64,000 nt of DNA from Tistrella mobilis KA081020-065 (GTDB lineage: Bacteria; Pseudomonadota; Alphaproteobacteria; Tistrellales; Tistrellaceae). This document shows, piece by piece, positions 1-64,000 of this stretch. The position numbers and the translations under genes were made by a program. The DNA lies in the NCBI RefSeq assembly GCF_000264455.2, contig NC_017956.1:2525501-2589500 (forward strand). The letters are read 5' to 3'. Positions within the stretch are counted from its first letter, which is position 1, and every line of letters starts with the position of its first letter. The notes under the pieces were generated by a model. That model was not told the origin of the DNA. It did not search any database and saw only the letters and a list, made by a program, of their open reading frames with translations.

Positions 1-1121
1 CCATTCGGGCAGCAGATCGCGCCCGGGATGTTCATCTTGCGGTATTCATCGACCGGACGGCCGTCGACCACCACCAGATCCTCGCCGCGCGCCAGTGCCG
101 CCTGCAGCTCTTCGGCCGAGATCGAGGGGGTGTCGAGTTCGTGCTCGACCACTTCACCGAAGGTCTTGCTGACCACGTTCACGCCGGCGAACAGCTCGTA
201 GCCGGCCGCGGCCCAGGCGGCGACGCCGCCATCCAGGACCAGAACGTTGCGATAGCCGATCGCCCGGGCGCGGGCGGCGGCACGCGCCGCCACGGTCGAC
301 AGGCCGTCGTCATAGACCACGACCCGCGCGGCCTTGTTCGGCACCAGCCGCTCGATGTCCAGCTCCAGCCGGCTATAGGGCAGCGGCACGGCATAGAACA
401 GATGCGACCAGCCGTACTGGCCATGCTCGCGCACGTCGAGCAGCGCGATCTCGCCGCCGTCGTGAAGCGCCGCCTTCAGATGGGCGGCGGTGATCACGCC
501 CTCGGCCGGGGTGTCGTCGACCGGCGCCGGCGGCACCGGGATCGAGCGGGTCGGCACGCCGAGGCCCATGGTCTTGCAGGTGCCGGCGGCCAGATCGAAG
601 GTGGTGCGGCCCGACAGGGTCTCCAGCGCGCGGCCGTAGAAATGCAGATGGCGGATGATCTGCTCGCCCTCGATCACCACCGAATGGATGTCGTCGGGCA
701 GAAGCGCCACGCCCCGGCCGGGGCCGACCTCGATCCGCCCGGCCTCGACCAGCGTCGCGTGGCCCGGCACGGTACCGTCATCGGTGCGCTGGTAAAGGCG
801 GTTGACCTCGACCCCATCCACCGCAGCCACGCAGGCCCAGGTGGTGTGGTCGTGCGGGGGGATCAGCTTGCCCGGGCGCATCACGTTCAGATAGAGCGCG
901 AAACCGTGATCGCTGTCCTCGCGGATCATGTAGCGGGCCTGACGCTCGCCCTCTTCCGGCGGCGGAAAATCCGCCTCGGACCAGAGTTCGGCACGGGCCG
1001 CCAGGGTCTTCAGGCGGTCCAGCACCTGGGCGAGAGCTGCCCGGGTCAGACCTTCGGCGGCCAGGATCTGGCGCGCTTCGGCCACCATCCCGTCGGCGAG
1101 AATCCGGCGACGATCGATCAT
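1..1121 (-). CDS. Cysteine dioxygenase-like cupin fused to rhodanese domains (3' end beyond window)
   Basis: The N-terminal ~190 residues look like a thiol dioxygenase of the cysteine dioxygenase type. An HDH motif in PPHDHTTWACVAAVDG, followed by DIHSVV and HLHFYGRALE, supplies the likely iron-binding histidines. Next comes a rhodanese domain (LLDVREHGQYGWSHL... VVVYDDGLSTVAARA... VLDGGVAAW); where active rhodaneses carry cysteine this one has aspartate (YDDG), so it is probably non-catalytic. A second rhodanese domain begins (VVVDGRPVDEYRKMNIPGA) and runs off the window. The ATG at 1121 follows GGAAGAAGGA. A role in sulfur or thiol oxidation is inferred from the families. The gene is transcribed away from a LysR regulator. 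Confidence 0.75.
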   Translation of the reverse strand, partial: MIDRRRILADGMVAEARQILAAEGLTRAALAQVLDRLKTLAARAELWSEADFPPPEEGERQARYMIREDSDHGFALYLNVMRPGKLIPPHDHTTWACVAAVDGVEVNRLYQRTDDGTVPGHATLVEAGRIEVGPGRGVALLPDDIHSVVIEGEQIIRHLHFYGRALETLSGRTTFDLAAGTCKTMGLGVPTRSIPVPPAPVDDTPAEGVITAAHLKAALHDGGEIALLDVREHGQYGWSHLFYAVPLPYSRLELDIERLVPNKAARVVVYDDGLSTVAARAAARARAIGYRNVLVLDGGVAAWAAAGYELFAGVNVVSKTFGEVVEHELDTPSISAEELQAALARGEDLVVVDGRPVDEYRKMNIPGAICCPN

Positions 1122-1197
1122 CCGCGTATTCCTTCTTCCTTCCCGTTCAGCGCCCTGCCCGACAGGCAGTGCGTTGCATCTCTGCAGGCTAGCGCTA

Positions 1198-1221
1198 AAC
1201 TCATTCCGAAAATAACGAGTT
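1198..1221. promoter_or_regulatory. Inverted repeat in divergent promoter region, possible LysR operator
   Basis: AACTC (1198-1202) and GAGTT (1217-1221) form an inverted repeat around a 14-base A/T-rich centre, in the 127-bp gap between the divergent dioxygenase/rhodanese and LysR genes. LysR regulators usually bind dyads in such gaps; assignment to this regulator is inference. Confidence 0.35.
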
Positions 1222-1248
1222 ATCCCGCGATTCCCATCAGGAACGCTT

Positions 1249-2094
1249 ATGATTAACTTCGACCTCGCCGCCCTTCGCACCCTGGTCGCGATCGCCGATC
1301 AGGAGACCTTCGCCCGCGCCGGCGAAACCGTGCACCGCACCCAGGCCGCCGTCAGCCAGCAGATGCGCCGGCTGGAGGATCAGCTCGGCCTGGCCCTGTT
1401 CGAACGCAGCGGCCGCACCAAGGAACTGACCCCCTCGGGCCGCAAGCTGGTCGACTATGCCCGGCGCATGCTGGCGCTTCAGGAAGAGACCCTGGCGGCG
1501 CTGCATGCGGTGACCACCGGCGGCCCGGTGCGTCTGGGATCGCCCGCCGACATCGCCGACACGGTGCTGCCCGAGATGCTGCGCCGCTTCGCGCGGGCGA
1601 ACCCGGCCCTGTCGCTGGTGATCCATGTCGGCCGCAGCCCCGACCTGATGGAGCTGCTGAAGAAGGGCGCCATCGACCTCACCATCTCCACCCGCTTCGA
1701 CGAAAGCCGGCGCCATTTCCTGCTCCGCACCTCGCCGGTGGTCTGGATCGCGGCCAACGACTTCCGGGTCGACCCGAACCGCCCCCTGCCGCTGGTGCTG
1801 GCCGACGAGCCCAGCATCTTCCGCAAGATCGCGCTCGCGGCACTGGAGCGGAGCGGCCGGACCTGGCACGAGCGGTATACCGCCCCGGGCCTCGCCGGCA
1901 TCCGTGCGGCGGTGGCGGCCGGCCTCGGCATCACCGCCCGCAGCATCGAGGCGCTGACGCCCGAACTCCGGGTGGTGGGAGAGGCCGACGGGCTGCCGCC
2001 GCTCGGCAACATCCGCTACTACCTGTATCAGCGCGACGATGCGGTTTCAGAAGCGGCCAAGAACCTGTTCCGGTTGATGGCCGCCCGCGGCTGA
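1249..2094 (+). CDS. LysR-family transcriptional regulator
   Basis: 281 aa, slightly short for the family. The N-terminus is a typical LysR winged helix-turn-helix: FDLAALRTLVAIADQETFARAGE, then RTQAAVSQQMRRLEDQLG and LFERSGRTKELTPSGR. The rest resembles a periplasmic-binding-protein-like effector domain. The gene is divergent from the dioxygenase/rhodanese gene, the usual arrangement for a LysR protein and its target, and it ends 17 bp before the convergent tctA. Its target is therefore more likely the left neighbour than the transporter. The effector cannot be read from sequence. Confidence 0.9.
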   Translation: MINFDLAALRTLVAIADQETFARAGETVHRTQAAVSQQMRRLEDQLGLALFERSGRTKELTPSGRKLVDYARRMLALQEETLAALHAVTTGGPVRLGSPADIADTVLPEMLRRFARANPALSLVIHVGRSPDLMELLKKGAIDLTISTRFDESRRHFLLRTSPVVWIAANDFRVDPNRPLPLVLADEPSIFRKIALAALERSGRTWHERYTAPGLAGIRAAVAAGLGITARSIEALTPELRVVGEADGLPPLGNIRYYLYQRDDAVSEAAKNLFRLMAARG

Positions 2095-2110
2095 GACCCC
2101 GGCCCGGATC

Positions 2111-3628
2111 TCAGGCCTTGCGGCGCCGCGTGATGCGGCCACCGATCAGCGGCCATGCCACAAAGGCGATCGCCGCCACCATCAGCACGCCCGAGATCGG
2201 CCGCTCGAAGAAGATCCAGGGCGAATTGCCCGAAAGCGACAGGCTCTGATAGAGCGAACGTTCGATGACCGGTTCCAGCACCACGCCCAGGATCAGCGGC
2301 GAGAGCGGGACATGGAGCTTGTTCATCAGGTAGCCGAAGATGCCGAAGCCCAGCGCCACGACCACGCCGAAGGTGCTGTTCGCGACCGAATAGGCGCCGG
2401 CGATGCAGAGCAGCGCCACCGCCGCCCCCAGCATGCCCTGCGGGATGCGGGCGACCAGCCCCGGGATGGCCCGGGCCATGGCGAGACCCAGCGGGAACAT
2501 CAGGACGTTGGCCACCACGAAGGCCACGACGATCAGATAGGCGATGTCGGGGCTGTCGGTGAACAGCGACGGGCCGGGGCGCAGACCCTGGATCAGCAGC
2601 GCGCCCAGGAACAGCGCCGAGGTGGAGTTGCCGGGGATGCCGAGCGAAAGCAGCGGCACCATCGAGCTTGCGACCACCGAGTTATTGGCCGCCTCCGGCG
2701 CCGCAACGCCTTCCGGCAGGCCGGTGCCGGCCTCAGGCCCGAAGCGGCGGGCGACGCGGCCATAGGCCATGTAGATCGCCATCAGCATGCCGGCGCCGGG
2801 CAGGATGCCGATCACATTGCCGATCGCCGAGGCCTGAACCCAGGTCGGCAGCAGGCGACGGATCATCGAGGCCGGCAGCAGCAGGTCGCGGAAGCGGACA
2901 CCGGCGGTGGCCACCTCGGCCGCCTTGGCCGAGGCCGGGTTGCGGCGGCGCACCCAGGCTTCCTCTGCCATGTCGAGCAGGCTGGCGATGCCGAACAGGC
3001 CGATCAGCATCGGCACCAGCGGCAGGCCGTCATACAGCCAGGGCTCGTCGAAGGTGAAGCGCGGATAGCCGCTCTGCGGGCTGAAACCGATCGTGGCGAT
3101 CAGCAGGCCGAGCACGCAGGCGATGGTGCTGCGCACCGCATTGCCGGTCGCCATGCCGATGACGGTCGACAGGCCGAGCAGCGCCAGCGCGAAATACTCC
3201 GGCGGGCCGAAGCGCAGCGCCTGTTCGGCAAGGAAAGGCGCACACAGCAGCAGGACCAGCGCGCTGGTGATGCCGCCGAAGACCGAGCTGTAGGTGGCGA
3301 TGCCCAGCGCCAGACCGCCCTGCCCCTTGCGGGCCATGGCATTGCCGTCGATCGCCGTCACCACCGATGACGCAGTGCCGGGGATCTTGAGCAGGATGGC
3401 CGGAAAGGAGCCGCCGAAACAGGCCGAGCAGTAGATGCCGACCAGCAGCGGAAAGGCGAGGTCGCCCGGCATGGCGAAAGTGATCGGCACCAGCACCGCC
3501 AGCGTGATGCTGTCGTTCAGCCCCGGCATGGCACCGACCACCAGGCCGATGATCACGCCGAAGACCAGGAAGCCGAAGACCGCGGGCTCTGCCAGATGCA
3601 GCAGGGCGGGAAGGATCTGATCGATCAT
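2111..3628 (-). CDS. tctA: Tripartite tricarboxylate transporter, large permease TctA
   Basis: 505 aa, very hydrophobic, with many membrane segments. It carries the duplicated TctA signatures GAMPGLNDSITLAVLVPITF near the N-terminus and GILPGAGMLMAIYMAYGRVARR in the second half, plus SLGIPGNSTSALFLGALLIQG. It is the main permease of the three-part secondary carboxylate uptake system. It is the last gene of tctC-tctB-tctA, starting 18 bp after tctB. The substrate (citrate, tartrate or another carboxylate) is not predictable. Confidence 0.93.
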   Translation of the reverse strand: MIDQILPALLHLAEPAVFGFLVFGVIIGLVVGAMPGLNDSITLAVLVPITFAMPGDLAFPLLVGIYCSACFGGSFPAILLKIPGTASSVVTAIDGNAMARKGQGGLALGIATYSSVFGGITSALVLLLCAPFLAEQALRFGPPEYFALALLGLSTVIGMATGNAVRSTIACVLGLLIATIGFSPQSGYPRFTFDEPWLYDGLPLVPMLIGLFGIASLLDMAEEAWVRRRNPASAKAAEVATAGVRFRDLLLPASMIRRLLPTWVQASAIGNVIGILPGAGMLMAIYMAYGRVARRFGPEAGTGLPEGVAAPEAANNSVVASSMVPLLSLGIPGNSTSALFLGALLIQGLRPGPSLFTDSPDIAYLIVVAFVVANVLMFPLGLAMARAIPGLVARIPQGMLGAAVALLCIAGAYSVANSTFGVVVALGFGIFGYLMNKLHVPLSPLILGVVLEPVIERSLYQSLSLSGNSPWIFFERPISGVLMVAAIAFVAWPLIGGRITRRRKA

Positions 3629-3646
3629 GTGCAGGGGCCTCCCGGG

Positions 3647-4081
3647 TCAGCCGGTGATCGAGGGCAACGGCACGCCAAGCAGCACACCGAAGACCAGACG
3701 GATCGCCGCGGTGAAAACGATCGCGGTCACCACCAGACGGATCGACAGCGGGTCGCCCAGCAGCCGCGCGATCACGATGAACAGGATGAAGGCCGGAAGC
3801 TCGAAGCCCGCAGGCTCGACCGCCAGGATCACCAGCCCGATGCCGAGGGCGATGGCGGCCGGCAGGATCTGCTGGCGGAGCACGAAGTCCGAGGCCTTGC
3901 GGCCGGCCTGTGGCACGAAGAGCAGCAGCCCGCAGACCGCAAGGATGCCGGCGAAAAGCTCAGGCGCCAGTGCCGCGATCGAATCGTAGCCGGATGTCTC
4001 GAAAAAGACGAAAGCCGCAAGTGCCAGCGAAGCGGCACCGAGGCAGATCTCGGGCAGTCTGCTGCCCGATGCTCGTGGCAT
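3647..4081 (-). CDS. tctB: Tripartite tricarboxylate transporter, small permease TctB
   Basis: 144 aa, with about four hydrophobic segments: ICLGAASLALAAFVFFETSGY, ELFAGILAVCGLLLFV, a segment around IALGIGLVILAVEPAGFELP, and a C-terminal IRLVFGVLLGVPLPSITG. Length, topology and position between tctC and tctA match the TctB family, which is weakly conserved in sequence. Part of one operon with tctA. Confidence 0.85.
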   Translation of the reverse strand: MPRASGSRLPEICLGAASLALAAFVFFETSGYDSIAALAPELFAGILAVCGLLLFVPQAGRKASDFVLRQQILPAAIALGIGLVILAVEPAGFELPAFILFIVIARLLGDPLSIRLVVTAIVFTAAIRLVFGVLLGVPLPSITG

Positions 4082-4177
4082 GACGCCGTGTCCCTGCTGA
4101 AGTCGGGGTGCGCGGGATCACCGGAAGTGGCGATCGCCCGGGAAAGAGGTGGTGCGACCGGCGGGCCGCGGGGGGAC

Positions 4178-4214
4178 GGGGATCTCCGCGAAGGGAGGGG
4201 CCTCGGAGATCCCC
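4178..4214 (-). promoter_or_regulatory. Intercistronic stem-loop between tctC and tctB
   Basis: GGGGATCTCCG (4178-4188) pairs perfectly with CGGAGATCCCC (4204-4214) around a 15-base loop, in the 176-bp gap after tctC. No T-tract follows on the minus strand, so it is not a canonical full terminator. Such hairpins often stabilise or partly attenuate transcripts so that the binding protein is made in excess over the permeases; that role here is inferred. Confidence 0.5.
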
Positions 4215-4257
4215 TGGGGGGAGGTGGCGCCGCCGGTCACACCGTCTGGGCCGGAGA

Positions 4258-5217
4258 TTATTCCGGCTTCTTCAGCGTGGGGAGGATTTCCTCCATCACC
4301 ACGGCGACCTTGTCGACATAGGTCGAGAAGGCATCCGGGCCACGATAGGCGATCGGGTAGCCGCCCTTGTTCATGCCTTCGACGAAGCGGGGATCGGCCA
4401 CCACCTTCTCAAGGGCCGCGGCCAGCTTGTCGACCACCTCGCGCGGGGTCTCGGCCGGCACGGCCAGGCCGCGGAAGGTCGCCATGTGATCCAGCGCCGG
4501 CAGGCCGACCTCGGCCAGCGTCGGCACGTCGGGCATGGCGGGCACGCGCTCTTCCGACATCACGCCCAGGATCTTGATCCGGCCGTCCTTGGCATTGCTC
4601 AGCGCCTCGCCCATCGAGACGAAGGCGGCATCCACATGACCGCCCATCACCTGCTGGAACTGCATGGCGGCGCTCTCGTTGTGGATGTAGTTGAACTGCG
4701 CGCCGGCTTCCTTCGCGAGCACCAGGGCCGCGATGTGATGCGAGGTGGAATGGCCCGGGGTCGCGATGCTGACCGCACCCGACTTCGACGCCTTCACCAG
4801 ATCGGCCACATTCGCAAAAGCCGAGTCCGACGGCGCGATCACCACCTCGGGATCCAGGCAGTACATCGCCAGCGTCTGGAACGACTTGTAGGTGTAGGGG
4901 GTCTTCTTGACGATCGGGTTGTTGATCACCGACGAGGTATAGGCGAGCACGGTGTAGCCGTCGGGCTTCGCCCGCGCCACATAGCTCTGGCCGACGACGG
5001 CGCCGCCGCCGGGCATGTTCTCGACGATGATCTTCTGGCCGCCCAGATAGTCCGAGCCGACCTCGGCGATCAGACGGCTGGTGAAGTCGACGGCACCGCC
5101 GGGCGAGAACGGCACGATGATCCGCACGTTCTTCTCGGGGAACTCCGCCTTGGCGGCACCGCCGAGACCGAGGGCCAGCACGCCGCCCAGAACGGCGGTC
5201 GCCAGGAATTTCTTCAT
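4258..5217 (-). CDS. tctC: Tripartite tricarboxylate transporter substrate-binding protein (Bug/TctC)
   Basis: 319 aa periplasmic binding protein. It has a Sec signal peptide (MKKFLATAVLGGVLALGLG, then AAKA). Bug-family features follow: VRIIVPFSPGGAVDFTSR, IIVENMPGGGAVVGQ, PDGYTVL and a C-terminal PTLAEVGLPAL block. It captures a carboxylate in the periplasm and delivers it to TctAB. First gene of the tctCBA operon; the AT-rich region upstream presumably holds the promoter. Confidence 0.93.
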   Translation of the reverse strand: MKKFLATAVLGGVLALGLGGAAKAEFPEKNVRIIVPFSPGGAVDFTSRLIAEVGSDYLGGQKIIVENMPGGGAVVGQSYVARAKPDGYTVLAYTSSVINNPIVKKTPYTYKSFQTLAMYCLDPEVVIAPSDSAFANVADLVKASKSGAVSIATPGHSTSHHIAALVLAKEAGAQFNYIHNESAAMQFQQVMGGHVDAAFVSMGEALSNAKDGRIKILGVMSEERVPAMPDVPTLAEVGLPALDHMATFRGLAVPAETPREVVDKLAAALEKVVADPRFVEGMNKGGYPIAYRGPDAFSTYVDKVAVVMEEILPTLKKPE

Positions 5218-5655
5218 CTCTCTGCCTTCCCTGTGAGCGTCCCGGGGACGGCCTGATCTGCATCCCCGCTTCCCCGGGGGATGCGACGTCTGCCGGGGGT
5301 CGGGGAGATCCTATGCCGTTCGCAGCGTCAGAAAAAATTCAAAAAAACACGGAATCAATAAGCTTTCATGATGATTTATCCACCGAATACCCTCAGGTTG
5401 TGACATGTCGGGAGAAGTTTCCCCTGAGGATACGGACAATACCGCGCCCGATGATGCGCCTCACCGTGCAATCGCATGTCGAATATCCATCGGCCATCGA
5501 GCAGAACCGATACAATATGGTTGTATTACTTTCATGTGTAGCGGAAGCATACCCGCCCCCTCAGACAACCGTTTCATACAACCATTAGTAAATTTTCTAA
5601 GCTTTTCCCCAATCCCTTACTTGACGCTCCGGTGCCGAAACCGCATCCTCGGTCG

Positions 5656-5751
5656 GGACGGCAGGGAGGGATGACGACACGCCTTGTCCGTCGACTGGGT
5701 AACCGGCTTGACTTGGGCGGGCCCCGTCTCGGACGGGTGCCCGCCATTTTT
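5656..5751 (+). ncRNA. Candidate small RNA (~95 nt) with own promoter and terminator
   Basis: An alpha-type promoter-like sequence, CTTGACG (-35 TTGACG at 5621-5626), a 17-bp spacer and CATCCT (5644-5649), would start a transcript near 5656. It would end at a strong hairpin plus T5 at 5716-5751. No annotated gene on the plus strand needs that terminator: the neighbours tctC and the thioesterase are both on the minus strand. A short ORF with a GGGAGGG site at 5671 is open across the hairpin but has no recognisable product. Inference only. Confidence 0.35.
5716..5751 (+). terminator. Rho-independent terminator, plus strand
   Basis: GGCGGGC (5716-5722) pairs with GCCCGCC (5739-5745) and the inner arms CCCGTC/GACGGG (5723-5728/5732-5737) close a TCG loop, with one bulged T. 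ATTTTT follows on the plus strand only. It lies downstream of the thioesterase stop, but its T-tract is on the opposite strand from that gene. Confidence 0.7.
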
Positions 5752-5766
5752 CGTCACCGATACCCC

Positions 5767-6297
5767 TCATCCGCCCCGAGGGTCTTCCTGAGACACAGTG
5801 TGGGTCGCCGCCGCGGCGGGGCTCTCACGGCCCTCTATGACGGCAATACTGGCCCGGCCGGTCGCCACCAGTCTGGGCGTGCCGTCTTCCGTCAGCACGT
5901 GAACGCGCGCTTCCACGGCGGTCAGCCGACGGCCCGGTTTCACCACCCGGGCATCCGCCACCAGCCGGCCGCCGGCCGCGGCGGCCAGCAGCGAGACGCC
6001 GAAATCCGCCGTCATCACCCCATGGCCCAGAGGCACCAGCGTGGCGGCGGCACAGGCGCAGGCATTGTCGATCAGATAGCCGATCACCCCACCATGGAAC
6101 ACGCCGTGGTTCTGCATCAGCTCGGGCCGGGCGGCGATTTCGATGCGGCAGCGGCCGCTGCCGAGGGCTGTGAGTTCCGCGCCCAGATGCGCGGTGAAGC
6201 CCTGTGCCGCCACACCGGCGCGGACACGCTTTTCCTGGATGTCGGGCAGGGGGGCGTCCGGCAGGGCAGCCCAGGGGTTGAAGCCATCGGTGGTCAT
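5767..6297 (-). CDS. PaaI-family hotdog-fold thioesterase
   Basis: 176 aa. The hotdog core is recognisable: PELMQNHGVFHGGVIGYLIDNACACAA contains the HGG motif typical of PaaI/YbgC-type acyl-CoA thioesterases, followed by VMTADFGVSLLAAA and a GRRLTAVEARVHV strand. It probably hydrolyses a small or aromatic acyl-CoA thioester in the cytoplasm; the substrate is unknown. It is not evidently in an operon with either neighbour. The C-terminal ~20 residues are low-complexity. Confidence 0.85.
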   Translation of the reverse strand: MTTDGFNPWAALPDAPLPDIQEKRVRAGVAAQGFTAHLGAELTALGSGRCRIEIAARPELMQNHGVFHGGVIGYLIDNACACAAATLVPLGHGVMTADFGVSLLAAAAGGRLVADARVVKPGRRLTAVEARVHVLTEDGTPRLVATGRASIAVIEGRESPAAAATHTVSQEDPRGG

Positions 6298-6462
6298 CGG
6301 GCGCAGCTCTCCTTGGTCGGCGGGGCGGCTTCGTCCGGCCGCTTCCGCATATGGCGATCACTCCGGCCCTCAGATTAACCCGAACGGGATCCGCCGTCCG
6401 GCGGCATGCGCGCTCCCGTGCGACAGAATGCCGCCGCGACAGTCTGTCGATTGCATGCGCGG

Positions 6463-6735
6463 TCACGCATCCGCGATAGTCCGCGCCATGGCGCGATGCA
6501 GCAAAACAGCCCGATCACGGGCGCACCGTCGGTTCGGTTCCAGCCCCATCACGACTGCGGTCGTGGTGGCTCTTTGTGCTGGGCCGATGACGGATCTGCA
6601 TGCGCAGGCAGGATCGTCTCCACATTCGGGACCCGCCCTGCCGCATCGCCACATCCCAAAGCTGCCGGCCATGACGCGGCCCTTGTCGTCGCGCATGACC
6701 AGAACGACGGCACCCAAGAAATACCGTGAGGTCAT
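6463..6735 (-). CDS. Hypothetical short protein, doubtful
   Basis: 90 aa, starting MTSRYFLGAVVLVMRDDKGR after a purine-rich GGAAGAAG eight bases upstream. The first ~30 codons have host-like G/C third positions; the rest is cysteine- and arginine-rich and looks non-coding. No family recognised. It may be the truncated start of a decayed gene or chance. Kept because the start region is better than random. Confidence 0.2.
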   Translation of the reverse strand: MTSRYFLGAVVLVMRDDKGRVMAGSFGMWRCGRAGPECGDDPACACRSVIGPAQRATTTAVVMGLEPNRRCARDRAVLLHRAMARTIADA

Positions 6736-6805
6736 GAGATGGCTTCTTCCATCAGCGTCGGCGATTGCCGCCCGACAGCATCACCATGTCGTCAGGCACA
6801 AGAGA

Positions 6806-6825
6806 TTCTGATGTCGACATCAGAA
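6806..6825. promoter_or_regulatory. Perfect 20-bp palindrome upstream of ccoN
   Basis: TTCTGATGTCGACATCAGAA reads the same on both strands and ends 35 bp before the ccoN ATG. It contains TGAT/ATCA half-sites separated by six bases, not the four of an FNR/FixK box, so it is not a canonical site for those regulators. It is a good candidate operator for the oxidase operon; the binding protein is unknown. Confidence 0.5.
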
Positions 6826-6860
6826 GAATCCGGCCATCTCTCGATGCAGGGGCATTCGGA

Positions 6861-8372
6861 ATGACTGCGACGACAGCCGTGGCGGGCCATGCCCCCGCCA
6901 TATCCACGCCGGTGAGCAGTGCCACCATCGCCGGCTATAACGAAGCGGTGGTCCGCCGCTTCGCCATCGCCACCGTGTTCTGGGCGGTGTTCGGCTTTGC
7001 CGCCGGCACCTGGGTGGCCCTGTTGCTGGCCTTCCCCGAGCTGAACATGGGGCTGGAAGGCAGCTTCGGCCGCCTGCGCCCGGTGCACACCACCGCGGTC
7101 GTGATCGCCTTTGCCGGCAATGCGCTGTTCACCACCTCGTTCTATGTTGTGCAGCGCACCTGCCGCACCGGCCTCTGGGGCGGTCCGCGGCTGGCGAATT
7201 TCGTGTTCTGGGGCTTCCAGGCCTTCCTGGTCATGGCCATCGTGGGCTATGTGCTGGGCGTTACCCAGAGCCGCGAATATGCCGAGCCGGAATGGTATGC
7301 CGACATCTGGCTGACCATCGTCTGGCTGGCCTATATGGCGATCTTCGTCGGTACGCTGGCACGCCGGAAGGAGCCGCATATCTACGTCGCCAACTGGTTC
7401 TTCCTGGCCTACATCATCACCGTCGCGGTGCTGCATGTGGTGAACAACCTGGCGATGCCGGTGTCGTTCGTCGGCGCCAAGAGCTATTCGAACTTCTCGG
7501 GCGTGCAGGACGCGCTGATCCAGTGGTGGTACGGCCATAACATGGTCGGCTTCCTGCTCACCGCCGGCTTCATCGGCGCGATGTATTATTTCGTGCCCAA
7601 GCAGGCGGAGCGGCCGATCTATTCCTACCGGCTGTCGATCGTCCATTTCTGGGCGCTGATCTTCCTCTATATCTGGGCCGGGCCGCACCACCTGCACTAC
7701 ACCGCCCTGCCCGACTGGGCGCAGACGCTGGGTGCCGCTTTCTCGATCATGCTGTGGATGCCGTCCTGGGGCGGCATGATCAACGGCATCATGACGCTGT
7801 CGGGCGCCTGGGGCCGCCTGCGCACCGATCCGATCATGCGCTTCCTGGTCGTGGCCGTGGCCTTCTATGGCATGGCGACCTTCGAAGGCCCGTTGATGGC
7901 GCTGAAGCCGGTCAATGCGCTCAGCCATTATACCGACTGGACGGTCGGGCATGTCCATTCGGGCGCCCTCGGCTGGGTCGCCTTCATGACCTTCGGCGCC
8001 TTCTACTATCTGGTGCCGCGGCTCTGGCGCCGGCCGCTCTGGTCGATGCGGCTGGTGGAGTGGCATTTCTGGATCGCCTCTCTCGCCATCGTGCTCTACA
8101 TCACCGCGATGTGGGTCTCGGGCATCGCCCAGGGCCTGATGTGGCGCGCCTATGACGAGTTCGGCTTCCTGCGCTACAGCTTCGCCGACAGCGTCGCCAT
8201 GCTGCACCCCTATTACGTCACCCGCGCGCTGGGTGGGGTGCTCTATCTGACCGGCGGGCTGATGTTCGCCTTCAACATCTTCATGACCATCCGCCAGCCC
8301 GCCCCGGCAACCCTGCCGGGTGCGCGCGATGCCGCGCCTGCGCGTGGCGCCGCGCCGGCTGCGGGTTCCTGA
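6861..8372 (+). CDS. ccoN: cbb3-type cytochrome c oxidase subunit I (CcoN)
   Basis: 503 aa from the ATG at 6861; the reading frame is open to 6765 but the extra 32 residues are hydrophilic and unlike the family. It is a twelve-helix haem-copper oxidase: [18 protein letters not shown] (haem ligand region), [27 protein letters not shown] (metal-centre helix), [17 protein letters not shown] and [20 protein letters not shown]. It reduces oxygen to water in the inner membrane under low oxygen. First gene of ccoNOQP-G-H. Confidence 0.95.
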
Positions 8373-8389
8373 GGCGGAGGGTCGGAGAC

Positions 8390-9151
8390 ATGCCCCGTTT
8401 CAATCACGCCCGCATCGAACGCAGCACCTCGCTGCTGTTCATCCTGACGCTGATGGTCATCTCGATCGGCGGCCTGGTCGAAATCGTGCCGCTGTTCAAG
8501 GTGGAAAGCACGGTCAAGCCGGTCGAAGGGGTCCGCCCCTATACGCCGCTGGAGCAGATGGGTCGCAACATCTACACCCGCGAGGGCTGCTATACCTGCC
8601 ACAGCCAGATGATCCGGCCGTTCCGCGACGAGGTGGAGCGCTACGGCCATTACTCGATCGCGGCCGAAAGCATGTACGACCATCCCTTCCTCTGGGGGTC
8701 GAAGCGCACCGGCCCCGATCTCGCCCGGGTCGGTCTCAAATACTCCAATGAATGGCAGGTGGCGCATCTGGTCGATCCGCGCAGCGTCGTGCCGGTCTCG
8801 ATCATGCCCTCTTACGCCGCTCTGCTGGACCGCGACCTGGACGTCTCGGAGGTCTCGGAACATCTGCGCGCGCTGCGGGCCGTGGGTGTTCCCTACAGCC
8901 AGGAGATGATCGCCCGCGCCGAAGCCGATCTCACCGCCCAGGCAAATGGCACCGATCCGGAAGAGATGCAGCGCCGCTATCCGGGCGCGAAGGTCGGCGA
9001 CTATGACGGCCAGCCCGACCGGATCACCGAAATGGATGCGCTGGTCGCCTATCTGCAGGTGCTGGGCACCATGGTCGACTTCACCGATGTCCGGCTGGAA
9101 AGCGGCATCGGTGCCGGCATCGCCGGCTCGAAAGTGGAGGGCGGACAGTGA
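8390..9151 (+). CDS. ccoO: cbb3-type cytochrome c oxidase subunit II (CcoO), mono-haem cytochrome c
   Basis: 253 aa. One N-terminal anchor helix ([20 protein letters not shown]), then a periplasmic cytochrome domain with the single haem c motif CYTCH in [20 protein letters not shown]. Conserved CcoO blocks [22 protein letters not shown] and SIMPSY follow. It passes electrons from CcoP to CcoN. It starts 17 bp after ccoN, and its stop overlaps the GTG start of ccoQ. Confidence 0.95.
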
Positions 9152-9315
9152 TCGATGCGCTGAGTGCCCTTGTCTACAAGTACTGGCTGGTCGCGGCGGT
9201 CGTGCTGTTCGCGCTGATCCTGCTGCGTACCTTCCGGCCTTCATCGCGTGAGCAGATGAAGGCGCATGCCAACATCCCCTTCCTGATCAAGGACGAAGAC
9301 GATGGCCGCGCCTGA
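9148..9315 (+). CDS. ccoQ: cbb3-type oxidase small subunit CcoQ/FixQ
   Basis: 55 aa from a GTG overlapping the ccoO stop (GTGA). One hydrophobic segment, [20 protein letters not shown], is followed by a short hydrophilic tail ending [10 protein letters not shown]. Size, single TM helix and position between ccoO and ccoP are diagnostic for CcoQ, which stabilises the complex. The 3' end overlaps the ccoP ATG by 14 bases. Confidence 0.85.
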
Positions 9316-10171
9316 ACGTGATGATCTGACCGGCCGCTACACCACCGGCCATGAATGGGACGGCATCAAAGAGCTGTCGACCCCGATCCCGGGCTGGTGG
9401 GTCGGCGTCTTCCTGATCTCGATCGCGGTCGCCCTGCTCTACATGGTGCTCTACCCGTCCTTCGCGTCGACCGAGCGCTATTACGAGGGCGCGCTGAAAT
9501 ACAGCAGCACCGAAGAGCTGCGCAAGGAGGTGGTGGCCGCCCGCGCGGCCCAGGCCCCCATGCGCAACGCCCTGGTCGAAACCCCGCTTGAGGAGATCGA
9601 GGCCGACGACGCGCTCCGCCGCTTTGCCACCACCGGCGGCCAGGCGGCCTTCAACGAGAACTGTGCCGCCTGCCATGGCGTGGGTGCCGGCGGCCAGATC
9701 GGCCAGTTCCCGGCCCTGGTCGACGACGACTGGATCTGGGGCGGCAGGATCGCCGACATCCGCCAGACCATCCTCTACGGCATCCGGTCGGCCCATCCCG
9801 ACACACGCCAGTCGCTGATGCCGGTTTTCGGCCAGATCCTGACGCCCGAGCAGATCAGCCAGACGGCCGCCTATGTGAAGGCCCTGTCGGATCCGGCCGC
9901 GGATGCCACGCGCAGCGCCATGCCGGGTGCCCCCCTGTTCGCGGCCAACTGCGCCTCGTGCCACGGGGCCGAGGGCCAGGGCGGCCGTGATTTCGGTGCG
10001 CCACGGCTGAACGACGCGATCTGGCTCTATGGCAGCAGCCAGGAGGCGATCGAGCGGCAGATCGCCAATCCGCGCATGGGCGTGATGCCGGCCTTCGGCG
10101 ACCGGCTGGACGAATCGACCGTGCGGATGATCGCGGTCTATGTCCACACGCTCGGGGGTGGCGAGAAATGA
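9302..10171 (+). CDS. ccoP: cbb3-type oxidase di-haem cytochrome c subunit CcoP
   Basis: 289 aa. The N-terminus has the CcoP signature TGHEWDGIKELSTPIPGWWV and a TM helix (VFLISIAVALLYMVLYPSF). Two haem c motifs follow, CAACH (residues ~121-125) and CASCH (~218-222), each in a cytochrome domain with downstream methionine (SLMPVFG, GVMPAFG). It accepts electrons from soluble cytochrome c. Its stop overlaps the ccoG start by four bases (ATGA). Confidence 0.95.
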   Translation: MAAPERDDLTGRYTTGHEWDGIKELSTPIPGWWVGVFLISIAVALLYMVLYPSFASTERYYEGALKYSSTEELRKEVVAARAAQAPMRNALVETPLEEIEADDALRRFATTGGQAAFNENCAACHGVGAGGQIGQFPALVDDDWIWGGRIADIRQTILYGIRSAHPDTRQSLMPVFGQILTPEQISQTAAYVKALSDPAADATRSAMPGAPLFAANCASCHGAEGQGGRDFGAPRLNDAIWLYGSSQEAIERQIANPRMGVMPAFGDRLDESTVRMIAVYVHTLGGGEK

Positions 10172-11748
10172 CCGCAGGATCCGGCATCACGCATGCATCG
10201 GTGGCCGCCACCGATGCCGCGGCCGCAACGGACCGGCCGGGGCGTGCAGCCCCGGCCGCCCGCCGGCCGCGGCGCAAACCCCATCTGCCCCAGCCGGTGC
10301 GCGGCCATTTCCGCCGCCTGAAGACCCGGCTGACCGTGGTCTTCCTGGGCATTCTGTTCCTGGTGCCGTGGATCCGCTGGGATCGCGGGCCCGGCCTGCC
10401 CGATCAGGCGGTGTTGTTCGACCTGCCCGGCCGGCGGCTGTTCGCCTTCGGCCTGGAACTCTGGCCGCAGGATCTGCCGATCGCGGTGGGGCTGATGGTC
10501 GCCGGCGCCTTCGGCCTGTTCTATGCCACCAGCCTGTCGGGCCGGGTCTGGTGCGGATTTTCCTGCCCGCAGACGGTCTGGACCGACATCTTCGGCGGCG
10601 TGCGCCGGCTGGCGCACCGGATCGCGAAGGGCAACGAAGCCGCGATCGGGCCGCTGACCGGCGCCATGAGCGCCGCCGTCGCCATCCTGACCGGCCTGGG
10701 CTTCGCCCAGTGGTTCGTCGACGCCCCGGGCCTGGCCGGCCGTTTCCTGGGCGGCGGCCTGCCCGGCGCCGTCTATGGCGCGGTCTTCCTGATCGCGCTG
10801 TTCACCTATGTGCTGGGCGCCCATGCGCGAGAGCGGGTCTGCCTGCACATGTGCCCCTGGCCGCGGTTTCAGGCCGCCCTGCTCGACCGCGACAGCCTGG
10901 TCGTGACCTATCGCCGGACCCGCGGCGAGCCGCGCGCCCGCAAGCGGGTGGCGCTGCGTCCCGAGCTGCTGGCGACGCCCTTGCCCGCGCCCGCGACCGA
11001 TACGCCGCAAGCCTTCGCCTTTGCCGCCGACGGATCGGTCGGCCTGGCGCCCGACGCGACCATGGCCGCGACACCGGCCGGCCGCGGCGACTGCATCGAT
11101 TGCGGCCGCTGTGTTCAGGTCTGCCCCACCGGCATCGACATCCGCGACGGGTTGCAGATGGGCTGCATCGGTTGCGGGCTGTGCATCGATGCCTGCGATG
11201 AGGTGATGACGAAGATCGACCGGCCGACCGGGCTGATCCGGTTCGATGCCGAAGAGGCCGACCCGACACCGATGGCCCCGCCGGCCCGCATCGGCTTCTT
11301 CCGGCCCAAGGCGATGATCTTCGGCGGCGCGATGATCGTGGCGCTGGCGGCGGTCAGCTTCGGCGTGGCGAACATCACCGACGTCCAGGTCGATGTCGAG
11401 CCGCAGAACACGCCGCGCTATGTGCTGCTGTCGGATGGCAGCGTGCGTAACGACTACACCGTCCGCCTGTCGCACCGCCTGCCCCGGCTGGATGGGGTGA
11501 CCGCCTCGGTCGAGGGCATGCCCGAGGCGACGCTCCGCTTCACCAGCGGCGACGGTGGCGATGCGGCGGAGATGACGGTGGGTGGCCAGCGCAGCGCCGC
11601 GAACCGGCTGCTGGTGATCCAGCCGCCGCTGCGTGGCGAGGCCCTGCCCCCGGCCGGGCCGCACCCGATCGTGCTGGTCTTCCACGACACGGCGACGGGC
11701 GCGGAACTCGCCCGGGTCGACACCCGCTTCTGGGAGCCGGAGAGATGA
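10168..11748 (+). CDS. ccoG: cbb3 oxidase assembly ferredoxin-like protein CcoG (FixG/RdxA)
   Basis: 526 aa. Contains CGFSCPQTVWTD, the hallmark CcoG motif, in a membrane-embedded N-terminal half, then two ferredoxin clusters: CIDCGRCVQVCPTGIDIRDG and CIGCGLCIDACDEV. The C-terminus is a periplasmic Ig-like FixG domain. CcoG family members are linked to copper delivery/reduction for cbb3 assembly. An unusual ~40-residue Ala/Arg/Pro-rich tail precedes the conserved N-terminus. Translationally coupled to ccoP and ccoH by ATGA overlaps. Confidence 0.94.
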   Translation: MTAGSGITHASVAATDAAAATDRPGRAAPAARRPRRKPHLPQPVRGHFRRLKTRLTVVFLGILFLVPWIRWDRGPGLPDQAVLFDLPGRRLFAFGLELWPQDLPIAVGLMVAGAFGLFYATSLSGRVWCGFSCPQTVWTDIFGGVRRLAHRIAKGNEAAIGPLTGAMSAAVAILTGLGFAQWFVDAPGLAGRFLGGGLPGAVYGAVFLIALFTYVLGAHARERVCLHMCPWPRFQAALLDRDSLVVTYRRTRGEPRARKRVALRPELLATPLPAPATDTPQAFAFAADGSVGLAPDATMAATPAGRGDCIDCGRCVQVCPTGIDIRDGLQMGCIGCGLCIDACDEVMTKIDRPTGLIRFDAEEADPTPMAPPARIGFFRPKAMIFGGAMIVALAAVSFGVANITDVQVDVEPQNTPRYVLLSDGSVRNDYTVRLSHRLPRLDGVTASVEGMPEATLRFTSGDGGDAAEMTVGGQRSAANRLLVIQPPLRGEALPPAGPHPIVLVFHDTATGAELARVDTRFWEPER

Positions 11749-12278
11749 CGTCCCCCCGCCACGGCTCACGACGGTACACCGTCCCCTCGGACCCGCCGCC
11801 CCGGCCGTCGGATCGCTGGATCCCGCGGGCGATCGTGGGCTTCTTCCTGGTGCTGGGTTCGGTCCAGGCCGGTTTCGTGACGCTGGCCTATGACAGCTTC
11901 ACCGGCCTGGTCACCGAAGATCCCTATGCCACCGGCATCGAATACGACCGGGTGCTGAAAGAGCGCGAGACCGAAGCCGCCCTCGGCTGGCAGGTGGATG
12001 CCGTCTTCGAGCCGGGCGATGCCCCCCGCACCGGCCGGCTGGTGGTCCAGGTGACCGATGCCGGCGGGCAGCCGCTCGATGATGTGGTCGTCCAGGGCGA
12101 GGCGGAGCATACCGGCCGGATCCCGCAGCTCCTGCCCGTCAGCTTCACCCCCGCCGGGTCCGACAGGCTGGTCGGCACGCTCGACTTCCCCAATGGCGGC
12201 AACTGGTTCATCCGCCTGAAGGTCACGCAGGGGGATGAGGGGGTGCGACGTCTCGTCGAATTGCCGGTGATCCGCTGA
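11745..12278 (+). CDS. ccoH: FixH/CcoH family protein
   Basis: 177 aa. One TM helix near residues 25-45 (IVGFFLVLGSVQAGFVTLAY), then a periplasmic domain with the FixH pattern YDRVLKERETEAALGWQVD and a C-terminal GGNWFIRLKVTQGDE strand. CcoH is an assembly/stability factor for the cbb3 complex. It overlaps ccoG by four bases. After its stop lies a C/T-rich tandem repeat rather than ccoI, the usual copper ATPase gene. Confidence 0.88.
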   Translation: MTSPRHGSRRYTVPSDPPPRPSDRWIPRAIVGFFLVLGSVQAGFVTLAYDSFTGLVTEDPYATGIEYDRVLKERETEAALGWQVDAVFEPGDAPRTGRLVVQVTDAGGQPLDDVVVQGEAEHTGRIPQLLPVSFTPAGSDRLVGTLDFPNGGNWFIRLKVTQGDEGVRRLVELPVIR

Positions 12279-12286
12279 CCGGCTAT

Positions 12287-12338
12287 CTCTCCCCTTGCCC
12301 GCTTCTGCTCTCCCCTTGCCCGCTTCTCTCTCCCCTTG
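12287..12338 (+). repeat. Short tandem repeat (2.5 copies of a ~21-bp unit)
   Basis: CTCTCCCCTTGCCCGCTTCTG at 12287-12307 is repeated with one base missing at 12308-12327 and half-repeated at 12328-12338. It lies in the 104-bp gap between ccoH and the next gene, is pyrimidine-rich on the plus strand, and is non-coding. Confidence 0.8.
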
Positions 12339-12382
12339 ATCGTCGAACCGATCGACGTCCGACATCTTCCGGAGTTTCTGCC

Positions 12383-13039
12383 ATGTCCATGACGACCTCT
12401 CCTGCCGGCGGCATCTCGGGTGGCCGACCGGCCGTGTGGCCCCTGATCGTCGCCATCATCGCCGCCGCGGCGATCGGCGGCATGGTCGCCGGAGCCGAAG
12501 TGGCCGTCGTTGCCGGGCTGGGCGCCCTGATCGTGTCGCTGCTGCCGCGGATCATCATGATCGCCGGCCGCGGCGGTCTCGGTGCCTTCGCGATTGCCGG
12601 GCGCGCGATGTACACCGCGGGCCGGATCGGCGGCATCGCCATCGCCCTACCCGGCCTGTTCGTCACCAGCCTGGTCTGGCTGATCATCGGCCTGCCGGCG
12701 GCGCTGGCCCGCGCGGCCCATGCCCGGGCCGGCACCACCGGCGTCCAGCCCGCCCCCCTGCCGACCCTGCCGGATCTTGCTGTTGCGGGCCGGATGGGCC
12801 GCCGGGCGAAGACCGGTGCCGTCAGCTTCCTGAAGGGCATGGTCTCGGAGCGCGGCCTGCCGCTGCTGCTCGCCAATCTTCTGCTGGCGCTGGTGATCGG
12901 CTGCGTGCTGCTGGGCATGGGCGTGGCGCTCTACGCCGCCCTGATCGCGGTGCCGGTGATGATCGCCACCATGATGCTGGTCGCGGTCGACGGCAGCGAC
13001 GAACCCGAGGTGCCGTCCTCCGCCGACGCCCAGCACTGA
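12383..13039 (+). CDS. Hypothetical multi-pass membrane protein in the cco cluster
   Basis: 218 aa, not recognised. The start at 12383 is followed closely by MSMTTSPAGG, so either ATG could be used. About five hydrophobic stretches: residues ~18-36, ~38-58, ~66-92, ~95-115, and a pair at ~155-200. Between them lies a Pro/Leu/Arg-rich loop. The C-terminus is acidic and polar. No cysteines or histidine clusters suggest metal binding. Codon use is host-like. Position between ccoH and a SafE/UreH-like gene suggests a link to the oxidase, but no function can be assigned. Confidence 0.7.
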   Translation: MSMTTSPAGGISGGRPAVWPLIVAIIAAAAIGGMVAGAEVAVVAGLGALIVSLLPRIIMIAGRGGLGAFAIAGRAMYTAGRIGGIAIALPGLFVTSLVWLIIGLPAALARAAHARAGTTGVQPAPLPTLPDLAVAGRMGRRAKTGAVSFLKGMVSERGLPLLLANLLLALVIGCVLLGMGVALYAALIAVPVMIATMMLVAVDGSDEPEVPSSADAQH

Positions 13040-13068
13040 CCCCGCCCGCCCCCGCGGAGAGCCCTATC

Positions 13069-13785
13069 ATGGCGGTGTCCGAACTCACCTTTGCCGGCGG
13101 CGCCCTGATGGGTTTCGCCGGCAGTCTGCATTGCGCGGGCATGTGCGGCAGCATCGCCGCCGGGCTGATGTTCTCTTTCGACGGCGAGGGCGGCACGCGC
13201 GGCCGCATCAAGGCGCTGGCTGCCGCCCATGCCGGCCGGGTGCTGGCCTATGCCACCGCCGGTCTGGTGGTGGGGGCGATCGGCACCTCGGTCTATGCCG
13301 GCCTCGACCGTGCCGGCGGCTATGAAATCGCCCGGCTGATCGGTGCCGCCACCCTGGTCTGGGTCGGTCTGTCGGTGGCCGGGCTGGTGCCCTCCCTCGC
13401 CCGCCTCGATCGCCTGGCCATGCCGCTCACCGCCGGCATCGCCCGGGTGCTGCGCCCGGCCGGCATAGGCGGCGGTATCGCGGCCGGCCCCGGCGGGGCC
13501 TTCGTCTCAGGCGTCGCCTGGGGCTGCGTGCCCTGCGGCATGGTCTATGGTGCGCTGTTCTACGCCATGATGACCGGCAGCCCCGAAGGCGGGCTTTCGG
13601 TGATGGCGGGGTTCGGCCTCGGCACCGTGCCGGCCGTCGCCGCCACGGCCCTTGGCTTTGCCGGGCTGCGCCGCTCCGCCGCCCTGCCCGGCCTGCGTAC
13701 GGCCGCGGGCCTCGCCATCGCCGCGCTGGGCCTGCTCTCGGCCGCCATCCCCTCGGTCGGCGCCGCGGTGCTCTGCCTGCCGTAA
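13069..13785 (+). CDS. Sulfite exporter TauE/SafE / UreH-like transmembrane protein
   Basis: 238 aa, about six TM segments. It carries MGFAGSLHCAGMCGSIAAGL near the N-terminus and GVAWGCVPCGMVYGALFYAM in the second half, the paired cysteine motifs of the UreH/cytochrome c biogenesis-type membrane domain found near cbb3 operons. Members are suspected of copper or haem-thiol handling; that role is inference here. ATG at 13069 is preceded by GCGGAGAG. The gene ends before a strong bidirectional hairpin. Confidence 0.8.
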   Translation: MAVSELTFAGGALMGFAGSLHCAGMCGSIAAGLMFSFDGEGGTRGRIKALAAAHAGRVLAYATAGLVVGAIGTSVYAGLDRAGGYEIARLIGAATLVWVGLSVAGLVPSLARLDRLAMPLTAGIARVLRPAGIGGGIAAGPGGAFVSGVAWGCVPCGMVYGALFYAMMTGSPEGGLSVMAGFGLGTVPAVAATALGFAGLRRSAALPGLRTAAGLAIAALGLLSAAIPSVGAAVLCLP

Positions 13786-13810
13786 CCGCCGCCGGCTCCG
13801 TCACTGCAAA

Positions 13811-13848
13811 ACAAGACACCCCGCCGGTCGCCCGGCGGGGTGTCTTGT
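13811..13848. terminator. Bidirectional terminator between the cco cluster and rpsD
   Basis: A perfect 17-bp stem, ACAAGACACCCCGCCGG (13811-13827) with its complement at 13832-13848, closed by a TCGC loop. On the minus strand it is followed by TTTTG, fitting termination of convergent rpsD; on the plus strand it follows the SafE-like gene. Confidence 0.85.
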
Positions 13849-13891
13849 ATCTGGTGCCTGAGAACCCGAAAGCTCTCCGGACCCGGCAGGA

Positions 13892-14506
13892 TCAGCGCGA
13901 GTAGTACTCGATGATCTGCTTCGGATCCATCTGGACCGGATAGGGAACTTCGGCCAGCTGCGGCATGCGATTATAGGTCGCGGTCAGCTTGTCGAAGTCG
14001 ACGTCGATGTACTCCGGCACTTCACGCTCGCGGCGCTGGGTAGCCTCGAGCACGAAGGTGAGCTGACGCGACTTCTCGCGCACGCTCACGACGTCACCCG
14101 GCTTCAGGCGGTAGGAGGGGATGGTCACGCGGCGGCCGTTGACCGCGACATGGCCATGATTGATGAACTGACGCGCGGCGAAGACCGTCGCGACGAAGTT
14201 CGCACGATAGACGACGGCGTCGAGACGGCTTTCGAGCAGACCGATCAGGTTCTCGGTCGACTCACCCTTGCGACGGGTGGCCTCGTCGACGACGCGACGG
14301 AACTGCTTCTCGGTCAGGTTGCCGTAGTAACCCTTCAGCTGCTGCTTGGCAGCGAGCTGCAGACCGTAGTCGGAAGGCTTGCGGCGACGCTGACCGTGCT
14401 GGCCGGGGCCATACGAACGTGCATTCACCGGGCTCTTGGCCGTGCCCCAGAGATTCACGCCGAGCCGCCGGCTGATCTTGTGCTTGGCCTGGATACGCTT
14501 GGTCAT
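13892..14506 (-). CDS. rpsD: 30S ribosomal protein S4
   Basis: 204 aa from the ATG at 14506. N-terminus [39 protein letters not shown], and the S4 RNA-binding domain [22 protein letters not shown] with [22 protein letters not shown]. It binds 16S rRNA early in small-subunit assembly. Monocistronic here: its promoter overlaps the end of the upstream ABC ATPase gene and it ends at a strong hairpin. Confidence 0.97.
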
Positions 14507-14557
14507 TTGAGAGCGAACCGTTCGGTAACGGGGTAGACCGCAGTAGAGGATCGGCAC

Positions 14558-14586
14558 TGAATACAGGCGCTCCCCCCGGATGTCAA
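14558..14586 (-). promoter_or_regulatory. Predicted rpsD promoter
   Basis: On the minus strand TTGACA (14586-14581), a 17-bp spacer and TATTCA (14563-14558) form a near-consensus promoter about 50 bp before the rpsD ATG. The -35 box overlaps the last codons of the btuD-like gene. Confidence 0.7.
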
Positions 14587-15374
14587 AGAGAATCGCCCGG
14601 ATTTCCGCGGGTTTCGGGCCCGGCACGCACGGCCACCGGCCAGGCACCCGCAGCGACCGGCGCCGGGATCGGCCGGATGCCGAAAGCGGCCTCGATCGCC
14701 CCGTTCTGCAGCACCGCCTGGGACGTGTCCAGCGCCAGCAGCCGCCCCTTCGCCAGCACCGCCACCCGGTCGGCATGGGCCAGGGCCAGCCCCAGATCAT
14801 GCAGCACCACGACCACGGTCATGGCGCCGCGCAGCCCCTCGAACAGCTGCATCAATGACAGAGCGTGACCAATGTCGAGCGCCGCCGCCGGCTCGTCGGC
14901 AAGCAGGGCACCGGCCGGCGCGGCCAGTGCCCAGGCGACCGCCGCTCGCGCCCGCTCACCACCCGAGAGATCATCCAGCCGCCGGTCCAGCAGCTCCCCC
15001 AGATCGAGGGCGGGATCCGGCGCCGCCGGGCGCCCGGCCTGCCACCACCCTGCCCCGCGCGCAGCCCCCAGCCGGACCAGATCGCGCACCGTCAGGTTCC
15101 AGTGGCTGCGGAAGCCCTGGGGCAGATGGGCGATCCTGGCCGCCACGCCCCGCCGGCCGAGCCCGGCCACCGGCCGCCCGTCGATCAGCGCCCGGCCGGC
15201 ATCGGGTATGAGCGCGCCGGTGAGCGTGCGCAGCGCCGTGGTCTTGCCCGAGCCGTTCGGCCCGACCAGAGCCAGCAGTTCCCCCGGCCGGACATCGAAC
15301 GACAGATCATCCAGCACCACCCGCCCGCCCAGGCGGAGCGTCACATGGTCGAGGGCGAGGCCCGCCGCACTCAT
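14583..15374 (-). CDS. btuD: Vitamin B12 ABC transporter ATP-binding protein (BtuD-like)
   Basis: 263 aa ABC ATPase of the siderophore/haem/B12 class. Walker [19 protein letters not shown]-loop [14 protein letters not shown], signature [14 protein letters not shown], Walker [14 protein letters not shown], and switch histidine [18 protein letters not shown]. It overlaps the permease gene by four bases. Cobalamin as substrate is inferred from the riboswitch heading the operon. Last gene of the B12 operon. Confidence 0.88.
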
Positions 15375-16366
15375 CGCACACCTCCGCGTGCCCGGCCAAG
15401 CAGCAGCAGAAAGACCGGAGCCCCGGCCAGCGCCGTCAACAGACCGAGCGGCAGATCGGCCGGCGGCAGCAGGGATCGGGCGAGGCCGTCGAAGATCGCG
15501 ACCAGCGCCCCCCCGGCAAGGGCGGAGGCCGGCAGCAGCAGATGATGCGTGGGGCCGACCAGGCGGCGGGCCAGATGCGGCACCATCAGCCCCACGAACC
15601 CCACCAGCCCGCCCCAGCCCACCGCGATCGCGGTGATGGCGGCGCCGGCAAGCACGGCAAGCTCGGTGAAGCGGCGGACATTCAGGCCCATGGCACCGGC
15701 CGCCTCGTCACCCAGCCCCAGCCGGTCGAGGCCGGGGGCGAGCACGAGGGCGAGGATCAGGGCGCCGAGCGTCGCCAGCCAGAGCAGGCCGAGCCCTGCC
15801 ATGTCGGGCGTGTGGATGCCGCCCATGGTCCAGCTCATCACCACCTGCAGATTGACCGTGTCGTCGGAAAGCGCCAGCAGCATCAGCCCGCGCACCGCAC
15901 CGAGTGCGGCCGCAACCGCCACGCCGGCCAGCAGCACGCCGGTGACGTCGGCGATGCCGGCGGCGCGTGCGGCCGCGATCACCACCCAGGTGGCCCCCCA
16001 GGCGCCGGCGATGGCCAGCACCGGCAGCGCCAGACCGGGCGCCACCGGCAGCGGCACCAGGAGCGCGATCGCGGCACCGACGGCGGCACCGGGGGCCGTG
16101 CCCAGAAGCCAGGGCTCCGCCAGCGGGTTGCGGAACACGCCCTGAAAGATCGCCCCCGCCAGCCCCAGACAGGCCCCGACCGCCACTGCCGCCAGCACCC
16201 GCGGCAGCCGCCAGGCCAGCAGCAGCCGGGTGAAGGGGCTGTCCTCGCCACGCAGCAGCGCCGCCAGATCGGCGATCCGCGCCGGCTCGGTCCCCAGCCA
16301 GAGCCCCGCCAGGATCGCGACCAGCAGCAAGGCGATCAGGGCAGCGAAGGCCCTCTGCGTCGTCAT
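15371..16366 (-). CDS. btuC: Vitamin B12 ABC transporter permease (BtuC-like, FecCD family)
   Basis: 331 aa, about ten TM helices. FecCD family features: LAWRLPRVLAAVAVGACLGLAGAIFQGVFRNPLAEPWLLG near the N-terminus, LLAGVAVAAALGAVRGLML mid-protein, and WGGLVGFVGLMVPHLARRLVGPTHH toward the end. It forms the inner-membrane channel with BtuD. Starts in a four-base overlap with btuF. Confidence 0.9.
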   Translation of the reverse strand: MTTQRAFAALIALLLVAILAGLWLGTEPARIADLAALLRGEDSPFTRLLLAWRLPRVLAAVAVGACLGLAGAIFQGVFRNPLAEPWLLGTAPGAAVGAAIALLVPLPVAPGLALPVLAIAGAWGATWVVIAAARAAGIADVTGVLLAGVAVAAALGAVRGLMLLALSDDTVNLQVVMSWTMGGIHTPDMAGLGLLWLATLGALILALVLAPGLDRLGLGDEAAGAMGLNVRRFTELAVLAGAAITAIAVGWGGLVGFVGLMVPHLARRLVGPTHHLLLPASALAGGALVAIFDGLARSLLPPADLPLGLLTALAGAPVFLLLLGRARGGVR

Positions 16367-17304
16367 TTATCACCCTCCGCAGGCATGAGACAGGCGCCGC
16401 CTGCGGCAAAGGCATCGGGATGAAGCAGCCGGGCCAGCATCTCCGCCCCCTCCACCACCCGTGGCCCCGGGATCAGCAGCAGCGCGCGGGTGACCGCGTC
16501 GACCCGGCCGGCGCGCACCGCGCGGATTCCGTCCCAGCCCGGCCGCTGCATCAGGGCCGGCACCCGCTCGGGCGGGCCCGCGATCAGGATCCTGTCGGGG
16601 TCGGCCCGCCCGACCGCCTCTCCCGACACCCGCCCCAGCCGGTCGCGGCCTGCGAAGACGCTGACACCGCCCGCCGCGCGCAGGATGTCGCCGGTATAGG
16701 TGGCGTCGCGGATGGTGAAGGCGGCGCCACGCTCGTCACTGCCGGTCTCCATATAGACCGGCACGGGTGGCCGCCCCTTCAGGCATGCGCCGAGATGCGC
16801 GATCCGGGCGCCCATGGCGTCGGCGACCGCGGCCGCGGCCGCCTCACGCCCGGTGGCGTGTCCCAGCAGCCGGATATTGGCCAGGATGTCGTCCAGCCGG
16901 TCATGGGTCAGCACCAGCGCCGGAATGCCGATCCGGCCCAACGGATCGACCAGCCCTGCCGCGGCCTGGCGCGCCGGGGTCATCACCACCAGATCGGCAT
17001 CGAGCCGCGCGATCGCCTCCACCGAAAATCCCAGCCGGCCGCCGATGCGGGCGGTGCGGGCGACCAGATCCGGCGGCCAGCGCGTCCAGGCCTCGATCGC
17101 CACGATGTCGGGCCCGGCGCCGATCGCAGCCAGCATTTCGACATTGCTGGAGAAGATCGCGACGATCCGGCGTGGCGGCGCCGGAATCGTCACGGCGCGG
17201 CCGAGCGCATCGGTCACCTGTCGCGGCCAGCCCTCTTCCGCCGCCGCAGGAAGCGCGGCGATGCAGGTGAACAGGATCAGCAGAAGACCGAATACCCGCG
17301 CCAT
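16363..17304 (-). CDS. btuF: Cobalamin periplasmic binding protein (BtuF-like)
   Basis: 313 aa with a signal peptide (MARVFGLLLILFTCIAALPAAA). Type III periplasmic-binding-protein pattern: VTDALGRAVTIPAPPRRIVAIF at the start of the mature protein, EAIARLDADLVVMTPA, and a C-terminal VRAGRVDAVTRALLLIPGPRVVEG. It hands substrate to BtuCD. The start overlaps the btuB stop (TGATG). Iron-chelate binding proteins look similar, but the B12 riboswitch favours cobalamin. Confidence 0.87.
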   Translation of the reverse strand: MARVFGLLLILFTCIAALPAAAEEGWPRQVTDALGRAVTIPAPPRRIVAIFSSNVEMLAAIGAGPDIVAIEAWTRWPPDLVARTARIGGRLGFSVEAIARLDADLVVMTPARQAAAGLVDPLGRIGIPALVLTHDRLDDILANIRLLGHATGREAAAAAVADAMGARIAHLGACLKGRPPVPVYMETGSDERGAAFTIRDATYTGDILRAAGGVSVFAGRDRLGRVSGEAVGRADPDRILIAGPPERVPALMQRPGWDGIRAVRAGRVDAVTRALLLIPGPRVVEGAEMLARLLHPDAFAAGGACLMPAEGDK

Positions 17305-19463
17305 CAGAAGCGATAGGTCAGGCCGACATAGGCCGCCCGCCCCGCCTGGCTGTTGCCGGTGCCGCCGCCATTCGACGACACCGGATCGCCCAGCGAGGGC
17401 ACGGTGTCGGTGGCGATGAACAGCGGATGATCATTGACGTCGAACAGGTTGTCGACGCCGGCGAACAGCGTCAGTTTCTCGGTCACGAACCAGTCGCCGC
17501 GCAGGTTCATCAGCCAGCTCGATCCCTTGCGATGGACATAGCGGCTGTCGGGCTCCGCCCCTGCCACCAGACTTTCTTCGGTATCGTAATAGAGCGGGCC
17601 GCGGAACACAGCCGTGGTGGTCAGGCTCCACACCCCGGGCTGGCCGGTGGTGATGCCGAGCGCCGCCTGGGTTTCGTGCATGCGCTGCAGCTTGTCGGTA
17701 TAGGGGCCGGAGAGGGCCGCATCGGCCCCCTTGTCGCGCATCTCGAAATTCCACACGCCCGAACCGCGCGCGATCAGCGTCCAGCCGTCCCAGCCCAGGC
17801 GGCGGGCGATGTCATAGGCCGCCTGCAGCTCCAGCCCGCGGATCACCGCATCGCCCACGGAATTGGCATAGGTCCGCTCATCCGGCCCGGTGGTGACGGT
17901 GGTGATCCGGTCGGTGATGGTGTTCTGGAACAGCGCCAGATCCAGGAACAGCGGCCCATCGGCATGGGCGGCGCCGATTTCGTATTGCAGGCTGCGTTCG
18001 GGATCGAGGTTCGGGTTGCCGAAGGTGCGGCCGCCGCCGACGGCGGTGAAGTCTGCCGCAAGCTCGGTGCCGGTCGGCGCGCGGAAGCCGGTGGCGACGC
18101 CGGCCCTGAGGGTCACCGTCGGCCAGGCCGCCCAGGCGGCGCCGACACTCCAGGTGACATCGTCCCAGCTTTCAGTGCGTTCCACCAGCAGCGGCTGGTT
18201 GGGGGTGGCCCTGGTCGAAACCCGGCCATAGGTCCAGCGGGCGCCGGCGCGCAGGGTCAGCGCGTCGTCGAAGGCCCGGTGCACGCCCTCGCCATAGACG
18301 CCGAAATCCTCGGTATCCTGGTTGATGTCATAGGGTGGCACCTGAGAGGTGGCCCCGCCCGAGACCGACTGGCGGAAGCGGTCGCTGCGCAGTTTCGCGG
18401 TCTCGGCATCGATCCCAAACAACAGGTCGGTATCGTCCCCCACCGCCAGCCGCGGCGCCAGCTTCAGACCCAGAACGTCGAGCTGGCGGCGGTTGTCATC
18501 AACCGAAAAACCGGCCGTCCCGTTCCGCTGCCGCTCCGATCCCCAATGAAAGCTGTCGACGTCACGCACGGCATAGGCCTGGGCCGAAAGCCCGAGCCCG
18601 CCACCGAATGTCGTGTCCCAGGCAAGATCGAGCGAGGCGTTGCGCCGGTCGTCAACATTGTCCACATCCCACTGCGAGCCGCGGAAGCCGGCGTCGTAGA
18701 CACCGTCGGTGCGGAGCGTCAGGTCGATGCGCCCGACCGTCTCGTTCTCGAAGCCAAGCGCCGCAAGCCCGCCGCCGCGTTTCCAGGCCGTGTTGACGAG
18801 TTGCCCCTCGGGGGTGTGGTAATCATCGGAAACGCCGCCGCCGATGCCGACGTAGTGGTCGAAACCGGCCGTGCTGCCCGCATTGGCGGCATGGCCGCGG
18901 GCAAGGCCGAAGGATCCGGCACGGGCGGTGATTTCGCTGCCCGGATCCTCGGTGGCACCGCTGCGGGTGACCAGATTGACCACGCCGCCGATCGCCTGGG
19001 CGCCATAGATCACCGAGGCCGGGCCCCGGATGATCTCGATCCGGTCCAGATCGTCGGGTGAGAGCTTGGAGAGATTGGCGGTGCCGGCGCGGCGGCCGTT
19101 CATCAGCACCGTCACCTGGCTGCGCCAGTCGCGGCCCTGGCCGTCGGTCGCGCCGCCGCGGATGTTGAACGAGGTCTGGCCCGGGCTCCAGTCGCTGAAG
19201 AAGCCGACCGCGTTTTCGGCCAGCAGATCGGTCACCGACCGGGCGGACGACCGGCGGATGGTGGCGGTGTCGATCACCTGCACGGTGCCGGCGGCACGGG
19301 CGCGGGGCTCGTCGCGCCCCTGGGCGGTGATCAGCATCCGGTCGAGTTCGGTGGCATCCTCGGCCCGGGCCGCCTTGGGGTCGGCGATATCGGGAAGAAG
19401 GGCAACGGAGCACGAGAGGGCCAGCACGCCGAAGGCGGGCCGGCGCAGAAGGGAGAAGCGCAT
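17304..19463 (-). CDS. btuB: TonB-dependent outer-membrane receptor, probably for cobalamin (BtuB-like)
   Basis: 719 aa. Signal peptide, TonB-box-like ELDRMLITAQ, plug domain with SVTDLLAENAVGFFSDW, RGGATDGQGRDWRSQVTVLMNG and DRIEIIRGPASVIYGAQAIGGVVN, then a 22-strand barrel ending in aromatic YVGLTYRF. Imports substrate across the outer membrane using TonB energy. Second gene after the riboswitch, so B12 is the likely ligand. Confidence 0.9.
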   Translation of the reverse strand: MRFSLLRRPAFGVLALSCSVALLPDIADPKAARAEDATELDRMLITAQGRDEPRARAAGTVQVIDTATIRRSSARSVTDLLAENAVGFFSDWSPGQTSFNIRGGATDGQGRDWRSQVTVLMNGRRAGTANLSKLSPDDLDRIEIIRGPASVIYGAQAIGGVVNLVTRSGATEDPGSEITARAGSFGLARGHAANAGSTAGFDHYVGIGGGVSDDYHTPEGQLVNTAWKRGGGLAALGFENETVGRIDLTLRTDGVYDAGFRGSQWDVDNVDDRRNASLDLAWDTTFGGGLGLSAQAYAVRDVDSFHWGSERQRNGTAGFSVDDNRRQLDVLGLKLAPRLAVGDDTDLLFGIDAETAKLRSDRFRQSVSGGATSQVPPYDINQDTEDFGVYGEGVHRAFDDALTLRAGARWTYGRVSTRATPNQPLLVERTESWDDVTWSVGAAWAAWPTVTLRAGVATGFRAPTGTELAADFTAVGGGRTFGNPNLDPERSLQYEIGAAHADGPLFLDLALFQNTITDRITTVTTGPDERTYANSVGDAVIRGLELQAAYDIARRLGWDGWTLIARGSGVWNFEMRDKGADAALSGPYTDKLQRMHETQAALGITTGQPGVWSLTTTAVFRGPLYYDTEESLVAGAEPDSRYVHRKGSSWLMNLRGDWFVTEKLTLFAGVDNLFDVNDHPLFIATDTVPSLGDPVSSNGGGTGNSQAGRAAYVGLTYRF

Positions 19464-19510
19464 GGGCTGATGATCCGGATTGGAGGTCTTGTGATTGGCC
19501 GCGTCGTCGG

Positions 19511-20317
19511 TCAGTCGTGCCAGACGAAAACGGCGGAGAGTTTGGGCGCGCGGGCGATGACGCCTTCCTCTGCCGGCATGAGGGCGAGATCGAGATGGCG
19601 GTCCAGCCGCCGTTCCAGGTCGTCGACCACATGACCGCGGCGGTGGAGATGATCGAGCATATGGGCGCGGGCCGCGGCGCGATCGGGAAAGAGGGCCTGG
19701 AACGTCCAGGGCACCAGATGCACCATGTCGGGTGCCAGATCGCTTCCAAGTTCATCGAGCGCCAGCCGGTCGCCCGGGGTGATGTCCTCACCATGAAGAT
19801 GGGTCGGTAGGAAACCCGCCAGACACCAGCTCCGCGGCCCCGCCTGGGCCGGCACGATCCAGGCGAGCCTGCGGCCGAGCGGCCGGGTCCGGGCATGCAG
19901 GGCGCGAGCCGCACCGATCGGCCCCGGAATATTGGCGCAGAGCACCAGATCGGCAGGGGCTGCCGGATCGAAGGGGGTGAGATCCTGCCAGACGCCGTCG
20001 CGGATATCGATCGAGAGGTCGGGGCGCGCCTCTGCGACCCCGGCGAGCCGGCCGCGCATATGGGCATTGGGCTCGATCGCACACCATCGCCCGCCGCGGG
20101 CGATGACCGCCTGGCCGAGCAGACCGGAGCCGGCACCGATATCGATCAGGCTGCGCGGGCGCCCGCCATAAAGGCCGCGCAGCGCATCACCCAGATTGCG
20201 GGCATAGTCCGATCGGGCAAGCTGATCGGCGAAGAAGGCGGCATCGGCATCGGCCCACGGGGCCGGTGACGGGAGCGGGGGCGGACCGGCGGCAGCAGCT
20301 CCGGGCGTGGCGGACAT
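19511..20317 (-). CDS. Class I SAM-dependent methyltransferase, first gene of the B12 operon
   Basis: 268 aa from the ATG at 20317, after AGGTGAGG. SAM-binding motif I is SLIDIGAGSGLLGQAVIARGG with a following acidic CAIEPN; a later DLVLCANIPGPIG fits motif IV. The C-terminal half (LDELGSDLAPDMVHLVPWTFQALFP) is not a family I can name. It lies directly under the cobalamin riboswitch and 47 bp ahead of btuB. It may act on a corrinoid, on B12 uptake, or be a methionine/SAM-linked enzyme; the substrate is unknown. Confidence 0.8.
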   Translation of the reverse strand: MSATPGAAAAGPPPLPSPAPWADADAAFFADQLARSDYARNLGDALRGLYGGRPRSLIDIGAGSGLLGQAVIARGGRWCAIEPNAHMRGRLAGVAEARPDLSIDIRDGVWQDLTPFDPAAPADLVLCANIPGPIGAARALHARTRPLGRRLAWIVPAQAGPRSWCLAGFLPTHLHGEDITPGDRLALDELGSDLAPDMVHLVPWTFQALFPDRAAARAHMLDHLHRRGHVVDDLERRLDRHLDLALMPAEEGVIARAPKLSAVFVWHD

Positions 20318-20430
20318 CTTGGGCCTCACCTGCGTGGCACGTCACCGCAGGCCGGACCCGAAGCGGCTGGACGCCGTTCCGGATCGCCATCGATACACCC
20401 CGACCGATGGGCACGCGCGTGACCACGAAT

Positions 20431-20614
20431 GACGGCAGGTCTCCTGGCTCACGGGTCATCGCCGGTCCGTCGCCTTCCCGGCAGTCCCGGTACCGGGGCC
20501 ACCAGTGGCGTCGCTGACGGCCGGCTCGCCGTCTACAGTTGCGGGGGCAGCCGGGGCATGATGCGGATCACCGCCTGTACCCCGTTCCCTTTTGATCCCC
20601 AACGGGGAACCGTC
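20431..20614 (-). ncRNA. Cobalamin (B12) riboswitch
   Basis: Reading the minus strand, the RNA has GGGAACGGGGT, the core CCCCGCAACTGTAGACGG, GACGCCACTGG, CTGCCGGGAAGGCG, and the B12-box AGCCAGGAGACCTGCC at its 3' end (~20452-20435). The ends GACGG/CCGTC (20614-20610 and 20435-20431) form P1. All are standard elements of the class I cobalamin riboswitch. It lies ~110 nt upstream of the methyltransferase and should switch off the whole B12 uptake operon when adenosylcobalamin is plentiful. Confidence 0.95.
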
Positions 20615-20679
20615 GCGGGCGACAGTAGTGGAGCTGCCCGTCACCGGTCAAGCAGCCCCGTCGCCCTGATATTGATACG

Positions 20680-20708
20680 ATATAACATAACATTATTGAA
20701 TGACGCAA
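20680..20708 (-). promoter_or_regulatory. Predicted promoter of the B12 operon
   Basis: On the minus strand TTGCGT (20708-20703), a 17-bp AT-rich spacer and TTATAT (20685-20680) precede the riboswitch. The start would be near 20672, about 60 nt before the aptamer. Confidence 0.6.
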
Positions 20709-20739
20709 TGCCCCGACGCCGGCACCGCCGGGACATTGT

Positions 20740-22311
20740 TCAGATGAAGAGATCGTCGGCCCCCGCAAAGCGTACGCCCGCCGCCGTCATCTCGGCGCGT
20801 GCGCGGCCAAGCGAACCGCCGGTGTCGATGGCGCGGCAGGCATCTTCCACCAGCACCACCTCGAAACCGGCGGCGCGGGCGTCGAGCGCCGTCCAGGCCA
20901 CGCAGAAATCGGTGGCGAGGCCGCAGACGAAGACGCGTTTGACGCTGCGCGACCGCAGATAGCCGTCAAGCCCGGTGGCGCTGCGCCGGTCGGCAGCGAG
21001 GAAGGCCGAATAGCTGTCGACCGCGGCATCGTCGCCCTTGCGGACGATCAGCCGGGCATGGGGCAGATCCAGATCGTCATGGAGTGCCGCGCCCCGGGTG
21101 CCCTGCACGCAATGGTCGGGCCAGAGCACCTGGCTGCCATAGGCGAGCTCCGTGGTCTCGAACGGCGCCTTGCCGGCATGGCTGGAGGCGAAGGAGGCAT
21201 GGCCGGCCGGGTGCCAGTCCTGGGTCAGCACCACCTCGGTGAACAGCCGTCCGATCCGGTTGACCACCGGCACGATCTCGTCACCGCCGGCGACCGCCAG
21301 CGCGCCGCCGGGCATGAAATCATACTGTGGATCAACCACGATCAGTGCATCACCGGCGCCGGGGCGCAGGCGCAGGGCCTCGGCGCGCGCCTCGGCTTCG
21401 GCATGACGACGGCGTGAGCGCCGGGGTCTTGCTGCCTCTGCGGGAGACGCCGCAGAATCGGTCTCGTCCAGCGCCTCGCGGCGGCGGCGATAGGACGGGA
21501 AGGCGGCAAGTTCCTCGTCGCGTGCGCCACGGATCATCAGCCCGTGCAGGAAGCCGCGCAGCGAGCGGACCTCCTGCCCGGTCAGATCCGCGCGCAGGAA
21601 CATGGCCTGCAGATTGCGCAGCATGGTCGGCCGCATCTGCCGGTTGCGCACCACCCCCGACCAGTCGAGTGCCTGGCCCAGATGCTCCAGGAAGGCATCG
21701 ATCTCCTGCTTGCTCGCCCGGCCATAGCGGCCGAGATCGAGTTGCACCGGCACGGTCTCGTCGCGCGCGGTGAACCATTCATAGGAGACCAGCGCCACCG
21801 CCTGGGCAAGATTGAGCGAGGCGAAGGCAGGGTTGAGCGGCACGGTCAGAATCAGATCGGCGAGCGCCACATCGTCATTCTCAAGCCCCGTCCGCTCGGG
21901 CCCGAACAGGATTCCGACCCGGCCGCCGGCCTCGACATGACCGCGCATGCGCGCCGCAGCCGCGCCGGGCGTCGCCACCGGCTTCACCATGTCACGCGGC
22001 CGCGCGGTGGAGGCCACCACGAAATCCAGATCGGCGACCGCATCCGCCACCGTCGCATAGACCCGGGCAGTGTCGAGCACCGCATCGGCACCCGAGGCCA
22101 GCACCCGCGCGCGTTCGCTCGGCCACTCGCAGCGCGGTGCCACCAGACGCATGTCGGTCAGGCCGAAATTCAGCATCGACCGTGCGGCCGAGCCGATATT
22201 GTCGGCAATCTGGGTGTTCACCAGGATGATGGCGGCCTGGTTGCCGACGGCACCTTCAATGCCACGGGTGGCGGCCGCTTTGGGCGGCCGCTGCTCGGAC
22301 TGATCGGTCAT
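20740..22311 (-). CDS. Fusion of TrmJ-type tRNA 2'-O-methyltransferase and nicotinamidase PncA
   Basis: One uninterrupted 523-aa ORF with two complete, unrelated domains. Residues ~24-275 are a SPOUT methyltransferase of the TrmJ class (tRNA Cm32/Um32): ILVNTQIADNIGSAARSMLN, ILFGPERTGLENDDVALAD, PAFASLNLAQAVALVSYEW, plus the C-terminal helical domain. Residues 276-317 are an Arg/Ala/Glu-rich linker. Residues ~318-523 are a nicotinamidase with catalytic Asp327, Lys425 and Cys470 and metal ligands Asp365, His367, His371. The pncA part has no start codon at its natural N-terminus, so it cannot simply be an adjacent gene. Product would link tRNA modification and NAD salvage in one polypeptide. 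Confidence 0.88.
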   Translation of the reverse strand: MTDQSEQRPPKAAATRGIEGAVGNQAAIILVNTQIADNIGSAARSMLNFGLTDMRLVAPRCEWPSERARVLASGADAVLDTARVYATVADAVADLDFVVASTARPRDMVKPVATPGAAAARMRGHVEAGGRVGILFGPERTGLENDDVALADLILTVPLNPAFASLNLAQAVALVSYEWFTARDETVPVQLDLGRYGRASKQEIDAFLEHLGQALDWSGVVRNRQMRPTMLRNLQAMFLRADLTGQEVRSLRGFLHGLMIRGARDEELAAFPSYRRRREALDETDSAASPAEAARPRRSRRRHAEAEARAEALRLRPGAGDALIVVDPQYDFMPGGALAVAGGDEIVPVVNRIGRLFTEVVLTQDWHPAGHASFASSHAGKAPFETTELAYGSQVLWPDHCVQGTRGAALHDDLDLPHARLIVRKGDDAAVDSYSAFLAADRRSATGLDGYLRSRSVKRVFVCGLATDFCVAWTALDARAAGFEVVLVEDACRAIDTGGSLGRARAEMTAAGVRFAGADDLFI

Positions 22312-22364
22312 GCGCTCATATATCTTGTTGCTGCGAAGGTGGCCGGCCGCCGGACGACGTATCC

Positions 22365-24002
22365 TCAGGCGACACTGTTGGCCGCCGCGACCTCTGCCGC
22401 CGCCTGCACCGACACGCCGGCACGGTACAGCCGCCAGGTGATGCCGTCGGCCAGCGCCTCGTAAGAGGCATTGACGACGTTAGCCGAGACGCCAACCGTC
22501 GACCAGTGGTCGCCGGCGGTATCGGCGCTTTCGATCACCACCCGGGTCACCGCATCGGTGCCGGTGCCATCCGGGGCCGACATGATGCGGACCTTATAAT
22601 CGACCAGCCGCATGTCGCGCACCGGCTGATAGGTCTGGGCGATCGCCCGGCGGAGCGCGGTGTCGAGCGCGTTGACCGGGCCGTTGCCCTCTGCCACCGC
22701 CATCACCGGCACCCCGCCCACCGAGATCTTGATCGTCGCTTCCGACAGGGTCACCAACTCGCCACGGGCATTGTAGCGACGCTCGTCGATCACCCGGAAG
22801 GACAGCAGGCGGAAATATTCCGGCACCTCGCCCAGGGCGCGACGCGCGAGCAGTTCCAGGCTGGCCTCGGCGCCGTCATAGGCATAGCCCATATGCTCGT
22901 TGGCCTTCACCTGCTCCAGCAGGGTGGGCAGGCGCGGATCCGACGGGTCGACCTCGATACCGATCTCGGCGAGCCGCGCCAGCAGATTGGCCCGGCCGGC
23001 CTGGTCCGAGACCAGGACATGGCGCTGATTGCCGACCTGTTCCGGGCGGATATGCTCATAGGCGCGCGGATCCTTGAGCACCGCGCTCGCATGCAGCCCG
23101 CCCTTATGGGCAAAGGCGGCGGCACCGACATAGGGCGCATGGATGTTCGGCGCGCGGTTCATCCGCTCGTCGAAGGCGCGGCTGACGCTGGTCAGATGGG
23201 CGAGCCCGGCCTCGTCGACACCGGTCGTGTAGCCCATCTTCAGCATCAGGGTCGGCAGCAGGGTCACCAGATTGGCATTGCCGCAGCGCTCCCCCAGACC
23301 GTTCAGCGTGCCCTGGATCTGGCGCACCCCGGCACGGACCGCCGCCAGGCTGTTGGCGACCGCATTGCCGGTATCGTCATGGCAATGGATGCCCAGCCGG
23401 TCGCCGGGCACGATCGTCGCCACATGGGAGACGATTTCCTCGATCTCATGCGGCAGCGTACCACCATTGGTGTCGCAGAGCACCACCCAGCGGGCACCGG
23501 CCTGATACGCCGCCTTGACGCAGGCCAGCGCATAATCGGGATTGGCCTTGTAGCCGTCGAAGAAATGCTCGGCATCGAACATCGCCTCGGCCTTGACCCG
23601 TGCGGCATGGCCGATGCTGTCGGACACCATGCGCAGGTTTTCGTCGAGATCGACGCCCAGCGCTACGGTCGCCTGGAAATCCCAGCTCTTGCCCACCAGA
23701 CACACCGCCTGGACCGGCGCGTTCAGCACCGCAGACAATCCGGGATCGTTCTCGGCCGAACGCCCCGACCGCCGGGTCATGCCGAAGGCCGAGATCCGCG
23801 CCCGCTGCATCCGCGGCAGATCGCCGAAGAAGGCGTCGTCGGTCTGGTTGGCCCCGGGCCAGCCGCCTTCAATATAGTCGATGCCCAGCCGGTCCAGTTC
23901 ACGCGCAATCGCGGCCTTGTCGGCCGCCGTGAAATCAACGCCACGGGTCTGCGCGCCATCGCGCAGCGTGCTGTCGTAGAGATAGATGCGCTCACCGGAC
24001 AT
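22365..24002 (-). CDS. cimA: (R)-citramalate synthase
   Basis: 545 aa from the ATG at 24002 (MSGERIYLYDSTLRDGAQTR) after a GGAGAA site; an in-frame upstream start exists but is less likely. HMGL-type catalytic barrel with STLRDGAQTRGVDF, EGGWPGANQ, LCDTNGGTLPHEI and GIHCHDDTGNAVANSLAA, then LNGLGERCGNANL and a C-terminal LeuA-type regulatory dimer domain. It condenses pyruvate with acetyl-CoA to citramalate for isoleucine synthesis; the long form with the leading SGERIYLYDST motif is the CimA rather than LeuA type. Confidence 0.9.
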   Translation of the reverse strand: MSGERIYLYDSTLRDGAQTRGVDFTAADKAAIARELDRLGIDYIEGGWPGANQTDDAFFGDLPRMQRARISAFGMTRRSGRSAENDPGLSAVLNAPVQAVCLVGKSWDFQATVALGVDLDENLRMVSDSIGHAARVKAEAMFDAEHFFDGYKANPDYALACVKAAYQAGARWVVLCDTNGGTLPHEIEEIVSHVATIVPGDRLGIHCHDDTGNAVANSLAAVRAGVRQIQGTLNGLGERCGNANLVTLLPTLMLKMGYTTGVDEAGLAHLTSVSRAFDERMNRAPNIHAPYVGAAAFAHKGGLHASAVLKDPRAYEHIRPEQVGNQRHVLVSDQAGRANLLARLAEIGIEVDPSDPRLPTLLEQVKANEHMGYAYDGAEASLELLARRALGEVPEYFRLLSFRVIDERRYNARGELVTLSEATIKISVGGVPVMAVAEGNGPVNALDTALRRAIAQTYQPVRDMRLVDYKVRIMSAPDGTGTDAVTRVVIESADTAGDHWSTVGVSANVVNASYEALADGITWRLYRAGVSVQAAAEVAAANSVA

Positions 24003-24022
24003 GGGGATCGTATTCTCCGTCG

Positions 24023-24065
24023 ATCGGCTGTTCCGGGACATGTTTAGCACCCGGAACCGGCCGAT
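24023..24065 (-). promoter_or_regulatory. Leader hairpin upstream of cimA
   Basis: ATCGGCTGTTCCGGG (24023-24037) can pair with CCCGGAACCGGCCGAT (24050-24065), with one mismatch/bulge and a 12-base loop, in the 5' leader just before the cimA ribosome-binding site. There is no T-tract, so it is not an obvious terminator. It could affect translation or RNA stability. Confidence 0.45.
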
Positions 24066-24109
24066 GCGAAACGTAAATACGCAGGCCTTGTCTGCGCAGC
24101 CTGTCGCGG

Positions 24110-25288
24110 TCAGGCTTTGAACAGATCCGTCGCGGCAACAACATTCCGCGAATTGGGAAAGGCGGTCTCCTCAATGTCCTTGGCGGGCGTCTGCAGAAAA
24201 TCCGCCAGGACACCCTTGATCAGAGATCGCACATCCGTAACCGGCATCAAGTCACGATTCTGATAAAGTGCGCGTTCTGCAAGCCCGGGCCATTCACCAT
24301 AGACCTGCCCACCATTTACGCGCCCGCCGGCAAGAAACGCGAAGCCTCCGGTCCCGTGATCAGTGCCGCCACTTCCATTCACGCGCACTGTGCGCCCAAA
24401 CTCAGAGATACCCAACACGACAGTCTGCCTCCAGGCAGATGCTCCCAATGTTTCGCGCAACTGCTTCAAGCCGTTGGCAAAAACATTGGCGGCTGTAAAC
24501 ATGCGGCCGTCCACCGTGCCCTGACTGCTATGTGTATCCCAGCCACCAGCATTAACAATAGCAATACTCGCCCCATCGCGGCGAGCAAGTATCTCGGCGA
24601 CTGAGTTAAAGGCCCGGATCAGCGGATGTCCATATACCTGAACAGAACCAATGCGACCTGCTTCTCGTATCTCGTCCCCAAAAGAGGCAAATGCCGGGTC
24701 ATTCTCATAGATCTTGGCCAAACGTTCCACAACGTCCAAGCCAGGAACTTTGACATCAGGCGGCGGGAGATTGACGATGCGGGGCGCACCAAGGAGGACA
24801 GTAGGGATACCACCGCTCACGGTAGCAGCCGTCAGCTCCTCCCCATGCGCTTTCATGATCCGGCCGAGCCAGCCACTGCTGACTTTTGTCGGATCATCCA
24901 GACCGCTCTCCAATATAGACTGCCCATCAAAGTGCGACCGGTCCCGGTATTGTGAAGATACAGCCGGCACCAACAGGAGATCGCCATCCTTGTACCAAGA
25001 ATGGATCGGCTCGAGAGCCGGGGTCAGCCCATAAAAATCATCCAAAGACAACAACCGGTCGCGCGGAAAGGCGAGCGTGGTTCTCATGTCAGTGTAAGCA
25101 GGATCACCTACAGGGGCCAGCAAACCAAGCGCATCCACGGCACCACGCATGATCACGACGACAAGACGCCGACGCTCTCCCGCAGCCTCCGCAGAAGCGT
25201 GTCTGTTCCAAAAACCAATCCGGAAGCTCGCACTAGCACCAGCGAAAGCCAGGGTCCGCTTGATGAACAACCGCCGAGACAGTGTCAT
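24110..25288 (-). CDS. DUF1501-family exported protein with Tat signal
   Basis: 392 aa from the ATG at 25288 after GAGGGA; an in-frame GTG lies four codons upstream. Twin-arginine signal SRRLFIKRTLAFAGASASF, then LVVVIMRGAVDALGLLAPVGDP, DRSHFDGQSILESG, NAGGWDTHSSQG and LGISEFGRTVRVNGSGGTDHGTGG, all typical of DUF1501 (alkaline-phosphatase-like fold, function unknown). It starts 13 bp after the DUF1800 gene, its usual partner. Codon use is much richer in A/T than the neighbours, suggesting transfer. Confidence 0.88.
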   Translation of the reverse strand: MTLSRRLFIKRTLAFAGASASFRIGFWNRHASAEAAGERRRLVVVIMRGAVDALGLLAPVGDPAYTDMRTTLAFPRDRLLSLDDFYGLTPALEPIHSWYKDGDLLLVPAVSSQYRDRSHFDGQSILESGLDDPTKVSSGWLGRIMKAHGEELTAATVSGGIPTVLLGAPRIVNLPPPDVKVPGLDVVERLAKIYENDPAFASFGDEIREAGRIGSVQVYGHPLIRAFNSVAEILARRDGASIAIVNAGGWDTHSSQGTVDGRMFTAANVFANGLKQLRETLGASAWRQTVVLGISEFGRTVRVNGSGGTDHGTGGFAFLAGGRVNGGQVYGEWPGLAERALYQNRDLMPVTDVRSLIKGVLADFLQTPAKDIEETAFPNSRNVVAATDLFKA

Positions 25289-25301
25289 GCATTCCCTCAC
25301 A

Positions 25302-26634
25302 TCAGCGCAGACAGAAATGTGGTGACGCAGCGATCAGGCCATACGCATCCTTCAGTGTGGGCGCTCCTCGGATGGTTGCAAGGACGTCAATCGAAGCGTT
25401 GCGGAAGTATATGCTGAGTGCGGTATCAAGATCATCACGACAGTTCAAGGCTTCATACATGCGTGCGGCCAGTCCCGCGCGTAGCACCATATTGCCCGGC
25501 GAAAACCAGACATCACGATCGTCGGGCCAGCCTTTCGGTGACCTCGCTGCATGAACGCCGTGCCCGAGTGCCTGAGATGCGGACCGGACTTCCACAGCCG
25601 CTTCGCGTGTCGACAATCCGAACAGATTCAAGAATGCGATGCCCCAGTCTTCCGGCAGCAGAACCTTCTGCCCCTGGGGCTGCCAACTTGATGGATGATC
25701 AAGTAGAACATCCATCATCGCATCGATGCGCCCATCCCTGGCGAGATAGACCGCCGTCATCTCCTGCACAACATCGTCCGGCGGCTGATCAGAAATAAAA
25801 TATTTCGCCAGCTTTCGCGAAATAAATCGAGCGGTAGAAGGATGCCCCGCGAGAAAATCGAGAAGATCATCCATCTCCTTCTGCCCATTTTCTTGAAATT
25901 CCCGCGCCAATATGATCTTGGTTCCCGGCTCATGGCGACTGTCCAAGAACATCATGTCCAGAGGGCGATTCCGATCATAGTATTTTATGTACCATCCGGT
26001 CAGCATCTGAGCTGCGGCAGCAACGTCTGACTGCTTATATCCGCCAGACACGCCCAGTGTATGCAGCTCCAGGAGTTCTCGCCCCAAGTTTTCGTTGATT
26101 CCCAGCCCATTTTTCTGCCCCATTTGAGAATTCGGACCTATGGAGCTGTTATTATTCAAATAGATATGCATCAAGGGGTGGTGCATGACTGCACCCAAGA
26201 GGGTCCGGAAGGGCCCGGTCACATGTGGGCGTATGGCCTCGTTCTCGTATAGATCGGTCAGACCGAGGAGAGATGGCTGCGTTTGAGAAACTGTAAAATG
26301 CTCAAAAAAAGAAATGGACAAGCCGCTCTCTCAGTGGCGTCTCAGTCTGGAGAGCGGTCATAATGCGGGCATCCCGTATCCTGTCGGAATACTGGACAAA
26401 TGTCTGGTATGAGTCTCTCTCTGGGGCCATACGTTTTTCTTCCGGGGTCGGAAAGCGTATGGCCCAGCGTGCCTTAAGATCAGGTATGAGTGTAACCGGA
26501 GGACGTGGCTGCATATCCGACGACAATTGCCTGCGAAGCCACGCCCTGGGCGCTTCCCCGACCTGCTCTGGCAGATCAGGACGGTATCCCATCCCGAAAC
26601 GGGTCATGGCAAGATATGCATCATCTGAGATCAT
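25302..26634 (-). pseudogene. DUF1800-family protein split by a frameshift at a T7 run
   Basis: Two overlapping frames together make one DUF1800 protein. The first (start ATG 26634, FGMGYRPDLPEQ... RIMTALQTETPLRERLVHFFF) hits a TGA after TTT TTT. The second continues FEHFTVSQTQPSLLGLTD... with ENLGRELLELHTLGVSGGYKQ and ARFISRKLAKYF. Family proteins read LV-F--NHFTVS without a break, so skipping one T of the seven (about 26305-26311) restores the protein. It may be a mutation, a sequencing error, or a +1 recoding/slippage site (UUU UGA). Same AT-rich composition as DUF1501, which it precedes in one operon. Confidence 0.8.
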
Positions 26635-26745
26635 GCAGCGATCCTGTTGCAGCCGCTGATGGAGGGATCAACTCCATTTGGAGCATCACGTTCGACCCGA
26701 CGGACGCGAGGCTCTTGAGTTGCGAGCACTTTCGCCCGTCCAGAT

Positions 26746-26777
26746 GGCCCGATCAGGTGGCATTACCTGATCGGGCC
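26746..26777. repeat. Perfect 13-bp inverted repeat
   Basis: GGCCCGATCAGGT (26746-26758) and its complement ACCTGATCGGGCC (26765-26777) around a 6-base loop, between cysS and the DUF1800 gene. No T-tract follows on either strand. It may be a structural terminator or the boundary of the AT-rich island; otherwise the 235-bp gap shows nothing. Confidence 0.55.
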
Positions 26778-26870
26778 CCGCTCCAGAACCGGAGTTTCAG
26801 AATACCCTCTTCATAGAGGCTCCACCGAGTGGCGTTCGTGTGTCAATCCTCGGCAAGCACTCCAACTTCC

Positions 26871-28262
26871 TCAACCGCGCTTCCAGCGCGTGCCGTCCGG
26901 CCCGTCCTCCAGCACCACCCCGCGTGCCTTCAGATCGTCGCGGATCCGGTCGGCGGTGGCGAAGTCGCGGTTGCGGCGCGCGGCCAGGCGTTCGTTGATC
27001 AGATGCTCGATCTCGGCCTCGTCGGGGCCGGTCTCGCCGCCCGAGGCGGGGCCGCCGCGGAACCAGGCTTCGGGGTCGAGCCGCAGCAGGCCAAGGGCAT
27101 GCCCCGCTCCCAGGATCTGCGCCTTCAGCCGGGCCCGTTCGGCCCGATCGGTGGTGCGGTTCGCCTCCCCCACCAGCTCGTGCAGATGCATCAGCGCAAG
27201 CGGGGTGTTGAGGTCGTCTTCAAGCGCCGCACGCACCGCGTCGGGATAGACGCGGCAATCGCCGTCAGGCTCGATCTCGTCCATCAGCCGCAGGGTGTTG
27301 TAGAAGCGGTCGAGCGTCTGCTTCGCCCGCTCCATGCCCTCCTGCGTCCAGTCCAGCGGCCGGCGGTAATGGGTCTGGAGCATCAGCAGGCGCACCGCCT
27401 CGCCCGGCACATGGCCCAGCAGATCGCGGACGGTGAAGAAGTTGCCGAGCGATTTCGACATCTTCTCGCCGTCGACATTGATGAAGCCGTTATGCATCCA
27501 GTAGCGCACGAACAGCGCGCCGTCATGGGCGCACTGGCTCTGGGCGATCTCGTTCTCGTGATGCGGGAAGATCAGGTCCTGGCCGCCGCCATGGATGTCG
27601 AAGGTCTCACCCAGATGGGCCTCGGCCATGGCCGAGCATTCGATATGCCAGCCCGGACGGCCGCGACCCCAGGGGCTGGACCAGCCGGGCTGATCATCGG
27701 CGCTGGGCTTCCAGAGCACGAAGTCGGCCGCATCGCGCTTGTAGGGCGCAACCTCCACCCGGGCCCCCGCCACCATCTCTTCCCGGTCGCGGCGCGACAG
27801 CCCGCCGTAATCGGGCATCGACGGCACGCTGAACAGCACATGGCCCTCGGCCTCGTAGGCATGATCCTTGGCCATCAGCCGGCGGATCATGTCGATCATC
27901 TGCGGGATGTGCTCGGTCGCGCGCGGCTCGATCGACGGCGGCAGCGCGTTCAGCTCGCCCATGTCCTCGTGGAACATCAGCGCAGTGCGGGCGGTCAGGG
28001 TCTCGATCGCCTCGCCGCTTTCCTTCGCCCGCACGATGATCTTGTCGTCGACATCGGTGATGTTGCGGACATAGGTGACACGCGGATAGCTCGCCTTCAG
28101 CAGGCGGTAGAGGGTATCGAACACCACCACCGGCCGGGCATTGCCGATATGGGCGCGGTCATAGACCGTGGGGCCGCAGACATACATCCGGATATGGTCC
28201 GGATCGATCGGCTCGAAAGCTTCCTTGGCACGGGTACGGGTGTTGTAGACGGAAAGCGCCAT
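26871..28262 (-). CDS. cysS: Cysteinyl-tRNA synthetase
   Basis: 463 aa from the ATG at 28262 ([20 protein letters not shown]). HIGH-type motif [19 protein letters not shown] with the zinc cysteine [16 protein letters not shown], second zinc/recognition block [13 protein letters not shown]... [23 protein letters not shown], and [13 protein letters not shown]. Class I synthetase that charges tRNA-Cys. Normal length. Adjacent to gltX in the same orientation. Confidence 0.97.
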
Positions 28263-28356
28263 GATGGCTCGTCCTCGGGCAGGCAATCAAAGACGGGCGA
28301 ACGGCGGAGGCGCCGGCCGGTTGAATGGGGTGGCCTCGGGCATCAGGCACCAGGCA

Positions 28357-29712
28357 TCAGGCATCCTGGCCGGAAAGCCGGGCCGCGGCGCGCGCGGCGC
28401 CGATCATCGGTAGCAGCTTTTTCAGCTCCGGTCCATGCTCGGCCGCGGTCAGCGCCAGGCGCAGCGGCCTGAAAAGCCCCCGCCCCTTCACCCCCGTCAG
28501 GCCCTGAATCCCGCGGGTCCAGGCGCTCCAGGTGGTCTCGTCCCAGGGCTCCGGCGGCAAGGTGTCGCGGGCTGCGGCCAGCACCGCCTGCGATGTCTCG
28601 TCGACCTCGATCACCGGCGTCACGGGGCCCGCCACCACCTGCCACCAACGGCCCGCCTCGGCGATCCGCTCGATATTGCCCGAGACGGCATCCCAGAACG
28701 GGGCCACCAGCTCATCGGGCACGCCCAGCCCGACAAGCGGCGCGCGCACGCCCTCGGCATCCAGACGCCGGATCTGCCGGGCATTCAGCTGGACCAGATC
28801 GGCCGGGTCGAAACGGGCGGCCGCCCGGCCGAAGCGGCTGATGTCGAAGCTCGCCACCAGCTCGTCCAGGCCTGCGACCGGTTCGATCGCATCCGAGGTG
28901 CCGAGCCGGGCGAGGAAGGCCGCCACCGCAAGCGGCTCCATGCCGTCCTCGCGCAGTTCCGCCACCGCAAGCGAGCCGACGCGCTTGGAAAGCCCGGCAC
29001 CGCCGGCATCCAGCAGCCAGGCCAGATGGCCGAAATGCGGTTCCGCGGCCCCCAGCGCATGGAACAGCTGGATCTGCGCCGCCGTGTTGGTGATGTGGTC
29101 CTCGCCGCGGATCACATGGGTGACGCCGGTCTCGGCGTCGTCGACCACGGTGGCGAGCGTATAGGTGGAGGCGCCGTCGGCGCGGATCAGCACCGGGTCG
29201 GACAGCGATCCGGCATGAACGTCGATCCGGCCGCGGACCAGATCCTCCCACGACGTCTCGCGGTCATCCAGCCGGAAGCGCCAGTGCGGCCGGTGGCCTT
29301 CGGCTTCCAGCGCCGCACGATCGGCATCGGAAAGGGCCAGCGCCGCACGGTCATAGACCGGCGGCCGGCCGGCGGCCAGCTGGGCCGCACGGCGCGCCGA
29401 CAGCTCTTCCGGGGTCTCGTAACAGGGATAGAGCCGGCCGCAGGCGACCAGGCGTTCGAAAGCGGCGGCATGGCGATCGGCGCGTTCGGTCTGGCGGAAG
29501 CTCTCGTCGGCCGGAATGCCCAGCCAGTCGAGATCGGCCAGAACGCCCGCCACATAGTCCTCGCGGCTGCGCTCCCGGTCGGTATCATCGATCCGGAGTT
29601 GCATCACCCCGCCATGGGCGCGGGCATAGAGCCAGTTCACCAGCGCGGTGCGGGCATTGCCGACATGGAGACGTCCGGTCGGAGACGGCGCGAAGCGGGT
29701 CTTGACGGTCAT
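28357..29712 (-). CDS. gltX: Glutamyl-tRNA synthetase
   Basis: 451 aa. Class I motif TRFAPSPTGRLHVGNARTAL, QLRIDDTDRERSREDYV, the GRGEDHI-type VIRGEDHITNTAAQIQLF, and KMSKS-type GLSKRVGSLAVAELRE. Short for a discriminating GluRS but usual for one of the two alphaproteobacterial types. Charges tRNA-Glu; many alphaproteobacteria also misacylate tRNA-Gln for GatCAB. Specificity cannot be told from this alone. Confidence 0.95.
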   Translation of the reverse strand: MTVKTRFAPSPTGRLHVGNARTALVNWLYARAHGGVMQLRIDDTDRERSREDYVAGVLADLDWLGIPADESFRQTERADRHAAAFERLVACGRLYPCYETPEELSARRAAQLAAGRPPVYDRAALALSDADRAALEAEGHRPHWRFRLDDRETSWEDLVRGRIDVHAGSLSDPVLIRADGASTYTLATVVDDAETGVTHVIRGEDHITNTAAQIQLFHALGAAEPHFGHLAWLLDAGGAGLSKRVGSLAVAELREDGMEPLAVAAFLARLGTSDAIEPVAGLDELVASFDISRFGRAAARFDPADLVQLNARQIRRLDAEGVRAPLVGLGVPDELVAPFWDAVSGNIERIAEAGRWWQVVAGPVTPVIEVDETSQAVLAAARDTLPPEPWDETTWSAWTRGIQGLTGVKGRGLFRPLRLALTAAEHGPELKKLLPMIGAARAAARLSGQDA

Positions 29713-29792
29713 ATGGGCCGATACTCGGTGGAACCAGGGCAGATGGCCGCGCCGGTCCGCAGCCGCGGCGCCGACAGGGCGGCGACCGGGCC

Positions 29793-31457
29793 TCAGGCCC
29801 GGTCGCGGAAGCGGTTGGTGATCGGATAGCGCCGGTCGCGCCCGAAGGCACGGCCGGTGATCTTCACACCCGGGGGCGATTGGCGACGCTTGTATTCAGC
29901 CACGTAGAGCAGGCGGGCGATGCGGTCGACCTCGTCGCGATCCTGGCCCTGCTCCACCAGCACCCGGTGCGGCAGCTCCTTCTCGACCAGGCCTTCCAGA
30001 ATGGCGTCCAGCCGTTCATAGGGCGGCAGGCTGTCCTCGTCCTTCTGGTCCTCGCGCAGCTCGGCCGATGGCGGCTTGGCGATCACCCGCTCGGGCATCA
30101 CCGGCCCGTCGGGGCCAAGCGCGCCTTCCGGCTTCTGGGCATTGCGCCAGCGCGACAGCTCGAAGACCGTCATCTTGTAGACGTCCTTCAGCACCGAATA
30201 GCCGCCGCACATGTCGCCATAAAGCGTGGCATAGCCGACCGACATCTCGGACTTGTTGCCGGTGGTCAGCACCATGTCGCCGAACTTGTTGCTCATCGCC
30301 ATCAGGATGACGCCACGGATGCGCGACTGGATGTTCTCTTCCGTCACATCCGGGCCGCGATTGCCGAAGACCGGCGCCAGCATGGTCGAGAAGGCCTGCA
30401 CGGCCGGCTCGATCGGGATCTCGTCCAGCCGCACGCCGCAAAGTTCGGCACAAAGCGCCGCATCGTCCAGGCTGTCGCGGCTGGTATAGCGGGACGGCAT
30501 CATCACCGCGCGGACCCGATCCGCCCCCAGCGCGTCCACCGCCACCGCCAGCGACAGGGCACTGTCGATGCCGCCCGACAGGCCCAGCACCACGCCCGGG
30601 AAGCCGTTCTTGTTCACGTAATCGGCCAGGCCCAGCATCATCGCCGAGTAGACCGCCTCCAGCACCTCGGGCTCGGGCGACAGCGGGCCAGCCTCGGCCA
30701 CCACCTCGCCCGCCTCGGTCCGGCGGATATGGGCAGGCGTGGTACCGCTGATCCAGGCCGGCGCCTGAACCTTCAGCGCGCCGTCGCGGTCGAGCACGAA
30801 AGAGGCACCGTCGAAGACCAGCTCGTCCTGGCCGCCGACCAGATTGACATAGGCGAGCGGCAGGCCGGTTTCGTGCACCCGCGCCACCGCATGGGCCAGA
30901 CGCTGGTCGCGCTTGTCGACCTCATAGGGGCTGCCGTTGATCACCAGCAGGAATTCGGCCCCGCTTTCGGCCAGGCATTCGGCCGAATCCGGCCGCCACA
31001 TATCCTCGCAGACCATCAGCCCGACCCGCCAGCCGCGGATCACCACCGGCCCGGCCGGCGGCGCCAGATCGAAGACCCTGAGTTCGTCGAACACGCCGTA
31101 ATTGGGCAGCGCATGCTTGCGCACCACGCCGGTGACGTGGCCGCCATCCAGAACATAGGCAGCATTGTAGAGCTTGCCGCCCTCGGCATGGGGGGCGCCC
31201 ACGATCAGCGCCGGCCCGCCGTCGGCGGTCGCGGCCGCCAGCATGTCGAGCGCGGATGCCACCGCGCGCATCAGCGCCGGCTTGCGCACCAGATCCTCGG
31301 GCGGATAGCCGATCAGCGACAGCTCGCCGGTGACGCAGAGATCGGCGCCCTGCTCCGCCGCCTGTTGCCGTGCCTCCAGCAGCTGCCGGGCATTGCCCTC
31401 GACATCGCCGACGACGGGGTTGATCTGGGCCAGGGCCAGGGTCAGAAGCTGGGTCAT
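29793..31457 (-). CDS. nadE: Glutamine-dependent NAD+ synthetase
   Basis: 554 aa from MTQLLTLALAQINPVVGD at 31457. The N-terminal nitrilase-fold glutaminase domain shows VTGELSLIGYPPEDL (catalytic Glu), RKHALPNYGVFDE (Lys) and GLMVCEDMWRPD (Cys). The C-terminal synthetase has the ATP-pyrophosphatase P-loop GLSGGIDSALSLAVA and TTGNKSEMSVGYATLYGDMCGGY. It converts NaAD to NAD+ using glutamine. Adjacent to pncB in the same direction, making an NAD(P) salvage pair. Confidence 0.96.
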   Translation of the reverse strand: MTQLLTLALAQINPVVGDVEGNARQLLEARQQAAEQGADLCVTGELSLIGYPPEDLVRKPALMRAVASALDMLAAATADGGPALIVGAPHAEGGKLYNAAYVLDGGHVTGVVRKHALPNYGVFDELRVFDLAPPAGPVVIRGWRVGLMVCEDMWRPDSAECLAESGAEFLLVINGSPYEVDKRDQRLAHAVARVHETGLPLAYVNLVGGQDELVFDGASFVLDRDGALKVQAPAWISGTTPAHIRRTEAGEVVAEAGPLSPEPEVLEAVYSAMMLGLADYVNKNGFPGVVLGLSGGIDSALSLAVAVDALGADRVRAVMMPSRYTSRDSLDDAALCAELCGVRLDEIPIEPAVQAFSTMLAPVFGNRGPDVTEENIQSRIRGVILMAMSNKFGDMVLTTGNKSEMSVGYATLYGDMCGGYSVLKDVYKMTVFELSRWRNAQKPEGALGPDGPVMPERVIAKPPSAELREDQKDEDSLPPYERLDAILEGLVEKELPHRVLVEQGQDRDEVDRIARLLYVAEYKRRQSPPGVKITGRAFGRDRRYPITNRFRDRA

Positions 31458-31498
31458 GTCGGTCCGGATCCTGTCGGAAAGCACGGCACGGAGGGCCG

Positions 31499-32803
31499 TC
31501 AGCGGCGGGGCCGCCGCGACGGCAGCAGGAATTCGCGCCCGACCTTCACGCTCTCGCGCCCGTCATACGAGACGATGTCCGCGGTCGCGTAGGTCTCGCT
31601 CCACTTCTCGGGCAGGAAAGAGCCGGTGCCGACCACGTCGATCGGGGCTTCGACGCTGCCCATCACCCGGCACTTCTCGGGCCCGAAGCCGCTGGAAGCG
31701 ACGATGCGCACCTTGTCGAACCCGGCATCGTCCAGGGCGTTCCGCATCTGGAAGATCGCCGCCGCCGAAACGCCGGGGCCGAGCAGCCATTTCAGCTCGG
31801 TCTCGCTGCGATAGCGACGGATCGCGTCGGGGCGGTTGCGCTCCAGCGCCGCATAAGACAGCGCCGGATCCAGCCCTTCCAGGAAGCGGCCACCATGGGT
31901 GTCGAGCCGCACCGACAGCTTGCCGGCCGCCGCCATCTCGGGGAAGCGGCGGCAGACGGCCAGCGCATCGGTGATCTCGGCGCCGTAATAGTCGACCAGC
32001 ACGGTCAGCGCATCGCCCGGGAAGGTGTCGACGAACATCTCCGCGGCCCGAAGCGTGGAGCCGGCATAGCCGATCAGCGCATGGGGCATGGTGCCGAAGC
32101 CATGGGCATTGCCGAAATGCACCGCGGTCGCATCGGTCGCATTGCCGATGAAGCCCACCGCCCCTTCCGCCTGGGCCGCAGCCGAGCCGACGCTCGCCGC
32201 ATAGGCCATCATCTCGGCCATTTCGGCACCGGCGCAATGGCGGGCATCCATGGCGAGGAAGGCCGCGCGCGGCAGGGCGACCGCCATGCTCCAGGCGTTA
32301 TAGGCGGCGACACAGGGGGCGCCCAAACGCTGGAGATACACCGTCTCCAGCTCCACCAGCGCCGACATCGGGCCGGTGATGTACATCAGCGGCTCGCCCG
32401 CCCCCACCCACGAGCCTTCCTCGTGGCAGGGTTCGATCACGATCTCCACCCCGCGCAGCCGGGCCATCGCCTCGATCCAGTCGATGGCGAGTTTCAGCGT
32501 CGCCAGCACCGGGCGGCGCATGAACACGGCATAGGTCACGCTGCGATCGCCGAAACGCTCGACGATGCGCCGCGTGCGCTTGAAGTAGACATCGGTATAG
32601 GCGGCGACGAAGTCGTTGGTGGCAGACATGCGCAGCCTCGGCAGTTCCGTGGTGCCGGCGGACGGGGCGTCCGCGGATGAGCTGTCGGCAGAAGAGCTGT
32701 CGGCAGAGGATGTTCGGGGGCCAGCGGAAGGAATGACGGCGGCCCCGGTCTCCGGGGCCGCCGCATCGGTCCGACCCTTGGGGGTCGCGGATACGGATGT
32801 CAC
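31499..32803 (-). CDS. pncB: Nicotinate phosphoribosyltransferase
   Basis: 434 aa from a GTG that overlaps the aroG stop. Core motifs: [88 protein letters not shown] and [10 protein letters not shown]. It makes nicotinate mononucleotide from nicotinate and PRPP. The first ~50 residues are low-complexity, with a repeated SSAD unit (15-bp DNA repeats around 32679-32708), so translation may start later, e.g. at MSATNDF. Confidence 0.92.
32679..32708 (-). repeat. 15-bp tandem repeat within the pncB 5' end
   Basis: Two adjacent copies of GAGCTGTCGGCAGA plus one variable base encode the repeated Ser-Ser-Ala-Asp segment in the low-complexity N-terminus of pncB; a third, degenerate copy flanks them. 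Likely prone to copy-number change. Confidence 0.7.
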
Positions 32804-34194
32804 CGTGCAGCACCCGCCGCCGCGGCCGGCGCCTGGGGCAGGCCCAGGCGTTCACGGCGCAGGGCATCGGCGATCTGGAAGGCCAGTTCCAGGCTCTGTT
32901 CGGCATTCAGCCGCGGGTCGCAATGGGTGTGGTAGCGGTCGGCCAGGCCATACTGGTCGATGGCGCGCAGGCCGCCGACGCATTCGGTGACGTCCTGGCC
33001 GGTCATCTCGAAATGCACGCCGCCGGCATGGCTGCCTTCGGCCTGATGGACGGCGAAGAAGTTCCGCACCTCGGCCAGCACCCGGTCGACCGAGCGGGTC
33101 TTGTAGCCGGTCTCGGTCTTCATGGTGTTGCCATGCATCGGATCGCAGGACCATACCACCTTGCGGCCCTCGCCTTCGACCTTGCGGACCAGGGCCGGCA
33201 GCTTGTCGGCCACCTTGTCCGCCCCCATGCGCACGATCACGGTCAGCCGGCCGGGCTCGTTGGCGGGGTTGAGCGCGTCGATCAGGCGCAGCAGCTCGTC
33301 CGGATCCATTGACGGGCCGGCCTTGACGCCGATCGGGTTGGCGATGCCCGACATGAACTGGACATGGGCGCCGTCCAGCTGGCGGGTCCGGTCGCCGATC
33401 CACAGCATGTGGGCCGAACAGGCGTACCAGTCGCCCGAGGTGCTGTCGACACGGGTCAGCGACTGCTCGTAGCCCAGCAGCAGCGCCTCGTGGCTGGTGA
33501 AGAAATCGGTCTGCCGCAGCTGCGGCGCGGTTTCCGAATTCACCCCGCAGGCGGCCATGAAGTCGAGCGCATCCGAGATCCGCTCGGCCGTTGCGCGGTA
33601 GCGCTCGGCCTGTTCAGAGCCGCCGACGAAGGCCAGGTTCCACTTGTGCACCAGGTTGAGGTCGGCGAAGCCGCCCTGGGCAAAGGCCCGGAGCAGGTTC
33701 AGCGTCGCCGCCGACTGGTTGTAGACCCGGATCAGCCGGTCGGGATCGGGCTTGCGCGCCGCGGCATCGAACTCGATGCCGTTGACCATGTCGCCGCGAT
33801 AAGACGGCAACGCAACGCCGTCGCGGTTCTCGAAATCCTCGGAGCGCGGCTTGGCGAACTGGCCGGCCATGCGGCCCACCTTCACCACCGGCATGCCGGC
33901 GCCATAGGTCAGCACGACCGCCATCTGCAGCAGCACGCGGAACGTGTCGCGGATGTTGTTGGGGCTGAACTCGGCGAAGCTCTCGGCGCAGTCACCGCCC
34001 TGGAGCAGGAAGGCCTTGCCTTCGGCGACGCGCGCCAGATGCGCCTTCAGGCGCCGCGCCTCACCGGCAAAGACCAGCGGCGGATAGCCCGCAAGCTCGG
34101 CCTCGACGCGCGCGAGATGCGCCGGGTCGTCGTAGGTCGGCTGCTGCTTGATGGGCAGCGCGCGCCAGGCTTGCGGGGTCCAGGTGGCAGGCAT
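32800..34194 (-). CDS. aroG: 3-deoxy-7-phosphoheptulonate synthase, class II
   Basis: 464 aa, plant/Pseudomonas-type class II DAHP synthase. [27 protein letters not shown] (metal Cys), [41 protein letters not shown] and [20 protein letters not shown] are all present. It catalyses the first step of the shikimate pathway from PEP and erythrose 4-phosphate. It overlaps pncB by four bases, an unusual operon partner. Confidence 0.96.
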
Positions 34195-34546
34195 CGGGTC
34201 TCGGTCCTCGCGGGCGTCGGGATCGGCGGGCCGATCTGGTCGGACGGCTTTACGTGGTGCGTTGGGCGGGACGTGAGCTGGTCACGGAGAGGGCACGGCC
34301 GGCACCGGATGCCGGCCGGAGAGACAAAGAGCGACGGCAAGGCCACCCCGTGGACCGGATCGGCTCCGGTTCCCGGGCGGTTGCCGGTTTCGAACCTATA
34401 CCGCCGCCCCCGGTGGTTTTCAAACAAAACGCGGACCGGAAGATGATGCAACACCGCCGCACGGCCGATCAGTGACGGATGTAATATCCGGCAAGCCGAC
34501 TTTGTGCATCGCAACAAATACCTGCGGGTTCAGCCTCTCTGCCGTC
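34195..34546. other. Intergenic region between aroG and gor
   Basis: About 350 bp with no supported gene. It should hold the aroG promoter (minus strand). I see a GGCCGGCATCC/GGTGCCGGCC hairpin near 34300-34320 but no trp-type leader peptide with aromatic codon runs and no T-tract terminator. Confidence 0.6.
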
Positions 34547-35896
34547 TCAATCCTTCACCGGACTGCGCATGGTGACGAATTCCTCGGCCGCACTCGGGTG
34601 CAGCGCGATCGTCTCGTCGAACTGCTTCTTGGTGGCGCCGCAGGTGATCGCGACCGCCAGCGACTGGATGATTTCGGCCGCATCGTCGCCGACCATATGG
34701 GCGCCGAGCACGCGGTCGCTGGCGCCATCGACCACCAGCTTCATCAGCACCCGGGTCTCGCGGCCGGTCAGCGTGTGCTTCATCGGCCGGAAGCGCGCCC
34801 GATAGATCCGGATCGAGGCATACATCCGCCGCGCTGCCTCTTCGGTCAGGCCGACGGTGCCCACCTGGGGGGTGCAGAACACGGCGGTCGGCAGGGTGTC
34901 GTAGCGCAGCCGGTAGGTGTTGTCGTTATAGAGCCGCTCCGCCAGCGAGCGCGCCTCGGCGATCGCAACCGGGGTCAGCTGGAAGCGGTCGGTCACGTCG
35001 CCCACCGCCAGGATCGAACGGAGCTGGGTCTCGTAGCGATCATTCACCACGATCGCGCCGTTCTCGCGGGTGTGCACCCCCACCTCTTCAAGTCCGAGGC
35101 CGGCGGTGTTGGGCACGCGGCCGGTCGCGAACATCACCCGGTCGGCCTCCAGCACCTCACCCGAGGTGAGGGTGACGGCGAAACCGTCGGCCAGGCGATC
35201 GATACGCACCGGCTCGACACCGGTGCGGAAGCCGATGCCCCGCCCTTGCATCTCGCCTTCGACAGCCGTGCGGATGTCGGCGTCGAAGCCGCGCAGAATC
35301 CGGTCGCCGCGCAGCACCAGCGTCGTCTGCGTGCCGAGCGTGGAGAAGATCGAGGCGAATTCCGTGGCGATATAGCCGCCGCCGATGATCACCAGCCGCC
35401 CGGGCCGCTCGGTCAGATCCAGCGCCTCGTCGGAGGTGATGACGTGCTCGATGCCCGGGATCTTCGGCAGGTAGGCGTGGCCGCCGGTGGCGATCAGGAT
35501 CCGCTCGGCGGTGACGGTACGACCGTCGACCTCCACCTCGTGCGGGCCGGTAACCCGGCCGTGGCCGCGCAGCACGGTCACGCCCGAATTGGCCAGCATC
35601 GTCTCGTAGATGCCTTCCAGCCGCTCCAGCTCGCGGTTCTTGGTGCGGATCAGCGCGCCCCAGTCGTGGTTGGCGCCCTCGATCGTCCAGCCGAAGCCGC
35701 GGGCATCCTCGATCTCGTCGCGGAAATGCGCACCATAGACCAGGAGCTTTTTGGGGACGCAGCCCCTCAGCACGCAGGTGCCGCCCACCCGGCCCGCTTC
35801 GACGATGGCGACGCGGGCGCCGTATTCGGCTGCGCGCCGCGAGCCTGCGACGCCGCCCGATCCGGCGCCGATGGTGAGCAGGTCGTAATCGTACAT
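34547..35896 (-). CDS. gor: Glutathione-disulfide reductase
   Basis: 449 aa flavoprotein disulfide reductase. FAD-binding YDYDLLTIGAGSGGVAGSRRAA, redox disulfide GGTCVLRGCVPKK, NAD(P)-binding VIIGGGYIATEFASI, second FAD motif ILAVGDVTDRFQLTPVAI, and C-terminal dimer interface with catalytic HPSAAEEFVTM. It regenerates reduced glutathione using NADPH. Normal length. The arginine-containing RGDRILRGFD downstream of the dinucleotide fold supports NADPH. Confidence 0.95.
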   Translation of the reverse strand: MYDYDLLTIGAGSGGVAGSRRAAEYGARVAIVEAGRVGGTCVLRGCVPKKLLVYGAHFRDEIEDARGFGWTIEGANHDWGALIRTKNRELERLEGIYETMLANSGVTVLRGHGRVTGPHEVEVDGRTVTAERILIATGGHAYLPKIPGIEHVITSDEALDLTERPGRLVIIGGGYIATEFASIFSTLGTQTTLVLRGDRILRGFDADIRTAVEGEMQGRGIGFRTGVEPVRIDRLADGFAVTLTSGEVLEADRVMFATGRVPNTAGLGLEEVGVHTRENGAIVVNDRYETQLRSILAVGDVTDRFQLTPVAIAEARSLAERLYNDNTYRLRYDTLPTAVFCTPQVGTVGLTEEAARRMYASIRIYRARFRPMKHTLTGRETRVLMKLVVDGASDRVLGAHMVGDDAAEIIQSLAVAITCGATKKQFDETIALHPSAAEEFVTMRSPVKD

Positions 35897-35988
35897 GCGT
35901 TCGCGTCTCCTGGCGTTCGCGTCCCTGGGTGCGTCGTCGTCCGGCAGGGGCAGACGGGCCGCGACCCGCCCTGCCCCGCCGGTCCGGA

Positions 35989-37449
35989 TCAGGCGCCGAT
36001 GCCGCCGATCAGGGCGTACTTCACTTCGAGGTAGTCCTCGATGCCGTACTTCGAGCCTTCACGGCCCATGCCGCTCTCCTTCACGCCGCCGAAGGGGGCG
36101 ACTTCGGTGGAGATCAGGCCTTCATTGATGCCGACGATGCCATATTCCAGCGCTTCCATCACCCGGAAGACCCGGCCGACATCGCGGGTATAGAAATACG
36201 AGGCCAGGCCGAATTCGGTGTCGTTGGCATAGGCGACCGCCTCCTTCTCCTCGTCGAAGACGAAGATCGGCGCCACGGGCCCGAAGATCTCCTCGCGCGC
36301 CACCCGCATCTCCTGGGTGGTGCCGAAGACGATGGTCGGCTTGTAGAACCGGCCGCCCAGCTCGTGACGGCCGCCGCCGAGCATGACTTCCGCACCCTTC
36401 GAGGTAGCATCGGCCAGAAGCTCGTCGACCTTCTCGACCGCAGCGTCGTCGATCAGCGGCCCCAGCACCACGCCCTGCTCCAGCCCGTCGCCGACCTTCA
36501 TCTGGGCGACGCGGGCCGCCAGCTTCTCGGCGAAGGTCTTGGCCACGCCGCGTTGGACATAAAGCCGGTTGGCGCAGACGCAGGTCTGACCGTTGTTGCG
36601 ATATTTGGAGACGATCGCGCCTTCCACCGCCGCATCCAGATCGGCATCGTCGAACACGATGAACGGCGCATTGCCGCCCAGCTCCATCGACACCTTCTTG
36701 ACGGTGGCGGCGCACTGTTCGATCAGCACCTTGCCGATCTCGGTCGAGCCGGTGAAGGTCAGCTTGCGCACGATCGGGCTGGAGGTAATCTCGCCGCCGA
36801 TCGCCGAGGCAGAGCCGGTCACCAGGTTCAGCACGCCCTTGGGGATGCCGGCCTCTTCGGCCAGCACCATCAGGGCCAGCGCGGTGAACGGGGTCTGCGA
36901 GGCGGGCTTGCAGACCATGGTACAGCCGGCAGCCAGGGCCGGGCCGGCCTTGCGGGTCAGCATCGCCGCGGGGAAGTTCCAGGGCGTGATCGCGCCGACG
37001 ACGCCCACCGGCTCCTTGGTCACCACGATCCGCTTGCCGGCCGAAAAGGTCGGGATGGTGTCGCCATAGACGCGCTTGGCCTCTTCGGCGAACCATTCGA
37101 TGAACGACGCGGCATAGGCGACCTCGCCCTTGGCCTCGGCCAGCGGCTTGCCCTGCTCGGTGGTCATGATCCGGGCGATGTCTTCCTGATGCGCCATGAT
37201 CAGCTCGAACCACTTGCGCAGCAGGGCCGCCCGCTCCTTGCCGGTCTTGGCACGCCAGGCCGGCAGCGCGGCATTGGCGGCCTCGATGGCGCGGCGGGTC
37301 TCGGCGGCGCCCATCTTGGGCACGCGGCCGATGACGGCGCCCGTCGCCGGATTGTCGACGGTGATGGTGGCGCCATCATCGGCGCCGACCCAGGCGCCGT
37401 CGATATAGCACGCCTCGCGCATCAGACCCTTGTGCGAGAGCTGAATCAC
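35989..37449 (-). CDS. gabD: NAD(P)-dependent succinate-semialdehyde dehydrogenase
   Basis: 486 aa from a GTG at 37449 with an ideal AGGGAGGA site seven bases upstream; a longer open frame exists. Aldehyde dehydrogenase superfamily: PWNFPAAMLTRKAGPALAAGC, FTGSTEIGKVLIEQCA, catalytic Glu in SMELGGNAPFIVFDDADLD and Cys in NNGQTCVCANRLYVQ, plus PFGGVKESGMGREGSKYGIEDY, the GabD-type C-terminus. Oxidises succinate semialdehyde to succinate in the GABA shunt. Confidence 0.93.
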   Translation of the reverse strand: MIQLSHKGLMREACYIDGAWVGADDGATITVDNPATGAVIGRVPKMGAAETRRAIEAANAALPAWRAKTGKERAALLRKWFELIMAHQEDIARIMTTEQGKPLAEAKGEVAYAASFIEWFAEEAKRVYGDTIPTFSAGKRIVVTKEPVGVVGAITPWNFPAAMLTRKAGPALAAGCTMVCKPASQTPFTALALMVLAEEAGIPKGVLNLVTGSASAIGGEITSSPIVRKLTFTGSTEIGKVLIEQCAATVKKVSMELGGNAPFIVFDDADLDAAVEGAIVSKYRNNGQTCVCANRLYVQRGVAKTFAEKLAARVAQMKVGDGLEQGVVLGPLIDDAAVEKVDELLADATSKGAEVMLGGGRHELGGRFYKPTIVFGTTQEMRVAREEIFGPVAPIFVFDEEKEAVAYANDTEFGLASYFYTRDVGRVFRVMEALEYGIVGINEGLISTEVAPFGGVKESGMGREGSKYGIEDYLEVKYALIGGIGA

Positions 37450-37664
37450 CTGAAGTCCTCCCTGGAATGTCTCCCACATGCGGCCTGGCTCCGGGGCGAC
37501 CGCCCCGGGGTCCGCACGCGAAACTTCGCCGCCCTCCGGGCCGGCCATGACTTGAACCCGCCCGAATGCGGCATCAGACTATATGGCGGCCGGGGGTGCC
37601 GCAAGGAACCCCCACACGCCGTGGACCCTGTTCCGCGGATCATGCAGGGCTGGAGGATCAGGTC

Positions 37665-38024
37665 ATGCGCCCGCACGGCAACCGGAAGACGACGCACCGC
37701 ATCGGCACAGCCGTTCTGGGGGTTGTTCTGCTTGCGGGCGGCCCGACCCTGGCGGCTGGAAACGACCATCCGGAAGAGGGTCTGGGCCCCAAGCTCGAAC
37801 GCCTGGGCCGCGCAGCGGACGAGGCCCTGACCAGCCTGCGCGATGCCATCGAAGACCTGCCCCGCTACGCCGCCCCCGAAATCGACGGCGACGGCAACAT
37901 CATCATGCGTCGCCTGCCCCAGAACGACGCCCCGCTGGAGGGCGACAGGGCCCCGGACGAACGCGAGGGCGAGAGGCCGGACCGTGGGCGGCAGGTGGAG
38001 CGGGATGGCGGAGTATGGCTCTAA
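37665..38024 (+). CDS. Small conserved exported protein of unknown function
   Basis: 119 aa from an ATG after GGAGGATCAGGTC. Signal peptide with hydrophobic core GTAVLGVVLLAGGPTLAAG. The mature part has an amphipathic helix (EGLGPKLERLGRAADEALTSL) and the segment RYAAPEIDGDGNIIMRRLP, which resembles a small family of alphaproteobacterial periplasmic proteins with a Y-x2-PE-x(2-4)-GDIIIRR motif, function unknown. The tail is charged and repetitive. Divergent from gabD. Confidence 0.7.
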   Translation: MRPHGNRKTTHRIGTAVLGVVLLAGGPTLAAGNDHPEEGLGPKLERLGRAADEALTSLRDAIEDLPRYAAPEIDGDGNIIMRRLPQNDAPLEGDRAPDEREGERPDRGRQVERDGGVWL

Positions 38025-38089
38025 AGCATAGGTAAATATTCACCACCACACGAACTGGTTGCACCTATCTCATAAGTTAAATTATTTGA

Positions 38090-38109
38090 CTTCTGTATAT
38101 ATTCAGAAG
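38090..38109. promoter_or_regulatory. AT-rich inverted repeat upstream of the membrane-protein cluster
   Basis: CTTCTG and CAGAAG flank TATATATT within a very AT-rich leader; TTTGAC immediately before resembles a -35 element and TATATT a -10, although their spacing does not fit one promoter. Likely control region of the gene starting at 38171; the repressor is unknown. Confidence 0.4.
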
Positions 38110-38170
38110 AAATTGAACCTGAAGATGGACCCCCAGCAACATCAGGCGTTTCGACCTGCTGGATGATGAT

Positions 38171-39160
38171 ATGCGCGCAGATAACCTGACAGATCCAGCC
38201 TACGCGCGGCTTCCCTCAGGAAGAGCCGGGGACTATTTGGAGAAGCTCGTCCTCGATGGCTTCAAACGAGAACTAGATCAGGAAGAAAATGTCGTTCGAA
38301 GCTTGCCATTCTTCGCGACCTCTATCGGTATAATAATTACCCTGATCAGCCTCACTATTTACAATTTACCAGCGGCGGATCATGATCTATGGATAATATT
38401 TATCTACGGGATTCTGGTCCTATTGATTGCAGATATTTTTGCTCTTCTGTACTTTCTTCATCAGGCAATACGTACACGTGCGTTCGGTTATCCTATGCAC
38501 GAGGAGGACCTGCTCGGCTATGCAGAACGGCTGATGTCGTACTATACGCCGACACCCCCGGCCTCAGCAGCAGACAGCAACCTTGAGGCGAATACGTTGG
38601 CGGTCGTCAGGTCGGATACACCCGGAAGCGATCTTGACGTCCACGCGATCGTGGAGCGTGCCGTTCTGGAAGACCTCCGCAACGTCTTCATAACACAGCT
38701 CGCCACATCGGCCGGAATCAGCCGCCGTAACAATTGGGCGCGCCTGAAAGCCCGCAGCAGAGCCTTCCATTTTCTGATCATAGGGTTGGGCTTCGCGCTC
38801 GTACTGATCTGCGTTATGCTTTTTCAGAGCATGATCCATGGAGGATCACATGGAAGACATCGCCTCTCTGGCACAGAAGTTGCGCAACCGCGTGATGCGG
38901 GATCCGAAGACGGGACAGGTGATGGAGAAGCCGCAGCCGCCACGGATGCGCAAGGTCGTGAAGGGCTTCTGGACTTACGGGGAAGTCCCGGGGGACGTGG
39001 AGGACCTCAGACAGGAGAAGAAGACACGATGAGTGGCAAACCCGTGTCTCCTCCGGCAACGTCCGAAACCTCGCAGCCCGCCGACGCGGCAAAGCCTGCA
39101 CCACCGCCGATGAATTGGACTCGGAAGAATGGCGATGATGCAGGCCGTGAGACGAAGTGA
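38171..39160 (+). CDS. Three-TM membrane protein of unknown function, SLATT-like topology
   Basis: The frame is open for 329 codons. The N-terminal ~225 residues look real: an amphipathic lead (YLEKLVLDGFKRELDQEENV), TM1 ~47-65 (FFATSIGIIITLISLTIY), TM2 ~73-97, a charged cytoplasmic stretch with PHEED-like PMHEEDLLGYAERLMSYY, and TM3 ~199-219 (HFLIIGLGFALVLICVMLF). From residue ~223 the frame has poor codon bias and runs across another small gene, so the ancestral stop has probably been lost. Helix plus 2TM recalls SLATT-type effectors of bacterial conflict systems, by topology only. DNA is AT-rich. Confidence 0.6.
   Translation: MRADNLTDPAYARLPSGRAGDYLEKLVLDGFKRELDQEENVVRSLPFFATSIGIIITLISLTIYNLPAADHDLWIIFIYGILVLLIADIFALLYFLHQAIRTRAFGYPMHEEDLLGYAERLMSYYTPTPPASAADSNLEANTLAVVRSDTPGSDLDVHAIVERAVLEDLRNVFITQLATSAGISRRNNWARLKARSRAFHFLIIGLGFALVLICVMLFQSMIHGGSHGRHRLSGTEVAQPRDAGSEDGTGDGEAAAATDAQGREGLLDLRGSPGGRGGPQTGEEDTMSGKPVSPPATSETSQPADAAKPAPPPMNWTRKNGDDAGRETK
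38850..39032 (+). CDS. Small charged protein overlapping the membrane-protein gene
   Basis: 60 aa, starting MEDIASLAQKLRNRVMRDPK after a GGAGGA site seven bases upstream (an earlier in-frame ATG is at 38838). It lies in the +1 frame relative to the membrane-protein ORF. Its G/C-rich third positions, unlike the overlapping frame, show it is the true coding frame here. Mid-protein PPRMRKVVKGFWTYGEVPGD is conserved-looking. No family recognised. Its stop overlaps the next ATG (ATGA). Confidence 0.6.
   Translation: MEDIASLAQKLRNRVMRDPKTGQVMEKPQPPRMRKVVKGFWTYGEVPGDVEDLRQEKKTR
39029..39160 (+). CDS. Possible very small protein coupled to the previous ORF
   Basis: 43 aa, beginning MSGKPVSPPATSETSQPADA; Pro/Ala/Ser/Thr-rich and hydrophilic. 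The ATG overlaps the preceding TGA in an ATGA arrangement typical of translational coupling, with AGGAGAAGAAG upstream. It is in the same frame as the long membrane-protein ORF and would be its C-terminus if that frame were read through. No function. Confidence 0.35.
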   Translation: MSGKPVSPPATSETSQPADAAKPAPPPMNWTRKNGDDAGRETK

Positions 39161-39172
39161 CCGGCCTGGCTG

Positions 39173-40429
39173 TCAGCCGCCCTTCGCCAAAGCCGGCGTG
39201 ATGGTCCCCGCACATTCGCCGAAGCCGATCCGGTAGCCGTCGCATTCTGCGTGGCCTGACAGGGTAAGACTGTCGCCGTCTTCCAGATAGGTCCGGGTCG
39301 TGCCGTCGGGCAGATGCAGGGGGTCGCGGCCGTTCCAGGTAAGTTCCAGCAGGCAGCCACGGTTTTCGGGCGCGGGCCCCGAGACGGTGCCGGAGCCGAT
39401 CAGGTCGCCGGTGCGCATGGCGCAGCCATTGGCGGCATGGTGGCAGAGCTGCTGGACCAGCGAGAAATACATCCGCCGGTAGTTGGTCCGGGTGATGACG
39501 GCTTCGGTGCCAACAGACGTGCTCAGCCTTGCGGTCAGGTCGATGTCGAAATGCGCCGGCCGGCCCGCATCGTCCAGATAGGGCAGCAGCGGCAGGTGCC
39601 GCGCGGGTGCGGCGCAGCGGGCCGCCGCCAGCGCCTCGCGGGTCACGATCCAGGCGCCGATCGAGGTGGCGAAGCCCTTGGACTGAAAGGGTCCGAGCGG
39701 CCGGTTCTCCCAGCCCTGGATGTCGCGGGCCGACCAGTCGTTGAGCAGCACATAGCCGAAGATCATCGCCTCGGCCTCGGCCAGGGTGACGGGCTCACCC
39801 GGCCGGTTGGGCAGGCCGACCACCGCCCCCAATTCCAGTTCGAAATCCATCCGCGCCGAGGCGGCGAAAACCGGCATCGTCGCGCCGGCCGGCAGAATCT
39901 GGCCAAGCGGCCGCCGGACCGGCGTGCCCGAGACCACCACCGTCGAGGCCCGGCCGTTATAGCCGACAGGGATGTGCACCCAATTCTCGACCAGCGTATC
40001 GGCGCCACGCAGTGCCATGCCGGCATTGCGGGCATGGTCTTCGCTGGAGAAGAAATCGGTGTATTCGGCGACGGTGAACGGCAGATGCAACTGCACCTCC
40101 GTCAGCGGCACCAGCGTCGGGCGCAGCTGCGCCTCTTCCGCCGCCCCGGCCGACAGCAGGTGGGTCAGCCGCTGCCGCAAGGCCGACCATGCCGCCGTCC
40201 CGGCGGCCATGAAGCCGTTCCAGGACGGCTGATCGAACACCGGCGGCAGACCGTCGAGCAGGCCGGCGCGCTGCAGCCAGGCCAGATCCAGCACCTGACC
40301 GCCGATCGCGGTGCAGCAGCGCGGCGCATCACCGCCACGGCTGAACACCCCACAGGGCAGGTTGTTGAGGGGAAAAGAAGTCTCGGCCCGGTTCGCACTC
40401 GCGAGCCAGCTTTCCAGACGCCCGGACAT
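39173..40429 (-). CDS. fahA: Fumarylacetoacetase
   Basis: 418 aa, the length of true tyrosine-pathway FAH. N-terminal SFPLNNLPCGVFSRGGDAPRC, DFFSSEDHARNAGMALRG, MDFELELGAVVGLPNRPGEP, LLNDWSARDIQGWENRPLGPFQSKGFATSIGAWIV and GDLIGSGTVSGPAPENRGCLLE. It hydrolyses fumarylacetoacetate to fumarate and acetoacetate. No homogentisate dioxygenase gene is adjacent; instead it follows a TetR regulator and an amidohydrolase. Confidence 0.92.
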   Translation of the reverse strand: MSGRLESWLASANRAETSFPLNNLPCGVFSRGGDAPRCCTAIGGQVLDLAWLQRAGLLDGLPPVFDQPSWNGFMAAGTAAWSALRQRLTHLLSAGAAEEAQLRPTLVPLTEVQLHLPFTVAEYTDFFSSEDHARNAGMALRGADTLVENWVHIPVGYNGRASTVVVSGTPVRRPLGQILPAGATMPVFAASARMDFELELGAVVGLPNRPGEPVTLAEAEAMIFGYVLLNDWSARDIQGWENRPLGPFQSKGFATSIGAWIVTREALAAARCAAPARHLPLLPYLDDAGRPAHFDIDLTARLSTSVGTEAVITRTNYRRMYFSLVQQLCHHAANGCAMRTGDLIGSGTVSGPAPENRGCLLELTWNGRDPLHLPDGTTRTYLEDGDSLTLSGHAECDGYRIGFGECAGTITPALAKGG

Positions 40430-40444
40430 GTCTGTCGATTTCCT

Positions 40445-41137
40445 TCAGTCTTGACCGGCGCTCTGCCGGCCGGCGGTGGAGATCCCGCCGGTGATGAACC
40501 GCACCAGGTGCTCGCGCATCTCGTCGCGCGCCTGGATGGAGCAGTCGCCGTCCGACAGACGCTCCACACGCCGGCCGTCATCGCGCTGGCTGACCGAGAT
40601 CAGCACCGTGCCGACCATGAAGTTGTAGAACCAGCAGACCTCGGCATGATCGAGGTCGGGCGCCGCCGCCGCGATCGCGGCGATATAGCGCCGGGCCATG
40701 CCGTCCAGCTCTTCGGCGATCAGGTTCGAGGTCCATTCGGTCGGCATCAGCCGGTTCTTCAGGATCAGATTGGCGAGCAGCCCGCCCTCGGCCGGCGTGT
40801 CCTCGCGAAAATAGCCACTCACGAAGCTTTCGACGATCTGGCGGATCCGGACCCGACGCCCGGCGGCGCGCGCCTCGTCTTCCAGCCGGTCCAGCTGCTC
40901 CAGCCGGTATTCCGCACTTCGCCGCGCCACCTGGCGGAAAACGTCGACGGCCAGATTGTCCTTGGTGCCGAAATGATAGTTCACTGCGGCCACGTTCAGC
41001 CCGGCGCCGCGGGCGATGTCGCGGGTGGTGACGGCATCGACGCCGCGCTCGCTGATCAGCATGCGGGCGACCAGCCGGATACGCTCCTTCGGCCCCTCGG
41101 CCGGCTGACCCTGTCCCTGGGCTTCCATCTCGGTCAT
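40445..41137 (-). CDS. TetR-family transcriptional regulator
   Basis: 230 aa from the ATG at 41137, overlapping the amidohydrolase stop (TGATG). Helix-turn-helix: ERIRLVARMLISERGVDAVTTRD then IARGAGLNVAAVNYHFGTKDNL. The rest is helical and ligand-binding (VSGYFREDTPAEGGLLANLILKN). Coupled to the amidohydrolase and followed by fahA, so it likely controls this catabolic unit and perhaps the divergent TRAP genes. Confidence 0.92.
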   Translation of the reverse strand: MTEMEAQGQGQPAEGPKERIRLVARMLISERGVDAVTTRDIARGAGLNVAAVNYHFGTKDNLAVDVFRQVARRSAEYRLEQLDRLEDEARAAGRRVRIRQIVESFVSGYFREDTPAEGGLLANLILKNRLMPTEWTSNLIAEELDGMARRYIAAIAAAAPDLDHAEVCWFYNFMVGTVLISVSQRDDGRRVERLSDGDCSIQARDEMREHLVRFITGGISTAGRQSAGQD

Positions 41138-42543
41138 CAATCGGTTCCGGTCGCTCTCTTCACCACACGTGCATAGGCATTGGACGATCCGGCGGCGGTG
41201 TCGCGGCTCTCCGCCACCCGGTCGGCGATCTCGCCAAAGGCCCGGTCCAGCTTCTCGCGCAGCCCCGGCAGATCCACGCCGACCAACCGGCCGTCGCGCT
41301 TCACCACCCGGCCGTCGACCAGCACGGTCACCGCATCGCCCGGCCGTGATTCCAGCAGCAGCATCGCAACCGGGTCGCCCATCGGCATCATATTCAGCCC
41401 GCCGGTCGCGAACAGCGCGATATCGGCCCGGGCGCCCTTGCGGAGCGTGCCGATTTCTCCGCCCATCCGCATCGCACGCGCCCCGCCCTCGGTGCCGAAG
41501 CGCAGCGCATCGCGCACGGTCAGCCCGATCCTGTCGGGTACGATGCCCTGATCCAGCACCTTCTGATTGTCGATCGCGCGCGCCGTCTGCAGGGCCAGAC
41601 GCATCTGGGTCAGCATGTCGCCGCCGATATTGGAGGCGATGTCGACACCGAAGCTGGGCAGCCCGCCGGCTTCGATCAGCCGGTTGGTCACCGGCCAGCC
41701 CATGCCCATCTGCATCTCGGTCTCGGGCGTGATCGACAGCCCGCCACCCGAGGCGACCAGCCGTTCCAGCTCGTCATCGCCGCACATATTCGCATGGACA
41801 TGCAGCATGTCCGGCCCCAGACGGCCGCGGCGGTCGAGATCGGCAATGCCGTGGGGCGAGCCGAAAGTGCCGACATGCAGCGTGATCAGCGCATCATGGC
41901 GCCGCGCGAAGTCCAGCTCCCGATCCGTCACCTCCGGCCCGACCAGGCCGAATTCGGTGAGGGCGACGCCGAAATCGAGCAACGGCCCCGCGGTCGCTCG
42001 AAAGCTCTGCGCCACCTCTTCCGCATGGCGCAGGCGATCGTCATGGCTGGCGAAGGCCCGCTCCCGCGCCGGCACGTCGTAAAAGCCATAACAGAACACG
42101 CCGCGGATGCCGGCATCGGTCAGCCCCTGGATCGCGGCTTCGGCATGCGCGGGGCTGTTCATCAGATGCGAGAAATCGCAAAGCGCGGTGACGCCGGTGT
42201 CCAGCGCTTCGAGCGCGCCGGCCAGATTGGCCAGGTAGATGTGCTCGGGCGTGTAGGCGGTGGCATAGCCGACCCGGATCTCGCGCACATAATCGGCCAG
42301 CGACCAGTCGGCCGCCACGCCGCGGATCGCCGTCTGCCAGACATGGCGATGGCTGTCGACCATGCCGGCCACCGCAATCGCCCGATCCCCCTCGATCACC
42401 TCGGCATCCGGCGCCTGGATCCCGTCTTCGACCGCCACGATCCGGCCGTCCCGCACCAGGATGTCGGTGGTACGCGGGCGCGTCTGCGGCGGCAGATCCG
42501 GGTCCGCCAGATAGACGTTCCTGATCAGGATCTCTTTCGGCAC
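41137..42543 (-). CDS. Amidohydrolase-family deaminase/hydrolase
   Basis: 468 aa from a GTG at 42543 after GGAGGA. Metal-dependent amidohydrolase of the AtzA/TrzN/ATZ (cytosine deaminase-like) class: metal site GMVDSHRHVWQTAIRG (H-x-H as HRH), later ALITLHVGTFGSPHG, MLHVHANMCGDDE and the SFGVDIASNIGGDMLTQMRLAL block with its metal Asp. A likely substrate is an aminated heterocycle or a guanidino/amide compound, presumably imported by the divergent TRAP transporter; not determinable. Confidence 0.87.
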   Translation of the reverse strand: MPKEILIRNVYLADPDLPPQTRPRTTDILVRDGRIVAVEDGIQAPDAEVIEGDRAIAVAGMVDSHRHVWQTAIRGVAADWSLADYVREIRVGYATAYTPEHIYLANLAGALEALDTGVTALCDFSHLMNSPAHAEAAIQGLTDAGIRGVFCYGFYDVPARERAFASHDDRLRHAEEVAQSFRATAGPLLDFGVALTEFGLVGPEVTDRELDFARRHDALITLHVGTFGSPHGIADLDRRGRLGPDMLHVHANMCGDDELERLVASGGGLSITPETEMQMGMGWPVTNRLIEAGGLPSFGVDIASNIGGDMLTQMRLALQTARAIDNQKVLDQGIVPDRIGLTVRDALRFGTEGGARAMRMGGEIGTLRKGARADIALFATGGLNMMPMGDPVAMLLLESRPGDAVTVLVDGRVVKRDGRLVGVDLPGLREKLDRAFGEIADRVAESRDTAAGSSNAYARVVKRATGTD

Positions 42544-42611
42544 GGCGGCGTCCTCCCTTCAGTTCGTTGAACCGAACCATAGCCCCAGCACTCGCATCAA
42601 GCAAGTGATCC

Positions 42612-42627
42612 AATCATTTGATTCAAA
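42612..42627. promoter_or_regulatory. Overlapping palindromes in the divergent promoter, possible TetR operator
   Basis: AATCATTTGATT (42612-42623, arms AATCA/TGATT) overlaps TTTGATTCAAA (42617-42627, arms TTTGA/TCAAA) in the 204-bp gap between the amidohydrolase and TRAP genes. The gap is AT-rich relative to the genes. Candidate binding site for the nearby TetR regulator; inference. Confidence 0.35.
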
Positions 42628-42747
42628 CAAGCGCTTTACATCTGCCGAAGCGTCGCCTACCAATTCCCCAAGGCAGACGGACGCCTGCTGCACATCGGCC
42701 CGATCCGTCGAAGACCGACCACATCCAAAAAGACAGGGGGAGGACTC

Positions 42748-43767
42748 ATGAGGTTTCCGCGCATCGCGGCCGTCCTGGCCGCCACGCTGGCAACGGCGAC
42801 GCTGGCCGCCGGCGCCGCCCGGGCCGAAGAGGTCATCGACCTGAAATTCGCCGTCTTCACGCCCGAGCAGGAGATCACCTATCAGGAGGCGATCAAGCCC
42901 TGGGTCCAGGCGGTGGAAGAGGCCGCGGGCGGCCGGGTCCGGATCCAGCTTTTCCCCGGCGGCACGCTCGGGCGCGACGGGTCCAAGCAGATCAAGATGC
43001 TGAATGACGGCGTCGCCGACATCGCCTTCATCATCCCGGCCTACAATCCGGGGCTGTTCCCCGACAACTGGGTGATCGAACTGCCCGACACCTCCCGGAC
43101 CGCAGGCGAAGGCTCGGTCGCCTTCTGGCGGATGGTCGAAAGCGGCCGGCTCAGGGGCTATGACGGCTTCGAGGTGTTGAGCATGGTCGCCACCTCGCCC
43201 TATCTGCTCCACGGCAACAAGCCGATGAACCGGGTTGCGGACCTGAAGGGCCAGAAGATCCGGATCGCCGGCAAGCTGGAACAGCAATGCGTCGAGGCGG
43301 TGGGCGGCGTGCCGGTCGGCATGCCGATCACCAAGATCCCCGAAAGCCTGAGCCGCGGGATCATCGATGCGACCCCGATGCACTATGCCGCGCTCTATGC
43401 CTTCGGCATTTCCAGCGCCACGAAATATCACTACCACGCGGCGCTGGGCTCGATGCCCTTCGGCTTCGTGATGACCCGGGAGCGGTTCGAGGCCCTGCCC
43501 GAAGACGTCCGAAAGGCCATGCAGGCGGAGGGCGGCGAAAAGCTGGCGCGCATCTTCGGCGCCGCCATGGATGCCGAAAACGCCCGCCGGCTGGCGGAGA
43601 CCGAGGCGGCGCCCGGGCAGACGATCGTGATCCCGACCGCCGAAGACGCAGCCGCCTGGTCGGCGGCGATGGCCGGCTGCTCGGACAGATTCGTTGCGGA
43701 GCAGGAGAACGGACCGGCTCTCGCCGCGGCCTTCAGGGCCGAACTCGACCGTATCCGCGCCGAATGA
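42748..43767 (+). CDS. dctP: TRAP transporter substrate-binding protein (DctP family)
   Basis: 339 aa with signal peptide (FPRIAAVLAATLATATLAAGAARA). DctP family features: LKFAVFTPEQEITYQEAIKPWVQ, RVRIQLFPGGTLGRDGSKQI, DGVADIAFIIPAYNPGLFP, DLKGQKIRIAGK and AAALGSMPFGFVMTRERFE-like block. The periplasmic receptor of a TRAP system for an organic acid or related compound. Strong GGGGGAGGA site before the ATG. First gene of the TRAP operon, divergent from the amidohydrolase. Confidence 0.92.
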   Translation: MRFPRIAAVLAATLATATLAAGAARAEEVIDLKFAVFTPEQEITYQEAIKPWVQAVEEAAGGRVRIQLFPGGTLGRDGSKQIKMLNDGVADIAFIIPAYNPGLFPDNWVIELPDTSRTAGEGSVAFWRMVESGRLRGYDGFEVLSMVATSPYLLHGNKPMNRVADLKGQKIRIAGKLEQQCVEAVGGVPVGMPITKIPESLSRGIIDATPMHYAALYAFGISSATKYHYHAALGSMPFGFVMTRERFEALPEDVRKAMQAEGGEKLARIFGAAMDAENARRLAETEAAPGQTIVIPTAEDAAAWSAAMAGCSDRFVAEQENGPALAAAFRAELDRIRAE

Positions 43768-43803
43768 TCCGGCCGGTGATCCCCCGGGAGCGGAGCGTCT
43801 GAC

Positions 43804-44334
43804 ATGACCCTCGACCGCCTCGACGGGCTCAACGTCGCCTGCACGCGGCTCATCGCGCTGGCAGGCCTCGCCGCCCTGTTGATCATCGCCATCGCGACCC
43901 TGGCCGATGTCGGCGCGCGCTGGCTCGCCGATGCCCCGATCGCCGGGGTCTATGATCTCTCGACCCTGTTCATCGCGGTGGCGATGGCAGCCTGTTTCCC
44001 AGCCGCCATCGCCAGCCGGCAGAACATCAAGGTCACCTTCCTGGCCGACCGGCTGCCGCGGCGGGCGCAGCTCGCCTGCGATCTCTTCGCCGAAATCATG
44101 ACCCTGGTCTTCTTCACCCTGCTCGCCTGGCAGCTGGTGGTCTACACGCAGGAGCTGATCGACAGCGGCGAGACGTCGTTCATCCTCGAGGTCGAAATCG
44201 CCCCCTGGTGGGTGGCGGCCACCGCCCTCTTCATGCTCTGCGTGCCGGTGCAGCTGGTGGTGGTCGCCACGGCGCTGCGCGACCTCGCCACCGGCAACAC
44301 CGCCCGTCTTGCCGCGCATCAGGGAGAGGTCTGA
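43804..44334 (+). CDS. dctQ: TRAP transporter small permease (DctQ family)
   Basis: 176 aa, four TM helices (LAGLAALLIIAIATLADVGARWLADAP; YDLSTLFIAVAMAACFPAAIAS; MTLVFFTLLAWQLVVYTQ; WVAATALFMLCVPVQLVVVAT). The RQNIKVTFLADRLPRRAQ loop is typical of DctQ. Forms the small membrane subunit with DctM. Stop overlaps the dctM start (TGATG). Confidence 0.9.
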   Translation: MTLDRLDGLNVACTRLIALAGLAALLIIAIATLADVGARWLADAPIAGVYDLSTLFIAVAMAACFPAAIASRQNIKVTFLADRLPRRAQLACDLFAEIMTLVFFTLLAWQLVVYTQELIDSGETSFILEVEIAPWWVAATALFMLCVPVQLVVVATALRDLATGNTARLAAHQGEV

Positions 44335-45629
44335 TGGATCCTTTGACCACCGGCGCGCTCGGCCTCGCCCTGATGTTCGCTCTGATCCTGGTCCGGGTTC
44401 CGATCGGCATCGCCATGGGCATGGCCGGCTTCATCGGCTATGCGATCCTGGGCGGGGTGAAGCCCTCGCTCAGCATCCTGGTCTCGGAGCCGGCCGGGAT
44501 CATCGCCAATTACGAATTCGCGGTCATCCCGCTCTTCCTGCTGATGGGCAGTTTCGCCACCGCGGGCGGCCTGTCGGCGGAGATCTACCGCCTGGCCCAT
44601 GCCTTCGTCGGTCATCGCCGCGGCGGGCTCGCGATCGCGACCATGGGCGGCTGCGCGCTGTTCGGCGCGGTCTGCGGCTCCTCGCCCGCCACGGCGGCGA
44701 CCTTCGGCCGGGTGGCCCTGCCCCAGATGCTGGACCGCGGCTACGCGCCCTCTTTCGCCACCGGCTGCATCGCCGCCGGCGGCACGCTCGGCGCCCTGGT
44801 TCCGCCCTCGATCATCATGATCATCTATGCGGTGCTGGCGCAGGTCTCGATCCTGGACGTCTTCGTGGCCGCCGTGATCCCGGCGATCATCGCGGTCGTC
44901 TTCCACGGTATCGCGATCACCGTCTATACCCGCTTCGTGCCCGAGGCAGGTCCCGCAGGCCCCCGCACCGGCTGGCCGGAACGGTGGAAGGTGCTGCGCG
45001 AAAGCTGGGCGGTGCTGGTCCTGCTGATCGCCGTGATCGGTGGCATCTATGGCGGCATCGTCACGGTGAACGAGGCGGCCGCGGTCGGCGCCTGCTTCAC
45101 CCTGTTCCTGGCCCTGCTGCGCCAGCGCCTGAGCTGGGGCAGCTTCCTGCATGCGCTGGGCGAAACCGCCACCAACACGGCGGTGATCTATCTGATCATC
45201 TTCGGCGCCTCGATCTTCTCGTACTTCTTCACGATCAGCGGCGCGCCGCAGGTGCTGGTCTCGACCATCGGTGCCATGGAGGTGCCGCCGCTGGTGATCA
45301 TCTTCGCGCTGCTGGTGATGTATCTGGCGCTGGGGGCCGTGTTCGAGACCGTCTCGGCCATGCTGATCACCCTGCCCTTCGTGCTGCCGCTGGTCGTCTC
45401 GCTCGGCTACGACCCGGTCTGGTGGGCGATCGTGAACATCGTGGTGATCGAACTCGGCATGATCACGCCGCCGATCGGCCTCAACGTCTTCGTCCTCAAG
45501 GGCGTCGCCGGCAACATCCCGCTCGGCACCATCTTCCGCGGCGTCTCGATCTTCGTGGTCTCGGATCTGCTCCGCCTGATCCTGCTCGCGGTGTTTCCGG
45601 TGCTGTCGCTCTACCTGCTCACCTCCTGA
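44334..45629 (+). CDS. dctM: TRAP transporter large permease (DctM family)
   Basis: 431 aa from the ATG at 44334, immediately coupled to dctQ; the frame is open further upstream. About 12 TM helices. Family motifs: VRVPIGIAMGMAGFIGYA, VIPLFLLMGSFATAGGLSAEIYR, GAVCGSSPATAATFGRVALPQM, GGTLGALVPPSIIMIIYAVLA and ITPPIGLNVFVLKGVAG. Sodium-coupled permease. Confidence 0.93.
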   Translation: MDPLTTGALGLALMFALILVRVPIGIAMGMAGFIGYAILGGVKPSLSILVSEPAGIIANYEFAVIPLFLLMGSFATAGGLSAEIYRLAHAFVGHRRGGLAIATMGGCALFGAVCGSSPATAATFGRVALPQMLDRGYAPSFATGCIAAGGTLGALVPPSIIMIIYAVLAQVSILDVFVAAVIPAIIAVVFHGIAITVYTRFVPEAGPAGPRTGWPERWKVLRESWAVLVLLIAVIGGIYGGIVTVNEAAAVGACFTLFLALLRQRLSWGSFLHALGETATNTAVIYLIIFGASIFSYFFTISGAPQVLVSTIGAMEVPPLVIIFALLVMYLALGAVFETVSAMLITLPFVLPLVVSLGYDPVWWAIVNIVVIELGMITPPIGLNVFVLKGVAGNIPLGTIFRGVSIFVVSDLLRLILLAVFPVLSLYLLTS

Positions 45630-45662
45630 GCCCTCCCCGCTTCCCTGATATGGAAAACGCAT

Positions 45663-46190
45663 ATGCTCAAACCCATTCGCCGCATCGTCACCACCAACAC
45701 CGCCGATGGCCGCTCGCGGATCCTCTCCGACGGCCCCTCGCCGCATGTGCTGGAAACGGCAAGCCATCGTGGTCTGATCGATCTCTGGGCCATGGCCGAG
45801 GGAGGCCCGGACACCGCCACCCCGGACGGCGCCGACCGCCCGGTGGTTCTGGCCCCCGCCCGGGGCGGCAACACCTTCCGGATCTTTCAGCTGCCGCCGG
45901 CCGGGGTGGGAGAGAACGACCGGGTGCTGTCGGCCGATGTCTTCGCCCGCATGGGGGCGAGCGACGCCCATGATGCGGATGCGAGACATCCCAACATGCA
46001 CTGCACCCGATCGATCGACTACATCGTCCTGCTCTCGGGCCGGGTGAAGCTGATCCTCGACGAAGAGGAAACCATCCTGGAGCCCTTCGACGTGGTCATC
46101 CAGCGCGAGACCAACCACGCCTGGCAGAACCTGTCGGACCAGCCGGCGCAGCTGATCGCGGTGCTGATCGACACCTCCGCCGGGGTGTGA
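45663..46190 (+). CDS. Cupin-domain protein downstream of the TRAP genes
   Basis: 175 aa. One cupin fold: HCTRSIDYIVLLSGRVKLILDEE and PFDVVIQRETNHAWQNLSDQPAQLIAVL, with likely metal ligands His/His. Single-domain cupins of this type are often dioxygenases or small-molecule isomerases in catabolic operons. It follows dctM by 33 bp and ends at a strong terminator, so it is part of the TRAP operon. Confidence 0.8.
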   Translation: MLKPIRRIVTTNTADGRSRILSDGPSPHVLETASHRGLIDLWAMAEGGPDTATPDGADRPVVLAPARGGNTFRIFQLPPAGVGENDRVLSADVFARMGASDAHDADARHPNMHCTRSIDYIVLLSGRVKLILDEEETILEPFDVVIQRETNHAWQNLSDQPAQLIAVLIDTSAGV

Positions 46191-46209
46191 CAGCCGGAAA
46201 CTGATCACA

Positions 46210-46249
46210 AAAAAGGGGGCGGCCCGCGAACCCGGGCCGCCCCCTTTTT
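46210..46249. terminator. Bidirectional terminator between cupin gene and glmS
   Basis: A 17-bp perfect stem (46210-46226 with 46233-46249): A-run, GGGGGCGGCCCG, loop, then CGGGCCGCCCCC and TTTTT. T-tract on both strands suits the two convergent operons. Confidence 0.92.
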
Positions 46250-46280
46250 CTTGGCTCTCGGCTTCCTGGTTATCGACGTC

Positions 46281-48107
<1,827 letters not shown>

Positions 48108-48290
48108 CAGGCCAACTCCGTGCTTGTCAGGTCTTCCCACGGCCGGCAGACCGCGGTTCCGATCTCAGGGGGTAGCAGAGCCACCCATCCGCTGCCAATC
48201 ACTTCGCGTTACGGAATGTTGCAGACGCGCCGCCTGCGAGGGTCGGCGGATGGCCCATCACGAAACTGCAATCTGCCTGCGATCACCCGC

Positions 48291-48319
48291 TTGACAGCCA
48301 TGATGCAGGGCCATATAAA
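48291..48319 (+). promoter_or_regulatory. Promoter of tRNA-Val
   Basis: Near-consensus TTGACA (48291-48296), 17-bp spacer and TATAAA (48314-48319), ~50 bp before the tRNA. One of the best matches in the window. Confidence 0.8.
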
Positions 48320-48372
48320 GCGCCCACCTCAGGCGGCCGGGACGGCGAAAGCCGGCACCGACCCGATCCTGC

Positions 48373-48447
48373 GGGCGCGTAGCTCAGCGGTAGAGCACAC
48401 CCTTCACACGGGTGGGGTCACAGGTTCAATCCCTGTCGCGCCCACCA
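48373..48447 (+). tRNA. tRNA-Val (anticodon CAC)
   Basis: Complete cloverleaf with encoded CCA: acceptor GGGCGCG/CGCGCCC, D arm GCTCAGCGGTAGAGC, anticodon stem CACCC/GGGTG around TTCACAC (anticodon CAC, reads GUG), variable loop GGGTC, T arm ACAGG-TTCAATC-CCTGT. Followed by a hairpin terminator. Confidence 0.97.
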
Positions 48448-48452
48448 ATTCG

Positions 48453-48490
48453 ACAAGGCCCTCGGCATCTTCGGATGCCGGGGGCCTTGT
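48453..48490 (+). terminator. Terminator after tRNA-Val
   Basis: 17-bp stem with one G-T wobble, ACAAGGCCCTCGGCATC (48453-48469), closed by TTCG, then GATGCCGGGGGCCTTGT (48474-48490), followed by TCATT. The minus-strand virion cassette converges here and may share it. Confidence 0.7.
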
Positions 48491-48529
48491 TCATTCCGGG
48501 CCGCTTTTCGCGGCCAGGCCTCGTGCCTG

Positions 48530-49984
48530 TCAGGCCCCCGCCCGCACCGCGATCTCGGCCGTATCGGCCCCCAGCCTGCGCCAGATGCGGCCCAGGATAC
48601 GCGGATCGCAGGCATCGCTCAGTCGCTCGTCAGGGCCCAGGCAGCGGGTCAGAATGCCCCCGGCCATGGCGGCCGCCGCAACCACCACCCGCCCGGGCAC
48701 CACCGGTCCGGTCAGCCGCAGCGGCACCCGGCCGGCAAAGGCGATCCGCGCCGCCGGTTCGTCGCCCCCCGTATCGCCGCCGACCAGCGCCGGTGCGGTG
48801 GAGACCACGGCGAAGGCGATCGCGGCCTCGAAGCGGTCGGTCACCCGCCCGTCCTGATCGATGCCGACCACCGTGCCGGGCGTCACCGCCCGGCAGTCCG
48901 GCGCCAGGGGAACATATTCGGCGAAATCCGCCCCGGCCGCGTTGATCGTGCCGGCGGCATTCAGCGAGCGCCCGGTCGTGCCGTTGACACCCAGCGCCAG
49001 CGCACAGGCGGGGCCACCGCCCGATCCGGCGACATTGTAGAACCGGGCGCTGACCCCGGCATGGCCGCCGATCATCACGGCCTCCGCCCCTTCGGCCGCG
49101 GTCACGCTGCGCAGCCTGATCATGGCGGTGCCGACGCCTGCATCCATCACCTCCAGATGCCCGTCGGCGGTCTGGATCAGATCCCAGCTGCGCGCGGCCC
49201 CGCCCGTCGCCTGCAGGCGCAGCCCCACGGCGGAACCGGCCAGATGCAGCCCCTGTGCCGGCGCCGCGGTGCCGATGCCGAGTGCCGCCCGATCGGCCGG
49301 CACGGTCAGCCGGTCCACCCCCTGGGTCGCCAGCACCAGCGGTGCGGCGATGTCGGTCCGCAACCGCATATTGCCTCCCTGCCAGGCCAGGGCCCCCTTG
49401 CGGCTGCCGGCCTCGCGCAGCGCCAGCGCCGCTTCGCCGCCGGCATTCACATGGGCCGAAACCGTGGCCGCGGTTGCGTGGCGCACCACCAGCCCTTCGG
49501 CATCGACCGCGCTGCCGTCGCCCACCACCAGCTTCTGGCCGACATCCAGCCGGCCGGTGATGACGTCGCCGGCTTTCGAAACCCGGGTCGCAAGTGCTGC
49601 ATCCAGCCCGGTGACCTCGGTGGTGGCATGGCTGTGGGCCAGCATGGTGGTCGCCGTCCAGGCACCGGCCCGGCGGACCACGAAGGCCTGTTCGGCTTCG
49701 ACCAGCACCACCCAGCCGTCGCGCGCGGTGATGAAGCGCCAGCCGCCCGCGGTCCAGAGCGCCAGTTGCCCGTCGCGCCAGGCCCAGGCGCCCGAGGCCC
49801 CGAACGGTATCAGATAGGCATCGCCCTCAGCCGGGCTGGCGGGCGGCAGGGTCTGGCTGCGGCTCTTGACCGCGATCTGCGCCAGAACATCCAGCACGGT
49901 CAGGGCTTCGTTATGGGTGACGTGTTTCTGCGCCTGGGCGGCCGCAAGCAACGGCAGCCCCAGGCGCGGCGTGGCATCGGCCAT
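48530..49984 (-). CDS. DUF2793-containing tail fibre/tip protein
   Basis: 484 aa from the ATG at 49984. N-terminal DUF2793: TPRLGLPLLAAAQAQKHVTHNEAL, DVLAQIAVKSRSQTLPPASPAEGDAYLIP, WRFITARDGWVVLVEAEQAF. The middle is a repetitive fibre-like region. Near the C-terminus NAAGTINAAGADFAEYVPLAP resembles the ADYAEY motif of intramolecular chaperone/autocleavage tailspike ends. Probably the receptor-binding or tip protein of the virion-like cassette; last gene transcribed. Confidence 0.78.
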   Translation of the reverse strand: MADATPRLGLPLLAAAQAQKHVTHNEALTVLDVLAQIAVKSRSQTLPPASPAEGDAYLIPFGASGAWAWRDGQLALWTAGGWRFITARDGWVVLVEAEQAFVVRRAGAWTATTMLAHSHATTEVTGLDAALATRVSKAGDVITGRLDVGQKLVVGDGSAVDAEGLVVRHATAATVSAHVNAGGEAALALREAGSRKGALAWQGGNMRLRTDIAAPLVLATQGVDRLTVPADRAALGIGTAAPAQGLHLAGSAVGLRLQATGGAARSWDLIQTADGHLEVMDAGVGTAMIRLRSVTAAEGAEAVMIGGHAGVSARFYNVAGSGGGPACALALGVNGTTGRSLNAAGTINAAGADFAEYVPLAPDCRAVTPGTVVGIDQDGRVTDRFEAAIAFAVVSTAPALVGGDTGGDEPAARIAFAGRVPLRLTGPVVPGRVVVAAAAMAGGILTRCLGPDERLSDACDPRILGRIWRRLGADTAEIAVRAGA

Positions 49985-50027
49985 GGCCGGACCTTTCAGG
50001 ATCTGACGGAAAAGACGGAACGCGCCC

Positions 50028-53000
50028 TCAGGGCACCACGCTCGCATAGCGCGCCGGGCCGGGCCCGGTCGCCGCACCGATCTGTGCGACCTTCAGGCCG
50101 AGAGTGGCGGGTGAGGTGAAGAAGTCGGCGTATTGTTGGGCGGCGGAATAGCTCCAGCTGCCGGCGCCCTCGACGATCACCGTGCGGCGGACGGCTGCCG
50201 TCTCGGTCGGGCTCGCCAGGATGTCCAGCTGGTAGCGCTCGGCCGTCTCGCTCATCGGCTCGTCGGCGCCGTCGGTCCAGCCGGCCAGGCGGTCGGCGCG
50301 CAACCAGCGGATCAGCACCGAGCCGTCGGTCTGCCGCTTTGCCTGAAGATCGACCGGCCGGAACGGCCGCAACCCGGCGCCGGTCAGGCTGTGGATGCGG
50401 GTGGGGCCGATCGCACCCGCAGGCGTCACCGCCCGGAAATGCAGCACGGCGCCGATATCGGCCGGCCGCCAGCCCATGACCGCCAGCCGCTCGGGATCCA
50501 GAAGATGAACCGTCTCGCCGATCGCATGGGCGCCGATCGCCGCCTCGGTGCCGCGCAGCCCGCGCCGCAGCCGCGACAGCCGCCAGAGACCGGCCGACAC
50601 CCGCTCGATCGCCCCGAAGCTCAGGATCTCGGCCCCGACCAGGGCAAGGCTGCGGCCGCTTTCGGCATCGGCCTCGGTGATCCCGGCATCGACCCGCAGA
50701 TCGTCGCCGAAATCGACCGTGACACTGGCCAGATCGTCGCGGAGCGTCGCCGGGCCCGTCGCCAGAAGGGTGGTTGCCGTGCCGCTCGCGGCAGGCGCCA
50801 GCACCGCCACCTCTCGCCAGGGGCCGTCGGCCCTGTCGGCCACCTCCACCCGCGCCGCCCTGAGGCCGCCACCACCGCCGGTGACCATCACCACCAGCCC
50901 GGGATCGGGGGCGGGTTCCACCACCGGCGGCAGGTCCAGCACCGTCACCTCGGCCAGGCCTTCGGCGCGTGCCGGGGCCGTGGTCACCGGCGGGATGTCA
51001 TCGGCACCGGGGCGGGCGGTGGCATGCAGACCGTCATGGTCGGCCACGGCCTCCACCTCGATCAGCCCGGGCGTGCCGAAGGCCATGCGTTCGATCCGAA
51101 GCCGGGCCGGCATCATCGGCAGGCGCGGATCGGGTGCAAGCCCGATCACGTCGCCCGGCTCCAGCAGCAGATCGCCGAAGCCCAGCCGGAAACGCCAGCG
51201 GTCGCGCCCCACCAGCGCCTCGTCGGCGAGCGTGCGGGCGATGCGCGCCGCCTCGTCCGCCGTCAGCACCAGCGGCAGTTCCACCGCCTGGCGATCCTCG
51301 GCCCCGGCAAGGCTGCGCCGGGCCCGGGCAAGACCCGGCCGACCGTCGGCGGCACCGTCGATGAAGGCGACACCGATCTCGCGCGGCATCTCGGCCTGCT
51401 GGATGCGGGTGCGCTCCACCAGCGGCGGCGGCTCGTCGCCGGCACCATGTGCCCCCAGCCGTCCCGGGTCGATCACGGCGGCGACCGGCCCGCCGCGGGG
51501 CACGAAGGCCAGTCGGCCGTCGCGCTCCACCGCATCCACGAACCAGCTGGCGAGCAAGGGCTCCAGCGCCTCGCGCGCGCTGCCCTGGCGGGCGACGACA
51601 TATCCGCGCAGCGCCATGCCGCTGACGCCGGTCAGATCCAGCTCGTCCGGATCCACACCGGCGGCCTGGGCCAGATCGGCGATCACCGCTCCCAGATCCG
51701 CGGTCTCCGCCGGCCGGGTGAGCGCCAGCCACCGGTCGATCCAGGCGGCATTGTCGCCCGCCGGCACCCAGGGCACGGCCATCAGCCGCCCGCCCCCCGC
51801 GGCAAAGCCGACCACATGGCCGGGCTCGATCTCGACCGGCGTCGTCGCCACCCGCCCCGCCCGATCGATCTGCGCCACCCGGTCGGTGAAGACCACGACG
51901 ACGATGCCGTCCGCCGCCCGGTGCAGGCCGACCGGCCGCTGATCCGGCCAGGGGTTGAGCGTCTGGTCCCGGTCGGCCGTGGCGGTCAGCCCGGCAAGAT
52001 GACGCAGCCGCGCAGCCGACAGCAGCAGCAGGCCGTCGTCGTCGCCGCGCATCAGCGTCCGTGCCGCCGGCAACCCGTCCAGGATCATCGTGGCCTCCGC
52101 ATCGCTGCCGCTGTCATCCAGCGCCCAAAGCGCCAGCAGGCCGCCTGGCCGGCCGCCCAGGATCCAGATCCGCGTGCCCCAGGCGCTGACACCGCGGACA
52201 TCGCCCGCCACCATCCCGGGCAGCGCCACCAGCCGATGGCGGCCGGTCTCGATTTCCACGAGCACCGCGGCCGCCTCGCCGTCGCGCGCATAAAGCTGTA
52301 CCGGCCGGTCGGCCGGCGCCCAGGCGCAGCCACGCCGGGTCGAGGTCAGCGGGATCGTGTGGCTCCAGCGTTCCTCCGCCAGCCAGCGACCGGCAGAGCT
52401 GCGCTGGCGGGCGACATGACGGACGCGGTTCGCCATGTCGCTCGCGGTCACATGACGGGCGATCGCCCCATCCTCCACCCCGCCATCCATCGAGGCACAG
52501 GCATCCGTCCAGGCATAGGCATTATCGCCGGCAACCCCGCCTGCCGGCCCCGTCAGCGCGTCGATCGGCGCGCCTGCGATCAGCGAGGGCAGCCGCCGCA
52601 GGCCGTCGCGGGCGACCGGGGTGACGCTGGCAAAGGCGGCGGGATCCACCCCCGCCACCACGGGGCTGCCGCGCACGATTTCGGCCTCGATCAGCGGCAC
52701 CCGGTTGCCATAGGGGGCAAGCGGCAGGTTCTGGAAGACGAGATAGGCAAGGTCGCGGAACGCGGGTGTCCCAGCCACGCCCTCATGGGCCAGGATCAGC
52801 GGATCCGGCGCCTGATCGGCGGTCCCCCGATACAGCCGGAAATACCGGCCGGGCGCGGCAGAGGCGGCGATGCCGGACAGCCCCGCCGCGGGATCGGCCG
52901 ACCAGATCAGCGTCTCGTCGGCCCAGATCCGCCGGATGCCCAGGATCGGGCCCTGGGCGAAACCCACGGCAAAGCTTGCGAAGTACTCGTACTCCACCCG

Positions 53001-53315
53001 TCCGGCCGAAAGCAGCCGGCCCGCCCCCAGAATGCCGAACACCCCGCCGGCGGATGTGGTGACGGGGATGATGCGGCGGCGTTCGGTGATCGGCCGCGCC
53101 CAGATGATGTTACCCGCCAGCCGCACGCTGCCATAGACCCGGGGAATGACCCGACCATGGCCGGTGGTCTGGACCGCCAGATCCTGCAGCCGCGGCCCCT
53201 CGCGCGGTTCGAACCCGCCGCTCGCCGCCCGGCGCGCCAGGCTGCCCAAGGCATCACCCAGCCCGCCCGAAGGCAGCAACCCGCTGATCAGCGAGGTGAG
53301 AAAGAACCCGGCCAT
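50028..53315 (-). CDS. Phage/GTA host-specificity (gp15-like) tail hub-fibre protein
   Basis: 1095 aa from the ATG at 53315, two bases after the DUF2163 stop. N-terminus (GFFLTSLISGLLPSGGLGDALGSL; LQDLAVQTTGHGRVIPRVYGSVRLAGNIIW) matches the RcGTA gp15 / phage-tail_3 type baseplate protein; VEYEYFASFAVGFAQGPILGIRRIWADETLIW follows. A tail region LAYLVFQNLPLAPYGNRVPLIEAEIVR fits. It is shorter than RcGTA gp15 and I do not see a TIM-barrel-like segment. Central component of the tail tip. Confidence 0.85.
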   Translation of the reverse strand: MAGFFLTSLISGLLPSGGLGDALGSLARRAASGGFEPREGPRLQDLAVQTTGHGRVIPRVYGSVRLAGNIIWARPITERRRIIPVTTSAGGVFGILGAGRLLSAGRVEYEYFASFAVGFAQGPILGIRRIWADETLIWSADPAAGLSGIAASAAPGRYFRLYRGTADQAPDPLILAHEGVAGTPAFRDLAYLVFQNLPLAPYGNRVPLIEAEIVRGSPVVAGVDPAAFASVTPVARDGLRRLPSLIAGAPIDALTGPAGGVAGDNAYAWTDACASMDGGVEDGAIARHVTASDMANRVRHVARQRSSAGRWLAEERWSHTIPLTSTRRGCAWAPADRPVQLYARDGEAAAVLVEIETGRHRLVALPGMVAGDVRGVSAWGTRIWILGGRPGGLLALWALDDSGSDAEATMILDGLPAARTLMRGDDDGLLLLSAARLRHLAGLTATADRDQTLNPWPDQRPVGLHRAADGIVVVVFTDRVAQIDRAGRVATTPVEIEPGHVVGFAAGGGRLMAVPWVPAGDNAAWIDRWLALTRPAETADLGAVIADLAQAAGVDPDELDLTGVSGMALRGYVVARQGSAREALEPLLASWFVDAVERDGRLAFVPRGGPVAAVIDPGRLGAHGAGDEPPPLVERTRIQQAEMPREIGVAFIDGAADGRPGLARARRSLAGAEDRQAVELPLVLTADEAARIARTLADEALVGRDRWRFRLGFGDLLLEPGDVIGLAPDPRLPMMPARLRIERMAFGTPGLIEVEAVADHDGLHATARPGADDIPPVTTAPARAEGLAEVTVLDLPPVVEPAPDPGLVVMVTGGGGGLRAARVEVADRADGPWREVAVLAPAASGTATTLLATGPATLRDDLASVTVDFGDDLRVDAGITEADAESGRSLALVGAEILSFGAIERVSAGLWRLSRLRRGLRGTEAAIGAHAIGETVHLLDPERLAVMGWRPADIGAVLHFRAVTPAGAIGPTRIHSLTGAGLRPFRPVDLQAKRQTDGSVLIRWLRADRLAGWTDGADEPMSETAERYQLDILASPTETAAVRRTVIVEGAGSWSYSAAQQYADFFTSPATLGLKVAQIGAATGPGPARYASVVP

Positions 53316-53317
53316 GA

Positions 53318-54151
53318 TCACTCCGCCTCCAGCGCGCCGGGATCGGGTGTGAAGGGAAAGCCGCGGAAACTGGCGGCATTGTCGAAGCGCGTCGCACAGG
53401 TCGCCATCCGCTTGTCGCAGCCGACCCGCAGCCGGTAGCCGCAGCCGGCCGGGGGTGCCGTCGGCAGCGGCCTGGCAAGAACGATCCCGCCTTGCGTGCT
53501 GATCGCGACATCGGCCACAAGGCCGGCGAGTGCGCCGTCCAGGATCGTCAGGCGGCCGCCGTCGAACCAGCCGGCCGTCTCGGTCCGGGCGGGATCGGCG
53601 ATCGCGGTGGCGGTTGCCGCGGCGATCACCCCGTCGACCTCGAACCCCGTGCCCGCCACCGCCACGCCGCAGCGGGCATCGGCGAAATCGGCCGTACAAT
53701 CCGGACCATAGGCGATGCCGATGCCCTGCTGCAGGCGCTGCGACACCCCCCGCAGCTCTGCCCGCCAGCGGCTGCCGGTGATGGAGATTTCGCCGATGCG
53801 GCCCGCCGCCAGCAGCAGCCGCCCGGTTTCGGGCGCCGTCCAGTCGGCAATGGCGAAGTCCACCCGGGCGTCGTCGAACCGCCCGCAGGCGATATCCGCG
53901 GCCGAGATCGCGTCGTCATCCAGCGGCCCGCCGACATCGAGCCCGTCGACCCCAAGCCCGGTGCGGGCATCCACCGCCCCCGGCACCATGCCGGCGCGGG
54001 CACGGTAGAGCGTGCCCTCAACCACGAGATCGCGGTCATGATCGGTCAGACCGATGACAGCGCCGTCATGGCGTTCCACCCGCCAGAGCCGGGCCAGACT
54101 GCCGAGCGGTCGGGCCAGTGCAGCGGCAAGCGCCGCCGAGGTCGTGCGCAT
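53318..54151 (-). CDS. DUF2163-family baseplate/hub protein (RcGTA gp13-like)
   Basis: 277 aa. RLWRVERHDGAVIGLTDHDRDL and GRFDDARVDFAIADWTAP are the DUF2163 signatures; SQRLQQGIGIAYGPDCTADFADARCGV and CGYRLRVGCDKRMATCATRFDN carry the paired cysteines seen in RcGTA gp13, which may hold an iron-sulfur cluster. Located directly upstream of the gp15-like gene as in RcGTA; the NlpC/P60 peptidase gene that normally lies between them is missing. Confidence 0.88.
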   Translation of the reverse strand: MRTTSAALAAALARPLGSLARLWRVERHDGAVIGLTDHDRDLVVEGTLYRARAGMVPGAVDARTGLGVDGLDVGGPLDDDAISAADIACGRFDDARVDFAIADWTAPETGRLLLAAGRIGEISITGSRWRAELRGVSQRLQQGIGIAYGPDCTADFADARCGVAVAGTGFEVDGVIAAATATAIADPARTETAGWFDGGRLTILDGALAGLVADVAISTQGGIVLARPLPTAPPAGCGYRLRVGCDKRMATCATRFDNAASFRGFPFTPDPGALEAE

Positions 54152-54166
54152 GGTGTCTCCCCTCCC

Positions 54167-54802
54167 TCAAAGCCGGATCTCGACCAGCGGCACCGCACGC
54201 AGGGCCCCGATGCCATAGTCTTCCAGCGTCGCCGGCAGGTGGTCGGTGTCGAAGCGGACCGGCACGTCGAAAGCAAAGCCGGCCGTCAGCACCACCCCTG
54301 CCGCAGGCGCCACGGCAAGGCTGACCAGGCCGGTCGCGGCATCGACGGTGAAGGCCGCCGGGGGCAGTTCGGCCCCGTCCGCCGCCACCCGCACGCTGCC
54401 CGCGACGGGCTTCACGATCCGCCGGTCCACATGCCAGGGCGGCGTCTCGTAGCGCTTGATCAGCTGAAAGCCGGTGGTGCTGCCGTCCCCCTGGCCCAGC
54501 GGCTGGTCCAGCGGCCCGGGCGGACCATTGCCGGCATCGCTGCTGCAATCGGTCCAGTCCTTGAAGCGGAAGCCGCAGGCCCGGCCGCGGCGGGCCCGGA
54601 AGAAGGCGATCAGCCGGGCCAGCTGTTCAAGCCCGCGCACGCCCATGGCGATGTCATAGCGGGCGCGCGCCTCGGCCCAGTCGGCATTGCGCCGCTCATG
54701 GCCCGAGGCCAGCACCACCACATCGGTGGAAAATACCGGCCCGCCGGCCGACCCCCAGGCGATGTCCTCGGGGAAGCGGATGTCGTGAAAATCCTCGATC
54801 AT
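54167..54802 (-). CDS. DUF2460 / TIGR02217-family distal tail protein (RcGTA gp12-like)
   Basis: 211 aa. Conserved start [77 protein letters not shown] and GFQLIKRYETPPWHVDRRIVKP. These are hallmarks of the distal tail protein of alphaproteobacterial GTAs and related phages. 15 bp before DUF2163. Confidence 0.9.
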   Translation of the reverse strand: MIEDFHDIRFPEDIAWGSAGGPVFSTDVVVLASGHERRNADWAEARARYDIAMGVRGLEQLARLIAFFRARRGRACGFRFKDWTDCSSDAGNGPPGPLDQPLGQGDGSTTGFQLIKRYETPPWHVDRRIVKPVAGSVRVAADGAELPPAAFTVDAATGLVSLAVAPAAGVVLTAGFAFDVPVRFDTDHLPATLEDYGIGALRAVPLVEIRL

Positions 54803-54814
54803 CGCATCCGACCA

Positions 54815-54967
54815 TCAACCATCGCGGCGGCGCGCGCGTTCGGCCGCCTCTGCCGCGGCACGGGCCGCCCAGGCGCGGCCCGGCTCCAGCCGGTCGCGCC
54901 GTCCGGCCCGGCCGGCAAGTTCGTCGGCCGCGGCAGGCCGCGGCGTGGTATCGACCGTCTCGGTCAT
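54815..54967 (-). CDS. 50-aa protein between tail tube and distal tail genes
   Basis: Begins MTETVDTTPRPAAADELAGR and is alanine/arginine-rich, probably mostly helical. It has a good ribosome-binding site (GAGGAGAAACGAG). It fills the only space where GTAs and siphophages encode the tail-assembly chaperones and tape measure, but is far too short for a normal tape measure. Could be a chaperone remnant or a miniature length protein. Confidence 0.6.
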   Translation of the reverse strand: MTETVDTTPRPAAADELAGRAGRRDRLEPGRAWAARAAAEAAERARRRDG

Positions 54968-54980
54968 GTCTCGTTTCTCC

Positions 54981-55772
54981 TCAGAATTCCGTACAGACAG
55001 GGGGTGCGGCCGCGGTGAGTTCCAGGGTGACGGCCGTGCCGTCGAAGCCGTTGGCGCTGATCAGCCCGGGTGGCAGCACCAGCCGCCGACCGGCGCCGGC
55101 CCGCCCCAGATCCAGGATCGCCGATACCGTCCCGGCCAGAGCGAGGTGGCCGGCGAGCGTCGCCGCCGTCACTCCGGGCTCGAAGCCGAGCGTCAGCGTC
55201 ACGCCCCCGCCCAGCCAGGCGACCGGCGCCGGTCGATCCGGGGCCGTCTGGCCGTGAAGCCGGGCTGCCAGGGTCAGCCGGCAGCGCCGAAGCGGCGCCA
55301 GTGCCACCCCATCGATCCACAGCCCGACATCCCCAAGGGCAATCCGCGGCGAGGTGTCGGCCAGCCCGAATGCCGCAACCGTCTCGGGTTCAGCCGGGAG
55401 CCCGCGGAGCCGCACCCCCAGCCGCGGCGGGCCGGCCTCGTCCAGGTCGAGCGTCAGTCGCGCCGGACGGGCGCCGGTGATCCGGCTCGCAACCCCGCCG
55501 GCAGCCGGAGCAATCAGGACGCTCAGGGCCGGCCCCCCGCCCATCGACGGCACCAGCAGGTCGAGCAGGGCAAGGCTCGCCGGCATCTCAAGTTCAAGCG
55601 TCGGCACAACCGGCCCGCCGGCCAGAACCGGCTGGCCGGGCTCTGCCGGATCGGCACCGGTGCGGACGGGCCGCGCCATCTCCAGACCGAACGCCGTCAC
55701 CACCGGCACCAGGCCGGCGCCGGTCATCGTCTCCAGCCGCACCGCCAGCGGCGCCGGGGATCGGATCTGCAT
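54981..55772 (-). CDS. Putative major tail (tube) protein
   Basis: 263 aa, beginning MQIRSPAPLAVRLETMTGAG; rich in beta-strand-like alternating hydrophobic residues, Gly/Ala/Pro-rich, with AWLGGGVTLTLGFEPG and a C-terminal GFDGTAVTLELTAAAPP. Assigned from position (after connector genes, before tail-tip genes) and size; no motif I can name exactly. Confidence 0.55.
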   Translation of the reverse strand: MQIRSPAPLAVRLETMTGAGLVPVVTAFGLEMARPVRTGADPAEPGQPVLAGGPVVPTLELEMPASLALLDLLVPSMGGGPALSVLIAPAAGGVASRITGARPARLTLDLDEAGPPRLGVRLRGLPAEPETVAAFGLADTSPRIALGDVGLWIDGVALAPLRRCRLTLAARLHGQTAPDRPAPVAWLGGGVTLTLGFEPGVTAATLAGHLALAGTVSAILDLGRAGAGRRLVLPPGLISANGFDGTAVTLELTAAAPPVCTEF

Positions 55773-55787
55773 GTAGTCTCCCCCTCC

Positions 55788-56216
55788 TTAAGCGCCGTCG
55801 ATGCGCCAGAACACCGCCAGGGTCAGCCTGGCGCCGTCTGCATCCAGCGCCAGGGCGGCACGGCTGAGACCGGTCAGGCCGGCCACGACCCCGCCCCCAG
55901 CCTCCAGCGCCGCGCCGGGCGGGAAGGCCGCCAGCACGACATCGGCGGCGGCATCCAGCGCCGCCATGCCGGTGCCGGGCGGGGCCACCGCCTCGACGGT
56001 CTGGCGGCCGGTCAGCGCGGCATGGCCGCCGGTACCGGCGATCGCCGCTTCCATCGGCCCCGGGGACGGCACCAGCCAGGCACCCGCGGCGGGCGGAGGG
56101 CCGCCGCGGGTGTTGGGCCACCGCACCGGCAGGCCGGCCGTGGCGGCCGCCGCCCCCAGCCGGGCATCGAAAGCAGCACGCAGCCGCGTCTGCACATCCG
56201 GGGCAAGCGAGGTCAT
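55788..56216 (-). CDS. Putative tail terminator protein
   Basis: 142 aa from the ATG at 56216, overlapping the previous stop (TGATG). Starts MTSLAPDVQTRLRAAFDARL; contains RWPNTRGGPPPAAGAWLVPSPGPMEAAIAG, resembling the DUF4128-like tail terminator (a G-rich strand with W). Located between head-closure and tail-tube genes, the canonical place. Confidence 0.55.
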   Translation of the reverse strand: MTSLAPDVQTRLRAAFDARLGAAAATAGLPVRWPNTRGGPPPAAGAWLVPSPGPMEAAIAGTGGHAALTGRQTVEAVAPPGTGMAALDAAADVVLAAFPPGAALEAGGGVVAGLTGLSRAALALDADGARLTLAVFWRIDGA

Positions 56217-56605
56217 CACTCGCCCTCCCCGCCGGCCGGCGCGCTGAGCTGCAACCGCCAAAGGTCCAGCACCGCCACCGGGCGGATCGCCTCACCCACC
56301 CGCCAGTCGACGAGACCGATCACGATCAGGTCGCCGGGGGCGGGTGCGACGCCCAGACCTTCGACCAGGGCCGGGCGGCGCGGGCCCGATGCGGCCGAAA
56401 GATCAGGCAACTGCCCGGCGGCAACGGGATCGCGCCCCCAGATCAGCCGCCCGGCCGCCAGCCGGGTGCGGGTCTCGGTCGTCGTCCCGCTCGCCGGGTC
56501 GAAGGCGGCGGTCACCCGATCCAGCGCGCAGTCGAGCGCAAGCCCGCCCGCCCCCGCCAGCAGGTCGCCCAGCATCCGGCCGAGCACGGCATCGATCCGG
56601 GTCAT
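56216..56605 (-). CDS. Putative head-closure/stopper protein
   Basis: 129 aa, beginning MTRIDAVLGRMLGDLLAGAG, with GRLIWGRDPVAAGQLPDLSA and LGVAPAPGDLIVIGLVDWRVGEAIRPVAVLDLWRLQ. Predicted small beta-barrel in the connector region. Assigned by order only. ATGA overlap with the upstream adaptor gene. Confidence 0.45.
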   Translation of the reverse strand: MTRIDAVLGRMLGDLLAGAGGLALDCALDRVTAAFDPASGTTTETRTRLAAGRLIWGRDPVAAGQLPDLSAASGPRRPALVEGLGVAPAPGDLIVIGLVDWRVGEAIRPVAVLDLWRLQLSAPAGGEGE

Positions 56606-57063
56606 GTCCGCACCAGCCGGCGGCGGTGCCGCAACGGTGCCAGCGGCGCCAGCAGACGGGCGGCAAGCGCCAGCGCACCGCCGGCACCCGCCGCCTCGCC
56701 CGGGGTCTCGCCGTAATCGATCGCGACATCGCCGAGCGTCAGCCGCCGGGCGGCACCGCCGGCCGCCTGTTCGGCGAGCGGCCGGTCCAGCGCCGCCAGC
56801 GCCAGTTCGATACAGGCCTGTGCCACCGGGGCCGGCACGGCGACGCCGTCGAGCCCGATCCCGGTCGCAACACGCGGCCAGGCCAGAGGCTGGCCGGGAT
56901 CGGCAGGCCAGCCGACGAAATCGTAGAAGGCATCGATATGGGCCGTCGCCTCGACCAGTGCCGCCAGGCGGCGGCCGGCATCGGCATCGGCCCAGACGAC
57001 CCGGCCGCGGGCGGCGTGATGGGCATCGGCCAGGGCGAGGTCGGCATAGGTGGCGACGGTCAT
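56602..57063 (-). CDS. Putative head-tail adaptor (DnaT-like/gp6-like)
   Basis: 153 aa; TYADLALADAHHAARGRVVWADADAGRRLAALVEATAHIDA... matches the adaptor pattern Y-x-D-x(5)-Y/H ... A-x(3)-A-x(2)-Y-[ID]. Forms the ring between portal and tail in siphophage-like particles. Directly after the capsid gene. Confidence 0.6.
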   Translation of the reverse strand: MTVATYADLALADAHHAARGRVVWADADAGRRLAALVEATAHIDAFYDFVGWPADPGQPLAWPRVATGIGLDGVAVPAPVAQACIELALAALDRPLAEQAAGGAARRLTLGDVAIDYGETPGEAAGAGGALALAARLLAPLAPLRHRRRLVRT

Positions 57064-57085
57064 CGCACGATCCTCCCTTCGTGCC

Positions 57086-58063
57086 TCAGGCCACCGTCAG
57101 CCGCACGCCGGCCAGGCTCTTGACGTCGGCCGCCGCAACCTGCCAGTTGGTCTTCTGCTCCAGCGCCACATCGGTCGGGTTGATGCCGCCGGCCACCACG
57201 TCCCAGGCGAAGCCGCGCAGCCGGACGTTGAAGGCGTATTCGCCCTGGATGCGCATCACCAGGTTCTCGAGCCCGGTGATCACGTCCGAGACGATCGAGC
57301 GCTCCTCGCTTTCGGCCACCTCGATCGCATCCTCGACCAGCCCCAGAACCCGGTAGCGGTCGGGCGTGCCGGGGGTCACCAGCGCCGGGCTGTCGATCAC
57401 CAGGGTCGGCCGGCCGAAGCTTGCGACCGTCCCCTGATAGATCGTGACCCCGGCCACCTCGAACACCTTGTCGGCAACGCTCTGGGCCATCAGGTCGTAA
57501 TAGGGTTTGGAGTGCATCACGAAGCACGAGATGCGGCCGCCGGCATCGCCCAGCCGGGCCATGGCCCGGACCAGCGTGCCATGGGCAAGACCGGGGTCGG
57601 CCTCGCCCGAGACGTCGAGATCGAGCGCGGCCACCCCCGACAGCGCCGCAGAGGCGGCCCTGAGTGCGGTGTCGACATAGTCGACGGCCACCGCCTTGCC
57701 GATCTGCCGGCCAAGCAGGAAGGACATCTCTCCCGGATCGCGGCCCAGCTTGCGCAGGCTGTCCAGGGTGTTGGCGACCGGGCCGATCCGGCGGTTGATC
57801 TTGATGCCGACGGTCTCGGCCTGGGCAAGCGGCGTGTCGGCGACATCCGTCACCGCATCGATGTCACGGCGGGTGACGAGCGAGGCCACGCGCGAGATGA
57901 AGCTTTCAGCCGCGTAATGGCCACGGCGGCGTTCCGGCACCAGCCGGATGGCCCCGCCCGAGGCGGCGTTGAAGGCGTCGGCGTTCTGTTCCACGACCTC
58001 CACCATGCCGCCGAAGAATTCTTCGGGGGCGATGCGGAAGTCCTGTCGGGTACCGATGGTCAT
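57086..58063 (-). CDS. Putative major capsid protein
   Basis: 325 aa. MTIGTRQDFRIAPEEFFGGM; SFISRVASLVTRRDIDAVTDV; LLGRQIGKAVAVDYVDTALR; CFVMHSKPYYDLMAQSVADKV; GFAWDVVAGGINPTDVALEQ. HK97-like coat proteins of this type sit directly behind a scaffold gene. No maturation-protease gene is present, unlike RcGTA. Assignment rests on order, size and the MHSKPYYDL block common in phage coats. Confidence 0.7.
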   Translation of the reverse strand: MTIGTRQDFRIAPEEFFGGMVEVVEQNADAFNAASGGAIRLVPERRRGHYAAESFISRVASLVTRRDIDAVTDVADTPLAQAETVGIKINRRIGPVANTLDSLRKLGRDPGEMSFLLGRQIGKAVAVDYVDTALRAASAALSGVAALDLDVSGEADPGLAHGTLVRAMARLGDAGGRISCFVMHSKPYYDLMAQSVADKVFEVAGVTIYQGTVASFGRPTLVIDSPALVTPGTPDRYRVLGLVEDAIEVAESEERSIVSDVITGLENLVMRIQGEYAFNVRLRGFAWDVVAGGINPTDVALEQKTNWQVAAADVKSLAGVRLTVA

Positions 58064-58096
58064 GTCGTGACGTCTTTCGTGTGAAGGGGCTGAAGA

Positions 58097-58681
58097 TCAG
58101 GGATCGAGGTCGAGATAGGCGGCACGGCCATGCTCGCGGATGAAGCGGGCGCGTTCGGCCGGCCCGCCCAGATCGGCCCGGCGGCGATGGCGGCCGGCAC
58201 CGGGTTCGGGGCGGGCACCGCCGCCATGGCTGTCGGGGGCGGCGAGATAGGCGGCCCCCTCGCCCGCGGCCCAGTCGGTGACGAAGTCGGCAAGCGGCCG
58301 CGTGCTGCCGTCGGCAAGCCGGGCGGTCAGCAGACGGGCACCCTCGTCGCCCGCCACCTCGATCAGCGGGCGGAGCAGGGCCGCGGCCCCCGCAACCAGC
58401 GCCGGCGCCACGCCGGCGCGGGCAAGCGCGGTTTCAAGCCCCTGATCGACGAGCAGGCGGTGCAGCTCGCCGCGTTCGCGCTCCATGCCGGCCGCAAGGC
58501 TGGCGAGTTCGGCGCGGTGCCGGCGATCCAGCCGGGCGCGCAGCGCGGCCAGGGCCGCGGCTTCTTCGGAAGCGGTCTCGCCGCTCTCGGCCAGACGGGG
58601 CTCCGCGGGCATGGGGGGAGCTTCGGGCAAGCGGGTGTCCTGGGGCGGCACCGGCGGTGCCTCCCGGGTCTGGTCGGTCAT
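58097..58681 (-). CDS. Putative scaffolding protein
   Basis: 194 aa; acidic, Pro-rich N-terminus, then a helical charged segment (LRARLDRRHRAELASLAAGMERERGEL). It lies between portal and capsid, as scaffold genes do. The absence of a head protease suggests a scaffold that is released rather than cleaved. Confidence 0.6.
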   Translation of the reverse strand: MTDQTREAPPVPPQDTRLPEAPPMPAEPRLAESGETASEEAAALAALRARLDRRHRAELASLAAGMERERGELHRLLVDQGLETALARAGVAPALVAGAAALLRPLIEVAGDEGARLLTARLADGSTRPLADFVTDWAAGEGAAYLAAPDSHGGGARPEPGAGRHRRRADLGGPAERARFIREHGRAAYLDLDP

Positions 58682-58693
58682 GATCGGATGTCC

Positions 58694-60079
58694 TTAAACT
58701 CCGGCGGTGCCGGATGCGGCGCCGGCCGGCAGGATTTCGCCACGGGTGAGCGCCCGGCGCAGTTCGCCGCGGGCGATCGCCCCGCTCTGCCATGCCTCGA
58801 CCAGCGCCGTCAGTTCGTCGGCGGCCATCGGCCGGGGCCAGTAGTCGGTGTTCAGCGCCACGCGCGTGGGCGTCGCGGGCTCGATGCCGAGCCACGGCTT
58901 CGCCAGGTCCAGCGCCCGGCCAAGCCCGTCCCCGGCCGCCTGGGCAAGGGCAGACAGGGCCGAATTCTCGCCCTGCCGGTGGATTTCGGCGGTCAGCGCC
59001 GCCTCGGCGACCTTCTTCTCGGGCGCCAGCATGCGGGCGCCGAGCGCGGCCATCTGGGCCTCCTTGCGGTCGAGCAGGCGTTCGAGCACGCCCAGCCCCT
59101 CGCCGCGGAACTCCAGAAAGAAGGCCCTGGCCTCGGGCGCCTCCAGCACCCAGGCCTCGCCGGCGCCGATCGCCAGCGGTTCCGTGCCGTCGAAGCGCTG
59201 GCCGGTGACCACCGCGGTCGGTAGACCGGTGTAATGGGCACCATGCTCCAGATCGGCGCTGGTGCGGTAATGGGAGAGGTTGACCTCGACCAGATCGAGC
59301 AGTGGCGGCCGCGCCACCTCCAGCCCCGGCCCGCGCGGACCGATGCACAGGAAGGGAATCCGGCCGAGCGGTCGGCCGGCGGCACGCGGCTCGATCTCGG
59401 CCACCAGGCTCGGCCGCTCGCCGCCGCCGCTGGCCCAAAGGCGCTGGCGATAGATGCCGTCGGGGTCCAGATCCAGGCTCCGGCGGCGCCGGATGCCCGC
59501 CTCGTCCTCGCCCTCGTCCAGCAGCACATGAACCAGATGCCTGCCCGCGCGGCCATGGCCGCGATCGAGCCGCCAGTCCAGGATCGCCTCGGCCGGATAG
59601 GGGACCAGATAGGGCAGCCGCCCGGCCGCGGCCGCAGCCGCCCTGCTCTGGGGCCCCCCCGCCTCGCCGGGCGGATGATCCACCAGCAGACCGATCCGGC
59701 CGGTGGTCAGCAGTTCCGCCACCACATGCTCGGCCAGGCGCCTGAAGCCGTCGCCGCTACCGGTCGGATCGGCGATCACGGGGGCGAGCCCCGGTGCCGC
59801 CTCGATCTCGGGCGGCTTGCGAAACACCAGACCGCTCAGGCCGTCGATGGTACGGGCGGTGGCGTTGTAAAACAGCGCCCGGTCGCGATAGCCGCGATAA
59901 GCCGTCTCGCTCTGGCCGTCCAACCGCGGCAGATAGCATTCGCCGGCGGCATGTACTGCCTCCTGCCCCGCCGCGACGTCGCGGCAGCGGGCCCAGGCGG
60001 CCCGGCGGGCGGCATGGGCCGGATGGACGCGGTCGGCCGCGCCCGGCGCACCGGGCGGGCCCGGTCCGAATGTCGTCAT
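58694..60079 (-). CDS. DUF4055-family portal protein
   Basis: 461 aa from the ATG at 60079 after GAGGAC; a TTG start at 60121 that overlaps terL is possible. YLPRLDGQSETAYRGYRDRALFYNATARTIDGLSGLVFRKPPE and HYTGLPTAVVTGQRF, IGAGEAWVLE are DUF4055 features; LNTDYWPRPMAADELTALVEAWQSGAI is the C-terminal block. The portal forms the DNA entry ring. RcGTA uses a different (HK97-type) portal, so the head module here is distinct from RcGTA. Confidence 0.85.
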   Translation of the reverse strand: MTTFGPGPPGAPGAADRVHPAHAARRAAWARCRDVAAGQEAVHAAGECYLPRLDGQSETAYRGYRDRALFYNATARTIDGLSGLVFRKPPEIEAAPGLAPVIADPTGSGDGFRRLAEHVVAELLTTGRIGLLVDHPPGEAGGPQSRAAAAAAGRLPYLVPYPAEAILDWRLDRGHGRAGRHLVHVLLDEGEDEAGIRRRRSLDLDPDGIYRQRLWASGGGERPSLVAEIEPRAAGRPLGRIPFLCIGPRGPGLEVARPPLLDLVEVNLSHYRTSADLEHGAHYTGLPTAVVTGQRFDGTEPLAIGAGEAWVLEAPEARAFFLEFRGEGLGVLERLLDRKEAQMAALGARMLAPEKKVAEAALTAEIHRQGENSALSALAQAAGDGLGRALDLAKPWLGIEPATPTRVALNTDYWPRPMAADELTALVEAWQSGAIARGELRRALTRGEILPAGAASGTAGV

Positions 60080-60117
60080 CGGATTTGTCCTCGACATATC
60101 TGAAAAGGGGGCTGGCC

Positions 60118-61524
60118 TCAAAGACCGCCCAATTTGAGGCGGACCACACGCCCGCGCTCGGCATCCAGCCAGGACAGCAGCTGGCTCAGCGCGTCGACCT
60201 GATCGTCATGGGCGGCGTTGGGGAAGATCGTCGCCTCGCGGACGAAATCATCGGCCCAGACCGCCCCCGCCTCGATGGTGAAGCCGCCCGCCTCCAGCCG
60301 CGGTGTCGTCACCGCCAGCCGGGTGAGCTTGTCGGCCACCGGCCGCACCGCCTGAACCGGCAGGCGACCGGGCATGGCCTTCAGATCCTGGATCAGCGAT
60401 TGGCCCGATGCCTTGTCCTCGACCAGGATCACCGAGGGCCGCCAGCGCGCGGCCAGGCGGGCCGCCTCGCGCCGCAGCGCCGGATATTCCAGCCGCTCGC
60501 GGAACACCTCCGCCAGATGCAGCCCGTCCTCATGCTCGATGACCGTCAGGCAGACGCTCGGATCGTTGAGCGCGTCCGCCTTGTAGGCGGTGTCCCAGCT
60601 CTGCAGCACCCGCCGGCCCCGTGCCGGATCTGGCCTGGCCGCAGGCCGCAGCCAGGCAGCCTTGATCAGCCCGCCCGCGGCCGGTGCCGGTCGCTGCAGA
60701 TACTGCGCGGCATAGCCTGCCTGGCCCAGCATGCGCCGGGCCTCGGCCAGTTCGTCCCGTCCCTCGCGCTCGGGGTGCAGCGGCACGCCCGGTCGGCGAA
60801 GCGTCTGCACGGCCCCGAAATGGATCCGCTGAACGCTCTCGACCTCGGCCGGCAGCGACAGATGGCTCCAGCCGCCACGGGCCAGCAGATGGCCCGAGAG
60901 ATCGGCCTCGTGCAGACGCTGCATCACCACGATCATCGCCCCCCGGCGCTTGTCGTTCAGCCGGGTGGAGAGGGTCTGATCGAACCAGGTCAGCGCGGCC
61001 TCGCGCAGGGCGGCCGATTGGGCGCGGCGCGGATCATGCGGATCGTCGACGATCAGCAGATCACCGCCATCGCCGGTCAGCATGCCCCCGATCGAGGTTG
61101 CGAAGCGGAAACCGTTGGCGGTGGTGGTGAAGCGCTGGGCACGATCGCGGCCACGACTGATGCGGGTCTCGGGAAACTGGCTCTGATACCAGCCGCTCTT
61201 CATCACCTCGCGGGTATCGAGCGAATGGCGTCGGGCCAGCTCATGGGCATAGGAAGCGACGATGACCCTCAGGCTCGGATCATGTCCCAGACGCCAGGCC
61301 GGATAGGCCACGGAAATCGTCAGGGATTTGAGCGAGCGCGGCGGCACGTTGACGATCAGCCGCCGGATCTCGCCCCGGCGCACAGCCTCCAGATACTCGG
61401 CCATCAGGTCGATATGCCAGTTGCCGAGAAATCTGCTGCCTGGGTCGACGGTGCGGAAACATCGGGCAATGAAGCTGGGGAAGTGGCTCCTGCCAATCGG
61501 CTCCAGCTCGTCCCCGGGGATCAT
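60118..61524 (-). CDS. terL: Phage terminase large subunit
   Basis: 468 aa from the ATG at 61524. ATPase domain with Walker A-type VNVPPRSLKSLTIS and Walker B DLLIVDDPHDPRRAQS; ISVAYPAWRLGHDP; LNDKRRGAMIVVMQRLHEADLSG. Nuclease domain: SWDTAYKADALNDPSVCLTVI and VILVEDKASGQSLIQDL. Packages DNA into the prohead. No small-terminase gene was found upstream; the upstream DNA holds only a 14-codon leader. Confidence 0.92.
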   Translation of the reverse strand: MIPGDELEPIGRSHFPSFIARCFRTVDPGSRFLGNWHIDLMAEYLEAVRRGEIRRLIVNVPPRSLKSLTISVAYPAWRLGHDPSLRVIVASYAHELARRHSLDTREVMKSGWYQSQFPETRISRGRDRAQRFTTTANGFRFATSIGGMLTGDGGDLLIVDDPHDPRRAQSAALREAALTWFDQTLSTRLNDKRRGAMIVVMQRLHEADLSGHLLARGGWSHLSLPAEVESVQRIHFGAVQTLRRPGVPLHPEREGRDELAEARRMLGQAGYAAQYLQRPAPAAGGLIKAAWLRPAARPDPARGRRVLQSWDTAYKADALNDPSVCLTVIEHEDGLHLAEVFRERLEYPALRREAARLAARWRPSVILVEDKASGQSLIQDLKAMPGRLPVQAVRPVADKLTRLAVTTPRLEAGGFTIEAGAVWADDFVREATIFPNAAHDDQVDALSQLLSWLDAERGRVVRLKLGGL

Positions 61525-61568
61525 CACCCTCGGGGACAACCTCTGGGCGGCCGCAGAAAACCCGTCAT
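61524..61568 (-). CDS. 14-codon leader ORF coupled to terL
   Basis: ATG at 61568 after GGAGACGCAC encodes MTGFLRPPRGCPRG and stops in a TGATG overlap with the terL ATG. Arrangement suggests translational coupling and supports the ATG at 61524 as the terL start; terL has no good ribosome site of its own. Confidence 0.4.
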   Translation of the reverse strand: MTGFLRPPRGCPRG

Positions 61569-61720
61569 GTGCGTCTCCGGCTATTGTGGAAGAACAGGGT
61601 GAAGATGGCGGGAAACTGCCCGCATCGCCGCGGGCAACTCGCCATCATGGTGAAATTGTTACATCAAAATCGGCCAATGGTTGCATGGGAAGTTGTGGCA
61701 ACACGGCCGCAGCCACCGGG
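61569..61720. other. Presumed control region of the virion-like cassette
   Basis: AT-richer stretch upstream of terL with TTGATG and TTTCAC-like elements on the minus strand but no confident promoter; no regulator gene is adjacent. Confidence 0.35.
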
Positions 61721-62242
61721 TCAGCCGGCGGCTGCCTCGGACAACCCATGGATGCGCTGGAAGATCAGGAAATCAAGCGGCGGGGGTGCAACCTCGGTCT
61801 GGGTCAGCATGTCATGGGCCTGACCGCGATGGTGGGTCTGATGGTTGAACCAATGGCCGAGAAACAGGGCCAGCTGGTCCGAGAACCGGTCGCCGCGGGT
61901 GGTGGTATAGGTGAAGGGTTCGGTGAAGCGCGACAGCGGCAGGGCGGTGATCGTGCCCAGGATGCGCTGATCCAGCCCGGCACGGGCATTGCGCAACTCG
62001 TTGAAATGGGCCCAGGGCTGGGCATTCAGCGGCCGGTCGGGCGCCGTGGTGCCGTTCAGCCGGGCCAGGAACAGTTCGTCGACCACCATCATGTGGTTGA
62101 GCACGCCGCGGATGCTGCCGAAGAACGCCGCCCGCGGCCGTTCGAACTCCACTACGGGCAGGCGAGCCACCGCGTCATAGAGCCTGAGATTGGCCCAGGC
62201 ATTGTAGCGGGCGAGGATGCCGAAATAGCTGGGCATGTCCAT
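61721..62242 (-). CDS. DinB-family protein
   Basis: 173 aa from the ATG at 62242 (a second ATG is two codons later). FGILARYNAWANLRLYDAV, GVLNHMMVVDELFLARL and FLGHWFNHQTHHRGQAHDML give the three metal-binding histidines of the DinB four-helix bundle. Possible thiol-dependent enzyme (mycothiol/bacillithiol-type transferase-like fold) or stress protein; substrate unknown. Not part of the phage cassette by function. Confidence 0.85.
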   Translation of the reverse strand: MDMPSYFGILARYNAWANLRLYDAVARLPVVEFERPRAAFFGSIRGVLNHMMVVDELFLARLNGTTAPDRPLNAQPWAHFNELRNARAGLDQRILGTITALPLSRFTEPFTYTTTRGDRFSDQLALFLGHWFNHQTHHRGQAHDMLTQTEVAPPPLDFLIFQRIHGLSEAAAG

Positions 62243-62410
62243 AAGGGTACAACTCCGACTGGCGGTGGGCGGCGGAACCATGGCTGCCATCATGACCCGC
62301 CGACACGCGCAGGGATATGGCGGGGTCGAAGAAAATCGCGAAAGGAAAACATCTCTAACGAGATATAACGTCGGAATTTATCACCAACACGCGCATATCA
62401 TCGAATGATC

Positions 62411-62439
62411 TTGCCTCTTTGCGCGCATATCCTCTAATC
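62411..62439 (+). promoter_or_regulatory. Predicted promoter of the lipoprotein gene
   Basis: TTGCCT (62411-62416), 17-bp spacer and CTAATC (62434-62439) just before the lipoprotein start at 62470. The AT-rich region also contains a GCGCATATC repeat (near 62391 and 62423). Confidence 0.4.
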
Positions 62440-62469
62440 TCGCCTTACGCGGTGATCCGGGGGCATGTC

Positions 62470-63417
62470 ATGCATCGAGGGACGGGACGGGCACTGCTGC
62501 TGTTGCTGATGCTGGCTCTTTCCGGCTGTGCCGGCAGTGATGCACCGGAGCTGCCGGCCACCCCGAGCCCGGTGGTCGAGCGCGCGGCCCAGTGGCGCGG
62601 CATCGCCGAAGATGCCGCCCTGCAGATCAGGGCAGGACTGCCGCCCGGCGCACGGCTGGTGATCGCCCCACCCGACCGCCGAAGCGCCTTCGCCGACCGG
62701 CTGCCCGATCTGCTTGCCGCGGCCTTCATCCGCCAGGGTTTCGCGGTCTGGTCGGCACCGCCCGGCGATGCGGCCCCTCTGGTCCAGGCATCCGCCCCCG
62801 GTTTCGATCTGCCTCCGGCCGATGCGTCGATGGGCCTGCTTCGGGTCGAAACCAGGATCTCCGCGGTCGGTCACGATGCCGAAGATACCCGCAGCCTGCT
62901 GGAAGCCGGCCACTACACCCTGCTCGCCACCGGCGTCTACCTGCTCGAAAAGGCCGGCCGCGAGGGCGTGGATCTCGTCGCCAATCCGGGCTGGCTGATC
63001 GGCGCCGGCCTCGCCGCCGATCTCGCCAACTGGGCGGAGCGGCCCACCCCCTCTACCGAACTGGTGCTGGGGGTGCGGGTGCTGGACGGCGCCCGCTACG
63101 TCACCGCCACCGACCGGGTCTACCTGATCCGAGACGGCGATCGCGGCCTCTACACCGGCCGGCGGCGGGCCTCGCCCGACACGATCACCGTACTCTATGA
63201 TCCACGCGGTGACAGCCTCTCGGATGCCCGGCAGGCTGCAGCCCGCCACTGCGCCCAAACCGCACGTCAGCCGATGCTCGCCGCCCGCTGGGCCCCCGCC
63301 CCCGATCTGCCCGATGATCCGGTCGATCTGGCGGTGGCAACCCTGATCGATGACGGCGGGCGCCAGCCGCGCCATGGTGCCCGTTTCGACTGTGTCGATG
63401 CCGATGCGCGGTTCTAG
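62470..63417 (+). CDS. Lipoprotein of unknown function
   Basis: 315 aa from the ATG at 62470. Lipobox LALSGC after a hydrophobic core gives a lipid-anchored protein. The body contains LPPGARLVIAPPDRRSAFADRLPDLLAAAFIRQGFAVW and GLLRVETRISAVGHD; a domain ending LVLGVRVLDGARYVTATDRVYLI is reminiscent of conjugal-transfer TrbH-like lipoproteins, but I cannot assign it. Host-like codon use. Confidence 0.7.
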   Translation: MHRGTGRALLLLLMLALSGCAGSDAPELPATPSPVVERAAQWRGIAEDAALQIRAGLPPGARLVIAPPDRRSAFADRLPDLLAAAFIRQGFAVWSAPPGDAAPLVQASAPGFDLPPADASMGLLRVETRISAVGHDAEDTRSLLEAGHYTLLATGVYLLEKAGREGVDLVANPGWLIGAGLAADLANWAERPTPSTELVLGVRVLDGARYVTATDRVYLIRDGDRGLYTGRRRASPDTITVLYDPRGDSLSDARQAAARHCAQTARQPMLAARWAPAPDLPDDPVDLAVATLIDDGGRQPRHGARFDCVDADARF

Positions 63418-63428
63418 GCCACTGCGCT

Positions 63429-64000
63429 TCAGATGGGCTGGCCACGATCCGCCTGGGCCTCGGTCAGCGCTTTCGCAAAGGTGTCCGGATCGACATTGCC
63501 GCCGGTCAGCACCACCATGACCGTCCGCCCGGCAACCGGCACCCGTCCGGCCAGAACCGTCGCAAGGGCTGCGGCGCCCCCCGGTTCCACCACCAGTTTG
63601 AAGCGCGCAAAGGCGTAAAGCATGGCGCGCGCCACATCGGCATCGGTCACCGCCACGGCGGCATCGACCACCTGGGCGTTGATCGCAAAGGTCAGCGCCC
63701 CGGGAATGGGGGTTGCCAGCGCATCGCAGATCGTACGCACGCCGGGCACGTTGCCGATCCGCCGTCCCTCGGCGATCGATCGGGCGGTATCGTCATGGCC
63801 GGCAGGCTCGGCGATCACCAGCGCCGGCCGGTCGGGCAGCGCCTGCAGGCAAAGCCCCGTACCCGCCGCCAGCCCGCCGCCGCCGCAGGGCACCACCACC
63901 ACATCGGGCCGCTGCCCCAGGCTTTCGGCCTGATCCAGCATTTCGACCGCGATCGAGCCCTGCCCCGCGATGACGTCGCGATCGTCATAGGCCGAGACCA
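63429..64000 (-). CDS. Threonine/serine dehydratase, PLP-dependent (5' end beyond window)
   Basis: C-terminal part of a fold-type II PLP enzyme. VIAGQGSIAVEMLDQ at the window edge, VVVPCGGGGLAAGTGLCLQ (phosphate-binding glycine loop), DALATPIPGALTF, VEPGGAAALATVLAGR and VVLTGGNVDPDTFAKAL are typical of catabolic/racemase-like threonine dehydratases without an ACT domain. Deaminates threonine or serine to a 2-oxoacid. The catalytic lysine region lies outside the window. Confidence 0.9.
   Translation of the reverse strand, partial: VSAYDDRDVIAGQGSIAVEMLDQAESLGQRPDVVVVPCGGGGLAAGTGLCLQALPDRPALVIAEPAGHDDTARSIAEGRRIGNVPGVRTICDALATPIPGALTFAINAQVVDAAVAVTDADVARAMLYAFARFKLVVEPGGAAALATVLAGRVPVAGRTVMVVLTGGNVDPDTFAKALTEAQADRGQPI

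Follow-up and report, generated by a model that had tools for sequence, protein, structure and literature searches.

A single gene in the window (the whole 64,000-nucleotide stretch of Tistrella mobilis DNA that was analysed) joins a tRNA methyltransferase of the TrmJ type to a nicotinamidase of the PncA type, and this fusion is a real, lineage-specific joining of two known enzyme families. Very probably it encodes one bifunctional protein, most likely with two activities that are independent of each other, and it probably arose when DNA carrying pncA was inserted between trmJ and rpsD. An earlier note on this DNA had read the two enzymes as a single open reading frame, and this reading held: in the ORF list of the window, positions 20740-22311 of the minus strand form one stop-free, ATG-initiated frame of 523 residues, both halves score above curated cut-offs and the gene is of full length in three out of three genomes. 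The gene and its parts are as follows.

20740..22311, minus strand: fused trmJ-pncA gene, ATG start, 523 aa (open frame, family matches and full-length relatives of 94% identity in the genomes G001 and G058)
21535..22239, minus strand: TrmJ half, residues 25-259, SPOUT domain and C-terminal domain (TIGR00050 match over 27-256, above cut-off)
21355..21534, minus strand: linker, residues 260-319 (three-genome codon alignment and protein alignment)
20767..21354, minus strand: nicotinamidase half, residues 320-515 (PRK11609 match over 321-515, above cut-off; PDB 2wt9, E 3e-73)

TrmJ (YfhQ in E. coli) is the 2'-O-methyltransferase that forms Cm32/Um32 in tRNA. Pfam assigned residues 27-177 of the fusion to SpoU_methylase (81.5 bits, cut-off 29.7) and residues 322-497 to Isochorismatase (86.1 bits, cut-off 27). 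Among the NCBIfam models, TIGR00050 (TrmJ/YjtD) was matched with 173.8 bits against a curated cut-off of 167.15, i.e. the fusion passes at the level of the subfamily, and remains below the cut-off of PRK15114, the equivalog of the E. coli-type TrmJ (118.6 vs 280); the nicotinamidase/pyrazinamidase model PRK11609 was passed with 192.4 bits (cut-off 174). The solved structures nearest to the two halves are the SpoU/TrmJ proteins 3onp and 5gra and, with an E-value of 3e-73, the nicotinamidase 2wt9. Sequence matches to chains 3onp and 5gra extend to residue 257-258 and thereby include the C-terminal domain of the TrmJ half (about 70 residues). An AlphaFold model computed with a 21-row alignment (mean pLDDT 56.3) was largely confident for the PncA half and suggests a helix at residues 295-314; the TrmJ half, for which this alignment contained no relatives, gave block pLDDT values mostly between 27 and 50, and the model was not counted in favour of a TrmJ fold.

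N38, R44, R104, R106, E139 and N167 are invariant across 9 TrmJ rows, and we take N38, R44, E139 and N167 to be residues of the SPOUT motifs. At the motif TXARXR, described as specific for TrmJ in the section consulted of PMC5372735, the fusion reads STARPR, so that R104 and R106 fit the motif arginines and Ser replaces Thr at position 1. In the nicotinamidase half, D327, K425 and C470 align with D10, K94 and C133 of P. horikoshii PncA, and D365, H367 and H400 align with its metal ligands D52, H54 and H71 (one alignment, residues counted by hand; catalytic and metal-ligand roles of the P. horikoshii residues according to the section consulted of PMC3025910). The triad as well as D365 and H367 had been named correctly beforehand, while H400 had been overlooked; H371, also named, is probably the counterpart of the M. 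tuberculosis metal ligand H57, an assignment made without alignment. D327, K425, C470, D365, H367, H371 and H400 are invariant across 21 PncA rows, i.e. the Asp/Lys/Cys triad and the metal site of nicotinamidases are present in the fusion, with H371 included by inference. With curated cut-offs passed and the mapped active-site residues invariant, both domains are complete and keep their catalytic residues, as the earlier note had maintained.

The linker had been put at about 40 residues, but measured between the family boundaries it comprises about 60 (260-319); it is basic. Across the three genomes, residues 260-282 and 303-319 are unchanged and residues 283-302 vary with indels of whole codons, which by themselves are weak evidence as they can arise by chance; with three closely related genomes, constraint on the variable linker is weakly tested. 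Pairwise comparison of the three genomes over residues 307-319 gave 4, 2 and 2 synonymous codons and not one amino-acid change. The GC content at codon position 3 of the variable linker falls to 0.50 in the window, a low value that counts against the reading as one bifunctional protein, and is 0.68 and 0.90 in the other two genomes.

The nicotinamidase had been described as lacking a start of its own, which is right for conserved starts: the three-genome codon alignment contains no conserved canonical start between residues 260 and 324, and the nearest conserved ones in frame are ATG259, where the TrmJ domain ends, and GTG325, which precedes the catalytic D327 by two residues (G001 alone has a further two GTG codons within the variable part of the linker). 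No strong Shine-Dalgarno match precedes the ATG of the fusion itself. Two products would nevertheless result if the nicotinamidase were made also, or only, from an internal start, or if the basic linker were cleaved. All three genomes keep ATG259 and an AGGAGGT that ends 7 nt before CTG251; this sequence, however, ends 31 nt upstream of ATG259, too far for usual use, and it codes for QEV of a conserved TrmJ motif. Of 11 stand-alone trmJ genes examined, 10 have this motif, and 6 of these 10 likewise carry AGGAGG at it. An internal start served by AGGAGGT as a Shine-Dalgarno-like element was rejected, since the QEV codons account for it and these six stand-alone genes have AGGAGG there too. The CTG codons 313 and 315 are conserved too, and the portion consulted of PMC13398362 states that Borrelia PncA was shown in earlier work to use a rare non-canonical start, and its title speaks of a resolved annotation error. 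Against two products stands the stretch from residue 260 to 324 without a conserved canonical start. We regard two products as unlikely and read the gene as one that is probably translated as a single chain.

The full-length fusion was found in all three genomes of the order, the window's included, and the proteins of G001 and G058 are 94% identical to that of the window. Their lengths in the three assemblies are 522, 523 and 524 aa. A frameshift or stop in the linker of other assemblies, named beforehand as evidence that would speak against the fusion, is absent from the two relatives. An assembly or sequencing error that deleted a stop between two adjacent genes is extremely improbable, as nothing was found in its favour, and was rejected on the three concordant assemblies: they share the open frame at this level of divergence despite linkers that differ by whole codons. 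None of the three genomes contains a second TrmJ or a second PncA above the family cut-off.

A search of 385 genomes of the class gave matches at E<=1e-40 in 302, and among the matches listed, the best by E-value, three genomes, those with the fusion, matched both halves in one stretch; in the same listing, inspection by eye revealed no neighbouring separate matches to both halves, the closest separate pair (G379) being on opposite strands with about 10 kb in between. Only the window's own genome was matched among 398 genomes of the phylum at E<=1e-95, a threshold at which a fusion with its halves swapped, or one whose linker differs strongly, could be missed. The statement that no standard family has this architecture agrees with these searches, which gave no further example in the class or, at that threshold, in the phylum. 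The best 80 of 594 matches in a scan of genome_contigs all hit the PncA half only, and two scans of viral contigs returned no relative of the fusion. In a search of 58 genomes, which included two of the fusion genomes, nine others strongly matched both halves, on different contigs in seven cases and more than 1 Mb apart in two. Relatives with separate genes had been named as a refutation; separate genes are indeed the state in all nine, but as trmJ and pncA are separate in other families, the fusion is derived, not false. A TrmJ or nadE match near pncA was seen at none of the 80 genome_contigs loci (flanks up to 10 kb, many contigs being shorter); the pncB query in this flank search was the divergent gene of the window, with which an ordinary pncB could be missed. 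In the literature searched we found no paper that joins TrmJ with nicotinamidase or describes such a fusion, broader matches being judged on title and start of the abstract.

Stand-alone nicotinamidases usually have their own start: 79 of 87 other PncA rows have one in frame at or before the match, and in 7 of the remaining 8 a Met lies just inside it. Nine pncA rows with open upstream sequence were considered as other pncA fusions and rejected, as the upstream parts looked by eye like chance frames or signal sequences. Two further observations concern this family. One alphaproteobacterial genome has two adjacent nicotinamidase matches on the same strand (G369:C114:5619-6907), and several nicotinamidases of Bradyrhizobium and Burkholderiales (L035, L045, L089, L091 and others) have N-termini that by eye resemble signal peptides, which suggests an exported form.

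The minus strand of the window reads aroG-type DAHP synthase, pncB-like gene, nadE, gltX, cysS, DUF1800, DUF1501, cimA and trmJ-pncA, followed by an unassigned ORF, a TonB receptor, three importer genes and rpsD. The neighbours relevant to the origin and context of the fusion are the following.

31499..32803, minus strand: divergent pncB-like gene, nicotinate phosphoribosyltransferase-like (PRK07188, 125.5 bits, below the cut-off of 378)
29793..31484, minus strand: nadE, NAD+ synthase (PRK13981, 777 bits)
26871..28286, minus strand: cysS, cysteine--tRNA ligase (TIGR00435, 523.7 bits)
22365..24050, minus strand: cimA, citramalate synthase, 53 nt upstream of the fusion (TIGR00977, 642 bits)
14583..20329, minus strand: block between the fusion and rpsD, comprising an unassigned ORF, a TonB-dependent receptor, a substrate-binding protein, a permease and an ATPase (NCBIfam, below cut-offs)
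13892..14800, minus strand: frame containing rpsD, ribosomal protein S4 (TIGR01017 over residues 103-302)

Eleven stand-alone alphaproteobacterial trmJ loci were compared with flanks of up to about 1.5 kb. In seven, rpsD directly follows trmJ within about 300 nt, and no rpsD match lies within the flank in the other four; cimA was found directly upstream of trmJ at three loci, and cysS upstream at one (L022). Around the fusion, in the window as in the two relatives, rpsD is instead some 6 kb distant, beyond the same block of genes, which has the same order in L107 and L108. The trmJ-rpsD order elsewhere suggests an insertion at the end of trmJ as a simpler cause of the fusion than a functional tie. 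The fusion thus probably goes back to an insertion between these two genes, with the first inserted gene fused to trmJ.

Several features of this region deserve mention in their own right. The ABC importer of the block appears to be of the heme/siderophore/B12 type, and we left its substrate unassigned because the NCBIfam matches are all below curated cut-offs. The ORF downstream of the fusion (19511-20329, minus strand, 272 aa) is 85% identical in L107 and L108 and had no match at E<=0.001 in Pfam or NCBIfam; by motif it presumably resembles a SAM-dependent methyltransferase. About 98 codons 5' of the S4 homology are open in the rpsD frame, which also overlaps the gene of the ABC ATPase, and the true start of rpsD is probably internal to 13892-14800. 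The DUF1800 gene (25302-26634, minus strand) consists of two overlapping frames, the break between them lying near a run of seven T, and a relative in L107 (42% identical) is one frame at the same place; the split may reflect a disrupted gene, a sequencing slip or a programmed frameshift.

In a tree of 90 PncA domains, from which none was dropped, the three fused domains form a clade with that of the betaproteobacterium Derxia gummosa (support 98/91), apart from seven alphaproteobacterial rows (L009-L020) and from Devosia, Bradyrhizobium and other alphaproteobacterial rows. The 80 genome_contigs rows in this tree were picked by similarity, several of its forks are weak and the Derxia row was flagged as long and unsure in place; the grouping suggests that the donor of pncA was possibly from outside the Alphaproteobacteria.

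The earlier note had also pointed to pncB and nadE within 12 kb of the fusion, and their positions agree: the pncB-like gene lies 9.2 kb and nadE 7.5 kb upstream on the same strand of the window. The same arrangement of nadE was found in all three genomes, at 7.5 kb in the window's own genome (G000), 4.7 kb in G058 and 11.3 kb in G001, and pncB adjoins nadE in the window and in L108. With this recurrent proximity, the fusion and nadE may form a functional cluster. The intervening DNA holds gltX, cysS, cimA and variable genes: DUF1800 and DUF1501 lie between cysS and cimA in the window, are absent in L108 and have relatives of 42-43% identity in other orientation in L107. The NAD salvage genes and the fusion are therefore not contiguous, and the proposed tie of tRNA position-32 methylation to NAD salvage finds no support beyond proximity. 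Such a coupling could consist in a nicotinamidase placed at tRNA, or in a nicotinamide or NAD state that tunes TrmJ. The recurrent nadE on the same strand, its pncB neighbour in the window and in L108, and the fact that each activity has only its fusion copy above cut-off in the genome would fit it. Against it, the fusion is confined to one genus among the genomes searched, trmJ and pncA are neighbours in none of the nine other genomes that have both, no TrmJ match lies beside pncA at the 80 loci (flanks up to 10 kb), and no paper was found that joins the two topics. We therefore consider coupling improbable. Its most specific form is more doubtful still, namely that, by way of the attached nicotinamidase, the TrmJ half would sense the turnover of nicotinamide or NAD or respond to it, or that tRNA binding would set the nicotinamidase activity; if true, tRNA modification and NAD salvage would be linked physically and directly.

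The fusion resembles well-known proteins in each of its halves. With TrmJ (PDB 4cnd, 4xbo, 5gmc and 5gra, by the depositors' names) it shares the SPOUT motifs, the TrmJ arginines, the C-terminal domain and, as at three of the eleven stand-alone loci, cimA upstream; it differs in the second enzyme at the C-terminus and in the displaced rpsD. With PncA (PRK11609; PDB 2wt9) it shares the catalytic triad, the metal ligands and the full domain, whereas this half has no conserved start of its own in the fusion and a basic linker ties it to a tRNA methylase. Additional parts at the end of a SPOUT fold have precedents: according to the sections consulted, the engineered SPOUT proteins TrmL and RlmH tolerate a C-terminal fusion to the protein ThiS (PMC5372735), and the TrmD-Tm1570 double knots are a natural case (PMC11187310). 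In contrast to both, the partner in the fusion described here is a metabolic amidohydrolase.

Returning to the preferred reading of one bifunctional protein with independent activities, both of which are predicted from the sequence, the N-terminal TrmJ half would most likely dimerise via its SPOUT knot and 2'-O-methylate nucleotide 32 of tRNA, and the C-terminal half would convert nicotinamide by hydrolysis to nicotinate, from which the PncB-like enzyme and NadE encoded nearby could lead on to NAD+. DNA bearing pncA would have come between trmJ and rpsD, and trmJ would have lost its stop and pncA its start. Most likely both activities would remain independent, the fusion yielding equal amounts of both enzymes. 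This domain architecture was found in no other group searched, and its probable history is readable: a trmJ-rpsD neighbourhood would have been broken by a block of genes, the first member of which is now part of trmJ. Because each half is the sole copy of its family above cut-off in the genome, the fusion offers a clean test of whether accidental fusions are neutral or lead to coupling.
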